Source of the DNA: Nitrosococcus watsonii C-113
Lineage (GTDB): Bacteria; Pseudomonadota; Gammaproteobacteria; Nitrosococcales; Nitrosococcaceae
Direction of reading: 5' to 3'
NCBI RefSeq assembly: GCF_000143085.1
Contig: NC_014315.1
Coordinates: forward strand, 2,262,001 to 2,326,000
Length of the DNA: 64,000 bases
Numbering within the stretch: position 1 is the first letter of the stretch; each line of letters begins with the position of its first letter. Of this stretch, positions 1 through 64,000 are shown one piece after another. Below the pieces are notes generated by a model. That model worked only from the letters and a program-made list of their open reading frames with translations, was not told where the DNA came from and searched no databases. A program made the translations under genes and the position numbers.

Positions 1-2
1 GA

Positions 3-860
3 TCTCACGCTGCCAGCCCTCCACCAGCTGTTGCTCCCCATGCCAAGCAGCAGGCTATTACCCATCCTAAACTAACTGTTCGGTATAAAAAAGGCTTGTT
101 GAGCGCCGAAATTCACAATGTTCCCCTGGCTAAAGTTTTGCATGAGTTTGAGACTAAAGCGGGACTACAAAGCCATTTCAACGATTCGAAACTGGCAGAT
201 CATCCTATATCGGTAAGTGTGACCGAGGTTCCTCTAGCAGAAGCCCTTAAAAGAACACTCAGGGGGTTCTCCTATGCCCTGCACCATACGGCGGATCACA
301 ATATTATTCTCCTTTTGTCAACTCCACCAACACTAGCCCACACTGGCCCTCTATTGGGTACCGCAACATTTAAACAGTCTGCTTTAGATCCCTTGTCTAA
401 TTCCAATAATACTGCCAAAGATGAACCCCAGTCTCTGGATGAATTTCAGCCCCTTGTAGAGGAGGATTCAGCAGAAAGTATAGAGGATGAAGAAGGTGGG
501 AAGGCAAGCGCATCCATTCGCTCGGCAAAAGAAGAAGAATATAACGAAAAATTATTCCAACGGGCAATCGCTGCCCTGCAATCTCCCCATAAAAATTTGT
601 ATCCGGAAGCCATCAATCAGCTGGCGACTTTGGATGACCCCCGCGCAGCTAGCGCGCTCGTAGAAAGAGTGACTAATGATACGCTAACGGTGAAGGAGCG
701 ACTTCATGCCATTGGAGCGCTTTGGCAACATGCGGTAAATTTTAGTTCTGCCGAGGCAATAGCCACGGAAACCTTGAAGGAACTTACTCGGGAAAAAAAC
801 AAAAATATTAGCTATATTGCTGCTCAAGCATTAAATGAAATGCAACAGCATTTACAATAG
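3..860 (+). CDS. STN-like/HEAT-like protein, 5' end outside window
   Basis: The reading frame stays open from base 3 to the stop at 858-860, so the true start most likely lies before the window; a TTG at 96 is the first possible start inside it but has no convincing ribosome binding site. After an Ala/Pro-rich lead, about 60 residues (LSAEIHNVPLAKVLHEFETK onward, then a VPLAEALKRTL stretch) resemble the STN fold found at the N-terminus of secretins and TonB receptors. An acidic linker rich in Glu/Asp/Ser follows, then about 100 helical residues that look like HEAT-type repeats (DDPRAASALVERV, RLHAIGALWQHA). This would fit a periplasmic or envelope scaffold protein, but no function is known to me. 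The family call is by eye only. Confidence 0.6.
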   Translation, partial: SHAASPPPAVAPHAKQQAITHPKLTVRYKKGLLSAEIHNVPLAKVLHEFETKAGLQSHFNDSKLADHPISVSVTEVPLAEALKRTLRGFSYALHHTADHNIILLLSTPPTLAHTGPLLGTATFKQSALDPLSNSNNTAKDEPQSLDEFQPLVEEDSAESIEDEEGGKASASIRSAKEEEYNEKLFQRAIAALQSPHKNLYPEAINQLATLDDPRAASALVERVTNDTLTVKERLHAIGALWQHAVNFSSAEAIATETLKELTREKNKNISYIAAQALNEMQQHLQ

Positions 861-919
861 ATTTGTAAAATGATGTGGTAAAGATTTGCACCCGGCGGAA
901 CAGCCATAGAGGAATAGGC

Positions 920-3073
920 ATGTTTTCGATAAAGCGTCTAATTTTTATCTTTCTAATTTTGACTCTGATAGGAGCCTTTTTCCATTTCGGAGGGCCGCAG
1001 TACCTTGACCTGGAAAGATTGAAGGCGCATCAAGAACAGCTCCAGCAAATGATTGCCGGGGCGCCGGTGGTTTCAGTGTCGATATTTTTTATTTCTTACG
1101 TTTTAGTTGCCGCCCTCTCATTACCGGGTGCTGCGGTGATGACCATTGCGGGAGGGGCTTTATTCGGTTTAACCGCTGGTACTGTTATCGTTTCCTTCGC
1201 CTCAACCCTAGGCGCAACTCTGGCGTTTTTGTCTTCCCGCTTTCTATTTCGAGACTCCCTTCGCCAACGTTATGATAAGACAGTTCAACGAGTGGATGAG
1301 CGGATCGCCGTCGATGGTCCCTTTTATCTTGCTAGTTTACGGTTGGTACCGGTTTTCCCTTTTTTCGTGATCAATATTGTCATGGGGCTAACCGGAATTC
1401 CCATCTGGAGATTTTATTGGGTAAGTCAGCTCACCATGCTTCCAGGCACGCTTGTCTATGTAAATGCGGGTACTCAGTTAGCGGCGATCCAAAAAGTGGG
1501 CGATATCTTGTCGCTCCCGCTGCTTTTATCCTTCCTGTTGTTGGCTCTGTTTCCTCTGATTGCCAAATTTTTATTGGCACTTTTCAAACGCGCCCGACTT
1601 TATAAGCGATTCACCAAGCCTAAGCACTTTGACTACAACCTGTTAGTGATCGGTGCCGGTTCGGCGGGCTTGGTATCAGCTTATATGGGTGCAACGGTCA
1701 AGGCTAAGGTTGCCTTGATTGAACGGGATAAAATGGGCGGCGATTGCCTCAATACCGGCTGTATCCCGTCTAAGGCATTGATTAAATCATCACGGATTGC
1801 TGAGGCCATGCGTCAGGCGGACCGTTACGGTTTGCCTGCAAACAATCCACCAATTCCATTTGCGCCGGTAATGGAGCGCGTACAAAAGATCATTAAGCAA
1901 ATAGAGCCCCATGATTCGGTGGAGCGTTATACCCGCCTGGGGGTAAATTGCTTGCAAGGAGAGGCGAGGCTTATTTCACCCTGGGAGGTGGAGATAAAAG
2001 CAGCTAATGGCTCCACTCGCCGCGTCACCACCAAGGCCACCATTATTGCCACGGGCGGGCATCCCTTTGTTCCGTCCATTGAAGGCATGGGCGAAATCAG
2101 GCCCTTGACGTCAGACACGGTGTGGCAACTGAGAAAACTCCCCCAGCGACTATTGGTACTAGGCGGCGGGCCCATCGGTTGCGAGCTGGCCCAGGCTTTT
2201 GCCCGGTTAGGGTCACAGGTCACCCTAGTGGAAATGGGCGAGCGGCTGCTGCTACAAGAAGATCCAGATGCCAGTGCGGCGATTTTAGAATGTTTCAGGG
2301 AGGAAGGTATTACGGTGAAACTGAGGCATAAAGCCATCCGCTTTGCCATCGAGGGCGGCGAGAAAGTAGCCTACTGCGCACATCCGGAGGGGGAACTGCG
2401 GATTTCTTTCGACCAGGTCTTGGTGGCCGTGGGACGCACGGCTAATACCGAGCACCTAGGCTTGGAGAACCTCGGCCTCAGCACCAGCAAGGGAGGTGCC
2501 TTACCGGTTGAGGAGGACATGAGCGTGGGCTATCCTAATCTGTTTGCCTGTGGTGATGTTACCGGTCTTTATCAATTTACCCATGTGGCGGCGCACCAGG
2601 CGTGGTTTGCTGCGGTCAATGCCTTGTTTGGCCATTTCAAGCGCTTTAAGGTGGACTACTCGGTCATTCCCTGGGTTACCTTTACCTCCCCCGAAGTGGG
2701 CCGGGTCGGCCTCAATGAAATAGAGGCAAAAAAGCAAGGCATGGACTACGAGGTGACCCGTTATGGCCTTAAAGATCTGGACCGGGCCATTGCCGAAAGC
2801 GAAGCCTATGGCTACATTAAAGTGCTGACACCGCCAGGCAAAGATCGCATCCTGGGCGTAACGGTGGTTGCTCCTCATGGGGCTGAGTTATTGGCGGAAT
2901 TTATTCTCGCCATGAAGCATAAGATCGGTCTCAATAAAATTCTAGGTACTATCCACCCCTATCCTACCTGGAATGAAGCAGTCAAGTTCACGGCGGGGGA
3001 GTGGAAAAAAGCCCATGCCCCGGAAAAAATATTGCGCTGGCTAGAGCGGTTTCATCGTTGGCGTCTTGGCTAG
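920..3073 (+). CDS. TVP38/TMEM64-type membrane domain fused to flavin disulfide reductase
   Basis: This is a two-part protein of about 717 residues. The first ~230 residues hold a membrane anchor (residues ~6-24), a VTT/SNARE-associated (TVP38/DedA-like) membrane domain, and further hydrophobic segments. The rest is a pyridine-nucleotide disulfide oxidoreductase of the mercuric reductase/lipoamide dehydrogenase type: FAD motif GAGSAG near residue 244, redox cysteines in CLNTGCIPSK near 275, NAD(P) motif GGGPIG near 414, and a C-terminal HPYPTWNEA near 679 where the family has its His-Glu pair. I chose the ATG at 920 because GAGGAAT lies just upstream; a GTG at 875 would add 15 residues. Substrate unknown; no N-terminal heavy-metal domain and no C-terminal Cys pair is present, so true mercury reduction is doubtful. 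Confidence 0.85.
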   Translation: MFSIKRLIFIFLILTLIGAFFHFGGPQYLDLERLKAHQEQLQQMIAGAPVVSVSIFFISYVLVAALSLPGAAVMTIAGGALFGLTAGTVIVSFASTLGATLAFLSSRFLFRDSLRQRYDKTVQRVDERIAVDGPFYLASLRLVPVFPFFVINIVMGLTGIPIWRFYWVSQLTMLPGTLVYVNAGTQLAAIQKVGDILSLPLLLSFLLLALFPLIAKFLLALFKRARLYKRFTKPKHFDYNLLVIGAGSAGLVSAYMGATVKAKVALIERDKMGGDCLNTGCIPSKALIKSSRIAEAMRQADRYGLPANNPPIPFAPVMERVQKIIKQIEPHDSVERYTRLGVNCLQGEARLISPWEVEIKAANGSTRRVTTKATIIATGGHPFVPSIEGMGEIRPLTSDTVWQLRKLPQRLLVLGGGPIGCELAQAFARLGSQVTLVEMGERLLLQEDPDASAAILECFREEGITVKLRHKAIRFAIEGGEKVAYCAHPEGELRISFDQVLVAVGRTANTEHLGLENLGLSTSKGGALPVEEDMSVGYPNLFACGDVTGLYQFTHVAAHQAWFAAVNALFGHFKRFKVDYSVIPWVTFTSPEVGRVGLNEIEAKKQGMDYEVTRYGLKDLDRAIAESEAYGYIKVLTPPGKDRILGVTVVAPHGAELLAEFILAMKHKIGLNKILGTIHPYPTWNEAVKFTAGEWKKAHAPEKILRWLERFHRWRLG

Positions 3074-3075
3074 AG

Positions 3076-3109
3076 GAAAAAGCTGCCTTATTGCAATGCG
3101 CCTTTTTTC
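3076..3109 (+). terminator. Probable intrinsic terminator
   Basis: Just after the stop of the fusion reductase, an A-rich left arm (GAAAAAGCTGC) pairs with GCGCCTTTTTTC across an 11-base loop, with one mismatch and one bulged base. The T-run forms the 3' side of the stem. It lies between convergent genes, and could act on the + strand transcript. Confidence 0.45.
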
Positions 3110-3401
3110 TTAAAGGAGTCTTCAACGGTTAGCTGAGTTTACTGCGAGATATCACGCAGTCAAGGAATTCCTCTGCAAAGCGATAGAAGAGATTTTTTAT
3201 CTCTAGCATTGTGGAAATTATGGGCTGCTTAGCAAGGAGTAGGTAGAGGGAAATATACATTTTCTTTCCCACCCCACCCTATGAAACTAGCCCAGCAATC
3301 TCCAATTTTGCAGGCAATTTTTTATTTTGGCACAGTTATCATTGCTGATGCCATTAGTGATTTTATAATGGCTACTATTATTATTGGATGGTAAGCTGAA
3401 C
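3110..3401. other. Gene-free spacer between convergent reductases
   Basis: About 290 bases between two convergent genes. Only short, composition-poor reading frames are present. I see no RNA gene, repeat or clear second terminator. Confidence 0.5.
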
Positions 3402-4802
3402 CTAGGCACCAGGGCACTCAATGCCGGTTTCCGAACAAAGCTTACGGGCCAGAGAGCGTAGGAGTTCTGCATAGGTTGGATGGTACCAGGTCATGCGTAC
3501 TATATCTTTCAGAGTTCCTTGGTAATACAGAATAGGAGACAGAAGCTGGATGATTTCCGGTGCTGATGAGGGGCCAAAAATCTGGGAGCCCAGCACACGG
3601 CCATCTTTGCGATCGGCCACCAATTTCCAAAGACCCCACCGCAAATCCTCGAGAATACCCATCCCAAGGGAAGATAAATCCTGGGTTGCCGAGATGACAT
3701 CGTACCCTTGGGCTTTGGCTTCTTTTTCCGTCAGGCCGATCAGGGCGGAAGGATATTCATCAAACGTAATTGCCAGGGAAAATTTTTGATAATCCATGGC
3801 CGCAGTGGGCTTGCCGCGAGCCGCGTTGGCGCCGGCAATCTGGCCCATCTCCGCCGCATAATGCAATATTTGGTGATGATTGATCACATCGCCTGCAATA
3901 TAGATATGAGGGTTACTGGTTTGGAGGTATTCATTGTGCTCGATGGTGGAGCCCTCTACTTGTACATCAGCATTTTCTAGGGCTAGCGCCTCAATATTCG
4001 GCTTCCGTCCAGTGGCAATTAATAGCCTGTCGGCATAGCGTTCCAGTAAGGTACCTTGATGGGCAATGCGGCATAATAGCCCACTTGCGGTGTCGGTCAC
4101 CGATTGGAGTTCTCCAGGTACCAAACTGTCCATGTGGGGTGTGGTTTTCAGGGCGCGGAGCCGTGCTTGACCAAACTCAGAATCAAAAGGTCCCAAAAGA
4201 CCGGAGGTATCGAGGATAAGCACTTCTGTTCCTAGCCGCGCAAAAAAGGTGGCTAGCTCCAGGCCAATGGGGCCACCACCCAGTACCAACAACCGTTTAG
4301 GCGCTTCGCCAAGGAGAGTTTGAATTCCCACAATATCGTCACTGACCAGCATGCGCCCGGCGGGTAAATCCTCAAGTCCTTTTATGGGGGGGATCCAGGC
4401 ATGGGACCCGGTAGCGATAACATAATTTTTAGCCCATAAGCGGCGTGTTTTTTCACCTTGGGTGACCTCTACTCCTGCTTCTGGCAAAAACCGCGCCTTG
4501 CCTTCAATAAGGGTATAGGGCGCTCTTTGCATCTTTCCTTTGAGGGCGCGGGCGAGGCGGCTAAGATGCACATCTTTACGATAGATTGCTTCCAAAAAGG
4601 AATGACCCTGGGCGGATGAAGCCAGCACGCTTTTCGAAGGCATACAGCCTTCCTGCACACAGGTGTTAAACATTTCGGGAATATACACCACTCCCACCCT
4701 AGAGGCGCCCGCATTGCAAGCGGCTTGGGCCGCGTTGGTGCCGGCTGTACCCCCTCCCAGCACCAGCACATCAAAGTTATTTTTGGTTGAAACCGGCGTC
4801 AT
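3402..4802 (-). CDS. Pyridine nucleotide-disulfide oxidoreductase (lipoamide dehydrogenase-like)
   Basis: A soluble flavoprotein of 466 residues, the usual length for dihydrolipoamide dehydrogenase relatives. It has an N-terminal FAD motif GGGTAGTNAA, a redox-active cysteine pair in CVQEGCMPSK near residue 50, a second nucleotide motif GGGPIGLELA near 175, an FAD-contact IAGDV near 300, and a C-terminal dimerisation domain with YHPTYAELL in place of the classical HxHPTxxE. The spacer between the two cysteines (VQEG) differs from the common LNxG. No 2-oxoacid dehydrogenase genes are nearby, so it is probably not the E3 of a complex. The ATG is preceded by AGGAG at about ten bases. The substrate cannot be told from sequence. 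Confidence 0.85.
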   Translation of the reverse strand: MTPVSTKNNFDVLVLGGGTAGTNAAQAACNAGASRVGVVYIPEMFNTCVQEGCMPSKSVLASSAQGHSFLEAIYRKDVHLSRLARALKGKMQRAPYTLIEGKARFLPEAGVEVTQGEKTRRLWAKNYVIATGSHAWIPPIKGLEDLPAGRMLVSDDIVGIQTLLGEAPKRLLVLGGGPIGLELATFFARLGTEVLILDTSGLLGPFDSEFGQARLRALKTTPHMDSLVPGELQSVTDTASGLLCRIAHQGTLLERYADRLLIATGRKPNIEALALENADVQVEGSTIEHNEYLQTSNPHIYIAGDVINHHQILHYAAEMGQIAGANAARGKPTAAMDYQKFSLAITFDEYPSALIGLTEKEAKAQGYDVISATQDLSSLGMGILEDLRWGLWKLVADRKDGRVLGSQIFGPSSAPEIIQLLSPILYYQGTLKDIVRMTWYHPTYAELLRSLARKLCSETGIECPGA

Positions 4803-4898
4803 TGGCTGCTTTCTCCTGTCTTTAGGGAATAGTGCGTCTACATACCTTAATTTCTTTCTCCCTAGCTTACCAGCCCCCTATCATTAAACACTAGGCGG

Positions 4899-5642
4899 TT
4901 AATTGATCTCTATCGTTATGAGGGTTATATCGTCGTGGGTCAGAGTCCCGCCCGTATGCTGATGGATAGCCCTCAGAACAGCTTGTTTTAAGCGAGGCAC
5001 GCTTTCATTGCTAGCCTGCTCGAGGATATCCCGTAGCCGCTCTTCACCAAATAGCTGGCCCTGGGCATCTGGAGCTTCAATGAGCCCATCCGTATACAGA
5101 AACAGGCGATCCCCAGAGACCAACCGGATTTGCTCCTGCTCATAGGGTATACTTTCCATCACTCCTAAGGGCAGGTTGGCTGCCTCCAGGCGCGTTTTCA
5201 ACTCGATGGGTCGCCAGTATTGCTCATCCTGTCGCCAAAGCAGCAATGGCGGGTGTCCAGCATAGGAGATATAAAGCTGAGTCTCGGCAAAACAGAAACC
5301 TGCAACTGCCGCTGTGGTCATTGCCTTAAGTCCACATTCGGTGACTACCTGCTGATTCAGTCTGGCAAGGAGCCCGCCAACCTCATGGCTGTTTACCTGT
5401 GCCGCCAACGAGTCGTAAAGCCACCGGCTAATTCGATTAACATCGGGGCCATGTCCGGCCACATCGGCTATGGCGATACGGGTAAGCATATCTGCTTCAC
5501 AGACACTAAAGTAATAGATATCGCCGCCTTTGCACCCCTCAGACGCATTCGAGTAGAGGCTAGCGGTTAGGACGCGAGTCGATAAGTCTTCGTTGGTGGC
5601 TCGGGTACCACCCCAGATCTCCGCACAGTGCATACGATACAT
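4899..5642 (-). CDS. SpoIIE/RsbU-type PPM serine phosphatase
   Basis: A 247-residue protein made only of the PPM-type phosphatase domain of the SpoIIE/RsbU family. Metal-binding and signature positions are visible: GGDIYYF near residue 40, DVAGHG near 60, the SYAGHPPLLLW segment near 130, and YTDGLIEAPD near 186. It lacks the response-regulator, GAF or HAMP sensor domain usually fused to such phosphatases, and no anti-sigma kinase or STAS antagonist gene is nearby, so its partner is unknown. The start has AAGGAA seven bases upstream. It is divergent from the histone-deacetylase-like gene across a ~290-base AT-rich spacer that should hold both promoters. Confidence 0.85.
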   Translation of the reverse strand: MYRMHCAEIWGGTRATNEDLSTRVLTASLYSNASEGCKGGDIYYFSVCEADMLTRIAIADVAGHGPDVNRISRWLYDSLAAQVNSHEVGGLLARLNQQVVTECGLKAMTTAAVAGFCFAETQLYISYAGHPPLLLWRQDEQYWRPIELKTRLEAANLPLGVMESIPYEQEQIRLVSGDRLFLYTDGLIEAPDAQGQLFGEERLRDILEQASNESVPRLKQAVLRAIHQHTGGTLTHDDITLITIEIN

Positions 5643-5929
5643 GTTTATTTCCTTGCTTGCTAAATTTCAGCTGGAACCAGCTCGATTCCTTTTAGAACTC
5701 AATTTAAACGTGGCAATTTTCTTTATGACAAGCGTCTAAACGTAGTAGTTAATATTTTATATTTCTGAGGCATTGATATTCCAGACTAGTGCGCAAGCAG
5801 CTACCTTCTTTCTATAATAGAGTCTTGCTAGTCTTTGAACGTAATGACAGTATTTTCGTCTTCATTTACTAACATAAAATAAGCTATTGTTATAGAAGCG
5901 TAGATTTCTAAATTTATAAGTGATGGTCG

Positions 5930-6895
5930 ATGAATAAAAACGTTTGTGTTTATATGGGCGATCTGTTGCGGCGCTACAGTTTTGGCAAAGGGCACCCTTT
6001 TGGTCCCCGCCGACAGGCCGCCTTTGTGGATGAATTTTATCGTCAGGGGCTTGATCAGAAAGTCGTGATAGATGAGCCCATGATCGCTGCCCAAGAACAA
6101 ATTGAATGGTTTCATCTCCCTGACTATGTTGAAAGGGTTAAACAGGCTTCCACAGCAGGGAGGGGTTTTCTGGATTATGGGGATACGCCTGCTTTTCCAG
6201 GTGTTTATGAAGCAGCCGCAGCGGTTGTAGGGACCGTACTAAAAGCAGTGGATGCCATAATGGTCAAATCTTGCCGGCGCGCTTTTATTCCAATTGCTGG
6301 TTTGCATCATGCTCGCCGTGAAGCTGCCGCCGGTTTTTGCGTTTTTAATGACTGCGGCGTGGCTATTGAAGCGTTGCGGCGGCGGTATGGGGTACAGCGG
6401 ATAGGGTATGTAGATATTGATGCCCATCATGGAGATGGAGTGTTTTACGGCTTTGAAGACGACCCGAATGTGACAATTGTTGATCTCCATGAAGATGGTC
6501 GTTATCTATATCCTGGCACGGGGTCTGAGAATGAAACGGGCATTGGCCCTGCCGTAGGTAGTAAGCTGAATCTTCCTATGCCGCCAGGGGCCACGGATAA
6601 GCAGTTTTTAGAGGCTTGGGAGCAAGCAGAGGCATTTTTAAAGCGAGGCCAGCCAGAGTTTATCTTGTTTCAATGCGGTGCGGATAGTTTGGCTGGCGAT
6701 CCGCTTACTCACCTTGGATATAGCTCTAAAGCTCATGGGCATGCCGCAAAGCGCTTATGCACTATCGCGGAGCAATATAGCTCGGGGCGCATCCTTGGCT
6801 TAGGAGGGGGAGGATATGATTTGGATAATCTTGCTAGAGCATGGTGTGCGGTCGTGCAGGCGTTTGTTACAGCAGATACTCAGCTATCCGATTAA
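5930..6895 (+). CDS. Histone deacetylase family amidohydrolase
   Basis: A 321-residue zinc amidohydrolase of the class II histone deacetylase/acetoin-utilisation family. The HH catalytic pair is in GLHHARREAAAGFCVFND, the zinc Asp-His in DIDAHHGDG, the third zinc ligand in QCGADSLAGDP, and the transition-state Tyr in GGGGYDLDNLARAW near the C-terminus. All key residues are kept, so it should be active on an acetylated lysine, polyamine or similar amide. Bacterial members act on acetyl-polyamines, acetylated acetyl-CoA synthetase or unknown substrates; the neighbours here do not decide. No strong ribosome binding site is visible before the ATG. Confidence 0.9.
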   Translation: MNKNVCVYMGDLLRRYSFGKGHPFGPRRQAAFVDEFYRQGLDQKVVIDEPMIAAQEQIEWFHLPDYVERVKQASTAGRGFLDYGDTPAFPGVYEAAAAVVGTVLKAVDAIMVKSCRRAFIPIAGLHHARREAAAGFCVFNDCGVAIEALRRRYGVQRIGYVDIDAHHGDGVFYGFEDDPNVTIVDLHEDGRYLYPGTGSENETGIGPAVGSKLNLPMPPGATDKQFLEAWEQAEAFLKRGQPEFILFQCGADSLAGDPLTHLGYSSKAHGHAAKRLCTIAEQYSSGRILGLGGGGYDLDNLARAWCAVVQAFVTADTQLSD

Positions 6896-7005
6896 TACTA
6901 CTAAAAAAGTTTGATGATCGCCAATGCGCTAGGGTGTCTTCTTAGGAAAACATCAAGGCAATATTCAAGAGAGAAATTCTAGCTAATTAGAAAAGGAAAA
7001 ATAGA

Positions 7006-9615
7006 ATGTCCCGGTGGAAGCGTAGGTTTTTAATTCTAGGTCTTAGCATTGTCATTATCGCTGTTCTTTTGCTAATTGCTGGCTTTGAAGGTATTCCTTT
7101 TTTAGTAGATTTATGGTGGTTCAGCGCCCAAGACTACGGATTTTATTTTTGGCAACGAGCACTTTATCAATTCGTTGTTTTCATACAAGTCAGTATCGTT
7201 TTTTTCCTTATTTTCTTTGTTAATTTTTGGGCGGCCTCCCATTATCTCGGGTCGGAACGTCCCGCCGACATTTCACCAGGCGCACCAAGAAAAAAATTTA
7301 AAAACTTATTTTACACTTTTCAAACGGGGTCACTCTGGATTTACACACCGCTATCTCTTCTCCTCAGTATTATCATTGCCTGGCCTCTTTTTCAGCAATG
7401 GGAATCTTTTTTGCTTTATCTCGTGGCTCCCGATATGGGCATTCAAGACCCAGCCTATGGCAAGGATATTTCCTATTATCTTTTTTCCTTTCCCATTTAC
7501 GTGCTTATCCTACAGCGATTATTAATGACTTTCTTGTTACTGTTAGCAGGGCTAACCTTGCTCTATTGGATAGAAAATCGTTTATTGTCTCAGCATGGCA
7601 AACATTTGCCAACCGGCGCTAAGTGGCATCTGAGTATTTTGATAGTGATCGTTTTCTGTATTGGAATATGGGAATTTTTCCTACAACGTAATGGGTTAGT
7701 CTACAGCGAGGCGCACCAACCCTTGTTTTCTGGACCTGGTTTCGTTGAAATGCGGGTTATTCTGCCCTTTATTTGGCTATCCATTTTTTTTCTATTGGGT
7801 ATCGCTTTTTTCCTACTATTATTTATCCATAAGCGCAAGGGATTAAAAACGCTCGTAGTCTTTTCTCTGCTCTTTGTCCTTTCCCTGGGGGCCCGCCATT
7901 TTTACTTTCTGCACTGGATTACTCAAGAATACATTGTTAAGCCGAATGAATTATCCATGCAAAAACCTTTTATAGAAAGCAGCATTAACGCTACCCTGGA
8001 TGCCTATAAACTTCGAAATGTGGAAATCAGGGAATTTGAAAGGAAAAAAACTCTAAAAAATATTTTTGACGTTAAAACTCAGGATTTATTGCATAACGTT
8101 CCTGTTTGGGATAAGGAGCTAGTAGGGCAAGTTTACCGCCAGCTTCAACAGCTGCGGACTTATTATGGGTTTCCCGTGGAAAATGTTGACCGGTACATGA
8201 TTAATGGTAAAAAGCAGCAGGTTTTTCTAGGCGCGCGGGAGTTGAATTACGATAAGCTTCCAAGCGGCGCCCGGAAGTGGGTAAACGAGCATTTGCTCTA
8301 TACTCATGGCTATGGCCTGGTGATGACCTCGGCCGGGCAAGGACAGGACGAGGCTTCCATGGATTGGTTTATCCGGGGAATTCCTCTGGAGTCCGATGAG
8401 GGGTTTAATATTGAGCAGCCCGGTATCTATTATGGCCGGGGATCTTATCGTTATGCGATTGCTCCCAATGAAAACAAGGAATTTGATTATCCCAAGGGAA
8501 ACGCCAATGTGATGACGGACTACCAGGGCAGAGGCGGCATATCCCTATCCTCATTGTTTGAAAAATATATTTTTTCTGTCTATTTTCAGGATAAGGATAT
8601 ATTCTTTACTACCCAAACCTATGATAAAAGTAAAATACTTTTTCGGCGCGATATTACCGAACGCATTGAAACTCTGACTCCCTATCTCCTGCTGGATTCT
8701 TCTCCTTATTTGGTGGTGACTCCCGAGAGGTTATACTGGATTCAGGATGCTTATACCGCGTCAACCTGGTACCCTAACGCCGACGTTTTGGGGCTGATGA
8801 GATTTGAGTTTCCTATCCCCCCCAAGGGCAGTGAAAAAATCAATTATATTCGTAATTCAGTAAAAATCGTGGTGGATGCTTATCATGGCACGGTTGATTA
8901 CTATATTTTTGATTCCAGCGATCCCATTATCCAGGCTTACAGCCGTATTTATCCGGGGCTTTTCAAACCGCAAGCGCAAATGCCCAAGGATATTCGGGCT
9001 CATATCCGTTATCCCAAGGACTTATTTGAAATACAGATGGGTATGTACGCTAAATATCATCAAACTGATCCAGAAACCTTTTATCAGCAAGAGGATATGT
9101 GGACGTTCGCGCAAAAATATAATAAAGAATCAAAAACTCGCTTACGGCCTTATTATTTGACGCTAGATTTAATTAAAGAAGATAGGCTGGATTTTACGCT
9201 GTTTTTGCCCATGATAGTCAAGGGCCGGGACAATATGCGGGCCATGCTAGTGGCGGGCAGCGATGATCCTTATTATGGCAAGCTCATTGCCTATAGCTTT
9301 CCCAAGGGGGAATTAGTGTTTGGTCCCTCTCAAATCAATGCCGTTATTAATGAAAACCCCCACGTTTCCGCCCAATTTACCCTCTGGAGTCAAAATGATT
9401 CCAAGGTTGTGCTGGGAGACATGATCATTATGCCCGTTAATCAGGTAATACTTTATATTCAGCCTGTTTTTCTCACCGTCAAGGATTCTGTGAAAATTCC
9501 TAAGCTGGAGCGTATTATTATTAGCGATGGCAACTTTGTGGTGATGGAACCCACATTGATGGAAGCCTACGCTAAACTTAAAGCACGGATAGAAGCCCGG
9601 GGATCAGAAGGATAA
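7006..9615 (+). CDS. UPF0182 family large membrane protein
   Basis: An 869-residue protein matching the UPF0182 layout: about seven hydrophobic segments within the first ~310 residues, then a large hydrophilic part of about 550 residues containing aromatic-rich stretches such as YQGRGGISLSSLFEKY and LLDSSPYLVV. It has a clear binding site (AAGGAAAAATAGA before ATG). Function is unknown for the whole family; the soluble part probably faces the periplasm, by inference from topology. It is intact and of normal length, and stands alone between the deacetylase-like gene and a convergent antiporter. Confidence 0.9.
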   Translation: MSRWKRRFLILGLSIVIIAVLLLIAGFEGIPFLVDLWWFSAQDYGFYFWQRALYQFVVFIQVSIVFFLIFFVNFWAASHYLGSERPADISPGAPRKKFKNLFYTFQTGSLWIYTPLSLLLSIIIAWPLFQQWESFLLYLVAPDMGIQDPAYGKDISYYLFSFPIYVLILQRLLMTFLLLLAGLTLLYWIENRLLSQHGKHLPTGAKWHLSILIVIVFCIGIWEFFLQRNGLVYSEAHQPLFSGPGFVEMRVILPFIWLSIFFLLGIAFFLLLFIHKRKGLKTLVVFSLLFVLSLGARHFYFLHWITQEYIVKPNELSMQKPFIESSINATLDAYKLRNVEIREFERKKTLKNIFDVKTQDLLHNVPVWDKELVGQVYRQLQQLRTYYGFPVENVDRYMINGKKQQVFLGARELNYDKLPSGARKWVNEHLLYTHGYGLVMTSAGQGQDEASMDWFIRGIPLESDEGFNIEQPGIYYGRGSYRYAIAPNENKEFDYPKGNANVMTDYQGRGGISLSSLFEKYIFSVYFQDKDIFFTTQTYDKSKILFRRDITERIETLTPYLLLDSSPYLVVTPERLYWIQDAYTASTWYPNADVLGLMRFEFPIPPKGSEKINYIRNSVKIVVDAYHGTVDYYIFDSSDPIIQAYSRIYPGLFKPQAQMPKDIRAHIRYPKDLFEIQMGMYAKYHQTDPETFYQQEDMWTFAQKYNKESKTRLRPYYLTLDLIKEDRLDFTLFLPMIVKGRDNMRAMLVAGSDDPYYGKLIAYSFPKGELVFGPSQINAVINENPHVSAQFTLWSQNDSKVVLGDMIIMPVNQVILYIQPVFLTVKDSVKIPKLERIIISDGNFVVMEPTLMEAYAKLKARIEARGSEG

Positions 9616-9662
9616 AAATCGTTAAATAGAAGAAAACTAAGCTTCATTTTTAAAAGCAAACG

Positions 9663-10940
9663 CTACTGTTTGTTGGTGCTAGTAGATGTGGCATGATCGG
9701 ACTTTTTATCCGCCCCTTTTTCGTGGCCTAGTAATACCTTAAGAAAGAGGGGCGTTATCAGTGTGGTGGCAAGAGCCATGATGACAATAGCTGAGAATAA
9801 GTTTTCTACTATCGAGGGCGTAGGTTCTGGCCTTTGAAACAATCCCGCCCGCAAGGCGAGGTCGGCAATAATGAGTTCCACGGCTCCCCGAGCGCTCATA
9901 CCTGTACCGATGGCAGCAGCGTCGCGGATGGAAAACCCTGACCAATAGGCAGGCAATCCGGCACCAATGAATTTGCAGACGAAAGCAGCATAGATGAGAT
10001 AAATCACAAAGATAGGGTCTTCGGTAATAGCACTCAGATCAAGATGCAGGCCAATCGAAGCGAAGAACAGGGGAGCAAGAAAGCCCTCGCTGATCCCATT
10101 GAGCCTGCGTTTATTTTCTTCGTAGGCGGTTTCGTCAATAGTCTTTGGGGTGAAAAGTACGCCAGTAATAAACGCCCCCAGGATAAAATGCATGCCGAGC
10201 ATTTCCGCGAGGACGGCATTAGCCAGCGCAATGATGAGCAGGCCGCTAAAGTTAATCTCATCAAGACGAAACTGAGTAATAAACTTGCCAATGAAGGGCA
10301 ACGTGAAATAGCCAACCACACCGGCTACCATAAAGAAGAGCAGAACTTGACCCAACAAATACAGGAGCGAGGTAATATCCGGGAATTCGCCCGTGTTGAG
10401 CATGGCCGTCAGCACCGCCAGCAACAACAAACTGAGCACATCATCAAAGAAGGCCGCCGAGACGATGGTCTGACCTACCCGGGAACGGAGGCTGCCGAGA
10501 TCCATGAGAACTCGAACCGCCACCGGGACCGCCGTGATAGCCAGGGCCGTACCAAGGAACAGAGCTTGAGCCTGCTTGTAATAGGAATCAGGGATCAGCA
10601 GCCACCCTAGACCTAGCCCTACAGCCATGGGGATGACCATACCCCCCACAGCGACGAAAAAAGCGCTGTGGGAAACTTTGGCGAGTTCTTGCAGGCGCAT
10701 CTGCATCCCCGCCAGAAGCATGAGGAAAAAGATGGCCAGATCGGTGAGCGCAATAAAGACCTTGTCTTCCGTGATGTCAACTAATATAGGAAAGCTATCG
10801 GGAAATTCAGCAGCCAGGGTGCCAAGGGCAATTCCTGCCACCACTTCTCCAACAAGGGAGGGTTGGCCTATGCGCTTGGCAAATTCACCTAATAGACGGG
10901 TAGTCAGCAATAGAACCAGCAGTATATAAAATAGTTCCAT
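9663..10940 (-). CDS. Kef-type cation:proton antiporter (CPA2)
   Basis: A 425-residue, highly hydrophobic protein with about 12 membrane segments and the features of monovalent cation:proton antiporter-2 transporters: an N-terminal RIGQPSLVGEVVAGIALG segment, a central FFDDVLSLLLLAVL segment carrying the Asp pair, and GMSARGAVELIIADLAL near residue 345. It ends soon after the last membrane segment with a short Lys/Ser/Thr-rich tail, so it lacks the RCK/TrkA-N nucleotide-binding domain that gates KefB/KefC. It would exchange Na+ or K+ for H+ across the inner membrane. No ribosome binding site stands out before the ATG. Confidence 0.88.
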   Translation of the reverse strand: MELFYILLVLLLTTRLLGEFAKRIGQPSLVGEVVAGIALGTLAAEFPDSFPILVDITEDKVFIALTDLAIFFLMLLAGMQMRLQELAKVSHSAFFVAVGGMVIPMAVGLGLGWLLIPDSYYKQAQALFLGTALAITAVPVAVRVLMDLGSLRSRVGQTIVSAAFFDDVLSLLLLAVLTAMLNTGEFPDITSLLYLLGQVLLFFMVAGVVGYFTLPFIGKFITQFRLDEINFSGLLIIALANAVLAEMLGMHFILGAFITGVLFTPKTIDETAYEENKRRLNGISEGFLAPLFFASIGLHLDLSAITEDPIFVIYLIYAAFVCKFIGAGLPAYWSGFSIRDAAAIGTGMSARGAVELIIADLALRAGLFQRPEPTPSIVENLFSAIVIMALATTLITPLFLKVLLGHEKGADKKSDHATSTSTNKQ

Positions 10941-11475
10941 AAGAATAGATTCAGTATCCCGGCAACATTTTTGGAAGGAATGCGGTCGTTTTCGTGCTGC
11001 TCAATGCTCCTTTGAGATGCGTATAGCATATATGGATAAGGGCTATTATTACGGATGCCGGTCTCAAACCATTTTTCTCCCTAGCGGCTGTACGGTATAT
11101 AGCTTATCCAGGTTGCAATTTCAGACGTGAATGAGTTTACCCTAACCCATAAATAGTTGAAATATCGTCATTTTTTCAGCCGCACCCCTCATCCACAGCT
11201 TAGACTTCTTTGATCATTTGGCCCCCCTGAACTACACTTTAAAGTATATGAAGCACTGGCTTATTGTCCAAGCATGTTTGTACTCCATGGGGTTAGGCCG
11301 TCCGTGCTCTGTATAGACAAAGTAGAGCTTTAGTTGCGCAGCCTGACAAGCCTAGTGAGTAGAAAATAGTACAAGTTCTCTACTCAATTTCATTTTTTAG
11401 AGAACACTGCAACGGAGATAAACACACGCTTCAGCTTGACGTCTTATGCTTTTAATTTTTTAAAGAGGATGAATT
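10941..11475. other. 535-base spacer with hairpins, no protein gene
   Basis: This spacer lies between divergent genes. It contains an 8-base inverted repeat TGGATAAG/CTTATCCA (about 11033-11040 and 11104-11111) and a separate hairpin followed by T-rich sequence (11356-11398). No reading frame in it looks coding. The spacer is long for two promoters and could hold a small RNA, but I cannot name one. Confidence 0.45.
11356..11398 (+). terminator. Hairpin plus T-run, possible terminator or attenuator
   Basis: TGAGTAGA at 11356-11363 pairs with TCTACTCA at 11379-11386 across a 15-base loop, followed by AATTTCATTTTTT. It lies about 80 bases upstream of the gene at 11476, so it could end a small upstream transcript or attenuate that gene. 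Confidence 0.35.
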
Positions 11476-11898
11476 ATGGGACAGCAAAAACCAGCAGATG
11501 ATTCCCGCGAACTCCCTTCAACGACAGATTTCGGTATCTTTTATCCGATTGGCTATCTTGTTGTCGCGTTTCCGAAACAGGAGGATGCACAACGGGTTCA
11601 GCAAGATTTAATGACTGGTGGGTATGAGGAGGCGGATTGCGAGCTGTATACATGTAAAGAAGTTATTGCCAAAGCAGAAAGCAACCTCGAGGAGTCTAGA
11701 GGAGGCTTTCTGTCTCGGCTCAGCTGGTCTGATAAGGCCATAAGAATCCATTTAGATGCGGCTGAGGATGGTGCCACATTTTTACTCATCTATGCACCAG
11801 GTGATACTGATTCAGAACGAGCAATGAATGTTATTCGCCGTGGGCCGTTCGAGTTTGCCCACCTCTACCGCCGTTTCACGATTGAAGAGTTACAGTAA
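11476..11898 (+). CDS. Small soluble protein of unknown function
   Basis: A 140-residue protein with a good binding site (AGAGGATG, four bases from the ATG). It has no signal peptide and no membrane segment. The sequence alternates helix and strand: YLVVAFPKQEDAQRVQQDL in the first half, a central ATFLLIYAPGD strand, and an acidic C-terminus. The shape (a strand, then a helix with a hydrophobic pattern for pairing, repeated) resembles small stress-related proteins that handle variation between two halves, but I recognise no family. It is flanked by long spacers on both sides and is probably monocistronic. Composition matches the neighbours, so it appears to be a real gene. Confidence 0.7.
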   Translation: MGQQKPADDSRELPSTTDFGIFYPIGYLVVAFPKQEDAQRVQQDLMTGGYEEADCELYTCKEVIAKAESNLEESRGGFLSRLSWSDKAIRIHLDAAEDGATFLLIYAPGDTDSERAMNVIRRGPFEFAHLYRRFTIEELQ

Positions 11899-11928
11899 GT
11901 CATTTGATGGTTGATTACTCCTAATTCA

Positions 11929-11955
11929 GGGTATGCGTGCGTCTAGCGCATGCCC
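11929..11955. repeat. 9-bp stem-loop after 11898 gene
   Basis: GGGTATGCG pairs with CGCATGCCC (one G-T pair) around a nine-base loop. No T-run follows on either strand, so a Rho-independent terminator is not supported; it may still stabilise the 3' end of the transcript. Confidence 0.35.
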
Positions 11956-12087
11956 CCAGGGGCACCTGCTTGCTTAACCTGCATGTGATGACCGGGGCGC
12001 AACGGGCAAGAACCCGAGTCTGGAGATATTCAGGAGCGCAATACCTAACAGAACAATGCCCTCTGACTCACCCAGCAAATGTGAAAA

Positions 12088-12954
12088 CTATTCGATATTT
12101 TGTATCTGCTCCCGGACTTGTTCAATAAGCACCTTAAGTTCGACCGCATTCTGGCTAATTTCCACATCGGCAGATTTAGCAGCCAGAGTATTGGCCTCCC
12201 GATTAAGTTCCTGCATCAGAAAATCCAAGCGCCGGCCAATAGGCTCCTTACGCTGAAACACCTGTCGTACTTCAGCCATATGGGCTTGAAGCCGATCTAA
12301 TTCTTCCGTGATGTCGCTCTTTTGGGCAAAAAGCACTAACTCTTGTTCTACCCGCCCCGGTTCCAATTCAGCTTGAACCACCTCTAGCCGTGCTAACAAA
12401 CGTTCCTGAAAATGGAGCATGGCTTGAGGCAAATGAGTACGGACCCGCACGATAATAGCCTCGATTTCTTCACAGCGCTGAATGATAAATGCAGCCAAAC
12501 GGTTCCCTTCCGTAGCCCGGGTCTCCAGCATTTGATTTAAGGCTTGTTCCAAGGCGGTTAAAGCTCTCATTTTCAGCCGCTCCCCATCCACGGGAGGAGT
12601 TTGCAGCACCCCTGGCCAGCGCAATACTTCCAAACTATTAAGGGGAGCAGGGTTATGGGTTAAAGTCTCGATCTCTTCGCATAGCTGCACCAATTGGCGA
12701 GTTACTTGCTCGTTCATGGAGAATTTGGGAGCCTGCTCAGAAGGAGGGAGGTAACGCAAAGTGCAGTCAACTTTCCCCCGCTTGAGCCGGTGACCCACCT
12801 GCGCCCGCAGCTGGCTCTCAATAAAGCGCAGTTCTTCCGGTAAACGCACTGAAATATCCAAATAGCGGTGATTAACCGAACGCAGTTCCCACGTGAAGGC
12901 CCCTACATCACTTTGTACTTCTTGGCGCGCAAACGCCGTCATGCTGTAAATCAC
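12088..12954 (-). CDS. yicC: YicC family endoribonuclease
   Basis: A ~288-residue member of the YicC/YloC family, RNases implicated in small RNA and mRNA turnover. The family's opening is clear (IYSMTAFARQEV), as are LRSVNHRYLDISVRLPEEL near residue 30 and the C-terminal block with RRLDFLMQELNREANTLAAKS and the ending helices. I place the start at a GTG at 12952-12954, which gives the family's usual MxxSMTAFAR opening and has GGAGAAGG just upstream; an upstream TTG would give seven more residues. In many gammaproteobacteria yicC sits beside rph and gmk; here neither is in the adjacent sequence. Confidence 0.9.
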   Translation of the reverse strand: MIYSMTAFARQEVQSDVGAFTWELRSVNHRYLDISVRLPEELRFIESQLRAQVGHRLKRGKVDCTLRYLPPSEQAPKFSMNEQVTRQLVQLCEEIETLTHNPAPLNSLEVLRWPGVLQTPPVDGERLKMRALTALEQALNQMLETRATEGNRLAAFIIQRCEEIEAIIVRVRTHLPQAMLHFQERLLARLEVVQAELEPGRVEQELVLFAQKSDITEELDRLQAHMAEVRQVFQRKEPIGRRLDFLMQELNREANTLAAKSADVEISQNAVELKVLIEQVREQIQNIE

Positions 12955-13400
12955 ACCCTTCTCCAGACGCAACAACTTATGGGATTATCTGAATTGACTC
13001 CACGCTAAGCGTTTTAGGCCATGCAAGCGAGATTTTTAAAATCATTCCAAAAAATATTCCTGTTTCAAAGCCGCCGTAGCTTGAGCCGCACCCCCCGTTC
13101 CACAAGCTATCCCCGCCAATCCGGCAATTCTGACATGCTATAACCACCGCAATGTCGCACTCGTGAGGAATGGCACTACAATATTCAGCGACTCCTGCCT
13201 TTTGCCATTCCAGCAAATGTAACGATAAATACTTATGAACCCATGTTTTCCAGAAACAGTTTAAAAGAAGGCCTGTTGTCCGTACAGGCATTACCGAAGA
13301 CTTTATGTTTTATAAAAGCCGCTGGCAGGACTTTATGCGACTTTCGGCAACCCTGCTTAAAACAAATTAAAAAGGAATTAGAATAGCCAGAATATCCAAC
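12955..13400. other. Spacer upstream of yicC, no convincing gene
   Basis: About 445 bases. A 104-codon frame on the minus strand (12977-13291) opens here but has no ribosome binding site and no recognisable sequence. The promoter of yicC should lie in this stretch, but I see no strong -35/-10 pair. Confidence 0.4.
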
Positions 13401-14096
13401 TTAATAGACGGCCGCATGAAAGTAATGAGGATTTCCTTCACGGAAAAAATTAACGCTTCCGGAGTAAGAGCGCACTTCTCCTGGATCAAGAATCGCTTTA
13501 TCAGAAGACTGCTCCCCTTTGGTAATCTCCGCCAAACCAACTTGAATACCTAGATCATCGAAAAGTAGAATTTTTACTTCAGGATATATCGCGGACGATC
13601 CATCATTTTGCAATACCACTCGGTATTCGGTTGCTGCTTCGCCTTGATTTTTGGTTAGAGTAAAAATAATATTCCGTAAATATTGGTCAGTAACGGAAAT
13701 AGCTCTGTCATACTCTAACGGTAATAAATAGGGCAATCGCCCTTGAACCAGCGTATTCCGCTCATTCTGCAACTTTTCCAACGCTGCGGTTGCTGCCACT
13801 AAATGCCGCCTTTGTTTATTGAATTCTGCCAAAATGCGGTTATTTTCTGCGGATAATCCAGAAGTGTAAATCCATAGAAGCAGGATTGTTAACGAGAATA
13901 AAAAAATGGAGCCACCCAATGCAAGCTGAAGTAACTTAATTTTTAGAGCACTGCGGCGTCGCCTTCCGGCATGCCCCTTATATGAGCGAATAAATTCAGA
14001 ACTAGGGTTTGGAGCAGGACCGTCCAGCTTTGACTGCGACCAACCTTGCTCTTCAACAGATAACAAGGAATTCTGGTGAATATCATGTTTACCCAT
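13401..14096 (-). CDS. Single-pass membrane protein of unknown function
   Basis: A 231-residue protein with a hydrophilic, basic N-terminal segment (GRRRRSALKIK near residue 45), one membrane segment (about 55-77), a coiled-coil-like helix (ENNRILAEFNKQRR, then ALEKLQNERNTL) and a C-terminal beta domain of about 90 residues. The beta domain pattern (EYRVVLQNDGSSAIYPEVKILLFDDLGIQVG, LDPGEVRSYSGSV) resembles the FxLYD/DUF3426-like immunoglobulin-type domains of extracytoplasmic proteins. With the basic side inside, the beta domain would be periplasmic. GGAAGAAGT precedes the ATG. It sits next to the repeat/integrase region and could belong to it, but nothing proves that. Confidence 0.65.
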   Translation of the reverse strand: MGKHDIHQNSLLSVEEQGWSQSKLDGPAPNPSSEFIRSYKGHAGRRRRSALKIKLLQLALGGSIFLFSLTILLLWIYTSGLSAENNRILAEFNKQRRHLVAATAALEKLQNERNTLVQGRLPYLLPLEYDRAISVTDQYLRNIIFTLTKNQGEAATEYRVVLQNDGSSAIYPEVKILLFDDLGIQVGLAEITKGEQSSDKAILDPGEVRSYSGSVNFFREGNPHYFHAAVY

Positions 14097-14640
14097 ACTT
14101 CTTCCAGCTATTAAGGATGCTAGGTGGCCTCAACATCCGTAACTTCTTCGCAAATATAAAAAATTACACTATAAATTAGCTTTAATAATTCACCTCCAAT
14201 ACAAATTACATGCCGATATCGTATATACTATTATATTTCAATTACTTAGAATCTCATTAAGTGATTAAATCATGGCTAATTTTCGCTAATCTTTACATTT
14301 TGTCAATGCTGGATTATTAACTTAAATATATTTATATTTATTTTCAATAACTTAATATTATTGCCCAGTGTTCAATTTTTTTACACAATGGCCAATTCCA
14401 TCTTATACTGAAGCGACTTTGGAGAGTTCCGCCATATTGAACTGTAAGATTCGCCTTTCCTCGCAACTCTTGGGTAACGGCTAAGTTAAGTTCTACGAGC
14501 TCGGGATTTTTACCGCTCTATGCGCTTTGAGAGGTTTCAGCGCTCCCCACCGCACCCTAGCGTATTATAGTCATTTCATTGAATTATAAGACAATATAAC
14601 TATCTGATTTTATTAGATTGCGGCAAATAGCCGTAGCTTG
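14097..14640. other. AT-rich gene-free stretch
   Basis: About 540 bases, strongly AT-rich between about 14150 and 14400, with many runs of TTAATA and TATAT. There is no plausible reading frame. It may hold the promoter of the minus-strand membrane protein and marks the left side of the repeat/integrase region. Confidence 0.5.
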
Positions 14641-15077
14641 TAACTGATTGATTCTTGGGCTCCATAATTTTATGGAAGCGGATAATCAATGACTTATAGG
14701 CTATGCCGTTGATTAGACGGTGTAGTTGTGTAACTGTATGAATTTATTGGTGGTCCAAATCTGGACCATGTAACGGGTGGAAATCAGTCTCCCTCCCTTC
14801 CTCTCCACCATGACCGGAGGAAAGTTCTGGTCTTCAGTTATTGGCCTCGCCTTCTTTGGCGAAGCAGGTCTGGTCTCTGTCCAAGGGGTAAGGAAAGTTT
14901 ACGTCTTCAATTCTGTATGGTCTGTCTGTTTGGTCGCCAAAAGTGGTGTGCGAAAATATAGTTTGGTCTGCTACCCGTTGAAATGGTGGGTATGTTTGAT
15001 TTCAGGTTGACCGAAAACCAATATATAGTCTGGTCTCTGGTGTTTGCTCGCGGTTGACCAGGAGCAAAATTATAGGG

Positions 15078-15092
15078 GTAACGATTCGTTAC
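15078..15092. repeat. 15-base perfect palindrome GTAACGATTCGTTAC
   Basis: GTAACGA and TCGTTAC are exact inverted copies around one central T. It sits 11 bases before the third repeat unit. This could be a protein-binding site; there is no adjacent gene to regulate except the integrase about 360 bases away. Confidence 0.4.
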
Positions 15093-15388
15093 GGTTGGAT
15101 TGTAACTGATTGTTTTGTATTGACTCCCCAAATTTGGGGGGAGCGAATTACTCCCTCTGCCTCGTAACTGTATGATTTAATGGGACTCCCCAAATCTGTG
15201 GAATGCTTATTTTCTTTTATTCCTCTGGAAAGCTGGTACTCGCCGGGGGAACCACTATCTGGATTATGTAGCGGGCTGAAATCTTAGCTGGCTGAATAGA
15301 TAGCTCAAATCTGGATAGCGCCCTCTCGCGCATGAAATGTTAGCTGGTGGGTATAGCTACTGTTCCATGCACGACAGGGGCCGGTTTC

Positions 15389-15408
15389 GTGGCTGAAAAG
15401 TTAGCCAC
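15389..15408. repeat. Stem-loop downstream of integrase
   Basis: GTGGCT and AGCCAC pair around GAAAAGTT about 45 bases beyond the integrase stop. A shorter TACCC/GGGTA stem lies between it and the stop. Neither is followed by a T-run on the minus strand, so terminator activity is uncertain. Confidence 0.3.
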
Positions 15409-15450
15409 CAAAAGGATACCCCTACTATGGGTACCCCTTCGTTATTATGA

Positions 15451-16416
15451 TTAACCTATCTTACTGACTAAATCAGTGGCTCTTAAGTGCGTGTACCGTA
15501 GGAGCATTTTCAAATCTTTATGTCCAGTAATGCTGGCTACTTCTGTATGGTTTAATCCTTTCTCAAATAGTCTGCTAGTTGCTTCATGCCTTAAATCATG
15601 AAACCTTAAGTCCTCAATGCCTGCCTTGTTGGTGGCTCTGTCAAAGGCTTTAGTCATGCTATCAGCGTGTACTTTAAAGATAGGCCCAAAGCCTAGAGGT
15701 ATCTCTTTCAATATCTTGATAGCTTCTGAGGATAGAGGAATGGTTCTAGGAATGCCTGTCTTGGTCTCTGGAATATGGAGTGTTCTCTGTTTGAGGTCTA
15801 CGTCTCTCCATTCCATATTGGCTATTTCTCCCCTTCTCATAGCTGTTTCAAGGGCAAAGAGAATGACTGGTTGTAGACTCTCGCTAGCGTTCTCTAGCAA
15901 TAGCTCTTGTTCTCCAGGCTCTAGCCGTCTGGTTCTTCCCCTTGGGATCTTGGGCATTCTAATTTGTTGCACTGGGTTTCCATACGGTAGGCTGTATCCA
16001 AGATCTTTAATAGCATAATTGATAATCCGGCTAATCAGGGACAGGTCATGCTTTACCGTCTGTGCTGCTACGCTAAGCCCTCTCCAGTCCCTAAACTTTG
16101 ACAGTACAGCGGGAGTTATCCCAGCAAGGGAGTAGTCGCCTAGCCACTCCTTGAGGTATTTGATCCGGCTTTCTTCTTGGGCTATTCCTCTTTTGGTAAT
16201 CAGTGCTCTTTGTTTGTATTTGTCCAGAATGGTATTGAAGGTTATTCTTTGGGCTTCTGTAGTATCTTGGAATACCCCTCTTTCCATTTCATTCTCAACT
16301 TTCTTTATCCAAGTCAGCGCTAGTTTCCTGTCCTTGAATGATTTGGTAATCTGTTTATGCCCTCTCTTTCTGATCTGTACGTTCCAGCTATTGCCTCTCT
16401 TTCGTATGGTCGCCAT
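15451..16416 (-). CDS. Tyrosine recombinase/phage integrase
   Basis: A complete site-specific recombinase of about 321 residues. It has an N-terminal Arm/AP2-like part (MATIRKRGNSWNVQIRKRGH), a SAM-like core-binding domain, and a C-terminal catalytic domain. The catalytic set is intact: Arg in ALETAMRRGEIANM, HDLRHEATSRLFEKG (His-x-x-Arg), GHKDLK (second His) and the nucleophilic Tyr in LLRYTHLRATD. I use the ATG at 16416, which gives the family's typical opening and has GAGGG upstream; the frame stays open to a TTG at 16452. It lies about 100 bases from the 3' end of tRNA-Arg and points away from it, the usual arrangement for tRNA-targeting elements. No excisionase or cargo gene is present. 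Confidence 0.9.
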   Translation of the reverse strand: MATIRKRGNSWNVQIRKRGHKQITKSFKDRKLALTWIKKVENEMERGVFQDTTEAQRITFNTILDKYKQRALITKRGIAQEESRIKYLKEWLGDYSLAGITPAVLSKFRDWRGLSVAAQTVKHDLSLISRIINYAIKDLGYSLPYGNPVQQIRMPKIPRGRTRRLEPGEQELLLENASESLQPVILFALETAMRRGEIANMEWRDVDLKQRTLHIPETKTGIPRTIPLSSEAIKILKEIPLGFGPIFKVHADSMTKAFDRATNKAGIEDLRFHDLRHEATSRLFEKGLNHTEVASITGHKDLKMLLRYTHLRATDLVSKIG

Positions 16417-16444
16417 GTCTAATAATCCCTCAAACAGCTTAATT

Positions 16445-16463
16445 TGTGTCAAAAGTGTGTCAA
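16445..16463 (-). promoter_or_regulatory. TTGACACA direct repeat upstream of integrase
   Basis: Read on the minus strand, two exact TTGACACA copies are spaced 11 bases start to start, about one helical turn, 30-47 bases before the integrase start. Each contains a consensus -35 hexamer, but no good -10 follows at the right distance. They could be operator or integrase arm-binding sites. Confidence 0.35.
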
Positions 16464-16493
16464 GCTTGTTTGAGAGGATTGCAGAAATCTAGC

Positions 16494-16508
16494 TAACTGA
16501 TTGAATAT
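16494..16508. repeat. TAACTGATTGAATAT repeat at tRNA-Arg boundary
   Basis: This is a fifth copy of the TAACTGATTG motif, lying five bases before the 3' end of tRNA-Arg. Its position, between integrase and tRNA, is where an attachment site boundary is expected. The tRNA 3' sequence itself is not duplicated in the repeat cluster. Confidence 0.45.
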
Positions 16509-16512
16509 AAAG

Positions 16513-16586
16513 CGCGCCCGGTAGGATTCGAACCTACTACCCTCGGCTTAGAAGGCCGATGCTCTATCCGAATGAGCTACGGGCGC
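16513..16586 (-). tRNA. tRNA-Arg(TCT)
   Basis: Reading the minus strand gives a full cloverleaf: acceptor GCGCCCG with CGGGCGC, D-arm with AGCTCA, anticodon arm with loop CTTCTAA (anticodon TCT), and T-arm with GGTTCGAATCC. The discriminator base is G. The CCA end is not encoded (CTT follows). It lies 57 bases downstream of tRNA-Pro and is probably transcribed with it. Confidence 0.95.
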
Positions 16587-16643
16587 ATGGAACGGCATCC
16601 CCACAACCCATGAACTAACCAATATGCGCCGCTGTAAATAAAC

Positions 16644-16720
16644 TGGTCGGGGTAGAGGGATTTGAACCCCCGACCCTCTGCTCCCAAAGCAGATGCGCTA
16701 CCAGGCTGCGCTATACCCCG
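16644..16720 (-). tRNA. tRNA-Pro(TGG)
   Basis: The minus strand folds as a tRNA: acceptor CGGGGTA with TACCCCG, D-arm with AGCGCA, anticodon loop TTTGGGA (anticodon TGG), T-arm with GGTTCAAATCC, discriminator A. The terminal CCA is encoded, unlike in the neighbouring tRNA-Arg. Confidence 0.95.
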
Positions 16721-16729
16721 AAACATGAA

Positions 16730-16758
16730 ATATTAAGGTGAGCCGGCGAATGCGTCAA
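16730..16758 (-). promoter_or_regulatory. Promoter of tRNA-Pro/tRNA-Arg
   Basis: On the minus strand TTGACG (16753-16758) and TAATAT (16730-16735) are separated by exactly 17 bases. Expected transcription start is about three bases before the mature tRNA-Pro. This is the best sigma-70-type promoter I found in the window. Confidence 0.75.
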
Positions 16759-16885
16759 TGTATTTTCTATTCTCTTGCCGACTCTCTGATTCCGGCCCCG
16801 CTTTTTTAGCAGTCTTTCCTCTCGTGCAATTATAATAACAAATTACGCTCTCCATTACTGAACTATTAACAATTAAGGATCATTC

Positions 16886-17740
16886 ATGAGCGCCAACATC
16901 CTTGACGGGAAAGCCATTGCCACCGATATTCGGCAAAATATCAAGCAACAAGTTCAAGAAAGAATAACGGCCGGACTCCGCCCGCCAGGATTAGCAGTCA
17001 TACTGCTTGGCAGTGATCCCGCCTCCCAAGTCTACGTTCGTAACAAGCGGCGCGCCTGCGAAGAAGTGGGTTTCAAATCCTTGGCTTATGATCTGCCGGC
17101 AGATACCACCCAGACTAACCTGCTCGCGCTCATCGACCAGTTAAACGCGGATTCAACCGTAGACGGGATTTTGGTCCAATTGCCTCTTGGAAAACATATT
17201 GATACTGAACGGGTAGTCGAGCAAATCCAACCCGATAAAGATGTGGATGGTTTCCATCCCTATAATATTGGGCGGCTGACTTTGCGCCTTCCCCTCCTTA
17301 GGCCCTGTACACCCCATGGCGTGATCACTCTTTTGCGCGCCACAGGTCAAGACCTGAGAGGCTTGGAAGCGGTTGTAGTTGGGGCCTCTAATATCGTAGG
17401 ACGGCCCATGATGCTAGAGCTGTTGCTGGCTGGTTGCACGGTAACTATCTGCCATCGTTGGACCCGTGATTTACACAAGCCTATTTCAGAAGCCGATATC
17501 GTGGTTGCTGCCGTGGGTAAACCCCACTTAATCCAAGGAAAATGGATCAAGCCTGGCGCAACGGTTATTGACGTGGGTTTTACCCGGCAATCGGACGGTA
17601 CCTTAACCGGTGACGTAGAATTCGAATCGGCCCGGCAGCGGGCCTCGTGGATCACGCCTGTGCCTGGCGGGGTAGGCCCCATGACCATAGCAACCTTGTT
17701 ACAAAACACCCTTTACGCTACAGAAAAATTACATGAGTGA
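16886..17740 (+). CDS. folD: FolD methylenetetrahydrofolate dehydrogenase/cyclohydrolase
   Basis: A 284-residue bifunctional enzyme converting 5,10-methylene-THF to 10-formyl-THF with NADP+ in the cytoplasm. Family blocks are all present: [14 protein letters not shown] with the catalytic Lys region near residue 55, [14 protein letters not shown] near 95, GRPMMLELL after VVGASNIV near 170 (cofactor site), and the C-terminal [18 protein letters not shown]. Where many FolD have HSRT after the nucleotide strand, this one has [19 protein letters not shown] precedes the ATG, and a TATAAT lies about 50 bases upstream. It is divergent from the tRNA pair and convergent with cysS. Confidence 0.97.
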
Positions 17741-17772
17741 GGGTTTTGCTGGAGCGTAGGTGGGTTAAAATA

Positions 17773-19260
17773 CTAGCCTCGCCGCCAGAGAGTTCCTGCC
17801 GCTGTATCTTCCAAAGTAATGCCTTGGTCCTTCAGTATTCCACGAATGCGGTCCGCCTCAGCCCAGTCTTTGTTTTTACGGGCAACCGTCCGCTGGGCAA
17901 CTAACTGCTCAATGCCGTCATGGGAAAGAACGACTTTTTCAGTGCTAGTCTGAGAAGTTAAGGAAAGACTGGTGGTCTTAGCGGTGTCAGAGACAACAAC
18001 CATCTGGCGAGGATCACGCAGAAATTGCTCAGGCTCATGGGCCAGCAACCCTAAAATGCCACCTAAGGCTCGTAGCAGCACAGCTAAAGATTGCCCCTTC
18101 TCGGTATCGCCACCCTTGCGAGCACGGTTAAGGGCATGGCGGACTTCATTTAACAGGGCCAAGGCTTCGGGAGTATTAAAATCATCGTCCATAGCTTCCC
18201 GGAAGCGTAGGATAAAAGGATCTTCCCCATCGACAAACTCCCAGCTTAATCCTTGCGCGGACGCTCGGTCATCGCCTCTTGGTATTCCCCGTAGCGCCGT
18301 GTATAAGCGGGTCATGGCTGCTTTAGCGGTATCCAGTTGCTGTTTGCTATAATTCAGGGGGCTGCGGTAATGGCTAGAGAGAATAAAATAGCGCAGCACT
18401 TCGGGATGATAGTGCTCCAAAACTTCACGCACGGTGAAAAAATTACCCAAGGACTTGGACATTTTTTCATCATCTAGTCGCACGAAGCCATTGTGCATCC
18501 AATAGTTGACGAACTTACTGCCTGTTGCCGCTTCACTTTGGGCAATCTCGTTCTCATGGTGGGGAAACTGGAGATCCTGGCCGCCCCCATGAATATCAAA
18601 GTGAACCCCTAATTCCTGAATAGACATGGCCGAGCACTCAATGTGCCAACCAGGGCGTCCCGGCCCCCAAGGCGATTCCCATGCGGGCTCATCAGGCTTG
18701 GCGGCTTTCCACAGGACAAAATCCAAGGGATCAGTTTTAGCTTCGTTGACTTGAACTCGCTCACCCGCCCGCAGATCCTCAAGGTGCTTGCCAGAAAGAG
18801 CGCCATAACCCTCAAAATGGCTAACATCGTAGTAGATATCTCCATTTTCTCCTTGATAGGCATAACCTTGCTCTAGCAATTGCCGCACCATAGCCAAGAT
18901 GGCCTCCATGGATTCTGTGGCTCGCGGTTCCCGATCCGGGGGCAATATCTGAAGGCTTGCTTCATCTTCATGCAGAGCCTGAATGTAACGGGCAGTTAGG
19001 GCATGAATACTTTCTCCCTTTTCATTGGCGCGGTGAATGATTTTATCGTCGATATCCGTAATATTCCGCACATACATCACCTCAAAGCCACTGGCTCGTA
19101 AATAGCGAGCCACCACATCAAAGACGACCATAACGCGGGCATGACCCACATGGCATAGATCGTAGACCGTCATGCCGCATACATACATGCGTACCTTGCC
19201 GGACTCAATGGGAATAAATTCCTCTTTCTTCCGGGTTAAACTGTTATAGATACGCAACAT
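17773..19260 (-). CDS. cysS: Cysteinyl-tRNA synthetase
   Basis: A 495-residue class I synthetase charging tRNA-Cys. It has the zinc Cys in [18 protein letters not shown] with the HIGH-like HVGH, the second zinc cluster with GWHIECSAM and [11 protein letters not shown], and [10 protein letters not shown] near residue 270. It is longer than the common ~460 residues because of a Ser/Thr-rich insertion (about residues 415-445, [19 protein letters not shown]) between the helical anticodon-stem domain and the C-terminal helices. It follows gltX by 19 bases on the same strand and is probably co-transcribed with it. Confidence 0.97.
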
Positions 19261-19279
19261 AAAACGGATTCCCGAAATT

Positions 19280-20698
19280 TTAATAAGATTGGTGTAGGCA
19301 GTTTTGGAGTCGCTGACGGGCCTGCACTGCCCCCATCAAAGGGAGTAAGCGAGCCAACTCTGGACCGTCTAACTCGCCAGTGAAGGCTGCCCGCAAAGGG
19401 AGAAAAAGCAACCGGCCCTTTGCACCCGTAGTTTGCTTGAGTTGAGCGGTGAGCGCTTTAAAATCGGTACCACAATCGTCAATAGCGGCTAATGCCTGGG
19501 TAAAGAATTGGGCGCCCGCTTCATGGATGATGGGTAAGACGCCGTCCTCGAGCACAAGCTCTTCGCTAAATAATATTTTCGCCCAATGAAGGGCATCTTC
19601 AGGCAAAACCACGTTAGGCCGGACGGCTTCGATAAAATCCTGGTATTTATCGACTGGTACCCGAGAAGCAGTTACCGGCGCCAGCCACCGCCCCAAGGTA
19701 TCAAGCTCGCAGCGAGCTAGGGCCTCCCGTTGCCAGTGATGAAGTTGCTGTGGATCGAAGCGTGCCGGTGCCCTCCCCAGCCGCGCCAAGTCGAATTGAG
19801 CAGCCAGAGTATCCAAATCGAGAAAGCCGCTATCTTCATAATGATGACCTAGCCGGGCCAGATAATTACATAAGGCTTCTGGTAAATAGCCTGCTTCCCG
19901 TAATTCCCGAACGCTGCGACTCCCGTGGCGCTTGGAAAGAGGAGCACCGTCGCGGCTCACGATCATGGCAATGTGTCCATAGCGAGGTATCGGCAGATCC
20001 AAGGCCTGGAGTAACAGGATTTGACGCGGAGTGTTGGTCAGATGATCCTCGCCCCGCAGAACATGGGTCACTCCCATCAGGGCATCGTCTAGAGCATTGC
20101 TAAAGAAGAAGGCAGGTGAACCATCCGTACGGCGGATAATAAAATCACCGATATCTCCCGCCGCAAAACGCTGGGGGCCCCGTACCAAATCCTCAAACTC
20201 AATTGTGGTAAGGGACGGTACACGAAAGCGCAGAGCGGACTTAAAGCCTGCCGCTAATTTACTTTCTACTTCATCAGGACTGAGTCGAGCGCAAGTTCCC
20301 GGATAGCGGGGGGCTTGACCCGCAGCCAACTGCCGTTTACGCACCCGCTCAAGCTCTTCTTGGGAACAAAAACAAGGATAGGCTAATTTTTCAGCTTCTA
20401 AACGCTGAAAATTAGTTTGGTAAACAATACTCCGCTGAGATTGCCGGTAAGGTCCCGCTTCTCCCCCTGCTTTCGGCCCCTCTTGCCATTCTAGGGCTAA
20501 CCAGCGCAGATCTTCCATCAACGCCACCACATATTCCTCGCTGCTCCGTTCCTGATCTGTATCTTCAATCCGCAGCAGAAATAGGCCACGGCTACGGCGG
20601 GCCAGCAGGGCATTAAACAAGGCGGTACGTATATTTCCCAGATGCAAAAGTCCACTGGGGCTCGGAGCAAAACGGGTCTTAAGCGCGGTTTTATTCAT
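19280..20698 (-). CDS. gltX: Glutamyl-tRNA synthetase
   Basis: A 472-residue class I synthetase. [21 protein letters not shown] gives the HIGH-type motif (HLGN) near residue 20, a zinc-like Cys cluster is at [10 protein letters not shown], and the KMSKS equivalent is LSKRHGSRS near 255. The C-terminal helical anticodon-binding part is complete. It is the first gene of a gltX-cysS pair. The 146-base spacer before it, shared with ppiA, should contain divergent promoters. It could be a discriminating or non-discriminating enzyme; sequence alone does not tell me. Confidence 0.97.
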
Positions 20699-20844
20699 GG
20701 CTTAGCATAATAATAGAAAAATCAGCTAGTCACAAAAATTACTGGCTTAGACTTTTGCTCGTTATAACGGTATTCACGTAATATAGCCATTTTCAGAAAT
20801 CTCATTGATAATTCTTAAACTCAATATAAAATAGGTCTATATTT

Positions 20845-21444
20845 ATGCACGCTTCCCCAAAAACACTTACTCTCCTTCTACTTGGCATATTTAGCTTCGC
20901 GGCCGAAGCGGGCGGTGGAGCAGCATCTCCAGATCAGCAGCCACGGGTTAAATTACAAACTACCCTGGGTGATATTGTGATCGCACTCAACCCGGAGAAA
21001 GCACCCGTCACCGTAGAAAATTTTCTCCGCTATGTGAACGAAGGCTTCTACAACGGTACTTTATTTCACCGGGTCATTGACAATTTTATGATTCAAGGCG
21101 GCGGCTTCGATACTGATTTTAACTCCAAATCAACCCACGATCCCATCCGGAATGAAGCAGAGAATGGACTTAAGAACGAGGTGGGAGCCATCGCCATGGC
21201 GCGTACCTCTGATCCCCATTCAGCTACCGCTCAATTTTTCATTAACGTCGCCAACAACGCTTCTTTAAACCATCGAAACCAGGATCGCCAAGGCTGGGGT
21301 TATGCGGTTTTTGGCCAGGTTGTCGAAGGTATGGACGTAGTCAATGCCATCAAGAAAGTAAAAACAGGCAGCAAAGGAAATCATAGGGATGTCCCATTAG
21401 AACCTGTTATTATCGAGCAGGCTACCATCGTGGAAAATGGATGA
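20845..21444 (+). CDS. ppiA: Periplasmic cyclophilin-type peptidyl-prolyl isomerase
   Basis: A 199-residue cyclophilin with an N-terminal signal peptide (hydrophobic core [14 protein letters not shown], cleavage expected around residue 23). The isomerase domain contains [20 protein letters not shown], the active-site block [27 protein letters not shown] and [16 protein letters not shown]. It would catalyse proline isomerisation during folding of exported proteins. lpxH follows after 12 bases, so the two are probably one transcript. The export signal points to PpiA rather than cytoplasmic PpiB. TTGATA and TAAAAT spaced by 16 bases occur just upstream but leave a very short leader. Confidence 0.93.
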
Positions 21445-21456
21445 TAGCGAGACTCC

Positions 21457-22209
21457 ATGGCTGTATTTTTCATCTCGGATCTTCATCTCGGAGCAGGCAA
21501 AACTGAGATTCAGTTACGGGCTATCGAGTTCCTCTCCCAGGAGACACCTTATGGAGATGCCCTCTATATCCTAGGTGACCTGTTTGACTATTGGATTGGA
21601 GATGATGCGCCCACAGCGGAGGGTCTAGCCATTATCACGGCCCTCCGCCGCCTGGCAGACGCCGGTGTAACTCTCTATTTTCTTTCTGGAAACCGGGATT
21701 TTCTGGTGGGCCAGATGTTTTCTCAAGCAAGCGGCTGCCAAATTCTGCCCGATCCTACCATCATTGATCTCTACGGTGTCCCTACCCTGTTAATGCACGG
21801 AGATATGCTTTGCACGGACGATGTGGCCTATCAGCGGGCCCGAGCACGGTTACGTCGACCAGCTATTCTCCGAACTTATCTGGCACTGCCAAAGTCCTGG
21901 CGCCACACTATCGCCCGAGGCTTGCGCCGCCAGAGCCAGACCCATATTCAAAACCAGCCCTTAACAATCATGGACGTGAATAAAACTGCGGTTGCAACGG
22001 CCCTCCGAGTTCATGGGGTCAAACAACTCATCCATGGCCATACTCACCGTCCAGCGGTACACCATTTTTCCGTTGACGGCCACCCTAGACAACGGATCGT
22101 CCTTGGCGACTGGGATCACGGGAAGAGCGTCCTTACCTGCACTCCAGAGGGGTTTCATTTTTCCGACTCCCGGATACCAGAACCCCGCTTCAGCCACCTT
22201 CAGGGATGA
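21457..22209 (+). CDS. lpxH: UDP-2,3-diacylglucosamine pyrophosphatase LpxH
   Basis: A 250-residue calcineurin-like metallophosphoesterase that hydrolyses UDP-2,3-diacylglucosamine to lipid X in lipid A synthesis. Metal-ligand motifs are in order: FISDLHLG at the N-terminus, GDLFDYWIGDD near residue 40, SGNRDFLVG near 80, HGDMLCTDD near 113 and HGHTHRPAVH near 193. It acts at the cytoplasmic face of the inner membrane. Its 3' end overlaps the 3' end of dsbC on the other strand by ten bases. Confidence 0.96.
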   Translation: MAVFFISDLHLGAGKTEIQLRAIEFLSQETPYGDALYILGDLFDYWIGDDAPTAEGLAIITALRRLADAGVTLYFLSGNRDFLVGQMFSQASGCQILPDPTIIDLYGVPTLLMHGDMLCTDDVAYQRARARLRRPAILRTYLALPKSWRHTIARGLRRQSQTHIQNQPLTIMDVNKTAVATALRVHGVKQLIHGHTHRPAVHHFSVDGHPRQRIVLGDWDHGKSVLTCTPEGFHFSDSRIPEPRFSHLQG

Positions 22210-22937
22210 GCCGCCACCTTCTGTTCCAGGATATTAACGAGTGCCTGAGGACGAACGAGCCCTGGCAACACCGTACCATCTTCCAGCATCAGAGTTGGCG
22301 TGGCATTAACCCCCAAAGATTGACCGAGTTTAAACTGATCAGCCACGGGATTCTCGCATTTAGCAGTGTTCTCCACTGGCTTTCCCGCCTTGGCTTGAGT
22401 CATTGCCTGATGGGGGTCCTTAGCGCACCATACCTCTACCGCCTTGTCATAGGAAGAAGAGCCAATACCGGCACGGGGAAAAGCAAGATAGCGGATCTTA
22501 AGCCCCAAAGCATTATACTCTTTTATATGCTGATGTAATTGGCGGCAGTAACCGCAATCAATATCCGTAAAGACATTCACCGTGTGTTTTGCCTGCTCGG
22601 GTCCAAACACAATCATATCCTGTTCATCTAGATTGCTGATGGCCGCAGCCCGTATAACCTTGAGCCGCTCCTCGGTCAAATTAGTCCGGGTTGCCAAATC
22701 AACCAACTGTCCTTGCACCATATAACGGCCATCCTGACTTAGATAAAATACTTGCCCCTCCAACACTACCTCATAAATGCCAGGAATAGGCGCCGGCTTG
22801 ATGCTCTGAGGCTCCGTCCCCGGCACCAATTTTTGCAGAGATGCCCGCACCGCTTCAATTTCCTCGTTCCCAAGCGCGGTAAATGAGAGCGTAACCAACC
22901 CCCCCGCCAATAAAAAACCTAGTAATTTCTTTCCCAT
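22200..22937 (-). CDS. dsbC: Thiol:disulfide isomerase DsbC
   Basis: A 245-residue periplasmic protein with a signal peptide (MGKKLLGFLLAGGLVTLSFTALG), an N-terminal dimerisation domain (about 25-85), and a thioredoxin-fold domain with active site DIDCGYCRQLH near residue 127. The cis-Pro is in VNATPTLML. A second pair of cysteines (WCAKDP, KCENPV) matches the structural disulfide of DsbC. It would correct wrong disulfides, recycled by DsbD. AGGACATAACG precedes the ATG. It lies downstream of yajQ and xerD; xerD-dsbC adjacency is also known in enterobacteria. Confidence 0.95.
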   Translation of the reverse strand: MGKKLLGFLLAGGLVTLSFTALGNEEIEAVRASLQKLVPGTEPQSIKPAPIPGIYEVVLEGQVFYLSQDGRYMVQGQLVDLATRTNLTEERLKVIRAAAISNLDEQDMIVFGPEQAKHTVNVFTDIDCGYCRQLHQHIKEYNALGLKIRYLAFPRAGIGSSSYDKAVEVWCAKDPHQAMTQAKAGKPVENTAKCENPVADQFKLGQSLGVNATPTLMLEDGTVLPGLVRPQALVNILEQKVAAHP

Positions 22938-22952
22938 CGTTATGTCCTAATG

Positions 22953-23435
22953 TTAATCACGAAAGTTAATGTACTGCAGTGGTAAATCCAAATCGGCCTC
23001 CCGCAGCAAGGCAATCACTTGCTGTAAATCATCCCGTTTTTTGCCTGAAATTCGCACTTGCTCTCCCTGAATAGCAGCCTGGACCTTGAGCTTACTCTCC
23101 TTAATTATTTTGATGATTTTACGGGCGGCGTCCTTATCAATACCCTGCCGGACTTGAATGGACTGGCGGGCCCGCTTCCCTACGATTTCTGGCTCCTTAG
23201 CTTCTAAACAACCCACATCCACACCCCGCTTAGCAAGCTTAGTATCCAATATGGTTCGCATCTGCTGAAGCTGAAATTCACTCTCAGCGACCAATAGGAG
23301 TTCTTCCTCTGACTCCTCGATGCGAGCCTCGGTTCCACGAAAATCAAAGCGGGTACCGATTTCACGATTAACCTGGTCAATGGCGTTTTGTAATTCATGC
23401 TTGTCAACTTCAGAAACCACGTCGAATGTAGGCAT
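22953..23435 (-). CDS. yajQ: YajQ family nucleotide-binding protein
   Basis: A 160-residue UPF0234/YajQ protein. The opening MPTFDVVSEVDKHELQNAID and the segment GTRFDFRG are the family hallmarks, with a C-terminal DDLQQVIALLREADLDLPLQYINFRD. The start at 23435 is fixed by AAGGAGATCCTTACA immediately upstream; the frame stays open 23 codons further but without that site. YajQ proteins have two ferredoxin-like folds; some bind cyclic di-GMP and act with a LysR-type regulator, others are linked to tRNA or phage transcription. No such partner gene is nearby. Confidence 0.95.
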   Translation of the reverse strand: MPTFDVVSEVDKHELQNAIDQVNREIGTRFDFRGTEARIEESEEELLLVAESEFQLQQMRTILDTKLAKRGVDVGCLEAKEPEIVGKRARQSIQVRQGIDKDAARKIIKIIKESKLKVQAAIQGEQVRISGKKRDDLQQVIALLREADLDLPLQYINFRD

Positions 23436-23516
23436 TGTAAGGATCTCCTTAAACCGAGTAACTCTAAAAAGTTGCAGCAGGGACAGTGGGAAATAAGCAG
23501 CCACATCAAATGCGCT

Positions 23517-24434
23517 TTAGCCGCGCGGATGATGCTGCTGGTGAAGCTGTTGCAAACGAGCCCTAGCCACATGAGTGTAAATTTGTGTAGTCGAAAGGTC
23601 TGCATGCCCAAGCAAAATTTGCACTACCCGCAAATCCGCCCCATGATTTAAAAGGTGAGTGGCAAACGCGTGGCGCAAGGTATGAGGTGAAAGGGTCTTT
23701 TGGATACCAGACTGGCGGGCATAGCGCTTGATCAAGTACCAAAAAGCTTGCCGGCTCATGGCCCCGCCGCGCCGGGTCAGGAATAGTATTTCATTAAGCT
23801 GACCCCTAACTAATCCTGGACGGGCTTCATGGCAATAACGATCAAGCCAGCTCAGCGCGACTTCTCCTAAAGGCACCAGACGCTCTTTATTGCCTTTACC
23901 GCTTAAACGGACTACTCCCTGCCGGGAATTCAATTGAGACAGGGTTAAATTAACTAATTCAGAAACCCGCAACCCGGTAGCATATAAAGTTTCCAACATG
24001 GTTCGATCTCGCAGCCCCAGGCTATCATTAGTCTTGGGGGCGGCTAATAAGGCTTCTACTTCCCCTTCACTCAAAGACTCAGGCAAAAGCCTTCCAAGTC
24101 GGGGAAGCTCCACACGGTCGCTAGGGTCGCTATCGCGGATTTTCTCCCTCATGAGATAACGGTAAAAACGGCGCAGGCTAGAAACTGAGCGGGCAACACT
24201 TCTAGATTTACCACCCCCTTCCAGGCGGTGCGCTAAATAGGCCAGCACATCTTCCCGCTGCGCCCTAATCAGGGCCCGTCCCTGAGAATCCAACCAGCGG
24301 GAAAATCCCTCTAGATCACGGCGATAAGCCGCTAGAGTATTTTCCGCCAATCCCTCTTCTAACCATAAGGTATCCAGAAAACGCTCTAGGTGCTCCTGAT
24401 CGGCTGCGAGGCAGGCCTGTTCGGAGCTTATCAC
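23517..24434 (-). CDS. xerD: Site-specific tyrosine recombinase XerD
   Basis: A 305-residue XerC/D-type recombinase that resolves chromosome dimers at dif. The core-binding domain (TLWLEEGLAENTLAAYRRDL) is followed by the catalytic domain with Arg in LYATGLRVSELVNL, SPHTLRHAFATHLLNHGADLR (His-x-x-Arg), GHADLSTTQIYTHV (His and the Tyr nucleophile). It starts with GTG overlapping the ogt stop (GTGA), so translation is probably coupled. Position next to dsbC and length favour XerD over XerC. It is unrelated to the integrase at 15.4 kb beyond family level. Confidence 0.93.
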   Translation of the reverse strand: MISSEQACLAADQEHLERFLDTLWLEEGLAENTLAAYRRDLEGFSRWLDSQGRALIRAQREDVLAYLAHRLEGGGKSRSVARSVSSLRRFYRYLMREKIRDSDPSDRVELPRLGRLLPESLSEGEVEALLAAPKTNDSLGLRDRTMLETLYATGLRVSELVNLTLSQLNSRQGVVRLSGKGNKERLVPLGEVALSWLDRYCHEARPGLVRGQLNEILFLTRRGGAMSRQAFWYLIKRYARQSGIQKTLSPHTLRHAFATHLLNHGADLRVVQILLGHADLSTTQIYTHVARARLQQLHQQHHPRG

Positions 24435-24910
24435 CTACCCCCCTTTGCCTCATGTCGTAACAACCACGCCTTGATATCCAGGTAAGGTCCTTCCGTAGCA
24501 CCACTATATCCCCCCAAACCTTGGCTGGAAATCACCCGATGGCAAGGGATAAAAATAGGCAAAGGATTAGTGCGGCAGGCAGCCCCTATCGCTCGCGGGC
24601 TGGTTTTTAATTTCTCGGCAAACTTGCCATAGGTAACCGTCGAACCCGGTGGTATAAGACACAACGCATGCCAAACTCGCTTCTGAAATACTGTTCCCTG
24701 TGGCAGGAGAGATAATGTAAACATCACTCTAGGATCGGCAAAATAAGCTTGAAGTTGAGCAAGCGCTGCCCGTGCAGCGGAGTCCAAGGGAAAACATTCT
24801 GGAGTATTAAGCGGCAGAAAATCCAGCCCAATCAAAGTATTTTCAGAAGTAGATAATCCCAACTTACCTAGCGGGGTGGCTACAATCGCCCCATAAACGG
24901 AATGCACCAT
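24431..24910 (-). CDS. ogt: Methylated-DNA-protein-cysteine methyltransferase
   Basis: A ~159-residue O6-alkylguanine DNA alkyltransferase. It has the acceptor-cysteine motif in IPCHRVISSQG, the helix-turn-helix region VWHALCLIPPGSTVTYGKFAEKL, and the Asn hinge in CRTNPLP. One Cys accepts the alkyl group and the protein is used up. I place the start at 24910 because GGGAGGAAGG lies directly upstream; an upstream in-frame start at 24940 would lie inside the rplS terminator hairpin. It overlaps xerD by four bases. No Ada regulatory domain is fused. Confidence 0.93.
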   Translation of the reverse strand: MVHSVYGAIVATPLGKLGLSTSENTLIGLDFLPLNTPECFPLDSAARAALAQLQAYFADPRVMFTLSLLPQGTVFQKRVWHALCLIPPGSTVTYGKFAEKLKTSPRAIGAACRTNPLPIFIPCHRVISSQGLGGYSGATEGPYLDIKAWLLRHEAKGGR

Positions 24911-24929
24911 AGCCTTCCTCCCAAAACCC

Positions 24930-24958
24930 AAAAAAGACACTTCAAATTGAAGTGCCTT
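24930..24958 (-). terminator. Rho-independent terminator of the rpsP-rplS operon
   Basis: On the minus strand AAGGCACTTCAA pairs with the following TTGAAGTGTCTT (one mismatch), and the hairpin ends in six Ts. It lies about 40 bases past the rplS stop and directly in front of the ogt ribosome binding site. Confidence 0.85.
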
Positions 24959-24999
24959 AGCTAGGCTTTATCTTACTTATCTAAATTAACTAACTAACG

Positions 25000-25347
25000 T
25001 TAAATCTTTTCTTTAATGCGAGCCGCCTTGCCTCTCCGCTCCCGCAGATAATAGAGTTTAGCACGGCGCACATCACCCCGGCGTTTAACCAGAATACCTT
25101 CTAAGGTAGGACTATGGGTTTGAAAAACCCGCTCAACCCCTTCCCCATGAGAAATTTTGCGCACGGTAAATGAAGAGTTGAGGCCGCGGTTACGCTTGGC
25201 AATCACAACCCCTTCAAAGGCCTGTAAACGTTCACGAGTGCCCTCCTTCACCCGAACCTGCACCTGAACCGTGTCTCCTGGGCAAAATTCTGGTAAATCC
25301 TGCTTTAGCTGCTCTGCTTCAATTGCCTTAATAATATTATTGCTCAT
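25000..25347 (-). CDS. rplS: 50S ribosomal protein L19
   Basis: A 115-residue L19 with the family pattern: [31 protein letters not shown], then [23 protein letters not shown] and the basic ending [18 protein letters not shown]19 sits at the 30S-50S interface. It is the last gene of rpsP-rimM-trmD-rplS, its start overlapping the trmD stop by four bases, and it is followed by a clear terminator. Confidence 0.98.
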
Positions 25348-26102
25348 CTCGGTTCCCTATGTTCCGCCTGATATTCCCGAATAAACTCAGCAAGTAAGTG
25401 TTGCTGCTCTAGATCCAATATCCGCCTACTCAATAAATCCGGTCGCTTAAGCCAGGTCCGGCCCAGTGCTTGCTTTAACCGCCAGCGGCGAATAGCTTTA
25501 TGATTGCCGCTTAGTAACACAGGCGGCACTCTATAACCCTCAATTATCTCCGGGCGCGTGTAGTGAGGACAGTCGAGCAAACCATCAACGAAGGAATCTT
25601 GCTGTGCGGACTCCGCTGCACCTAATACACCGGGCAGCAACCGTGCCACACCGTCGATCATCACCATGGCCGCTAGTTCTCCACCGCTCAGGACATAATC
25701 ACCGATGGACCATTCTTCATCGACTTCCATTTCGATAAGACGTTCATCCACCCCTTCGTAGCGGCCTGCCACAAAAAGCAAGGATTCATAGGCAGCTAAT
25801 ATCTCCAATCCCTCTTGATCCAGCCGGCGCCCCTGGGGAGAGAGATATAGAACCCGGCAACCTTTCCCTAACTCGGTGCGTCCCGCGTGAATAGCATCAC
25901 GGAGAGGCTGAATCCCCATCACCATACCAGGCCCCCCACCATAGGGCCGAGCATCTACGGTGCGGTGCCGATCATGAGCGAAGTCTCTTGGATTCCAAAA
26001 GCTTAATGATATTTTCCCTTGTTTTAAGGCACGCCCGACCACCCCGGAGTCCCATAGCGCATCAAACATACCGGGAAACAGGGTGATCACGCCAAAGCGC
26101 AT
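25344..26102 (-). CDS. trmD: tRNA (guanine-37-N1)-methyltransferase TrmD
   Basis: A ~252-residue SPOUT methyltransferase that makes m1G37 in tRNAs and so prevents frameshifting. [15 protein letters not shown] opens the protein, [11 protein letters not shown] is the conserved substrate loop, and [26 protein letters not shown] forms the trefoil-knot SAM site. The ATG at 26102 follows GGAGGGGAG; a TTG two codons upstream is less likely. It is in the conserved ribosomal operon between rimM and rplS. Confidence 0.98.
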
Positions 26103-26132
26103 CTTCAACTCCCCTCCCAGGGTACTAAAAAA

Positions 26133-26660
26133 CTAGAAATCCGGATCCCAATCGACAGTCAATAATCCTTGCTGGAGGTCTACTTGCTTAACGATCATTC
26201 CCATCAGGAAGGGGAGTAACCGCTCCCGCTCCCCTCGAACGACAAGTACATCATTGGCTCCCGTCTCCAACAAACGGTCGACCTGGCCAAGTACCTCCCC
26301 TTGCACAGTGATCACCTGCAGCCCAATGAGATCAGCCCAATAATATTCACCTTCTTCGGGAGGGGGCAATTGATTCCGATGAACAGCAATTTCACAACCT
26401 ACCCAGAGAGCCGCCACATCCCGCTCATCAATTCCTTCCAAGGCAACCACAATCCCCTTGCCCTGGACGCGTCCCTTCATTAATCGCCGTGCTTGCCAAG
26501 CTCCATTCTGTCGCAGATACCAAGGTTCATAATCCAGAATATTATCCCGGGATTGGGTATAAGAATAGACTCGAAGCCAACCCTGTACGCCATATAATCC
26601 GGAAATACGCCCGACGAGGACATAGCGCTCATTGTCAGCCGATCCCTGCCCTAGCCCCAT
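26133..26660 (-). CDS. rimM: 16S rRNA processing protein RimM
   Basis: A 175-residue assembly factor for the 30S head. The N-terminal domain shows YVLVGRISGLYGVQGWLRVYSYT and the C-terminal PRC-barrel shows EYYWADLIGLQV, ETGANDVLVVRGERERLLPFL and VDWDPDF at the end. It binds S19 and helps 16S maturation. It lies between rpsP (17 bases away) and trmD in the usual order. Confidence 0.96.
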   Translation of the reverse strand: MGLGQGSADNERYVLVGRISGLYGVQGWLRVYSYTQSRDNILDYEPWYLRQNGAWQARRLMKGRVQGKGIVVALEGIDERDVAALWVGCEIAVHRNQLPPPEEGEYYWADLIGLQVITVQGEVLGQVDRLLETGANDVLVVRGERERLLPFLMGMIVKQVDLQQGLLTVDWDPDF

Positions 26661-26676
26661 TCAATGGAATTTTGTT

Positions 26677-26919
26677 CTAGGCTGAATAAGTTTTAAAGAG
26701 CTGGGCGACCCGCTCGGAAGGCTGAGCCCCCTGAGATAACCAGTAATTAGCCCGCTCCATATCAATTCGCAGAGGGACTTCTCCCCCCGCCGCAATAGGG
26801 TTGAAAAAACCTAATTGTTCAATATAGCGCCCGTCACGCTTATTGCGTTTATCGGCTACCACAATACTATAAAAAGGACGTTTCTTCGCCCCCCCTCTCG
26901 CCAAGCGGATTGTTACCAT
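26677..26919 (-). CDS. rpsP: 30S ribosomal protein S16
   Basis: An 80-residue S16 with the standard opening [25 protein letters not shown] and [12 protein letters not shown]. It is the first gene of the operon rpsP-rimM-trmD-rplS. The 84 bases between it and the ffh stop contain no terminator I can see, so ffh transcripts may read into the operon. Confidence 0.98.
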
Positions 26920-27003
26920 TGCGCTTCTTGCCTCGTTACACTTTATCTTTACTAAAAAATCAACGGATTTTACGCGAAATTACTAAGCTTGAGAAGCGTG
27001 GGC

Positions 27004-28362
27004 TCAGAAGGGCATCCCCGGCGGAAGTCCTCCTTTCATTCCCCGCATTAGCTTAGCCATTCCTCCTTTGCGGGACATCCGCTTCATCATCTTTTGCATC
27101 TGGGTAAACTGCTTGAGTAAACGGTTGACCTCCTGAACCTGAGTACCCGACCCGGCCGCAATACGCCGTTTACGAGAACTTCTAATAATTTCCGGCCGTT
27201 GGCGTTCACGGGGAGTCATGGAATTGATAATCGCCTCAAGACGGATCAGTTCCCGCTCATTAACCTGGTCAGCCGCACCCGCAGGCAGATTGATTCCCGG
27301 TAGCTTATCTAGCAGATTCGAAACTCCACCCATTTTGCTCATTTGCTGCAATTGCTGACGGAAATCCTCTAGATTGAAACCTTTTCCCTTCTTAAGCTTT
27401 TTGGCAAGCTTCTCCGCCTTATCTTTATCAAGCTTCTGCTCTACCTCTTCCACCAGGCTTAGCACATCGCCCATACCCAGTATGCGAGAAGCTAAACGAT
27501 CAGGATGAAAGAGTTCAAGGGCAGCGGTTTTCTCCCCAACGCCTAAAAATTTGATAGGCTTACCCGTGATCTGGCGGATAGATAAAGCTGCTCCACCACG
27601 GGCATCACCATCAACCTTGGTGAGAATAACCCCCGTCAACGCCAGGGAATCATTAAAAGCCTGGGCCGTATTCGCTGCATCCTGCCCAGTCATACTATCC
27701 ACCACAAATAGGGTCTCAACCGGCTCCGCCGCTTCATGCAGGCGCTTGATTTCCGCCATCATCAAGTCGTCCACATGCAACCGGCCCGCAGTATCAATAA
27801 TAAGCACATCCAGCACTTGGGTTCGAGCCTGCTGAATCGCCCCCCGGGCAATAGCAACCGGGTCTTGGGTAGGCTTGCTTGGATAAAAGGCTACCCCCAC
27901 TTCACTGGCGAGGGTTTCAAGCTGTTGAATCGCTGCTGGCCGGTAAACATCGGCACTAGTTACAAGCACCGATTTTTTTTGCTGCTCCTTCAGCCAACGG
28001 GCCAGTTTGGCGACAGTGGTCGTTTTACCGGAGCCCTGCAAACCCGCCATCAAGATTACGGCAGGAGGGCGGACATCCAGCTTCAGTCCTTCCGCAGCTT
28101 CTCCCATAACCGCCATAAGCTCTTCATGGACGATTTTAATAAACGCCTGGCCTGGCGTAAGGCTGCGCAGAACCTCCTGGCCAACCGCTCGCTCCCGAAC
28201 CTTAGCAACAAAATCCCGCACCACCGGTAACGCAACATCCGCTTCCAACAAAGCAACGCGCACCTCACGCAGGGTATCTTTGATATTATCCTGAGTAAGA
28301 CGCGCTTGGCCTCGTAACCGCTTTAGCGTGTGACCAAGACGCTCCGTCAAATTATCAAACAT
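27004..28362 (-). CDS. ffh: Signal recognition particle protein Ffh
   Basis: A ~452-residue SRP54 GTPase: N-domain (residues 1-85), G-domain with GLQGSGKTTTVAKLA, DTAGRLHVD and TKVDGDARGGAALS, and a methionine-rich M-domain (from about 300) ending in MQKMMKRMSRKGGMAKLMRGMKGG and GMPF. It binds 4.5S RNA and delivers membrane-protein ribosomes to FtsY. The ATG at 28362 has AAGGG about eight bases upstream; a TTG lies one codon before. It is divergent from the CcsA-like gene, a common arrangement in gammaproteobacteria. Confidence 0.98.
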   Translation of the reverse strand: MFDNLTERLGHTLKRLRGQARLTQDNIKDTLREVRVALLEADVALPVVRDFVAKVRERAVGQEVLRSLTPGQAFIKIVHEELMAVMGEAAEGLKLDVRPPAVILMAGLQGSGKTTTVAKLARWLKEQQKKSVLVTSADVYRPAAIQQLETLASEVGVAFYPSKPTQDPVAIARGAIQQARTQVLDVLIIDTAGRLHVDDLMMAEIKRLHEAAEPVETLFVVDSMTGQDAANTAQAFNDSLALTGVILTKVDGDARGGAALSIRQITGKPIKFLGVGEKTAALELFHPDRLASRILGMGDVLSLVEEVEQKLDKDKAEKLAKKLKKGKGFNLEDFRQQLQQMSKMGGVSNLLDKLPGINLPAGAADQVNERELIRLEAIINSMTPRERQRPEIIRSSRKRRIAAGSGTQVQEVNRLLKQFTQMQKMMKRMSRKGGMAKLMRGMKGGLPPGMPF

Positions 28363-28539
28363 CAACCAATCCCTTAAAAATCTCTATAAGACTTTCAATA
28401 TAAAAGACATAATTATAACGTGAATATTCTCTATCCAACAGGCGTTTCTCCGAATTTAGAGACTTGGTTCCCTTTAATAAAGCTGGATGTTATGGGATGA
28501 TGGAACTATCTTGATAAATAAGCCACGCTGAATATATCG

Positions 28540-29373
28540 ATGATGTCTCTAGAGAGTCTGCTTGGCATTGTTTGTTATTGCGCTGCCGGCATCGCTCTAG
28601 GCTGGTGCTTATTAAATGCCACAGCCAAGAAAGGCAAGCGGACCGCCAGCAAACAACTTGCAGGCCTATTAGGGCTGGCGGGGGTGGTTTTTCATAGTTT
28701 CATACTAGCTAACCGTCTTTTCACAGCCTCCGGAATTAGTCTTGGCTTTACCGATGCGCTGTCCGCCGCGGCCTGGCTAATGGCCCTGCTTTTACTAGCC
28801 ACTAGCCTCAAGAAACCCATAGAAAATATGGGAATTGCCGTCTACCCTTTTGCGGCCATTGCGCTCGGGGCACAAGATTTATTTCCATCCCAGCATATCG
28901 TCGTTAAATTCAGTGCCGAATCCGGTATGATGAAGCCTTTGGAAATTCACATTTTAATTTCGCTTGTGGCTTATAGTCTGCTTGCTTTGGCGGCCATACA
29001 CGCCCTTCTACTGGCGATCCAAAACCACCAGATCCGGAATAAGCATCCAGGCGGCTTTATCCGCGCCCTACCGCCCTTGCAGACCATGGAAACTCTTCTA
29101 TTCCAGATTCTCGCGGTGGGATTTGTGCTACTTTCACTGAGTTTATTCAGCGGCATTCTCTTTTTAGAGGATATATTTGCCCAGCACCTTGCCCATAAAA
29201 CCGTCTTCTCGATCATCGCCTGGCTGGTGTTTGGGATCTTGCTGTGGGGACGTTGGCGCTCCGGCTGGCGGGGGCGCACGGCAATCCATTGGACTCTAAG
29301 CGGTTTTTTCTTTCTGATGTTAGCCTACTTCGGTACTAAGCTAGTACTAGAAATTGTATTACAACGCACTTAG
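28540..29373 (+). CDS. CcsA/YpjD-like inner membrane protein
   Basis: A 277-residue integral membrane protein with about eight hydrophobic segments, matching the cytochrome c assembly (CcsA/CcmC-like) family member YpjD that is usually encoded beside ffh. A conserved-looking EIHILISLVAYSLLALAAIHALLLA segment in the middle carries two His that could bind heme. A direct role in cytochrome c maturation has not been shown for YpjD. It is followed by a CNNM/CBS protein, again the usual neighbour in this group. The start is one of two adjacent ATGs. Confidence 0.85.
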   Translation: MMSLESLLGIVCYCAAGIALGWCLLNATAKKGKRTASKQLAGLLGLAGVVFHSFILANRLFTASGISLGFTDALSAAAWLMALLLLATSLKKPIENMGIAVYPFAAIALGAQDLFPSQHIVVKFSAESGMMKPLEIHILISLVAYSLLALAAIHALLLAIQNHQIRNKHPGGFIRALPPLQTMETLLFQILAVGFVLLSLSLFSGILFLEDIFAQHLAHKTVFSIIAWLVFGILLWGRWRSGWRGRTAIHWTLSGFFFLMLAYFGTKLVLEIVLQRT

Positions 29374-29545
29374 TCTTATGATAACTTTACTTTTACGATA
29401 CGGATTTATGTTGCGTGCTGCCTAAAGCTAGACCGAATTGCCCACAATGGGCTGATATCCTTGTAAGCAATAAATATCATCGCTCCACACCGTTGCTGTC
29501 TGATAGCGCTTAATTCCTCATGGCCGGTGCCCAGTTTCTTGGCAG

Positions 29546-30871
29546 ATGCTTGACGAAATTTCCCTAGAATTCCTGTTTGCTACGCTGGCCGCGTTGTTAG
29601 TGATCTCTGCCTGTTTTTCCAGCTCGGAAACAGCACTGATGAGCCTTAACCGCTATCGGCTGCGGCACTTAGAGCAAGCCCAGCATCCGGGGGCAATGCG
29701 TGCTGCTCGTCTGCTTCGCCGTCCTGATCGGCTCATTAGCCTCATTCTTCTTGGCAATAACTTCGTCAACATTCTGGCCGCCTCGATAGCCACCGTCATT
29801 GCGGTACGGCTGTTAGGTAATGAAGGGATCGCGGTTGCTTCCATTGTGCTCACGGTGGTAGTGCTGCTATTCGCCGAGGTAACCCCCAAGACCCTGGCAG
29901 CTTTGCATCCAGAGCGCGTTGCCTTTCCCGCCGCCTATGTCTTGGAACCTTTACTAAAACTTCTTTATCCCTTGGTATGGCTTATTAATATCGTTGCCAA
30001 CGCCTTGCTGAGCCTTTTTGGCGTTTACCCTCACCGGGGGTCCGCCACTACCCTGAGCCAGGAGGAATTGCGCGTAGTATTGAGCGAAACCGGGCTGTTG
30101 GTCCCCAAACGGCACCAGCGCATGCTGCTGAGTATTCTCGACTTGGGGAAAGTAACGGTCAATGATGTCATGATTTCTCGCCATGAGATCGACGGTATCG
30201 ATATTAACGACCCCATCGATAGTATTGTCGACCAGCTAACTCACTGCGCTCACACTCGTTTATACGTCTACCAAGACAGCATTGATCATGTCGTCGGTAT
30301 TCTACACTTAAGGAAAGCACTGCACCTTATCGCCAGTAATAATTTCAATAAGGAAAGCCTGCAAGCTATCATTAAGGAACCTTATTTCATCCCTGAAGAA
30401 ACCCCCTTAAATCTCCAACTGTTAAATTTTCAGCGATGCAAACGGCGAACTGGCTTAATCGTGGACGAATATGGTGATATTTTAGGTATGGTTACGCTGG
30501 AAGACATCCTAGAAGAAATCGTGGGTGAATTTACCGCTGATGCCATTGATAGTGAAAGAGAAATACACCCACAACCGGATGGTAGCTATTTAGTGGCTGG
30601 CAGCAGCAATGTCCGGGAGTTAAACCGGATTATGCAATGGGATCTACCTATCACTGGCCCAAAAACTTTAAACGGCCTCATTATTGAGTACTTGGAATCC
30701 ATTCCAAGCCCCGGCATCGGCTTGCGCCTCGGCCGATACCTTATCGAAATCATTCAAACCAGCGGAAATGCCGTGCGTACAGCCCGTATACGACCGTCTG
30801 AAGGTACAGAAGAAAGCACTAGAATCGTAACTCCCGAACCACCTGGCCTTCCCCCCCAAAACCAGTCATAG
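29546..30871 (+). CDS. CNNM/CBS-domain transporter-like protein (CorB/YfjD type)
   Basis: A 441-residue inner membrane protein with an N-terminal CNNM domain (about 1-190, three to four membrane segments, opening SACFSSSETALMSLNRYRLRHLE), a pair of CBS domains (about 200-325, with NDVMISRHEIDGIDIN and RTGLIVDEYGDILGMVTLEDILEEIVGEF) and a C-terminal CorC/HlyC domain (about 340-425). Such proteins are linked to Mg2+ or Co2+ export and resistance. The older name hemolysin is misleading. It follows the YpjD-like gene as in many relatives. Confidence 0.9.
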   Translation: MLDEISLEFLFATLAALLVISACFSSSETALMSLNRYRLRHLEQAQHPGAMRAARLLRRPDRLISLILLGNNFVNILAASIATVIAVRLLGNEGIAVASIVLTVVVLLFAEVTPKTLAALHPERVAFPAAYVLEPLLKLLYPLVWLINIVANALLSLFGVYPHRGSATTLSQEELRVVLSETGLLVPKRHQRMLLSILDLGKVTVNDVMISRHEIDGIDINDPIDSIVDQLTHCAHTRLYVYQDSIDHVVGILHLRKALHLIASNNFNKESLQAIIKEPYFIPEETPLNLQLLNFQRCKRRTGLIVDEYGDILGMVTLEDILEEIVGEFTADAIDSEREIHPQPDGSYLVAGSSNVRELNRIMQWDLPITGPKTLNGLIIEYLESIPSPGIGLRLGRYLIEIIQTSGNAVRTARIRPSEGTEESTRIVTPEPPGLPPQNQS

Positions 30872-30950
30872 ATCATCCCACTCCCCATCTGAATCCTTTA
30901 TAATTTCTCCTTCCAGCCCGAATCAATCGAAAAGTTTATAAATCCTACGC

Positions 30951-32027
30951 ATGATGGATAGCGAGTTTAATAAAAAGAGGGAAAAACCGCAGCGTACTGA
31001 AAGCTTACATTCCATAACTAAATCCAGCCTTGCCGCAACGAACTCATCCTGCCCATTTCTACTTTCAACTTCCTCCTTGCTGGATCATGAAAACCCCCTT
31101 GTAGAAACCCGCGAGAGCAAAGTGAGGCAATGGACCCGCAAACTGCCAGTAATGAATTTATTCCAGTCCACCCAGGCTTTGCTAGATGTCTTAGCTCTGC
31201 TCAATGAACAGCCTCTCCAGGAAAAACACCGGGTTCAACTGCTCGATATTTATCGCACGCCCATTAACACCATGCTGCTTGGCTTTGATCCGCTGCACCT
31301 GCGCCAACTCCCTATCCCGCCAGCGCAGCGGGAACAAGTCGCCCAGAATATCGCCCGCCTTCCTCTCATGTTAGCGGACGGCTATAAAACCGCCATCAAA
31401 CAAGGGTATGAGGGGGGCCGCGAGCCGAAACAAGATAGTATACTACTGCTAGCCGCCGCTCGGGCTTGCGAACAACTGGGCCATGCCATGCTGCATCACT
31501 ATCGCCTACCCTATCCGCTTCCCCCTCGGCTCTATCTTGAGCTTCATCAACTTTACCGCTACGCTGAACACTATCAAGTGCTTGATTGTATACCCCACGC
31601 CGCCAAACGGGTTGATGACGGAAAAAATATCGCCATGGCCTATAAGGAACTGATGTTGCTAGCCATTGTTGAACCCTCCCGACTAGCTAGTGACGAAATC
31701 GTGCCGAGCTATGAGCTATTGGGGAAATTACCGACCCATGTAAGAATTGCTCCTCCCCACGCTTCTTCTGGAAAAATGAACAGCTTTATGATTGATCTCA
31801 GCAAGGATCATCCACCTAAGCCTTTCACCTCTCTAGAGGTTTCTTTGAAAAATGAGAATCTGCGCCTTTTTGATACCCGTTCCCTTCTCAAGAGACTGGG
31901 TGAATTACTGCATCAGGCTGAGAGTCCTTCAACCATCCCGGTACACTTAAGTAATATCCAATTGCTGCGGCGCTTAATCCCTTACCTCAATGCCTCCTAC
32001 CAGCGCCCATCCCCTGGGAAACCATGA
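30951..32027 (+). CDS. Helical protein of unknown function, upstream of AsmA-like gene
   Basis: A 358-residue soluble protein. The first ~65 residues are hydrophilic and low in structure; from about 65 on it is helical, with WTRKLPVMNLFQSTQALLDVLALLN and HRVQLLDIYRTPINTMLLG, and a Leu-rich middle (HYRLPYPLPPRLYLELHQLYRYAEHY). I recall similar helical segments in the N-terminal half of some large gammaproteobacterial regulatory proteins that carry PilZ domains, but no PilZ motif is visible here and the protein seems short for that group. It overlaps the next frame at ATGA. Function unknown. Confidence 0.7.
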   Translation: MMDSEFNKKREKPQRTESLHSITKSSLAATNSSCPFLLSTSSLLDHENPLVETRESKVRQWTRKLPVMNLFQSTQALLDVLALLNEQPLQEKHRVQLLDIYRTPINTMLLGFDPLHLRQLPIPPAQREQVAQNIARLPLMLADGYKTAIKQGYEGGREPKQDSILLLAAARACEQLGHAMLHHYRLPYPLPPRLYLELHQLYRYAEHYQVLDCIPHAAKRVDDGKNIAMAYKELMLLAIVEPSRLASDEIVPSYELLGKLPTHVRIAPPHASSGKMNSFMIDLSKDHPPKPFTSLEVSLKNENLRLFDTRSLLKRLGELLHQAESPSTIPVHLSNIQLLRRLIPYLNASYQRPSPGKP

Positions 32028-32059
32028 GCAAGCAAAAAATTTATAAGGAACCCCATTCA

Positions 32060-34456
32060 ATGAAAAAATTTTTAAAAATTCTCTTCTCAACTCTCCTTGT
32101 CGTTATTTTGCTGATTGTGATCGCGGCTGTCGTTCTGCCTTTTGTCATTGATCCTAACGACTTCAAACCGCAAATCACAGCTCAGGTTGAGAAAGCTACA
32201 GGCCGGGAACTCACACTGGGGGGGGATATCAAGCTCAGCGTCTTCCCTTGGTTAGGCGTAGATCTCAAGGACGTCAGTCTCAGCAATGCCCCTGGCTTTG
32301 GGAAAGCTCCCTTTGCTAAAGTCTCTGACATGGAAGTACGGGTTAAGTTAATACCCCTGCTCGAGAAACAGCTAGTGATGGACACAGTAGTGCTTAACGG
32401 CTTGGATCTTAATTTAGCCCGCAACGCTCAAGGGAAAACTAATTGGGCAGATCTGGCTGCCGGAGAATCTCAGCAAATTTCCTCCGAGGAAGAAACAGCC
32501 CCCGAAGGGGAAAGCCCGCCCCCTCTGGCGGGAATCGCCATCGCCGGGCTTAAAATTGAAGCGGCCCGCATCGACTGGCGCGACGAGGTGAAGGATGTTC
32601 GCTACACCATCAAGAAGCTTAATTTAGATACCGACCCTCTCGTACCTGGAGAGCCTACTCAAATAAAGCTCGACTTTGACTTTGCCGCAAGCCAGCCGGA
32701 TGTTCACGGCCACCTGGACTTGAGTGGGAAAGTGACCGCCGACATGGAGGCCAATCACTACCTTCTCCAAAATACAGATCTGAAGCTTACCGCTGCCGGA
32801 CCAGCGCTGCCCATTGAACAACTGGCATTGCAATTAAATGCTGATATAGATGCCTTCCTTGCCAAGCAACAATTGACCGTGAGCGATCTCAAATTCACCA
32901 GCCAGGTAAAAGGAGAGCAAGAAGTACAACTTACTTTAAATACTTCCCTGGAGGGAAATCTGGCAGCCCAACAGTACCGCCTTAATAATCTTCAGGTAGA
33001 AACCCAGGTGGCAACACCCCAATTTCCCGAACCCATAAACGCTACCCTGGCTACTACGGCAAGCCTAGATCTCAACCGGGAAACCTTAACCCTGCAAGAC
33101 CTCTCCCTCGCTACGCTTGGCATTAAACTAAAAGGCCAAATTAAAGGCGCCAAAATACTGACTGACCCCAAACTCAAGGGACAACTGGTCAGTAACGCAT
33201 TCAATCCTCGCCGCGCTGCCGAAACCCTGGCCTTGGAGCTTCCCCCTACTAGCGATGAATCAGTCCTTGACAAGGCTCAACTAGCGCTGAAGTTTTCCGC
33301 CTCGCCCCAAGATTTCAACGCTAAGACACTGGTGGCTAAGCTAGATGACAGCACCCTTAAGGGCACAATGGCGGTGCATAATTTTCAACAACCCGCCATC
33401 CGCTTTGACCTAGCCCTCGATGCTATTAACCTAGATCGCTATCTCCCGCCGCCTTCGGAAAAAGCGCCCCAAGCCCCGCCCCCGACCTCCCCTGGCGGCG
33501 CTGCAGCCGGTGCCGCGGGCCTTCCCCTTGATGCTTTACGCGCCCTCAATGCTAGCGGCACATTCCGGATAGGCAAACTTACTGTGAGTGGCGTTCGCAG
33601 CGAAGGTATCCGCATTACCTTGGCGGCTAAAGACGGGCTGGTCAAGCTTCATCCCCTATCCGCCAAACTCTATCAGGGCAGCTACACAGGAAATATCCGT
33701 CTAGACGCCCGCAATACTCCTCCCCAATTAGCTATTGATGAAAAACTGGCTGGAATTAAAGCTGGCCCCTTACTACAAGACCTAACGGGCGATGGCAAAA
33801 TAACGGGCACCGCCAATATCAATGCCGATCTGACAGCCACTGGCGCCACGCCCAAGGCCATCCAGCGCACCCTCAACGGCACCGCTGGATTTTCCTTTAC
33901 CGATGGGGCCGTCAAAGGTATTAATATCGCCCGCCTCATCCGAGAGGCCAAAGCTACCCTGGAGGGCAAGCAGTTGCCCCCCAACAGGGAGCCAGAACAA
34001 ACCGATTTCGCCCTCCTGGAAGGGACGATAACGGCAACCAACGGTATCCTAAAAAATAATGACCTGAAAGCCCAGTCCCCCTTTCTCCGGGTAAAGGGCC
34101 AGGGAAGCGCTAACCTGGTCCAGGAAAATTTGGACTACCAATTGAAGGTAGCTATTGTCAAAACCCCCAAGGGTCAGGGAGGAAAGAGCCTCGCTAAGTT
34201 AAAAGGAATCACTATTCCCATCAAAATTAGCGGGACTTTCACCCAGCCTGAATACGGCATTGATCTGGAGAGTCTTATTAAGGCGAGAGCCGGAAAGCTT
34301 ATTGAAGAAAATAAACAGAATATTCAAAAAGAATTAGAAAAGAACCTGGATAAATTCCTGGGAACCGAATCTGATCAGGGTAACGGTGAAACACCCCCCT
34401 CGCCCGAGCAACAATTAAAGGAAGAGCTTAAAAATAAATTAAAAGGAATCTTCTAA
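32060..34456 (+). CDS. AsmA family protein
   Basis: A ~798-residue envelope protein of the AsmA type: one N-terminal membrane anchor (KKFLKILFSTLLVVILLIVIAAVVLPF), an AsmA N-terminal block (FKPQITAQVEKATGRELTLGG, then LSVFPWLGVDLKDVSLSNAPGFG), a long beta-strand-rich middle, a Pro-rich linker (about 470-490), and a C-terminal AsmA-2 block (GTANINADLTATGATPKAIQRTLNGTAGF). Such proteins bridge inner and outer membranes and take part in lipid transport or outer membrane assembly. I prefer the ATG at 32060 (AAGGAA nine bases before); an ATG at 32024 overlaps the previous stop and would add 12 residues. Confidence 0.9.
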   Translation: MKKFLKILFSTLLVVILLIVIAAVVLPFVIDPNDFKPQITAQVEKATGRELTLGGDIKLSVFPWLGVDLKDVSLSNAPGFGKAPFAKVSDMEVRVKLIPLLEKQLVMDTVVLNGLDLNLARNAQGKTNWADLAAGESQQISSEEETAPEGESPPPLAGIAIAGLKIEAARIDWRDEVKDVRYTIKKLNLDTDPLVPGEPTQIKLDFDFAASQPDVHGHLDLSGKVTADMEANHYLLQNTDLKLTAAGPALPIEQLALQLNADIDAFLAKQQLTVSDLKFTSQVKGEQEVQLTLNTSLEGNLAAQQYRLNNLQVETQVATPQFPEPINATLATTASLDLNRETLTLQDLSLATLGIKLKGQIKGAKILTDPKLKGQLVSNAFNPRRAAETLALELPPTSDESVLDKAQLALKFSASPQDFNAKTLVAKLDDSTLKGTMAVHNFQQPAIRFDLALDAINLDRYLPPPSEKAPQAPPPTSPGGAAAGAAGLPLDALRALNASGTFRIGKLTVSGVRSEGIRITLAAKDGLVKLHPLSAKLYQGSYTGNIRLDARNTPPQLAIDEKLAGIKAGPLLQDLTGDGKITGTANINADLTATGATPKAIQRTLNGTAGFSFTDGAVKGINIARLIREAKATLEGKQLPPNREPEQTDFALLEGTITATNGILKNNDLKAQSPFLRVKGQGSANLVQENLDYQLKVAIVKTPKGQGGKSLAKLKGITIPIKISGTFTQPEYGIDLESLIKARAGKLIEENKQNIQKELEKNLDKFLGTESDQGNGETPPSPEQQLKEELKNKLKGIF

Positions 34457-34477
34457 ATTTAAAGCTTTCTAGTAACC

Positions 34478-34993
34478 ATGCTTCGCCGGACAAAAACCGT
34501 TGAGATCGAAAACCTTGAAGTGCTGCGCTGCCATTCCAGGTATACCGTCAGCGGTCAAGTCCGGCTGCAATCACCCCTGGAGGCCGTGCGGGCACAGCTA
34601 TTGAATTTTAATCACATGGACCGCCTGCACCGGTGCATCCAGAGGAGCGAGCTGCAATACCGTTTTCCTGATGGCCGCCACCGGGTACACGTCCAGGTCC
34701 GATTTTGCATTATAAGATTTGAGTTTGCGCTCCAGAGCACGCAAGACTTTACCTGGAATGAATATACCATCCAAGCCGTCATGCTGCCGGAAAAAGGTGA
34801 TTTCACCTACGGAAAAATATGGTGGAATCTCGCCCCTGACGATAGTGAAGGCACCCAGCTTCAATTCAGGGTGGAATTAATCCCCGCTTTTTGGGTTCCT
34901 CCTCTGATTGGCCCCTACTTGCTTAAACACCTCCTCCTGGAAAAGGCTCGTGAAATCACTCAAAATCTGGAACGCTTGGCTACCCTGTCATGA
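34478..34993 (+). CDS. SRPBCC/START-like protein of unknown function
   Basis: A 171-residue protein whose pattern of strands and a long C-terminal helix (LLLEKAREITQNLERLA) resembles the SRPBCC helix-grip fold of polyketide-cyclase/START-like proteins: SRYTVSGQVRLQSPLEAVRAQLLNF at the start, WNLAPDDSEGTQLQFRVELIPAFWVPPLIGPYLLKH at the end. No signal peptide. Such folds bind hydrophobic ligands. It lies between the AsmA-like gene and mutY and overlaps mutY at ATGA, so it is translated with it. Family assignment is by eye. Confidence 0.7.
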   Translation: MLRRTKTVEIENLEVLRCHSRYTVSGQVRLQSPLEAVRAQLLNFNHMDRLHRCIQRSELQYRFPDGRHRVHVQVRFCIIRFEFALQSTQDFTWNEYTIQAVMLPEKGDFTYGKIWWNLAPDDSEGTQLQFRVELIPAFWVPPLIGPYLLKHLLLEKAREITQNLERLATLS

Positions 34994-36054
34994 ACGAGGA
35001 CGATTTCAGCCAGCACCTGCTTGCGTGGTTTGACTCCTATGGACGCAAGGATCTGCCTTGGCAACAAAATCCTACCCTCTACCGGATCTGGATCTCGGAA
35101 ATCATGCTGCAGCAAACCCAGGTAGCGACCGTCATCCCCTATTACCAGCGGTTTATCAAACGTTTCCCCGACCTGCCGGCCCTTGCCTGCGCCTCTGTGG
35201 ATGAAGTTCTCGGACTCTGGACGGGACTAGGCTACTATGCCCGAGCCCGGCGCCTGCATCAGGCAGCCCGGATAGTCTGGGAAACCCATGAAGGGAAACT
35301 GCCTACTACCCTGGAGGCACTCATGGAATTACCAGGGATTGGCCGCTCTACCGGCGGTGCCATGTTGGCCCTGGCCCTGGACCAGCGTCACCCAATTTTG
35401 GACGGTAACGTTAAGCGGGTATTGATCCGGCAGGAAGCTATCGAACATTGGCCGGGACAACCAAAGGTGGAAAAGCAGCTCTGGCAACGAGCCACGACGC
35501 TGCTTCCCCAAACTCGCCTGGCGGACTACACCCAAGCCATCATGGATCTGGGGGCTACCGTCTGCACCCGTTATCGCCCCCGCTGTCCTTCCTGCCCCGT
35601 CAAGGAAACTTGTCAGGCCCATCTCCAAGCAAACCCAGAAGCTTATCCTCAACCCCGCCCTCGCAAGCGTTTACCCCTGCGCACTACCTGTATGTTAATT
35701 CTGCTCAACGATCAGGGAGAGGTTCTATTGGAGCGCCGTCCACCCACAGGCATTTGGGGTGGGCTGTGGAGTTTCCCCGAGTGCCCTTCTCAAACGGAAG
35801 CAGCTCCATGGTGCCAAGAACAGCTCGGTTGGCCTCTTGGAGAGGTTCAGAATTGGCCCTCTTTACGTCATCATTTCACCCACTTTACCCTTGATATCCA
35901 ACCAGTCGTAGCTCGGATTCGCGGCGAGTCCCGGCAAGTCATGGAACCTAACGGTCGAGTCTGGTATAAAATGGAACCCCTATATAAGCGTGGTCTCCCG
36001 GCCCCCATTCTCCGGCTACTAAAGCGACTGCGCGAACAATCAAAAGGTGAATAA
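34990..36054 (+). CDS. mutY: A/G-specific adenine DNA glycosylase MutY
   Basis: A 354-residue DNA repair enzyme that removes A opposite 8-oxoG. The catalytic Glu is in [16 protein letters not shown], the helix-hairpin-helix in [16 protein letters not shown] with Asp in [12 protein letters not shown], and the iron-sulfur cluster ligands follow Cx6Cx2Cx5C ([17 protein letters not shown]). The C-terminal NUDIX-like domain ([19 protein letters not shown]) reads the 8-oxoG strand. It is followed by yggX, overlapping by a few bases if the longer yggX start is used, as in enterobacteria. Confidence 0.97.
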
Positions 36055-36058
36055 AATA

Positions 36059-36331
36059 ATGAGTCGTACCGTATATTGCGTCAAACTGGGCCAAGAAGCC
36101 GAAGGCTTGGATTTTCCTCCCTACCCTGGAGAACTGGGTAAACGCCTTTATGAGCAAGTCTCTAAGGAAGCGTGGCAGATGTGGATGAAACATCAAACCA
36201 TTCTGATCAACGAATACCGCTTGACCCCCGTTGATCCTAAGGCTCGGCAGTTTCTGGAGCAGGAAATGGAAAAATTTTTCTTTGGTGAAGGTTCGGCGCC
36301 TCCCAAGGAGTACACTCCATCTGAGCAATAA
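36059..36331 (+). CDS. yggX: Fe(2+)-trafficking/oxidative damage protection protein YggX
   Basis: A 90-residue protein with the family pattern: [31 protein letters not shown], one Cys, then [21 protein letters not shown]. It protects iron-sulfur enzymes from oxidative damage and may pass iron. The ATG at 36059 gives the usual MSRTVxC opening; a GTG four codons earlier is less likely. Being next to mutY fits a shared role in handling oxidative damage to DNA and iron-sulfur proteins, since MutY is itself an iron-sulfur enzyme. Confidence 0.95.
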
Positions 36332-36344
36332 CTAGCTCTCTCTT

Positions 36345-37451
36345 TTAGAGGGAAGATGAAACAGGGGATACAGGAAAAGTATAAGGTGCCGGGTCCAAAA
36401 TAGGCTCCCGTCCCAGGAGAATATCCCCCAACAAATGGGCCGATGCCGGACCCGTGACCACCCCATTGCGGAAATGGCCGGCATTGACATAAAGGCCCTT
36501 GATGGCAGGATGCTCCCCAATATAAGGAATACCCGTAGGAGAACCAGGACGCAGCCCCGCCCACTGATGGACCATGGGAAGAGACTTCAATGCGGGAACC
36601 AAGGTATAAGCGGCTTCACGAAGTTCCTTTGCAGCCTCCGCCGTGGTGGATTTATCGAAACCAGTATACTCCAGGGTGCTGCCAACAAGGATATGCCCGT
36701 CCCGGCGCGGGATTAAATAATATCCCCGTCCCATTACCATGCTTGATAATAACCCGGGTCGTCCTCGAAACAGAATCATCTGCCCCCGCACCGGCTCTAC
36801 CGGCAATCGAGCCCCCGTTTCCGCCAAGATTTGCCCACTCCAGGCGCCTCCCGCCACGACTACCCGTCCTGCAGCCACTGAGGTCTTTTGAGTAGCCACC
36901 CCGCTTATGCGCTGATGACGAACAAGCAAGCCCGTCGCTTTAACCTCTTCCAAAATTTCTACGCCCAACTGCTCCAAGCTCTGGCGTAACGCCCGCGCCA
37001 GTCGGGGAGGACGCACCTGGGCGACTTCCGGCATCCACAGGCCGGGGGTTCCAACCTCCTCCCTAGAAAAACTCTCCTTCCCTTGTTGCGGCCATGTATT
37101 CACGACTTCCAGCGCTGCCTGCCAGCGTTCGGCCCAATGCCGCGCTTCCGATTCCTCCCCTACCTCCAACATTAATAGACCACTCAGAGTCCATTCTGGG
37201 TCCACACCGCTTTCCCGCCAAAGTTCTTGGCACAGCCCCTCATATCGCACCTGACTCCAGGCGGCAAGGGCGCTGACTCCATCCGGATAGCGCCAAGGAT
37301 AAAGAGGCGAGAGAATGCCCCCCCCGGCCCAAGAAGCTTCCTGCCCTGTCCGGCCCCGCTCAAGCAAAGTCACGTTCAGTCCACTCAAACACAATTCACG
37401 GGCAGTCAACATACCCATAAATCCACCGCCTATGATTACCACATCAGGCAT
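36345..37451 (-). CDS. thiO: Glycine oxidase ThiO
   Basis: A ~368-residue FAD-dependent amine oxidase of the ThiO/DadA family. The N-terminal dinucleotide motif VVIIGGGFMGMLTARELCLSG and the glycine-oxidase segments (GRTGQEASWAGGGILSPLYPWRY, GHILVGSTLEYTGFDKSTT, GLRPGSPTGIPYIGEHP, NAGHFRNGVVTGP) are clear. It makes dehydroglycine for the thiazole of thiamine. The ATG at 37451 follows AAGGAAATAAGA. It is convergent with yggX. No thiG or thiS is in the window. Confidence 0.92.
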   Translation of the reverse strand: MPDVVIIGGGFMGMLTARELCLSGLNVTLLERGRTGQEASWAGGGILSPLYPWRYPDGVSALAAWSQVRYEGLCQELWRESGVDPEWTLSGLLMLEVGEESEARHWAERWQAALEVVNTWPQQGKESFSREEVGTPGLWMPEVAQVRPPRLARALRQSLEQLGVEILEEVKATGLLVRHQRISGVATQKTSVAAGRVVVAGGAWSGQILAETGARLPVEPVRGQMILFRGRPGLLSSMVMGRGYYLIPRRDGHILVGSTLEYTGFDKSTTAEAAKELREAAYTLVPALKSLPMVHQWAGLRPGSPTGIPYIGEHPAIKGLYVNAGHFRNGVVTGPASAHLLGDILLGREPILDPAPYTFPVSPVSSSL

Positions 37452-37709
37452 TCTTATTTCCTTCAACATGCCGCAATTTCAATCACTACCACTCCTTTTC
37501 ATGATACATCTGGCAATTGGACGGCTGTTTAAATTACGGCGCCCTCTGCCGATAAGGATGGATAACGTTTCAAGAACCTAACAACAACGGCTAAGCAACA
37601 GATTTGCAAAATGCTTCACAGCTTACTCCCAGGGACTGATTATGCTAGGCATCAATATTTGATTAGACCCTTTTTCCTGCACAGGCCCATAACGTAATTT
37701 TAAGCCATT

Positions 37710-38273
37710 ATGAACTGCACAACAGGCATCTTTAGGCAAAAAATGACAGGTTTCACCTTGGTTGAGCTCGTCATTACCCTAGCCATCGCCGCAATTATCA
37801 CCACCATGGCGGTGCCAAGCTTCCAAGAGATGATCAGAAAAAACCGAATGGCAACCCAAACCAATGAGTTTATCGCCGCCTTGCATCTTGCCCGCAGCGA
37901 GGCGATCAAGCGGGGGCAACGCATCACCGTCTGCAAAAGCACTAACAGCACGACCTCTTCACCTACCTGTAATACTTCAAATTCCACTGGCTGGGATCGT
38001 GGTTGGATCGTATTTGTCGATGGGGATGAAAACGCCGCCTTGGCTACTACCGAGATTATCCTTCAGGTCCATGGATCTTTAGAGGGAGGTAATCGCCTGA
38101 CAGGAAATACCAACGTGGCTGACTACATCTCTTACGTACCCAATGGGATGACGCAGCTTACCGGTGGCGCAATTCAAATGGGCACCGTCACCCTTTGCCA
38201 TCCTCCCAAAGCCAACCAGATTATCATTAATAACACGGGGCGAGTCCATTCCACCGAGGCGAGTTGCTCATGA
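37710..38273 (+). CDS. fimT: Type IV pilus minor pilin FimT/FimU
   Basis: A 187-residue GspH/FimT-type pseudopilin. The prepilin peptidase site is in TGFTLVELVITLAIAAIITTMAVPSFQEM, with an ~11-residue basic leader before the cut at G-F. The GspH pattern of ARSEAIKRGQRITVCKS follows. Four Cys are present, two near the C-terminus. It is the first gene of a tightly packed operon fimT-pilV-pilW-pilX-pilY1-pilE. The homolog in Pseudomonas may be named FimU; I cannot separate the two by sequence alone. Confidence 0.9.
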   Translation: MNCTTGIFRQKMTGFTLVELVITLAIAAIITTMAVPSFQEMIRKNRMATQTNEFIAALHLARSEAIKRGQRITVCKSTNSTTSSPTCNTSNSTGWDRGWIVFVDGDENAALATTEIILQVHGSLEGGNRLTGNTNVADYISYVPNGMTQLTGGAIQMGTVTLCHPPKANQIIINNTGRVHSTEASCS

Positions 38274-38779
38274 AGCATCACTTTTTACCCACACGCTTGC
38301 ACCCTCGCTCAAAAGGTTTTTCCCTCCTAGAGGTACTCATTTCAGTAGCCATCCTTTCCATTGGGCTTCTGGGGCTGGCAGGACTTCAAGCCACGGGTAT
38401 GCGCAGCAATCACAGCGCCTACTTACGCAGCCAAGCCACATTACTAGCCTATGATATCGTCGATCGGATGCGAGCCAACCGCACTGCCGCCCTGAATAAT
38501 AGCTACAGTCTGGATTTCGGTGCGCCTCCCGCGACCCCGGCCAAAAACTGCGCCGCAGCCAACTGCGAAGCCGCTGAACTGGCGGCTTATGACCTTCATG
38601 ACTGGTTCCAAAACTTCACCGCCACCCTGCCGTCAAGCGACGGCGAAATCCAATTAAACGCGGGCGTGGTCACCGTTACAGTGCAATGGGACGAAACCTG
38701 GACACGGATAGAAAGTGTTGCAAACGACAATGGCACTGATCCTATAACCCGGCAATTTGTCATGAGTACCCAACTATGA
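38270..38779 (+). CDS. pilV: Type IV pilus minor pilin PilV
   Basis: A ~169-residue minor pilin. The leader (MKHHFLPTRLHPRSKG) is cut before FSLLEVLISVAILSIGLLGLAGLQATGMRSN, the PilV-type N-terminus with ARSNHSAYLRSQATLLAYDIVDRMRANR typical of the family. The start ATG overlaps the fimT stop (ATGA). The start at 38270 is better than a TTG six bases upstream. PilV helps prime pilus assembly with the other minor pilins. Confidence 0.92.
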   Translation: MKHHFLPTRLHPRSKGFSLLEVLISVAILSIGLLGLAGLQATGMRSNHSAYLRSQATLLAYDIVDRMRANRTAALNNSYSLDFGAPPATPAKNCAAANCEAAELAAYDLHDWFQNFTATLPSSDGEIQLNAGVVTVTVQWDETWTRIESVANDNGTDPITRQFVMSTQL

Positions 38780-39789
38780 AGCTCAAACCTCATTCACCCC
38801 TGCCAACCCAGCAGCGGGGTTTCTCTCTGACTGAAATCCTGGTGGGAATGACGGCGGGTCTCTTGCTTACCGCCGGGGTTATCCAAGTCTTCGTCAGCAG
38901 CAAACAGGGCTACCGGATTCAAGAAGCCCTTTCCCGACTCCAGGAAAATGGCCGCTTCGCCATGGAATTTATCAGCCAGGATGCCCGCAACACAGGCTTT
39001 TTGGGGTGCGGTGGGAGTACCTCGCGGTTTGCGAATAGACTCAATAATTCAAATCAATACGCTTGGAATTTTTCCGCTGCGGTGGAAGGTTTCGAAGCCA
39101 CCGGCGCCGGCACCTGGACTCCCACCCTGGACGCTACCGTTACCAGCGCCCTCTCCAACCGGGATGTACTAACCCTTCGTCATTCCTTGGGGAATCCCAC
39201 CAGAGTCATTAATCATTCTGCAAGTTCTGCCCCAATCCAAGTCAATACTGTTAAAGGTCTAAGCCAATTCGACATTGCCATGGTCTCCGACTGTATTGAT
39301 ATAGCCATCTTTGAGATTACCAATGATCCAACTGTCGCCAATACTCTCGAATATAGCACCGGCAGTGGCACTCCCGGCAATGCTACGGATGATCTAGAAA
39401 AGAAATATACCGACCAGGCGAATGTTGCTCAAATCACCACTAGCACCTATTACATCCGCACCAATCCTGAGGGAATCCCTTCCCTTTACCGGAAAAGAGG
39501 CGTTGATCCCTCTCAAGAACTCATCGAAGGGGTAGAGGATATGCAGATTCTTTATGGCGAGGATACCGACGGCAACCAGGAAGCCAATAGCTATGTCACT
39601 GCGGATAATGTCGCCAATTGGAATAATGTCATCAACCTGCGTATCAGTTTGCTTTTGCAAACCCTGGAAAATAATCTCGCCTCTTCCCCTCAATCCTATA
39701 CCTTCAATGGCGCCACTACTACCCCCACCGACAGGCGCCTGCGCCGGGTGTTCACCACCACCTTGAATCTGAGGAACAGAACATTATGA
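38776..39789 (+). CDS. pilW: Type IV pilus minor pilin PilW
   Basis: A 337-residue PilW-type pseudopilin with leader cut before RGFSLTEILVGMTAGLLLTAGVIQVF and the family segment YRIQEALSRLQENGRFAMEFISQDARNTGFLGC. The C-terminal block (LIEGVEDMQILYGEDTDGN, VINLRISLLLQT) is also typical. It overlaps pilV and pilX at ATGA junctions. It is part of the minor pilin-PilY1 tip complex. Confidence 0.93.
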   Translation: MKLKPHSPLPTQQRGFSLTEILVGMTAGLLLTAGVIQVFVSSKQGYRIQEALSRLQENGRFAMEFISQDARNTGFLGCGGSTSRFANRLNNSNQYAWNFSAAVEGFEATGAGTWTPTLDATVTSALSNRDVLTLRHSLGNPTRVINHSASSAPIQVNTVKGLSQFDIAMVSDCIDIAIFEITNDPTVANTLEYSTGSGTPGNATDDLEKKYTDQANVAQITTSTYYIRTNPEGIPSLYRKRGVDPSQELIEGVEDMQILYGEDTDGNQEANSYVTADNVANWNNVINLRISLLLQTLENNLASSPQSYTFNGATTTPTDRRLRRVFTTTLNLRNRTL

Positions 39790-40334
39790 AACCAATCTCC
39801 ATACCTGTTTACTCACAACGGGGTGCCACCCTCATTATCAGCCTCTTGATGTTGCTGGCCCTGACTTTGATTGGAGTCACCGCTATCAAAACAACGACCC
39901 TGGAGGAAAAGATGGCGGGCAATATGCGCGACCAGAATCTGGCCTTCCAGGCGGCGGAAGCAGCCCTGCGGGCGGGCGAGGGTTGGCTGGGTCAGCAAAC
40001 GGATGAGCCTGATCCTCAGCCTCTGGGTAGCTGTGCTATACCGCCCTGTGATCTAGTATGGCAGCTCAACGTCCTCAATGGAGGAGATTTGTCCGATATT
40101 AATTGGTGGACAACCACGGGTGACGCCCGCGTCTATGGCAATGCCGCCCTTGCCAAGGTCAAAACCGCCCCCAAACACCTAGTGGAATACCACTCCTTTA
40201 TCAGAGACGGCCTTACCCTCGGCAAACAAAGCGATGAAGTGGGACGGCTGGCTTATCGGGTAACCGCCCGGGGAACTGGGGGAACAGACCAGGCCCAGAC
40301 CATTCTCCAGTCCACCTATACCCGCCGTTTCTAA
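39786..40334 (+). CDS. pilX: Type IV pilus minor pilin PilX
   Basis: A 182-residue PilX-type protein. The N-terminus RGATLIISLLMLLALTLIGVTAIKTTTLEEKMAGNMRDQNLAFQAAEAALRAGE is the PilX hallmark: a hydrophobic helix without the usual FTLIE but with the AFQAAEAALR motif. The Glu at position 5 of the mature helix is missing, as is normal for PilX/GspK-like tip pilins. It overlaps pilW and is followed by pilY1 after 13 bases. Confidence 0.92.
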   Translation: MKPISIPVYSQRGATLIISLLMLLALTLIGVTAIKTTTLEEKMAGNMRDQNLAFQAAEAALRAGEGWLGQQTDEPDPQPLGSCAIPPCDLVWQLNVLNGGDLSDINWWTTTGDARVYGNAALAKVKTAPKHLVEYHSFIRDGLTLGKQSDEVGRLAYRVTARGTGGTDQAQTILQSTYTRRF

Positions 40335-40347
40335 GGAATGCAATAAG

Positions 40348-43300
40348 ATGGAAAAGTTTCGACTCAATCTCTCCATTCACTATACCGTGGCCGCTGCTCT
40401 TGCCCTGGGTTATGCCGGTAATATTCAGGGAGCCAATCTGAATCTGAGCAATAAGCCCCTGTTTCTCACGGACAATGCTCCTCCACTCACAATGCTGGTC
40501 ATGGGCAGGGATCACAAGCTTTATTATGAAGCCTATAACGATGCCTCCGATCTAGACGGAGACGGGACCATTGAGATTGGTTACAAGCCCGCGCTGCTAG
40601 ACTACTATGGCTATTTCGATCCCCACAAATGCTATCTCTACAATGGCAATCGTTTTGAACCCAGCACCGCCACCGGCGACAAAACTTGTTCCGGCGCCTG
40701 GAGCGGGGATTTTCTGAATTATCTTACTACCTCCCGCATGGATGCCCTGCGGAAAGCGTTCTACGGTGGGCACCGGGACGTGGACACGGCCTCGGAAACC
40801 GTCCTGTCCGGGGCCTTTATTCCCCAGGACGCCCATAGCTGGGGCAAGGAATACACCAGCATTGCCGCGGATGGATATAATCTTAGCCAATATGCGCCCC
40901 TCTCTGTCCCCAGCGGGGGAGAGCGGCACCTATTTGCGGTCACCAGCCTTGCCGACGGCGACATCCCGGTCCTGCGGGTTTTGCAAAATAAATCCAATCG
41001 TATCTGGGAATGGGTCAGCAAAGAACGGCCCGTAGCCGATGCCTCTTTGGGCACGCCAACCGACTATTCAATCCGAGTACTGGCCTGCACCTCCGCACTG
41101 CCAGAGAGCAACTGCCAGCAATACGGTGCCTCGTCCCGCAAACCCACCGGGCTACTGCAAAAATACGGCGAAAACGACAGTATGTATTTCGGCTTGCTCA
41201 CCGGCTCCTACGCCAAGAATACTTCCGGGGGCGTGCTGCGAAAAAAGATAGGGAGCATTACCGATGAAATTGACCCCGGCACCGGCGTCTTTACCGCTAA
41301 TGACGGTATCATCAAAACCATCGATAACCTCAGAATTATCCAGTTTAACTATGGGAATCATGCTTATAGCTCTGGCTGGATCACCACCCGCCCCATGACC
41401 GAGGGGGAGGAACCCAATTGGGGTAACCCCATCGCCGAGATGATGTACGAAGGGCTGCGTTATTTTGCCGGCAAATCCGCTCCCACCCCAGCCTACTCCA
41501 TTGGGGCCAGCACGGTTCCCGATGCCAACCTGGGGCTGCCTGTAGCTGCCTGGGATGATCCCTATGCCAACGGCAACTTTCCAAGCTGCTCCAAGCCCTT
41601 CCAGATTGTCATCAGCGATATCAATCCTTCCTATGATACGGATCAGCTTCCAGGAAGTTATTTTTCCAGTTTCACTGGAGATGTTTCCGGACTCAACAGC
41701 CAGGCTCTAGCGGATACTATTTCCAGCCATGAACTGGAGGTCGCCGGCAGTCATTTCATCGGCCAATCCGGCGCTAATGCTGACGGCGCTCCCTCGGCAA
41801 AAAATGTCACTAGCCTGGGGGATATTCGGGGCCTCTCTCCGGAAGAGCCCACCAAACTGGGGGGTTACTACTCGGCCAGCGTGGCTTATTTCGGCCACAT
41901 CAATGATCTCCATGCCGCCGCTGGAGAGCAAAAAATGACCACTTTCGGCGTAGCGCTGGCCTCGCCTCTGCCGAAAATCGAGATTCCGATCAATGGCCAA
42001 ACTGTCACCCTGGTGCCTTTTGCCAAATCCCCAGCGACAACCGATGGCTGTAGCTATACTATCAGCAGCGACCAAGGAGATTTTCAGCCCACGGATCAAA
42101 TTGTGGATTTCTATGCCGAGACGGTCACCCCCACCTACGGGAAATTCCGCATCAATTACGAGGATGTAGAACAAGGGGCCGATCATGATATGGACGCCAT
42201 TGTAGAATATGAATATCAGGTCAAAAACGATGGCACCCTTGATATCACCCTCAATTCCACCTATGCCTCCGGCTGCATCATCCAGCATATAGGGTATGTG
42301 ATCTCCGGCACCACCGCCGACGGCACTTATTTGGAAGTCAGGGATAATGATACCTCTGTTGGGCAAGATCCCGACTATTTTCTGGATACTCCCCCCGGCG
42401 CTAGCCCCGGCAGCGGCTGGCAGGATGGCGCGGCCCTGCCCCTCACCACCACCCGCACCTTCACGCCAGGAACCGGCAGCGCCGCGACCCTATTGAAGGA
42501 CCCTCTCTGGTACGCTGCCAAATGGGGCAGCTTCAATGACCGGAACAAGGACAACATTCCCCAAGGCACGGAATGGGATATTAATAATGACAATACGCCC
42601 GATAATTACTTTTCGGTCACCAACGCCTTGCAACTAGAAACGCAATTAACTAAAGCCTTCGAGGAAATTATTGAAGAAACCTCATCCAACTCCTTGGTTT
42701 CCCTCAATAGTGGCTCCATCAGCACCAACAGCCATCTCTATCAAGCCCGCTTCAGCAGCGGCGCCTGGACTGGACAAGTACTGGACTTCCCCATTAATAA
42801 CGATGGCAGCCTGGGCGCTAAAAACTGGGAAGCCGCGGCATTATTGGATAATGTTGCAAGCAATAGCCGGAAAATCGTGACTTATAAGCCCTCCACGGGT
42901 AAGGGCATTCCCTTCCGTTGGCCCGCGGACCCCAGCTCCCCTGGAAGCACCGAGCTCGATGTCCCCCAGTCCACGGCCCTGGATATCGATCCCGCCACTG
43001 GCACTGCCGATGGCAGAGGAAGCGAGCGCCTTGACTACATCCGAGGTAAGGAGATTACCGGCTTTCGGAAGAGAACCCATAAGCTCGGCGATATGGTGCA
43101 CTCCTCTCCCGTCTATGTGGACTCTTCCCCGCAATACCGTTATCCGGATGACCTGGAAGGAGCTAGCAATAAGTATTCTACTTTTAAAAGCAACACCAGT
43201 CGGAACGCCATGGTTTATGTGGGCGCCAACGACGGTATGCTTCACGCCTTCGACGCCACCACTGGCCAGGAGCGCTTTGCCTATGTACCCAACGCCGTCA

Positions 43301-44775
43301 TCAAAAACCTTAACCGGCTAACCGATCCGAATTACAACCATCATTACTATGTGGATGGAACGCCCACCGTAGTAGACGCCTTTTTCGGTGGCGCCTGGCA
43401 TACTTTATTGGTAGGAGGCCTGCGGGGCGGCGGCCAGGGAATTTTTGCCCTGGATATCACTACCACCGGCACCAGCGAAAGCAGTATTGCTTCCAAGGTG
43501 CTGTGGGAATTTACCGATGCTGATGACCCCGACCTGGGCTATACCTTTAGCGAGCCAAATATCATCCGGATGCACAACGGCAGATGGGCGGTGGTGTTTG
43601 GCAATGGCTATAACAGCACCGAAAGCGACGGTCATACCGGCCTCACCGGAAAAGCGGTGCTTTATATTGTGGATGCGGAAACGGGCACATTAATCAAAAA
43701 GATCAGCGCCCTGGCCCCGCTGACCTTTCTAGAGGTATTACAGGGCCTTGGAAATCGCCCCAATGGGCTGGCCACCGTAGCTCCAGTAGATGTGGATGGG
43801 GATCTTATTGTGGACTACATCTATGGCGGAGATTTATTCGGCAACCTATGGAAATTTGATGTTACCGCCAGTGCGCCCAGCTTGTGGGGCATCCTCTTAA
43901 AGAGCGGCAGCACCCTATGCCCCTTTTTTACCGCCAGGGCTGCCGATAACAGCCGCCAGCCTATTACCACCCGTCCTCAAGTGGGCCGCCATCCCACGGA
44001 CCCCGGCTCCGTAATGGTTTACTTCGGCACAGGAAAATATCTTGAGACCAATGACGATAGTTCAACGGGACAAACAACGCAAACCTTCTATGGCATCCGG
44101 GATAAAAACGAGGACCCCAGCCTCCTTTCTTGTCTCATTTCATCAATTTTTAGCGCCTCCGTCCTAAAACGATCCGACTTACTCCAGCAAAAAATCGTCA
44201 AGGAAGTGGTTCAGGCCTTTGATACTAATGAAGATGGCTCCGGTGACACTGGTTACGAGCTACGGGTCACCACGAGTAATCCCATTGACTGGTCAACTCA
44301 TGAGGGTTGGTATATGGATTTAGTGAACACCGAGAACGGCAACACCAATAATTATGGCGAGAAACAAGTTAGCGATTCGGTGCTGCGCAACAACCGTATC
44401 ATTTTCACCACGCTACTTCCCTCCGACAATCTCTGTGATTTTGGTGGCGACAGCTGGCTGATGGAATTGGATGCGGCCAACGGCGGCCATTTGCCCTACG
44501 CGCCCTTTGATCTCAATAATAACGGGACGTTTACGCGCGCTGATTACGTTAACCTGGGCGATACCGACGGTGATGGCAACAATGATTATGTCTCACCCGG
44601 CGGCAAAAAGTCGAAGGTGGGTATTACCCCCACGCCGGGCATTATCGCCGGGCACGGAACCAATTCTGGATGGGATGCCAACTATGCCAGTGGTTCCACC
44701 GGCAATATCGAGGTCACGGTGGAAAATGCCGGACCCGGCTATTTTGGCCGCACGTCCTGGATACAGTTACGTTAA
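40348..44775 (+). CDS. pilY1: Type IV pilus tip adhesin/assembly protein PilY1
   Basis: A 1475-residue exported protein with an N-terminal signal region (hydrophobic segment about 12-28, ending near GNIQGAN). The C-terminal third (about 900-1420) is the PilY1 beta-propeller (DMVHSSPVYVDSSP, YVGANDGMLHAFDATTG, LVGGLRGGGQGIFALDI). Several Asp-rich EF-hand-like loops are visible: DLDGDGTIE near 68, DVDGDLIVDY near 1147, DTNEDGSGD near 1291, DLNNNGTF near 1388 and DTDGDGNND near 1405. I see no RGD motif and no clear von Willebrand A MIDAS sequence. AAGGAATGCAATAAG precedes the ATG. It would regulate pilus extension and adhesion from the pilus tip. Confidence 0.93.
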   Translation: MEKFRLNLSIHYTVAAALALGYAGNIQGANLNLSNKPLFLTDNAPPLTMLVMGRDHKLYYEAYNDASDLDGDGTIEIGYKPALLDYYGYFDPHKCYLYNGNRFEPSTATGDKTCSGAWSGDFLNYLTTSRMDALRKAFYGGHRDVDTASETVLSGAFIPQDAHSWGKEYTSIAADGYNLSQYAPLSVPSGGERHLFAVTSLADGDIPVLRVLQNKSNRIWEWVSKERPVADASLGTPTDYSIRVLACTSALPESNCQQYGASSRKPTGLLQKYGENDSMYFGLLTGSYAKNTSGGVLRKKIGSITDEIDPGTGVFTANDGIIKTIDNLRIIQFNYGNHAYSSGWITTRPMTEGEEPNWGNPIAEMMYEGLRYFAGKSAPTPAYSIGASTVPDANLGLPVAAWDDPYANGNFPSCSKPFQIVISDINPSYDTDQLPGSYFSSFTGDVSGLNSQALADTISSHELEVAGSHFIGQSGANADGAPSAKNVTSLGDIRGLSPEEPTKLGGYYSASVAYFGHINDLHAAAGEQKMTTFGVALASPLPKIEIPINGQTVTLVPFAKSPATTDGCSYTISSDQGDFQPTDQIVDFYAETVTPTYGKFRINYEDVEQGADHDMDAIVEYEYQVKNDGTLDITLNSTYASGCIIQHIGYVISGTTADGTYLEVRDNDTSVGQDPDYFLDTPPGASPGSGWQDGAALPLTTTRTFTPGTGSAATLLKDPLWYAAKWGSFNDRNKDNIPQGTEWDINNDNTPDNYFSVTNALQLETQLTKAFEEIIEETSSNSLVSLNSGSISTNSHLYQARFSSGAWTGQVLDFPINNDGSLGAKNWEAAALLDNVASNSRKIVTYKPSTGKGIPFRWPADPSSPGSTELDVPQSTALDIDPATGTADGRGSERLDYIRGKEITGFRKRTHKLGDMVHSSPVYVDSSPQYRYPDDLEGASNKYSTFKSNTSRNAMVYVGANDGMLHAFDATTGQERFAYVPNAVIKNLNRLTDPNYNHHYYVDGTPTVVDAFFGGAWHTLLVGGLRGGGQGIFALDITTTGTSESSIASKVLWEFTDADDPDLGYTFSEPNIIRMHNGRWAVVFGNGYNSTESDGHTGLTGKAVLYIVDAETGTLIKKISALAPLTFLEVLQGLGNRPNGLATVAPVDVDGDLIVDYIYGGDLFGNLWKFDVTASAPSLWGILLKSGSTLCPFFTARAADNSRQPITTRPQVGRHPTDPGSVMVYFGTGKYLETNDDSSTGQTTQTFYGIRDKNEDPSLLSCLISSIFSASVLKRSDLLQQKIVKEVVQAFDTNEDGSGDTGYELRVTTSNPIDWSTHEGWYMDLVNTENGNTNNYGEKQVSDSVLRNNRIIFTTLLPSDNLCDFGGDSWLMELDAANGGHLPYAPFDLNNNGTFTRADYVNLGDTDGDGNNDYVSPGGKKSKVGITPTPGIIAGHGTNSGWDANYASGSTGNIEVTVENAGPGYFGRTSWIQLR

Positions 44776-44809
44776 TCATTTTGATATATAGATTAAAGAT
44801 GGAATACGC

Positions 44810-45292
44810 ATGAAAATTAATGATAACCATAAAGTGCCTGCGCCACAAAAGAAGCAGGGAGGCTTTACCTTAATAGAACTCATGATTGTGGTGGCTATCG
44901 TCGCTATCCTAGCTAGCGTTGCCTTTCCGAGCTACCAAGCCAGCATTAAAAAAAGCCGGCGGGGCGACGCCCAAGGTGCCCTGACGGCCTTTGCCGCCAC
45001 CATGGAGCGCCATTTCACGGAGAGCAATACCTATAAAGGCGCTGCCATTGGGGAAGGTGATACCGGGAAACCCGCCATCTTCCCCACCGAAGCGCCTCTA
45101 AGTGGAGCAGATAAATATTATGATCTGACCATTCAATCAGCTAACGGGATAACCTACACTCTACGGGCTACCCCTAAAAACGCCCAAGCAGGGGATGGCT
45201 ACCTAGAACTGACCAACGTCGGCGCTCGGAGATGGGATGAGAATAACAACGGCACAATTGAAACTAGCGAAGGGAATTGGAAACGGGGCTAG
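44810..45292 (+). CDS. pilE: Type IV pilus minor pilin PilE
   Basis: A 160-residue pilin with leader ending KKQGG and mature start FTLIELMIVVAIVAILASVAFPSYQASIKKSRR, with the PilE segment GDAQGALTAFAATMERHFTESNTYKGA. No cysteine pair closes a C-terminal loop, unlike major pilins. It ends the minor pilin operon (gap of 34 bases after pilY1), which is the place of pilE in Pseudomonas. I therefore call it the minor pilin PilE, not a major subunit. Confidence 0.9.
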   Translation: MKINDNHKVPAPQKKQGGFTLIELMIVVAIVAILASVAFPSYQASIKKSRRGDAQGALTAFAATMERHFTESNTYKGAAIGEGDTGKPAIFPTEAPLSGADKYYDLTIQSANGITYTLRATPKNAQAGDGYLELTNVGARRWDENNNGTIETSEGNWKRG

Positions 45293-45306
45293 GAGTTTTA
45301 AGCAAT

Positions 45307-45338
45307 AGGGCGGGAAAGCATAGCGCATCCCCCGCCCT
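45307..45338. terminator. GC-rich hairpin between pilE and lspA
   Basis: AGGGCGGG and CCCGCCCT form a perfect 8-bp stem with a 16-base loop, 15 bases after the pilE stop and between convergent operons. There is no T-run on either side, so it is a weak or Rho-assisted terminator candidate that would work in both directions. Confidence 0.45.
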
Positions 45339-45373
45339 TGCCTTACAAAAACTCACGCAACCTCTACTATCCC

Positions 45374-45838
45374 TCAGCTAGCTGGTTTTCCAAACAGGCT
45401 TTGTAGAATGAGAACGGCTGCGCCCACGGTAATGGCGGAATCAGCAATATTAAAGGCGGGCCAATGCCAGCCTTGGTAATACAAATCAATAAAATCAATG
45501 ACATGACCATGCCAGAGCCGATCAAGCACATTACCCAAGGCCCCGCCAAGAATCAGGGCCACGGCCACTGCTTCCCACAGGGCGTTGGACCCTAACCGGT
45601 ACAGCCAAAACACCAGCCCTATACTCACGGTGAACGCCAGTCCCACAAAAAACCAACGCTGCCAACCACCCGCATCGGCCAGGAAACTAAACGCCGCGCC
45701 GGTATTGTAAGCCAGGGTAAAATTAAAAAAAGGAACCACCGGGACTGGCTCGTAAGGCTGTAACTGATTTTCCGCCAGATATTTGCTCCCTTGATCCAAC
45801 AGAATCACCAGCGTAGAGAGCCATAACCATTTCAGCAT
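45374..45838 (-). CDS. lspA: Lipoprotein signal peptidase LspA
   Basis: A ~154-residue inner membrane aspartyl protease (four membrane segments) that removes signal peptides from prolipoproteins. The two catalytic Asp are in GNVLDRLWHGHVIDFID and FNIADSAITVG; FNFTLAYNTGAAFSFLAD is also conserved. The ATG at 45838 gives the family length; the frame is open upstream into ileS but those residues are out of place. It follows ileS by 50 bases in the common ileS-lspA order. The usual next genes fkpB and ispH are absent. Confidence 0.96.
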   Translation of the reverse strand: MLKWLWLSTLVILLDQGSKYLAENQLQPYEPVPVVPFFNFTLAYNTGAAFSFLADAGGWQRWFFVGLAFTVSIGLVFWLYRLGSNALWEAVAVALILGGALGNVLDRLWHGHVIDFIDLYYQGWHWPAFNIADSAITVGAAVLILQSLFGKPAS

Positions 45839-45888
45839 TAATTTACCTGTTATTAAAAAATAAAATCCTTGAAGAGAAGAGGATAATA

Positions 45889-48711
45889 CTAAGCGAAAGC
45901 CCGCTGTTCTCCTCCGCCTTCGATATTCTCCACACAACGGCTGCACAATTCAGGATGATCTGCCTGGCTTCCCACCTCCTCCCGGTGATGCCAGCAACGC
46001 ACGCACTTGGGATAAGACGATGGGGTGATTGCCGCCCACAGGCCAGGCATTTCAGTTTCCAGGGCCTCAGCAGGCCGCTTTTGGGCCGGATGCACCCGGG
46101 CATAGGAAGTCATCAATACAAAACGGAGTTCATCGCCGAGTTTCCTCAAAGCCTGATAAAGGGACTCTTCGGCATAGAGATCCACCTCCGCATCCAGGGA
46201 AGAACCAATTCGTCCTTCTACCCGAACCCCCTCTAGCACCTTGGCGATGGCTTCCCTCGCCGCTAGCACTGCATCCCAAAAAACACGGCCCAAGGGAGCC
46301 TCTTCTCCCAAGGAGGGCAAGCCTTGATACCAGGTGGTTAGAAACACCGATTCGCCCCGCTCGCCCGGCAGGTATTGCCAGATTTCATCGGCGGTAAAAC
46401 TCAATACCGGGGCAAGCCAGCGCACTAGGGCCTCGGCAATGTGGTACATAGCGGTCTGAGCCGAACGCCGGGCGCGGCTATCGGCCTGGGTCGTGTATTG
46501 GCGATCCTTGATGATATCAAGATAAATCGCTCCCATGTCCACGGCACAGAAGTTGTGAACCCGCTGATAAATAAGATGGAAGTTATAATCCTCGTAAGCT
46601 TGGACAATCTCCGCCTGGAGCAAAGAAGCCCGATCCAGCGCCCAGCGATCCAGAGCCAGCATATTTTCAGCCGACACCCCATGGATGGCGGGATCAAAAC
46701 CATTTAAATTAGCCAACAGATAGCGGGCAGTGTTGCGCATACGGCGATAAGAATCAGCAATACGCTTCAGGATTTCATCCGAAACATTCATCTCGCCCCG
46801 GTAGTCGGTAGCCGCCACCCACAGGCGAAGGATATCCGCACCTAAGCTCTCCATGACTTGTTGCGGCGCCACAACATTACCCTGGGACTTAGACATCTTC
46901 TTACCCTTGGCATCCACGGTAAAGCCGTGGGTCAGCACCGTCCGGTAAGGCGCCGTACCCCGTATCGCCACCGAGGTCAGCAAGGACGACTGAAACCAAC
47001 CCCGATGCTGATCTGAGCCCTCCAGATAGAGATCGGCAGGCACACCCAGTTCTTTCCTCGCCTCCAGCACACACGCATGAGTCACCCCGGAATCAAACCA
47101 AACATCCAGAGTATCGCCGACCTTCTCATAGGCCGGGGCCTGACTGCCCAACAACTCCTTTGGCTCCAGTTCAAACCAAGCCTCTATCCCCTTCTCTTCT
47201 ACCCGTCGGGCCACTTCTTCCATGAGCCGGGAGGTATCCGGGTGCAGCTCGCCGCTTTGGCAATGGACAAACAAGGGGATGGGGGTTCCCCAAGCCCGCT
47301 GTCGAGAAATACACCAGTCGGGGCGATTTTCCACCATACCCTCAATCCGTTGTTGGCCCCAGCCAGGAAGCCAGCGGGTTTTTTTGATTTCCGCAAGAGC
47401 GGCGCTGCGCAAACCTTCCCGCTCCATATTGATAAACCATTGGGGTGTCGCCCGAAAAATAATGGGAGTTTTGTGACGCCAGCAATGGGGATAGCTATGC
47501 TGAAGAGGCTGCTCGCAGAGCAAAGCGCCCCGCTCCTTGAGGACCTGAATTATGTGATCGTTGGCTTTGAATACCGGCTCGCCGGCAAACAAAGGCGTTT
47601 CTGGTAAAAAACAACCCTTTCCGTCCACGGGGTTATCTATGGGCAACTGGTAGCGATTGCCAACCACGTAATCATCTTGGCCATGGCCCGGCGCCGTATG
47701 GACAGCCCCCGTCCCTGCTTCCAAATTGACATGTTCCCCCAGAATGACCGGTACCATCCGCTCATAAAACGGATGCCGCAATTTCAGCCCTTCCAGTTCG
47801 GCTCCCCGGCAAGTCGCTAAAATCACGGCGGACTCCGCGCTATAGCGAGCCAATACTTCCCGGTATAAGCCTTCGGCCAGCAGGAGGCGCTCCCGGCCCT
47901 GGCCGGCGTTGCATTCCACCAAGACATATTTCAAGGCAGGATGTAAGGCGACGGCCTGATTGGCTGGCAATGTCCAAGGGGTGGTGGTCCAAATCACCAC
48001 ACTCATAGGTCCGGTGCCTGGACTTTCCACTTTGCAGCGGGCCAGCCATTCCGTCTCCTCCGCTACCGGGAAACGGACATCGATCGCCGGTGAAGTTTTT
48101 TCTTGATACTCGACTTCCGCTTCCGCTAGAGCAGAGCCACAATCCACGCACCAATGAACGGGTTTCACCCCCCCATGCAGATGCCCCTTCGCGATGATCT
48201 TACCTAAGGCGCGGATAATATCCGCCTCGAACTGATAATCCATAGTAAGATAGGGCTGGCGCCAATCCCCCAGCACTCCCAAACGCTCAAAATCCTCGCG
48301 CTGAACATTCACCTGCTTGCGGGCATACTCCCGACAAGCTCGACGGAAGCTGGCCGCATCGATTTTTCGCCCCGGTTTACCTACTTTTTTTTCTACATTC
48401 AATTCAATAGGCAGGCCATGACAATCCCAGCCAGGAACATAGGGGGCATCAAAGCCACTCAGGGACTTTGATTTCACTATAATGTCTTTTAATATTTTGT
48501 TGACGGCATGGCCAATATGAATAGCGCCATTGGCATAGGGAGGGCCATCATGGAGAATAAAGCGGGGTCGGCCACGCGCTGCATGCCGCAGCTTCCCATA
48601 AAGCTCCATTGCTTGCCACCGTTTGAGTGCCTGGGGTTCACGCTGGGCCAAATTAGCCTTCATGGGAAAGGCGGTCTTGGGGAGATTAAGAGTCTCTTTA
48701 TATTTCGCCAC
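45889..48711 (-). CDS. ileS: Isoleucyl-tRNA synthetase
   Basis: A 940-residue class I synthetase of bacterial type. The HIGH motif is in [16 protein letters not shown] near residue 60, the editing (CP1) domain includes [24 protein letters not shown] lies near 605, and the C-terminal zinc ribbon has [12 protein letters not shown] and CSRCVENI near 900-925. It starts with GTG. The opening [15 protein letters not shown] is typical. A TATAAT box lies about 55 bases upstream. ribF, often just upstream, is not there: a divergent unknown gene follows. Confidence 0.98.
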
Positions 48712-48765
48712 GTTTAACTTTTAACCATTCAATTCATTATTTTTTCAAAAACGACTTTTGAAGGG

Positions 48766-48771
48766 ATTATA
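48766..48771 (-). promoter_or_regulatory. Candidate -10 box of ileS
   Basis: A perfect TATAAT on the minus strand, with expected transcription start about 50 bases before the ileS GTG. No good -35 is seen 16-18 bases away, so the promoter is only partly supported. Confidence 0.4.
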
Positions 48772-48893
48772 CCGGCGTTATCCTGCCTCGCCCATGCAAA
48801 AAGGAAGCTAGTCAGCTTAATTTTTCTTAAATTAAATTTATTGAGCGTAGCTAAATCCATCCCTTCCAAATAGCCATAGAGAGTATTTTCACC

Positions 48894-49397
48894 ATGTCCC
48901 TTCAATCCTTGTCACAACTTCTAACACTACTCATTTTAACTGCGGCTCTTGGGAATATTAATGCCGCCGAAGTTTTAAGCTTATCCGCTCCGCCTCGCGG
49001 AATACAAACCCTGGGAGTGGAGGTTAGCGAGATTAATCAAGACTACAGGCGTTATGGCTTAGATGAGACGGCACTCGCCCAACATGTCGCGCAGCAATTA
49101 AAAAAGGCGGGATTTAAGGTAGTGCCCGTTGAAGAAATCGGGGACTCTCCCGATACTGCCTTATTGCGGGTAAAGCTAGATCTGGTGCGATCCTATTTGG
49201 GTTACTCCTACGCCCTCTCGGTTAAACTAATTCAGAAACTCCAATTAGCCGGTCCCCATGGACCCCTTGCTCCAGTAACCATCTGGTCGTCCACGGGCCG
49301 CAGCGGTTTTCTCAGAAGCGGGACACTACCTCGCCTCCGAAATTATATTGCTGACGCAGTGAAAGAGTTTATAGAAGCTACCCAAGCCAGCCATTAA
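48894..49397 (+). CDS. Exported protein of unknown function
   Basis: A 167-residue protein with a signal peptide (SLSQLLTLLILTAALGNINA, cut expected near residue 23-24). The mature part is alternating strand and helix: SAPPRGIQTLGVEVSEIN, then LAQHVAQQLKKAGFKVVPVEEIG, LLRVKLDLVRSYLGYSYALSVKLIQKL, and VTIWSSTGRSGFLRSGTLPRLRNYIADAVKEFIEA. This pattern suggests a small periplasmic alpha/beta domain resembling lipoprotein-type 'Rossmann-lite' envelope proteins, but I do not recognise a family. It is followed by sfsA after 23 bases. Confidence 0.7.
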   Translation: MSLQSLSQLLTLLILTAALGNINAAEVLSLSAPPRGIQTLGVEVSEINQDYRRYGLDETALAQHVAQQLKKAGFKVVPVEEIGDSPDTALLRVKLDLVRSYLGYSYALSVKLIQKLQLAGPHGPLAPVTIWSSTGRSGFLRSGTLPRLRNYIADAVKEFIEATQASH

Positions 49398-49420
49398 ACG
49401 AAACTGTTTAAGCTTATCCC

Positions 49421-50128
49421 ATGAACTTTGAGCAACCATTGTTGCCCGGTACATTACGCCGCCGCTACCAGCGATTTTTTGCTGAAGTAGAGCTTGAGGC
49501 CGGCGAACTCATCGTAGCCCACTGCCCCAATACGGGATCAATGCGAGGATTAGCCGAACCGGGGCTGAAAGTTTACGTCTCCCGCGCCAGCAACCCCCGC
49601 CGCAAACTTGCTTACACGCTAGAGCTAGTGGACGCTGATACCAGCCTGGTGGGCGTGCATACGGGCCGCGCTAACATTTTGACAAAAGAAGCCCTCGCGA
49701 CAGGGAAGATATCCCGACTCTTAGGCTATGGAAAAATCCGCCAGGAAGTCCGCTACAGTAAAAACTCCCGGATCGATCTTCTCCTGGAAGATCCTTCTAC
49801 CCAGCAGTGCTGTTACGTGGAAGTCAAAAGCGTCACCCTCAGGGAACGCGATGGGGCGGCCTGCTTCCCTGATGCTGTCACTACCCGTGGCGCCAAGCAC
49901 CTAGATGACTTGACCGCTACTGTATGTTCCCCCCGCCAGCGAGCGGTCATCTTCTATCTCGTGCAGCGGGAGGACTGCCACTGCTTTACCCCCGCTGATG
50001 ATATTGATCCCCGCTATGGCGCTAAACTCCGCTCCGCAATCAAGCAAGGAGTCGAAATACTGGCCTATGCCTGCCAAGTAACGCCCCAAGGTATTCAAGT
50101 CACTCAGCCGCTGCCTATCCGCTTATAG
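49421..50128 (+). CDS. sfsA: SfsA family DNA-binding/nuclease-like protein
   Basis: A 235-residue SfsA protein. Hallmarks are HCPNTGSMRGLAEPG near residue 35, NPRRKLAYTLELV, the nuclease-like core YVEVKSVTLRERDGAACFPDAVTTRGAKHL near 145-175, and YLVQREDCHCFTPADDIDPRYG. SfsA was found as a sugar-fermentation stimulator; the fold is restriction-endonuclease-like, and the D/ExK pattern (EVK) is intact here. It is convergent with galU. Confidence 0.94.
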   Translation: MNFEQPLLPGTLRRRYQRFFAEVELEAGELIVAHCPNTGSMRGLAEPGLKVYVSRASNPRRKLAYTLELVDADTSLVGVHTGRANILTKEALATGKISRLLGYGKIRQEVRYSKNSRIDLLLEDPSTQQCCYVEVKSVTLRERDGAACFPDAVTTRGAKHLDDLTATVCSPRQRAVIFYLVQREDCHCFTPADDIDPRYGAKLRSAIKQGVEILAYACQVTPQGIQVTQPLPIRL

Positions 50129-50164
50129 CAAACAGCGGCCTTTCCCTAAGTTATGACAATTCAA

Positions 50165-51058
50165 TCAAAGCGGGGACTGGGCCTGAGCAACCAGATGGCG
50201 CAAATAGTCTCTGAAGGAATCACCTAGCTCCGCATGCTTGAGGCCATACTCCACCGTGGCCTGAAGGTAGCCCAATTTACTGCCACAATCATAGCGCTTA
50301 CCTTCAAAGCGATAAGCAAACATATACTCCTCGCTCAATAAAGTGGCAAGGGCATCAGTCAATTGAATTTCGCCTCCAACTCCGTGAGGGGTAGCCTCTA
50401 AGAGACTAAAAATGCGGGGGGTTAAAATATAACGGCCCACCACCGCTAGAGATGAAGGCGCCTCTGCCGGTTTAGGCTTCTCGACAATTCCTTCCACCTT
50501 GTACTCCCGGCCCTCCGCCAAGCCAGGCTGAATAATACCGTATTGATCGGTGCTATCAGAAGCCACCTCTTCTACTCCCACGAGGCTGCAACGGTGCTTA
50601 CTAAATTGCTTTACCATTTGGGAGAGGCATCCCTCCGTCCCGGCATCAATCAGATCGTCGGCAAGGATCACCGCAAAGGGCTCCTCGCCTACGACTGGTG
50701 CGGCACAGAGCACCGCATGCCCCAACCCCAACGTCTCCTCCTGACGAATATAAACGCAGGTCACATCCTTAGGAATAATGTCTTGCACCAATTTGAGTAG
50801 CTTGTTTTTGCCGCGTCTTTCCAATTCTGCTTCAAGTTCATAAGCCATATCGAAATGATCAGGGATCGGGCGCTTATTTCGCCCGGTCACAAAAACCATC
50901 ACCTTAATCCCTGCCTCAACCGCCTCTTCAACCGCATACTGAATGAGCGGCTTATCGACGATTGGCAGCATCTCTTTCGGATTTGCTTTGGTCGCGGGAA
51001 GGAAACGAGTCCCCAGCCCCGCCACAGGGAATACAACCTTAGTAATGGGTTTTGTCAT
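50165..51058 (-). CDS. galU: UTP-glucose-1-phosphate uridylyltransferase
   Basis: A ~297-residue nucleotidyltransferase making UDP-glucose. [34 protein letters not shown] is the GalU signature; [10 protein letters not shown] and [12 protein letters not shown] are also clear. There are two adjacent ATGs; the second (51058) sits at a better distance from AGGAG. It directly follows the FlaA1-like dehydratase gene, whose stop overlaps the start region, so the two are an operon for surface polysaccharide sugar nucleotides. Confidence 0.96.
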
Positions 51059-51060
51059 CA

Positions 51061-52953
51061 TTAACTCCTGTTGATTGCGATTGCTTTAGAACCCACCTGT
51101 TGCAATTCAGCCTCTACCCTCACCTCCGGCAATAGGCGCCCTAACACCTGCTTCACCTGCCATTCCTCTCCCAGCTCACAGGCTTTTTCTAACTCATCCA
51201 ATCCGCTTTCCAATCGCCTCCAGTCAGTAGCACCATGCCGCGCTAGCAGTATCTTCGGCGATGGGGTAGGGACGGGAGATTCATGGGCATAAAATAATTC
51301 CTCATGAAGCTTTTCCCCTGGTCTCAGCCCCGTATAAATGATCTCCACCTCCGGTTCCTGGCCAGAAAGACGGATCATTTGCTCAGCAAGCTCGATAATT
51401 TTAACCGACTCGCCCATATCCAAGACGAATATTTCCCCTCCCTTGCCTATCATAGCGGCTTGGGTAATCAGGTGGCATGCTTCGGGAATAGTCATAAAAT
51501 AGCGGGTCATTTCAGGATGGGTCACCGTGACCGGCCCACCGGCGGCAATTTGGGCCTGAAATAACGGCACTACGCTCCCTGCTGATCCAAGCACATTGCC
51601 AAAACGCACAACGATAAACCGAGTTTGGCTGTGTCGATTAAGATCTTGGCAGAGAAGTTCCGCAACCCGCTTGCTGGCGCCCATCACACTGGTTGGATTA
51701 ACCGCTTTGTCGGTTGAAATCAGGACGAAAGTTCCACAACCTGCTTGCCTTGCCGCCTCGGCTAAACAGCGGGTTCCAAAAACATTGTTCCGCACGGCCT
51801 GCCGTATCTGCCTCTCTAGGAGAGGTACATGCTTATAAGCTGCTGCATGAAACACCACCTCTGGTGAATGACACGCCAGGATCTCCTTCACGCCAGCTTC
51901 ATCACGCACATCACATAAATAAGCATGGAGATTGAGAGCCGGAAGTTTCCGCCGCAACTCCTGCTCGAGACGATAGAGCTTATACTCGCTATTATCGATG
52001 ACAACAAGAGAAGCTGGCCCAAGGCGCCCTAATTGCCGGCAAAGCTCGGAGCCGATCGATCCTCCTCCGCCGCTGACTAGCAGGGATTTGGCTTCCAAAT
52101 CCTGGCGGATATAATCCCAATCCAAAAATATTTCATCCCGCCCCAGCAAATCATCAATAGCAACCTCTCGAAGCTCCTTGATGCTTGCCCGACCCGCAAC
52201 CAAATCTTGCAGGCGGGGTAAAGTCCGATAAGATACCTGTGCCTGCTCGCAGAGCGAAACAGCACGACGCATCTGCCGATTATTAGCAGAAGGCATCGCA
52301 ATCACTACCACATCTGCGGCCATCTCCCCCACCTTGGCAGGCAATTGTGCTAACAACCCCACGACCGGAATTCCTCGCACTTGCCGGCCTATCAGATCAG
52401 GCCGATCATCTAGAAAAGCCACCGGCAAGTAGTGACCCTCCACAAGCATATCGCGGACCAGCAAATCACCGGCACGACCAGCCCCTAAAATCAGGACTCG
52501 TTTTCGGTGAGGATTTGAGGCCAAGGTAAGACGGCGATCTTTCCACACCCGATAAGCAAGCCGGGGACCGGCTAGCAAAAGCAAAGAAAAGACAGGATAA
52601 AGCATCAATACACTGCGGGGTACACCGTTAAGACGGTTGATAAGAAAAAGCGTTAGCGCAACTAAAAGGGCCCCGTAACCTACGGCGCGAATGATATTTA
52701 ATAAATCAGGAATACTTGCAAAACGCCACAAGCCCCGATAAAGCCCTATCCAAATCAAAACGATGCTTTGGACCACCACGATCACCGGCAAGGTACTGAG
52801 ACAAGTCTCCCAGTCCACCCAATAAGGCGACAAATTGTAACGAATAAGATAGCTTAGCACCCAGGCCAAACAGACGGCAGTAACATCATGCACAATAACC
52901 ACGGCCCGCCGCTTTTGGGCCTGCAAAAAAGGGCCGATTCCACGCTTTGGCAC
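51061..52953 (-). CDS. FlaA1/WbpM-like UDP-sugar 4,6-dehydratase (polysaccharide biosynthesis)
   Basis: A 630-residue membrane protein. Four to five hydrophobic segments in the first ~145 residues are followed by a CoA-binding-like Rossmann domain ([19 protein letters not shown]) and a C-terminal extended SDR domain ([16 protein letters not shown] near 295, [24 protein letters not shown] near 410). The SDR uses the Met-Lys variant of the catalytic triad seen in WbpM, CapD and PglF, which make UDP-4-keto-6-deoxy sugars from UDP-GlcNAc. It starts with GTG after AGGGG. It lies before galU. Confidence 0.9.
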
Positions 52954-52985
52954 AGCTTAACCCCTCACTTTCTCATGGGGGAAAA

Positions 52986-55229
52986 TCACCCTATTGGGAC
53001 CATTCGCTCCACCTGTTGGAAGCCTCGCGGCAAAGTAAGGCCACGCCGTGCCCGTTCCCCCTGATAGGGTTCCAAATCCTCTGACTTGAGCGTTAAATGC
53101 CGACGCCCCGCAAAAACTTGCAGCGCTCCCCCCTGGGAGATAACAGCCAAGGCACGCACTGCCTCCTGCCCCTGGGCAAAGCGGGTCGATGAAATGTTGA
53201 TCAGTTTTACCCCCTTGCCACGAGCGATAAAAGGAAGATCTCGAAGTGGAAACAATAGCAGCCGGCCAACATTCGTCGCAACCGCCACTTGATCGAGCTC
53301 TCTATCTACCACTGGTACCGGAGGAAGGGCTTTTGCCCCCGCAGATACATTTAACACCGCCTTGCCCGCTCGGTTTTTGGTGTATAAATGCCGTGCTTGG
53401 CACAGAAAACCATAGCCCATATTACTGGCCATGAGGTAGAACTCTTCTGGCTCAGCTAATAATATGGCAACGAATTCCGCCCCTGGAGCAACCTGGAGGT
53501 GCCCACTCAAGGGTTCTCCTTGTCCTCGAGCCGAAGGTAAGCCATGTGCAGGTAAAGTATAGCTACGACCGGTGGAGTCTAAAAATACCGCCGGCTGATT
53601 GCTGCGGCCACGAGCAGAAGCTCGGTAGCTATCACCGGTGCGGTAGCTAAGCGCTGCGGGATTGACATCCTGGCTTTTGGCCGCCCGCACCCAGCCCTTC
53701 TCAGATAAAACCACAGTAATAAGCTCTGCCGGCAGTAAGCTTTGCTGATCTAACGCCGTGGCAGAGGGCCGTTCAACAATGGGTGAGCGGCGGGCATCAC
53801 CAAATTTTTCCGTATCCGCTAGTAATTCCTGGCGCAATAAATCTTTTATCCGGGACTCTGAACCTAACATTTTCTCGAGCCGCTTGCGTTCCGCCGCCAG
53901 CGCCTTATTTTCAGCTTGAATTTTGGTCTCTTCCAATCGAGCTAAATAACGGAGTTTAAGTTCTAAAATAGCCTCTGCTTGGCGATCCGAGAGTTTAAAT
54001 CGTGCTATCAAAACCGGCTTTGGCACCTCTTCATTCCGAATGATAGCAACCACTTCATCAATATTTAGATAAGCAATCAGCAAGCCTGCTAAAACTTGCA
54101 GGCGATCCTCTACCTTCTCTAAACGATACTGGAAACGGCGGCGCAGGGTTCCAATTCGAAAATGGAACCATTCCCCCAACAGATCACGAAGGTTTTTCAC
54201 CTGGGGTCGACCATCTAGGCCGATGACATTGAAGTTGACCCGGTAGCTGCGTTCCAGATCCGTGGTCGCAAATAGATGGGACATTACCGTCTCCACTTCT
54301 ATTCGGCGAGCATGGGGTACCAAAACCAAACGAGTGGGATTTTCATGATCGGATTCATCCCGCAGGTCTGCCAGCATCGGCAGTTTTTTAGCCTGCATTT
54401 GCTGAGCAATTTGCTCTAAAACGCGTGCCCCTGAAACTTGATGCGGCAAAGCATTAACCACAATATTGCCCTGCTCCACCCTATATCGGGCGCGTAAGCG
54501 CACGCTTCCCTGTCCTGTCTCATACATCTTAACCAGGGCTGCCGATGGCGTAATGATTTCCGCCTCCGTGGGATAGTCCGGCCCTGGGAGGTACTCGCAC
54601 AATTCCGCTACAGTTGCATTCGGACATTGCAATAAATGCAGGCAAGCAGCAGCTACTTCATGGAGATTATGGGGAGGAATATCCGTGGCCATCCCTACCG
54701 CAATCCCCATAGTGCCATTAAGCAATACATGGGGAACTCGTGCCGGGAGCAGGCGCGGTTCCTGCAAGGTGCCATCGAAGTTCGGCGTCCAATTGACGGT
54801 TCCTTGCCCAACTTCCGCTAACAATAACTCGGCGAAGGGCGCTAAGCGCGCCTCCGTGTAGCGCATGGCGGCAAAGGATTTAGGATCATCCGGCGAGCCC
54901 CAATTGCCCTGCCCTGCTATCAGGGGATAACGATAGGAGAATTGTTGGGCCATCAGTACCATGGCTTCGTAACAAGCACTATCTCCATGGGGATGATATT
55001 TCCCTAGCACATCTCCAACGGTACGGGCCGATTTTTTATATTTAGCGCTGGCTGACAATCCCAGTTCAGACATGGCGTAAATGATACGGCGTTGTACCGG
55101 CTTTAACCCATCTCCAAGATGGGGGAGCGCTCGGTCCAAAATGACGTACATGGAATAATCCAGGTACGCTTTTTCGGCAAACTCTCCCAGTGGCCGTTCT
55201 TCAATATCGAGATTGGTGGAAATATTCAT
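52986..55229 (-). CDS. parC: DNA topoisomerase IV subunit A
   Basis: A 747-residue type IIA topoisomerase subunit. The quinolone-resistance region reads [11 protein letters not shown] with Ser84 and Glu88 in wild-type form, and the catalytic Tyr is Y124 in [12 protein letters not shown]. The C-terminal part forms the degenerate beta-pinwheel. It decatenates daughter chromosomes with ParE. Its ATG overlaps the parE stop by four bases. Length, lack of the GyrA-box (QRRGGKG) and position after parE separate it from GyrA. Confidence 0.96.
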
Positions 55230-57112
55230 AGCTCGGCCAAATTACCGCTTTCTTCCAGCCATCGCCTGCGATCCGCGGCACGGCGCTTGGCTAACAACCG
55301 ATCCAGCAACGGCTCCGGATCATCCTCGGGAGTCACCGTCAAACGCACTAATCGCCGCGTCTCTGGCGCCATGGTAGTCTCCCGCAACTGCATGGGGTTC
55401 ATCTCCCCCAACCCTTTAAAACGCTGGATATTAATTTTTCCTTTAATTTTTTCGGCGGCAATCCGATCGAGCACTCCTTGCCGTTCCGCCCCGTCAAGGG
55501 CATAGAAAACGCGCTTGCCGACATCGATGCGATAAAGGGGCGGCATCGCCACATAAATGTGGCCTGCCTCAACCAGCGGCCGAAAATGCCGTAAGAATAA
55601 CGCCGAAAGCAAGGCAGCAATATGAGCGCCATCGGAATCGGCATCGGCAAGAATACAGATTTTACCGTAGCGTAAACTATCAAGCTTATCCGAGCCGGGA
55701 TCTACCCCCAGCGCAACCGCAATATTATGCACTTCCTGGGAAGCTAACACCTGGGCTGAATCTATCTCCCAGGTATTGAGGATTTTCCCACGAAGGGGCA
55801 TGATGGCTTGAAACTCCCTATCCCGCCCCTGCTTCGCACTGCCGCCAGCAGAATCTCCCTCCACCAGAAAAAGCTCCGTAAGGCTTACCTCTTGACTGGT
55901 GCAGTCCGCTAATTTTCCTGGCAGTGCAGGACCGGCTTGGATACGCTTGCGAACCACCTTTTTAGCCTGGCGTAAACGCCGCTGGGCATTGTCAATTGCT
56001 AATTCTGCAATCGCTTCTCCAATGGCCACATGCTGGTTAAGCCACAGGCTAAAAGAATCCTTGACGACTCCAGCAACAAAGCTAGCGCATTCCCGGGAAG
56101 ATAGGCGTTCTTTAGTTTGCCCGGAAAACTGAGGGTCGAGAAGTTTCACCGAAAGTACATAACTCACTCGCTCCCAAACATCATCAGGGGCCAGTTTTAC
56201 ACCCTTTGGCAGAAGATTCCGAAACTCACAAAACTCTCGCACGGCCTCCAATACCCCCCCCCGCAAGCCATTGACATGAGTACCTCCTTGGGGCGTTGGA
56301 ATCAAATTAACGTAGCTTTCCGCCACCACCTCACCCCCCTCAGGCAACCAAGTAAACGCCCAGCAGACTTCTTCAGTATTACCTTGCATTTCTCCGGTAA
56401 AAGGAGGGTCAGGCAAGTACGATAGCGCTCCTAGCTCATCTCTGAGATAAGCTAAAAGTCCCTCTTGATAGCGCCAATTGGCCGCCTCACCGGTAACAAC
56501 ATCGCTAAAAGTTACCTGAAGGCCAGGACACAGCACCGCCTTGGCACGCAAAATATGCTTAAGCCGTGCTACGGAGAACTTGGGCGTGTCAAAAAACGCC
56601 GGATCTGGCCAAAAACGCAGTACGGTACCGGTGCTACGCTTACCTACCTTATTGATCGCCCTTAAAGCCGAAACCCGTTCGCCATTAGCAAAAGCGATAT
56701 GATATTCGCAACTATCGCGCCGTACCCAAACCTCCAGGCGCGAGGAAAGGGCGTTCACCACTGAAACCCCTACCCCATGCAACCCCCCCGCAAAGCGATA
56801 ACTCTTAGAAGAGAATTTACCGCCCGCATGGAGCCGGGAAAGAATCACTTCTATCCCTGGCAACCGCTCCTCTGGATGCAGATCCACCGGCATTCCCCGG
56901 CCATCATCGCGCACCGTTAAGGAGCCATCTGATTGAAGCACGACATCGATATGGGTAGCAAACCCCGCAATGGCCTCATCGACGCTATTATCAATGACCT
57001 CCTGGGCTAAATGATTAGGCCGTTGGGTATCGGTATACATTCCTGGCCGCTTGCGTACCGGGTCCAAGCCCGTCAGTACTTCTATCGCGGCGGCATTATA
57101 ATTTCCACTCAT
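55226..57112 (-). CDS. parE: DNA topoisomerase IV subunit B
   Basis: A 628-residue ATPase subunit. GHKL motifs: [13 protein letters not shown] near residue 40, [14 protein letters not shown], and [15 protein letters not shown] near 110. The TOPRIM domain shows [28 protein letters not shown], and [11 protein letters not shown]. The start ATG is fixed by the family opening, yet the only good ribosome binding site (AGGAGG) is 18 bases away and serves a four-codon leader frame that overlaps the start (see the leader entry). Confidence 0.96.
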
Positions 57113-57136
57113 ACTTTTTGCATATAAATTCCTCCT
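57109..57136 (-). promoter_or_regulatory. Leader mini-ORF (4 codons) overlapping parE start
   Basis: On the minus strand AGGAGG (57131-57136) is followed after seven bases by ATG CAA AAA GTA TGA (57123-57109). The TGA overlaps the parE ATG as ATGA. No in-frame alternative parE start (ATG, GTG or TTG) exists closer to the AGGAGG. The layout suggests coupled translation of parE from the mini-ORF. Confidence 0.5.
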
Positions 57137-57261
57137 ATCTTTAGTTAAGATAGGATTATTTATCCATTTATTTTATTTTCACATTACCCGGAAAGGGCAG
57201 AAACCATTTTTACTGGCCAGCCACAACCCCAAGAGCTACTCAACGATCTCATTACCTTACC

Positions 57262-57603
57262 TTATTCTGGATGGCTATGACGATAGACAATCACTTGCAC
57301 TGGTTCTAGGGTTACCAGCCCCTCCTCAATAAGGCTATCCAATTCAGGCAAGAATCTGGCGATTCGCTCCGGCTGATCCACGATCTCAATCACCATGGGC
57401 AAGTCTTCCGAAAGGCGGAGGATTTTTGCCGTATGGATGCGGCTACTGGCGCCAAATCCTAAGGTTCCACGCAGAACAGTGGCTCCGGCCAAGCCACAAC
57501 GGCGCGCCTCTTCCACAACAATTTCATATAATGGCCGCCCCTGATATTTATCGCTTTCTCCAATGAAAACGCGGAGCAACTCGGCTTCCGATGGTTGCTT
57601 CAC
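57262..57603 (-). CDS. DUF190 family protein
   Basis: A 113-residue DUF190 protein: SDKYQGRPLYEIVVEEARRCGLAGATVLRGTLGFGASSRIHTAKILRLSEDLPMVIEIVD, then helices. The ferredoxin-like/PII-like fold suggests a small ligand-binding regulator. It starts at GTG with AGGGAGG upstream and lies 10 bases after crcB. DUF190 next to crcB is a recurring pairing, suggesting a role in fluoride response, but its ligand is not known. Confidence 0.9.
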   Translation of the reverse strand: MKQPSEAELLRVFIGESDKYQGRPLYEIVVEEARRCGLAGATVLRGTLGFGASSRIHTAKILRLSEDLPMVIEIVDQPERIARFLPELDSLIEEGLVTLEPVQVIVYRHSHPE

Positions 57604-57613
57604 TGCTGCCTCC

Positions 57614-57991
57614 CTAAATGTTTTGACTTATAGCAAAACCGAGAAACACGCACACCAGGCCCAAACTATTTTGGCCAATGAGGTGGACGGCCGCTAATAG
57701 CCACTCAGAATCCCGCAAAAACTGACTCGTCTCAAAAGCAAAGGTGGAAAACGTGGTAAATGCCCCCATAAAACCAGTCAGCACAATAAAACGAATTTCA
57801 CCCGTAATAAGCAACCGATCCTCCGCCAGCGCCCAAACCATACCGAACAGAAAGCAACCTAGCCCATTCACTACCCACGTTCCCCAAGGAAAGCTTGCGC
57901 CCCATAGTTTCTGTACTAGCCCCGAAAGGGCATAGCGGGAAAGAGTGCCTCCAGCCCCGGCTAAAGCTATCCAAGCGAATTTTTGCCACAT
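57614..57991 (-). CDS. crcB: Fluoride ion exporter CrcB/Fluc
   Basis: A 125-residue membrane protein with four hydrophobic segments. Family motifs: GAGGTLSRYALSG near residue 12, WVVNGLGCFLFGMVWAL near 40, and GFMGAFTTFSTFAFET near 75 with the Phe-box and polar track of Fluc channels. It works as a dual-topology dimer exporting F-. GGAGAG precedes the ATG. I looked for a fluoride riboswitch in the leader and did not find one. Confidence 0.93.
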   Translation of the reverse strand: MWQKFAWIALAGAGGTLSRYALSGLVQKLWGASFPWGTWVVNGLGCFLFGMVWALAEDRLLITGEIRFIVLTGFMGAFTTFSTFAFETSQFLRDSEWLLAAVHLIGQNSLGLVCVFLGFAISQNI

Positions 57992-58179
57992 AATTTACGC
58001 TCTCCAAGAGATCTTTACCAACAACATATCCTATAATTATCTTCATCCGATTCTGCTTCGTCCATGGAAAACAAAGCCACTATCCACTCCAATTTAGGCA
58101 ACTCTGCTATAAGGTCTCTATTCATTATGATGATCACCGGCCGAGTTTAAGCTAAAGTTAACTATTCTTCCTTTATCTC

Positions 58180-58209
58180 ATGGGCAGCGATATCATGGGC
58201 AGCGAAATC
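58180..58209 (+). repeat. 15-base tandem repeat at the ligase start
   Basis: The two units differ at a single base (T to A at unit position 12). It leaves MGSDI-MGSEI at the N-terminus if the first ATG is used. Confidence 0.6.
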
Positions 58210-59625
58210 CCTTCCAGCCACTTTAGTCCAGAGGACTTTAAAAAATTTACCGAACACCTTAATACAGAAACCCAGCTCGTAGGTCACTGGCTGACGCAAG
58301 ATCATTTTGCTTATGAACGGAGAATCGGATACGAGCTTGAAGCGTGGCTAGTCGATAATAACTTTCGGCCTGCTCCCATCAATGAGCGTTTTTTGCAGGC
58401 ACTTGATAATCCCTTGGTCGTGCCTGAGCTAGCCAGTTTTAATGTGGAGCTGAATAGTCCTCCTGAAAGCTTATCCGGCGATGTCTTTAAACGCCTGGAA
58501 GAAGATCTGAAACAAATCTGCCGCCAGTGCCGCAACCAGGCCCGTTTATTAGGCTGCGAACTGATGATGATTGGAATATTACCTAGCCTTAGAGAAGCGG
58601 ATCTATCCCTTCAGCAGATGTCCAATCTCTCTCGCTATCGAGCCCTCAATGAGCAAGTCTTGCGGCTGCGCCACCATCGCCCGCTATGTATCGATATTAA
58701 GGGGAAAGATCACCTACGTACTGCCCACAATAACGTGATGTTAGAAGCAGCAACCACATCTTTTCAGCTCCATCTTCAGTTACCCGCCCGCAATGCCGCT
58801 CGCTATTTTAACGCAGCCGCCATCCTTTCAGGCCCCATGGTGGCCGTCTCCAGTAATTCCCCCTTCTTATTTGGCAAAGATCTATGGGAAGAAACCCGCA
58901 TCCCTTTGTTTGAACAATCCGTCTCTGTAGGAGATCATAAGGGCTCCGAGAAGGACAATCTTAAGCGAGTATCTTTCGGATCCGGATATATCAGGGAATC
59001 TCTGCTAGAATGCTTTCAGGAAAACCAAAATCACTTCCCCGTGATCTTGCCCGTTTTGTTCGATGAACCCCCGGAGAAACTTGCCCATCTGTGCCTTCAC
59101 AACGGCACCATCTGGCGTTGGAATCGGCCACTCATTGGCTTCGATGCTCAGAGTAGGCCACATCTGAGACTTGAGCACCGCGTAATTCCCGCAGGTCCCA
59201 GCATCCTGGATACTATTGCTAATGCAGCCTTATTTATCGGTATGATGAGCGCCTTAATAGAGAAGGAAGATCCCCCCGAGGAAAATATTGCTTTTTCTCT
59301 GGCGCGACACAATTTCTATGCTGCTGCCAGGCAGGGCCTAGAAGCTGAGTTCCACTGGTTCGATGGTAGCCGGGGAAAAGCTTCTACATTACTTATCGAG
59401 CACCTGCTTCCCCTGGCCCGCTCTGGACTTGAGCGACTTGAGATCAATGCAAGCGATATTCAACATTACTTGGGAATCATCCAGCAACGCCTTATAACAG
59501 GCCAAACTGGTTCCCGCTGGCAGCGCCTCTATGTAGCCACTCATGGGCATGATATGGATGCCCTCACCGCTGCTTATGTGGAGCGGCAACAAGGGGAAAA
59601 TCCAGTACATGATTGGACAGTTTAG
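58180..59625 (+). CDS. GCS2-family carboxylate-amine ligase (glutamate-cysteine ligase-like)
   Basis: A 481-residue protein of the GCS2 (glutamine synthetase-like) ligase group. Visible: RRIGYELEAWLVDNNFRPAPINERFL near residue 50 (substrate/metal Glu), FNVELNSPPESL near 90 (second metal Glu), ATTSFQLHLQL near 190, and HRVIPAGPSILDTIANAALFIG near 330. These enzymes use ATP to join a carboxylate to an amine; gamma-glutamylcysteine synthesis is one possibility, unknown amides are another. The gene starts with a 15-base tandem duplication (ATGGGCAGCGATATC/ATGGGCAGCGAAATC) giving two candidate ATGs (58180, 58195), and no clear ribosome binding site. The next gene is an M14-type hydrolase with a short spacer. 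Confidence 0.85.
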   Translation: MGSDIMGSEIPSSHFSPEDFKKFTEHLNTETQLVGHWLTQDHFAYERRIGYELEAWLVDNNFRPAPINERFLQALDNPLVVPELASFNVELNSPPESLSGDVFKRLEEDLKQICRQCRNQARLLGCELMMIGILPSLREADLSLQQMSNLSRYRALNEQVLRLRHHRPLCIDIKGKDHLRTAHNNVMLEAATTSFQLHLQLPARNAARYFNAAAILSGPMVAVSSNSPFLFGKDLWEETRIPLFEQSVSVGDHKGSEKDNLKRVSFGSGYIRESLLECFQENQNHFPVILPVLFDEPPEKLAHLCLHNGTIWRWNRPLIGFDAQSRPHLRLEHRVIPAGPSILDTIANAALFIGMMSALIEKEDPPEENIAFSLARHNFYAAARQGLEAEFHWFDGSRGKASTLLIEHLLPLARSGLERLEINASDIQHYLGIIQQRLITGQTGSRWQRLYVATHGHDMDALTAAYVERQQGENPVHDWTV

Positions 59626-59648
59626 ACAAGGCGCCTAAGAACCCACCT

Positions 59649-60656
59649 ATGTTGACAATAAGATATGAAATACCCGCAGGGTTATTAGACTTGGAAGCCC
59701 ACGAACTTTACCAGAAACTAGAAGGGCCAACTCTGTTTCACCTGGCTGGGCAACGGAAGCCTCCTCTCTTCGTCTCAGTGTTGCTCCATGGCAATGAACC
59801 TGTCGGCTGGGAGGCGGTACGCCGTCTTTTATCCCAGTATCAAAATCGAGAATTACCACGAGCGCTATCCCTTTTCGTTGGCAATATCACCGCTGCTCGA
59901 TATGGACTCCGGCGCCTTGACGGCCAGCCTGATTACAACCGAATTTGGACTTCAGGTAATACTCCGGAACATGCCATGGCAACTCAAGTCTATGAAGAGA
60001 TGGCTAAAATTGGCTTGTTTGCCAGTATCGATATCCATAATAATACTGGCCTTAACCCTCACTATGCCTGCGTTAATAAGCTCACTCCTCCCTTTCTCCA
60101 TTTAGCGGCCCTGTTTGGCCGGACCATTATTTACTTTGTGCGCCCCCAAGGGGTGCAATCTCTGGCTTTTGCGGAGCTAGGGCCGGCCGTGACGCTTGAA
60201 TGTGGCCAGCCGGGCAGCTCCCAAGGCGTAGCTCACGCGCACGAATACTTAACTGCTTGTTTGCATCTAGCTAAATTTCCCTCCCATTCCGTTCTCAAAC
60301 AGGATATTGAACTTTTCCATACCGTAGCCGTAGTCCGAATCCCGCCTGGACTGCGCGTTGGCTTTCATGATAATGGCTTGGATTTGCGCCTAATCGATGA
60401 TCTAGACCAGCTAAATTTTCAGGAATTGCCCGCCGACACACTCTTGGGTTGGCAGCCCTCGAATGGTAATATCTTGCTTACAGTCACTAACGAGCAGGAT
60501 CAAGAAATAAGCGAACGTTATTTTTATCTGAAGGGTACTGAGCTTCGGACTCGCCGCCCCGTCATGCCTTCAATGCTAACCCGCGATATCCGTATCATCC
60601 GCCAGGACTGTCTCTGCTACCTGATGGAGAGAATGCGACCGCCAAGCTCTTCATAA
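59649..60656 (+). CDS. M14-family (AstE/aspartoacylase-like) metallohydrolase
   Basis: A ~335-residue zinc hydrolase of the succinylglutamate desuccinylase/aspartoacylase branch. Zinc ligands are in SVLLHGNEPVGWEAV (His-x-x-Glu) near residue 45 and DIHNNTGLNPHYACV (His) near 135; a catalytic Glu is likely in TLECGQPGSS near 180. A C-terminal beta domain follows. The start at 59649 is a better fit than a TTG at 59613 that lies inside the preceding gene. Paired with the GCS2-like ligase, it suggests that one enzyme makes and the other breaks an amide or peptide-like bond; neither substrate is known. True AstE in the arginine pathway is unlikely since no other ast gene is near. Confidence 0.83.
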   Translation: MLTIRYEIPAGLLDLEAHELYQKLEGPTLFHLAGQRKPPLFVSVLLHGNEPVGWEAVRRLLSQYQNRELPRALSLFVGNITAARYGLRRLDGQPDYNRIWTSGNTPEHAMATQVYEEMAKIGLFASIDIHNNTGLNPHYACVNKLTPPFLHLAALFGRTIIYFVRPQGVQSLAFAELGPAVTLECGQPGSSQGVAHAHEYLTACLHLAKFPSHSVLKQDIELFHTVAVVRIPPGLRVGFHDNGLDLRLIDDLDQLNFQELPADTLLGWQPSNGNILLTVTNEQDQEISERYFYLKGTELRTRRPVMPSMLTRDIRIIRQDCLCYLMERMRPPSSS

Positions 60657-60702
60657 CGTTTTATTTGCCGGATTCCAGGTTACTGTCTTGCGAATTAGCG
60701 GT

Positions 60703-61158
60703 TTATGATGGATATTTCTTTGCTAGCTTCCAGTGCACTATGAATAAACTCGATGAAATCAATATAATAATTGCTTGCAGAATAATATCTTGTTTAGCTT
60801 TTTCCCGGTGGCTAAATAACCTTGCCTCGAATCGCTTTGACCGGAGTGTTTCGATTTCCTTATCAGTTAGTTCTGATCTGCTGCCGGCTTCATCTGTATT
60901 TGGCGCAGGAGACAACATTGCACTACCAGGTCCGATAACAATGGGCGCTGGTCTATTATCTCCGGCGGGATAAAATGGCGAGATGCGAAATGCCTCATTT
61001 GATCTGTAATAGTGCATTACGACTGGATCGATAGTCACCCTTGGTGCGATGATTGTAACCATATTGTAGAGGAAAAATCCTAACGTAATGGCACTGCACA
61101 ACAACAGGGAAGAAAAGCACACCGCAAGGGCGTAAACTTTACTAAGGCCGTTATCCAT
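60703..61158 (-). CDS. Two-pass membrane protein of unknown function
   Basis: A 151-residue protein with a hydrophobic segment near the N-terminus (about 8-35), a ~80-residue polar part (Pro/Asn/Ser-rich, then a charged helix ELTDKEIETLRSKRFEARL with a basic SHREKAKQD), and a second hydrophobic segment (about 126-145). The N- and C-termini would face the cytoplasm, the middle the periplasm. No known domain. It lies between the M14-like gene and cysN and may be co-transcribed after cysN (31 bases gap), but need not be part of sulfate assimilation. Confidence 0.6.
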   Translation of the reverse strand: MDNGLSKVYALAVCFSSLLLCSAITLGFFLYNMVTIIAPRVTIDPVVMHYYRSNEAFRISPFYPAGDNRPAPIVIGPGSAMLSPAPNTDEAGSRSELTDKEIETLRSKRFEARLFSHREKAKQDIILQAIIILISSSLFIVHWKLAKKYPS

Positions 61159-61188
61159 AACCCATAGGCTCTTCTCTGGCCTAAATAA

Positions 61189-62463
61189 TTAGATAATCAT
61201 TCCTGCGCCTACAGTCTCATTGGTAAATTCATTGATAAGAATCAAGCTTCCCGTTCCTCGGTTCTTGCGGTAGCTATCAAAAAACAGCGGACTCGTCGTT
61301 CTAATCTTGATTCGGCCGATATCATTGAGCCCAATCGTCGCTCCGTCCTCAAGCCGGCTTAAGGTCGTAATATCCACCTTATAGCGCACTTCTTTGACTA
61401 CGCAGCGGGCCTCCTTAGTCGTGTGTTTAATAGCGTACTTGGCGCCAGGCGTCAGCGGAGCCTCATTGAGCCAGCAAACCATCAATTCAATATCTTGGGT
61501 AAATTGAGGTTGGTTAGCAGGTTTGACAATCATATCTCCCCGGCTAATATCGACATCATCTTCTAGGGTAAAGGCCACCGCCATTGGAGCAAAAGCCTCA
61601 TCCACTGGACCCTCCAAGGTATCAATAGATTTAATACGGGTTGAAAACCCTGAAGGGAGCGCAGTAATTTCATCCCCCGGCCGAAAGATGCCTCCCTCTA
61701 TCCGCCCAGCATAGCCGCGATAATCATGGTATTGATCCGACTGGGGGCGAATTACATATTGCACCGGAAAACGACCATCAATATGATTATAATCGCTGCC
61801 AATATGCACATTCTCCAAGGTATGGAGCAAAGTTCCTCCTTGGTACCATGGCATGTTTTCCGACTTTGCTACGACATTATCTCCTCGCAAGGCGCTAATA
61901 GGAATATAATGGATATCAGGAATATCTAGCTTGGCCGCGAAATTCTCGAACTCTTTTTTTATTTTCTCAAATCGCTCCTCTTGATAATCCACCAAATCCA
62001 TCTTATTGATGCACAACACAAGGTGAGGAAGCTCTAAGAGGGAGGCAATAGAGGCATGACGACAAGTCTGCTCAATGACCCCATGGCGAGCATCGGCTAA
62101 TACAATCGCTAAATTAGCGGTCGAGGCGCCCGTAACCATATTGCGGGTATATTGTACATGCCCCGGAGTATCCGCAATGATAAATTTACGTTTAGGCGTA
62201 GCAAAATAACGGTAAGCCACATCAATGGTAATGCCTTGCTCCCGCTCAGCCCGCAGGCCATCGGTAAGCAATGCTAAATTGACCTGACTCTCGCCACGCT
62301 GCTGGCTGCTTTTTTGAATAGACTCCAACTGATCTTCAAAGATAGATTTGGAATCATAGAGCAGACGACCAATAAGCGTACTCTTACCATCATCCACACT
62401 CCCAGCAGTGGTAAGACGCAACAGATCCATCTCTAGGTATTTTGACTGCGAAGATCCACTCAT
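61189..62463 (-). CDS. cysN: Sulfate adenylyltransferase subunit 1 CysN
   Basis: A 424-residue EF-Tu-like GTPase subunit of ATP sulfurylase. G1 is TAGSVDDGKSTLIGRLLYDS near residue 15, G3 DTPGHVQYTRNM near 95, G4 NKMDLVD near 150. Domains II and III follow. GTP hydrolysis drives APS formation by CysD. It lacks the C-terminal CysC kinase fusion seen in some CysNC proteins, in line with an APS reductase (see cysH) that needs no PAPS. It follows cysD by 12 bases. Confidence 0.96.
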   Translation of the reverse strand: MSGSSQSKYLEMDLLRLTTAGSVDDGKSTLIGRLLYDSKSIFEDQLESIQKSSQQRGESQVNLALLTDGLRAEREQGITIDVAYRYFATPKRKFIIADTPGHVQYTRNMVTGASTANLAIVLADARHGVIEQTCRHASIASLLELPHLVLCINKMDLVDYQEERFEKIKKEFENFAAKLDIPDIHYIPISALRGDNVVAKSENMPWYQGGTLLHTLENVHIGSDYNHIDGRFPVQYVIRPQSDQYHDYRGYAGRIEGGIFRPGDEITALPSGFSTRIKSIDTLEGPVDEAFAPMAVAFTLEDDVDISRGDMIVKPANQPQFTQDIELMVCWLNEAPLTPGAKYAIKHTTKEARCVVKEVRYKVDITTLSRLEDGATIGLNDIGRIKIRTTSPLFFDSYRKNRGTGSLILINEFTNETVGAGMII

Positions 62464-62475
62464 AATTTTACAATA

Positions 62476-63381
62476 TTAAAAATAACCTTGCCTTTTACGA
62501 TCTTCCATCGCCGCTTCCGACCGTTTATCATCAGCTCTGCCACCACGCTCAGTTACTCTAGCTGCAGCCACTTCCTGGATAATATCCTCGATCGTAGCCG
62601 CTTCAGACTCGACAACCCCAGTGCAGGTCATGTCTCCTACCGTTCGGCAGCGAACCTGCCGCCGCTCCGGAGTCTCTCCCCTCATTAAAACAAGATAAGA
62701 GGAATTCGCCAGCAGCATTCCATCTCGCTGAATAATCTCCCTTTCATGGCTAAAGTAGATGTTGGGAATATCTACATTCTCTTGAGCAATGTATTGCCAC
62801 ACATCCATTTCGGTCCAATTACTCAAAGGAAAAACCCGGAAATGCTCGCCCATATGTTTGCGGCCATTAAATAGACTCCATAGCTCGGGGCGTTGATTTT
62901 TAGGATCCCACTGGCCAAACTCATCCCGGTGGGAAAATATTCTTTCTTTGGCTCGGGCCTTTTCCTCATCACGACGGCCACCCCCAAAAGCAGCATCGAT
63001 TTTGAGTTCCTCAATGGCATCAAGCAAAGTGTTGGTTTGCAGCTTATTACGACTTGCATTAGGACCTTTCTCTTCCACCACCCGGCCCTTGTCAATGGAT
63101 TCTTGTACCGTTCGAACTATGAGTCTTGCCTCTATCTGCTCTACAAGTTGATCCCTAAAGGCCAAAGTTTCAGGGAAATTATGCCCGGTATCGATATGGA
63201 GCAAGGGAAACGGCGGCTTAGCAGGCCAAAAGGCTTTTTGAGCTAACCGCACCATGACGATAGAATCTTTGCCCCCAGAGAATAGCAGTACAGGCCGCTC
63301 GAAAGTAGCTGCGACTTCACGCATGATAAATATAGCTTCCGCCTCAAGCTGCTTAAGATGAGTCAGACTGTATGACTTCAT
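62476..63381 (-). CDS. cysD: Sulfate adenylyltransferase subunit 2 CysD
   Basis: A 301-residue PP-loop ATP pyrophosphatase making APS from sulfate and ATP. The PP-loop is LLFSGGKDSIVMVRLAQKAF near residue 35, followed by PPFPLLHIDTGHNFPETL. The family's C-terminal block (ARVTERGGRADDKRSEAAMEDRKRQGYF) is complete. AGGAG precedes the ATG at a good distance. Order on the minus strand is cysH-cysD-cysN. Confidence 0.96.
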   Translation of the reverse strand: MKSYSLTHLKQLEAEAIFIMREVAATFERPVLLFSGGKDSIVMVRLAQKAFWPAKPPFPLLHIDTGHNFPETLAFRDQLVEQIEARLIVRTVQESIDKGRVVEEKGPNASRNKLQTNTLLDAIEELKIDAAFGGGRRDEEKARAKERIFSHRDEFGQWDPKNQRPELWSLFNGRKHMGEHFRVFPLSNWTEMDVWQYIAQENVDIPNIYFSHEREIIQRDGMLLANSSYLVLMRGETPERRQVRCRTVGDMTCTGVVESEAATIEDIIQEVAAARVTERGGRADDKRSEAAMEDRKRQGYF

Positions 63382-63435
63382 GATCTCCTACTCATTGACA
63401 AATCCCAGAAACTTATAAAAATTTTGGGGGAAATA

Positions 63436-64000
63436 TTACCCAATGGACAATCGTTTTAAATGCAGTCCACATTCTTTTGTAGCAGCATCTTCCCACCACC
63501 ACCTTCCCGCCCGGATATCTTCACCTATAGTAATCGCCCGCGTACAGGGAGCGCATCCAATGCTAGCATAGCCTTGATTGTATAACGTATTATAAGGAAG
63601 GTCGAACCGGCGCACATAATCCCAAATCTCATCCTCGCTCCACTCAATGAGAGGATTGAATTTCTGTAATTTATGATCTGTATCCCATTTCGAAAGTAAT
63701 AGATCTTTGCGGGTTACCGATTGCCCCCGCCGCACCCCCGTAATCCAAGCTTTTTTTCCTGCAAGCGCTCGTTTCAGGGGTTCAACCTTGCGAATTCTAC
63801 AACATTCTTTACGCAGCGCTACGCTCTCATAAAAGCCATTAGGTCCGTACTTTTCCACATAAGCTTCCACCTTTTGGGTTTCAGGGAAATAAATATTCAC
63901 AGGCCGCGCATAGCGTTCCTTAACCTTTTGCATCAGCTCATAGGTTTCCTGGGGTAGACGGCCCGTATCTAAAGTAAATATCTCTATCTTTGGCGCATGC
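63436..64000 (-). CDS. cysH: Adenylylsulfate (APS) reductase, 5' part outside window
   Basis: The C-terminal ~188 residues of a CysH-type reductase; the frame continues past the window end, with IFTLDTGRLPQETYELM before the internal ATG at 63933. A Cys-Cys pair lies in ECCRIRKVEPL, a CxxC in IGCAPCTRAI, and the catalytic Cys in the end motif KECGLHLKRLSIG. The CC plus CxxC pattern binds a [4Fe-4S] cluster and marks APS reductases; PAPS reductases such as the E. coli enzyme lack it. It would reduce APS to sulfite with thioredoxin or glutathione. It is followed by cysD, cysN. Confidence 0.92.
   Translation of the reverse strand, partial: HAPKIEIFTLDTGRLPQETYELMQKVKERYARPVNIYFPETQKVEAYVEKYGPNGFYESVALRKECCRIRKVEPLKRALAGKKAWITGVRRGQSVTRKDLLLSKWDTDHKLQKFNPLIEWSEDEIWDYVRRFDLPYNTLYNQGYASIGCAPCTRAITIGEDIRAGRWWWEDAATKECGLHLKRLSIG

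Follow-up and report, generated by a model that had tools for sequence, protein, structure and literature searches.

Palindrome-linked IHF-like sites behind the integrase gene of a putative decayed tRNA-Arg-integrated element in Nitrosococcus watsonii

Genes and features at the locus

Nitrosococcus watsonii is a marine ammonia oxidiser, and the genome analysed here comprises 3.37 Mb in three contigs. The stretch of DNA under study (the window) has a length of 64 kb and corresponds to positions 2,262,001-2,326,000 of contig 1; if not stated differently, coordinates are those of the window. Around a tRNA-Arg gene the following features were assigned:

13291-14436, no strand assigned: host DNA, collinear with the relative G002 up to the breakpoint (86.7% to locus L069)
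14566-14599, no strand assigned: 34-base IS630 end and rearrangement junction (100% to the ends of other IS630 copies in this genome)
15411-15439, minus strand: hairpin followed by TTTT, directly past the int stop codon (inverted repeat and sequence reading)
15451-16452, minus strand: tyrosine recombinase gene (integrase, int), open frame of 333 codons (PF00589, E 1.6e-28; phrog_1 integrase, E 9.6e-66)
16512-16554, minus strand: attL, the 3′ half of tRNA-Arg, a block of 43 bases identical to attR (genome comparison)
16512-16586, minus strand: tRNA-Arg(TCT), the integration target (ARAGORN and Rfam tRNA)

The 3′ end of tRNA-Arg(TCT) adjoins int, which is a feature of elements with a tRNA-targeted tyrosine recombinase. 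In an alignment of eight integrase sequences the R, HxxR, H and Y positions are invariant, and the relatives align from residue 13 onward. The hairpin at 15411-15439 is a possible int terminator, and it was not among the predictions of the terminator scan of the region. For the 770 bases behind int the initial annotation had seen no explanatory gene; the two longest ORFs of the repeat region (77 and 74 aa) matched no Pfam or NCBIfam family at E ≤0.1.

Integration site and rearrangement of the element

The same genome has attR, a second copy of the 3′ half of tRNA-Arg, at G000:C1:859229-859284 (minus strand), with 93% over window positions 16500-16554. It lies 1.42 Mb from attL in inverted orientation, and tRNA-His and tRNA-Lys are located approximately 2.2 kb beyond it. 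The empty site is represented by G003, a genome of the same genus in which tRNA-Pro, Arg, His and Lys are contiguous without an insert. In G001 and G002, Arg and His are separated by approximately 10 kb and 2.5 kb, respectively, and tRNA-Arg fragments are present before His.

In G002, locus L069 matches the window up to position 14436, continues with 0.8 kb of its own DNA and then with sequence that matches another place of the N. watsonii genome (L084 295-6716, 90.5%). At that place, adjoining the attR half, a copy of IS630 has its end at L084 7843; two ORFs of this copy match PF01710 and PF13358. By our own reading, the IS end at 14566-14599 has the orientation predicted for an inversion between two IS copies. 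Relative to G002, an IS630-flanked inversion of approximately 1.42 Mb lies between 14437-14600 and G000:C1:856,700-857,843 (L084 6717-7843). The inversion splits the tRNA Pro-Arg-His-Lys cluster, with the open int beside attL, and the distant and inverted position of attR is accounted for by it, because the element was cut at about 14600. From the synteny with G002 and the IS ends it follows that the repeat region described below forms the inner margin of the half that carries int and ends at the rearrangement junction. Since attL and attR are inverted to each other, recombination between them in this genome would lead to inversion and not to excision.

Several further observations concern the tRNA genes and their fragments. 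At 16509-16512 the tRNA-Arg gene ends in CTT, and the attR copy as well as the G001 and G003 genes have CCA, which suggests that the encoded CCA was lost on integration. Behind the attR copy (L084 9284-11470) another tRNA-Arg 3′ fragment, more degenerate, follows after approximately 2 kb and precedes tRNA-His, which would fit the earlier insertion of an older element; a similar degenerate fragment is present in G002 (L085, position 10318 approximately). In G003 a tRNA-Arg 3′ fragment with att-type flanks is located at L088 8692-8743 (G003:C1:1,778,691), approximately 2.1 Mb from the intact cluster. Furthermore, about 58 bases of the window (14500-14557) have copies of 81-82% at several places in G002 and G003.

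Repeat units between the rearrangement junction and int

The features of the repeat region and the additional copy at attL are the following, with matrix ranks referring to the matrix described in the next section:

14634-14703, plus strand: repeat unit A, imperfect palindrome of 70 bases, each arm matching the IHF consensus perfectly (14641, minus; 14684, plus) (R1 model, self-comparison and matrix)
14724-14778, plus strand: repeat unit B, IHF-like motif with two mismatches and GGTCCAAATCTGGACC (R1 57.1 bits by construction; matrix rank 7)
15096-15150, plus strand: repeat unit C, IHF-like motif and CCCCAAATTTGGGG (R1 60.6 bits by construction; matrix rank 2)
15158-15213, plus strand: repeat unit D, IHF-like motif and imperfect palindrome (R1 61.5 bits by construction; matrix rank 9)
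15257-15283, plus strand: second motif of the initial annotation, a copy of the right-hand part of unit B that lacks TAACTG (81% over 27 bases)
15321-15379, no strand assigned: 59-base imperfect palindrome of the repeat region (self-comparison)
16492-16507, minus strand: IHF-like site at attL, the fifth copy (16494) (matrix rank 5; one mismatch to WATCARNNNNTTR)

All five previously listed copies of TAACTG(AT/TA)TG were recovered as exact matches on the plus strand, at 14641, 14731, 15103, 15165 and 16494. A genome-wide check bore out their clustering: the ten-base motif itself is not rare, TAACTGWWTG occurring 11 times in the whole genome compared to 15 times for a reversed-pattern control, yet five of these 11 occurrences lie here on one strand. 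The three genome-wide occurrences of GTAACTGNNTGA are all at the repeat locus (reversed-pattern control, 3). The spacing among units A to D is irregular (90, 372 and 62 bases). The second motif, claimed for positions near 14759 and 15257, was found again with 81% over 27 bases. An inverted copy of the repeat at 14683-14698, which forms the other arm of the unit A palindrome, had been absent from the earlier list.

In the self-comparison of 14600-15450 the best inverted repeat scored 30, and none of 200 simulated sequences exceeded 21; four direct-repeat pairs scored at least 15, and a simulated sequence had one such pair at most. The best single direct-repeat score of 18 is less special and was reached by 1% of the 200 simulations. 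The pattern is real and statistically strong.

Relation of the repeat to IHF sites

The reverse complement of the repeat, CA(AT/TA)CAGTTA, corresponds to the core of the IHF consensus WATCAANNNNTTR. PMC7581858 describes this consensus, the AT-rich sequence on the 5′ side of the sites and the part played by IHF in integration. According to PMC7286903, a genomic island is stabilised by an IHF site located upstream of intI, and earlier work placed an IHF site in the P4 int promoter. Tested in the form WATCARNNNNTTR, the consensus is perfect in unit A and in its inverted arm, has one mismatch in C, D and the attL copy, and has two in B; the AT-rich 5′ half is by eye weak in A and better in B to D. 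The window contains 12 perfect consensus sites, including those at 14597, 14641 and 14684. The host genome encodes IhfA (TIGR00987, 157.7 bits; cut-off 120.25) and IhfB (NF001222, 147.1 bits; cut-off 115).

The same type of sequence was found at att sites of other genomes. In G001, which belongs to the same genus, GTAACTTATTGATTT is located directly beside the 3′ ends of tRNA-Arg and tRNA-Lys, and the integrase beside this tRNA-Arg is only a 31% relative. A 16-base matrix was built from 18 att flanks of other genomes, namely those of 15 tRNA-adjacent relatives and three from G001 and G003. The flanks were picked by eye, and 15 of 23 relatives were used; L023, L032, L044, L059, L061, L063, L065 and L066 had no clear motif and were left out. 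Sixteen of the 18 flanks differ from WATCARNNNNTTR by one mismatch at most. With this matrix the inverted arm of unit A ranks first in the 64 kb window, and C, the attL copy, A, B and D rank 2, 5, 6, 7 and 9, respectively.

The matrix was then applied to 114 held-out loci with a hit threshold of at least 14 bits and with identical upstream sequences counted once. The viral-contig set comprised the best 80 of at least 600 matching stretches. Upstream of int 31 hits were found in 21.2 kb (1.46/kb), compared to 18 in 560.5 kb downstream (0.032/kb). The perfect consensus gave a similar picture, with 42 sites upstream (1.98/kb) and 62 downstream (0.111/kb) in the same amounts of DNA. Among the 85 held-out loci with at least 120 upstream bases, an upstream matrix hit was present in 28 and absent from 57, and a perfect consensus was present in 35 and absent from 50. 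For the choice of flanks by eye, the held-out loci are a partial control. The downstream DNA of the 114 loci never contained more than two matrix hits per 850 bases, whereas the 851-base region here has five, which marks the cluster of IHF-like sites with palindromes as unusual. The Poisson value of 1e-10 for the region ignores the kinship of A to D, whose hits are not independent because the units are copies of one another; if one ancestral unit carried the motif, the chance, estimated from the density of hits, is nearer 0.002-0.004.

From their sequence the repeats look like copies of a putative IHF binding site, each joined to a small palindrome. As the motif resembles the IHF consensus, the copy at 16494 occupies the usual att position and the other four are additional IHF-like sites. 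A first reading of the repeats as arm-type sites of the integrase was dropped in favour of IHF when the matrix matched WATCAANNNNTTR. Recombinase-associated sites had been among the earlier proposals, and this part stands insofar as the motif flanks the tRNA att sites of many family members, although it matches the IHF consensus and not a known integrase arm site.

The occurrence of the motif in att flanks, together with the common orientation of four copies downstream of an open reading frame for an integrase and the inverted arms of unit A around a dyad, as in an attP with flanking sites, would also be in line with an integron-like array of integrase recombination sites or with scars of serial integration. 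Integron cassette arrays likewise have a tyrosine recombinase followed by repeated palindromic sites. We regard this explanation as very unlikely, since attC-type RYYYAAC/GTTRRRY pairs, which average 0.13 in 75 control windows, number zero in the region, cassettes are lacking, no gene was recognised between the units, and the integrase is not of the integron type (31.7 bits with the integron-integrase model TIGR02249; cut-off 265). In addition, the outer arm spacing is 60 bases compared to 107 in the real att. Integration scars at the four copies, as suggested initially, were not borne out either: no tRNA 3′ fragment was seen at the units, no tRNA-end repeat longer than 11 bases was found within the window, and attR is located elsewhere in the genome.

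Palindromes and folding of the repeat region

Each of the copies A to D carries a palindrome approximately 28 bases on, in which compensatory changes keep the pairing; the palindromes noted initially after the first four copies are thus present, that of copy D being imperfect. Of the eight paired columns, six are changed on both sides, and 93.8% of the cells are paired. This pairing was reached by none of 500 shuffles, and slid versions pair 34-53% of the cells compared to 94%; the test comprises four sequences only, from which the structure itself was derived. In a separate alignment of the other strand, five of seven pairs were kept, and four further pairs are broken in one copy or another.

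The folding z-score of the 851 nt is -3.75 for the plus strand and -7.06 for the minus strand, and the repeat run gave -5.87 and -5.32, respectively, also beyond the range of 20 control folds from the same window (-2.12 to +2.04). The strongly folding region has its edges at about 14600 and about 15440, with the signal concentrated around the units and in 15060-15405, and the middle part (14791-15060) is ordinary (z -0.34 and -1.52). The excess of the minus strand depends partly on G-U pairs, with z -7.18 with and -4.24 without them. In the part with units A and B the signal was kept on both strands when G-U pairs were forbidden (z -5.03 and -5.92), and the minus-strand structure of 14600-14790 contains no G-U pair.

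A large structured noncoding RNA encoded by the region would explain the z-scores, the partial dependence on G-U pairs and the fact that the stretch behind int in a related element of G003 also folds above chance (z -3.92 and -2.21). We nevertheless consider such an RNA improbable. Good folding of both strands is what DNA palindromes give, 14600-14790 folds without G-U pairs and the middle 270 bases are ordinary. No Rfam model matched the region, no homologue was found, and six promoter-like sites compared to 5.1 expected are no excess.

Searches for the repeat unit in other sequences

With stricter filters, the R1 model recovered four copies in the N. watsonii genome, all at this locus, and no unit in 58 relatives. 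In 52 sources it found the four units only, all further matches having E 0.45 or worse. The region as a whole is present once in its own genome. A DNA search covered this genome and the 58 relatives, with five candidates scored per genome; its matches fell within int, the flanking host DNA, the IS end and one dispersed stretch. When 14100-16640 was compared with phages and plasmids, only the tRNA end of the query matched among the matches listed (20 of 476 and 20 of 132, respectively). Among viral contigs the unit pattern had no match, and the pattern of the second motif occurred in seven contigs, which was judged, not computed, to be chance level.

Palindromes carrying an IHF site are also known as dispersed sequences. 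RIP, RIB and BIME elements have a short palindrome with an IHF site and are scattered over the genome. The same combination is reported for the Neisseria Correia element in PMC2229807; Correia elements are dispersed, whereas the array here does not occur outside one element. A small dispersed element of the MITE or RIP/BIME type, which would correspond to the small non-autonomous element proposed earlier, is an extremely unlikely explanation and largely refuted for this genome, as all four copies lie in this one element and none was found in the 58 relatives.

A related element in the genus

A related element of approximately 9 kb was found in G003, of the same genus, in tRNA-Gly(CCC); it is bounded by tRNA-Gly copies, and its integrase is 61% identical. 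It encodes a small PF07508 protein, a regulator-like protein (phrog_9665), a protein of 501 aa matching phrog_4756 (function not assigned) and, towards the attR end, a protein of 220 aa whose homologue is encoded in the N. watsonii attR half (31% over 108 aa, E 1.8e-13). Two additional motif copies are located +273 (21.7 bits) and +4054 (19.9 bits) from int, and by eye no palindrome at +28 was seen beside them. The DNA near +273 gave a weak alignment to unit C over 59 bases (73%, E 0.006). Both elements overall have 11 common 11-mers, which is not above controls (mean 4.0, maximum 15). The 16-base palindrome GTAACGATTCGTTACG is common to window positions 15078-15093 and to the G003 element (L068 1021-1036) and could be an operator or initiator site.

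As R1 found only A to D and the palindrome at +28 was not seen in the G003 element, the composite unit is, within the sequences searched, limited to this genome, and no homologue of it was found that would bear on its function.

The units might alternatively be iterons of the replication origin of the element, bound by an initiator that the element encodes, with the IHF-like sequence as a helper or due to chance. The origin of the Vibrio satellite PLE offers a parallel: according to PMC7145576, RepA binds there to semi-palindromic repeats in a noncoding region, and here too direct repeats with internal dyads lie in noncoding DNA of an element that carries an integrase gene. The phrog_4756 protein of the G003 element would also agree with iterons. 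On balance this appears unlikely to us: unlike in PLE, no initiator gene was recognised in the remaining element, the spacing is irregular and the repeat resembles an IHF site, the motif being one found beside att sites. Moreover, the corresponding stretch of the G003 element is by our own reading without dyads.

Interpretation and comparison with known systems

Positions 14600-16554 are best explained as the half, on the integrase side, of a satellite-like element that had integrated in tRNA-Arg and has since decayed. The integrase, attL, the distant attR, the empty site in a relative, the IS630-flanked inversion and the related element of approximately 9 kb in the genus were all observed. 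That the region itself is a decayed control or replication region of this tRNA-integrating element, with an IHF-type sequence as its repeat, is a reading of the sequence that we favour with modest confidence. IHF would bend the DNA at the repeat sites, and the bent DNA would enable a palindrome-binding protein, which might be the integrase, an excision factor or a replication initiator, to build a complex. Such a complex could control int, excision or the replication of a circular form. The element of this genome is no longer intact, and its array probably represents a relic. Among the initial proposals, recombinase-associated sites came closest to this reading, whereas integration scars and a small non-autonomous element did not hold.

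IHF sites at attL and integrase promoters are found in lambda, P4 and PAI I of E. coli 536, which agree with the locus described here in the consensus, in the position between the tRNA 3′ end and int and in the tyrosine integrase. They differ from it in that several more copies are present here behind int, all of them joined to a palindrome. A bolder reading would take the units for a new kind of array of recombination sites, folded or architectural (or a large structured RNA), in the tRNA-integrating satellites of the genus, with an IHF-type sequence and a covarying palindrome at a fixed distance in each site; we give it very little credence. The odd noncoding stretch is explained largely by known, mostly ordinary parts in an unusual cluster.

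The TAACTGA direct repeats of marine Beggiatoaceae have this heptamer in common with the repeats described here. According to PMC4679880, they form sets of heptamer direct repeats that in the best-studied genome are mostly located just before start codons. A kinship was set aside. The text consulted for these repeats does not contain the terms 'integrase' and 'palindrom'.

As a usable rule, TCAANNNNTTA between a tRNA 3′ end and an integrase gene marks many att regions of this integrase family. With an open int beside attL and attR inverted at a distance of 1.42 Mb, any residual activity of the integrase would invert more than 40% of the chromosome.
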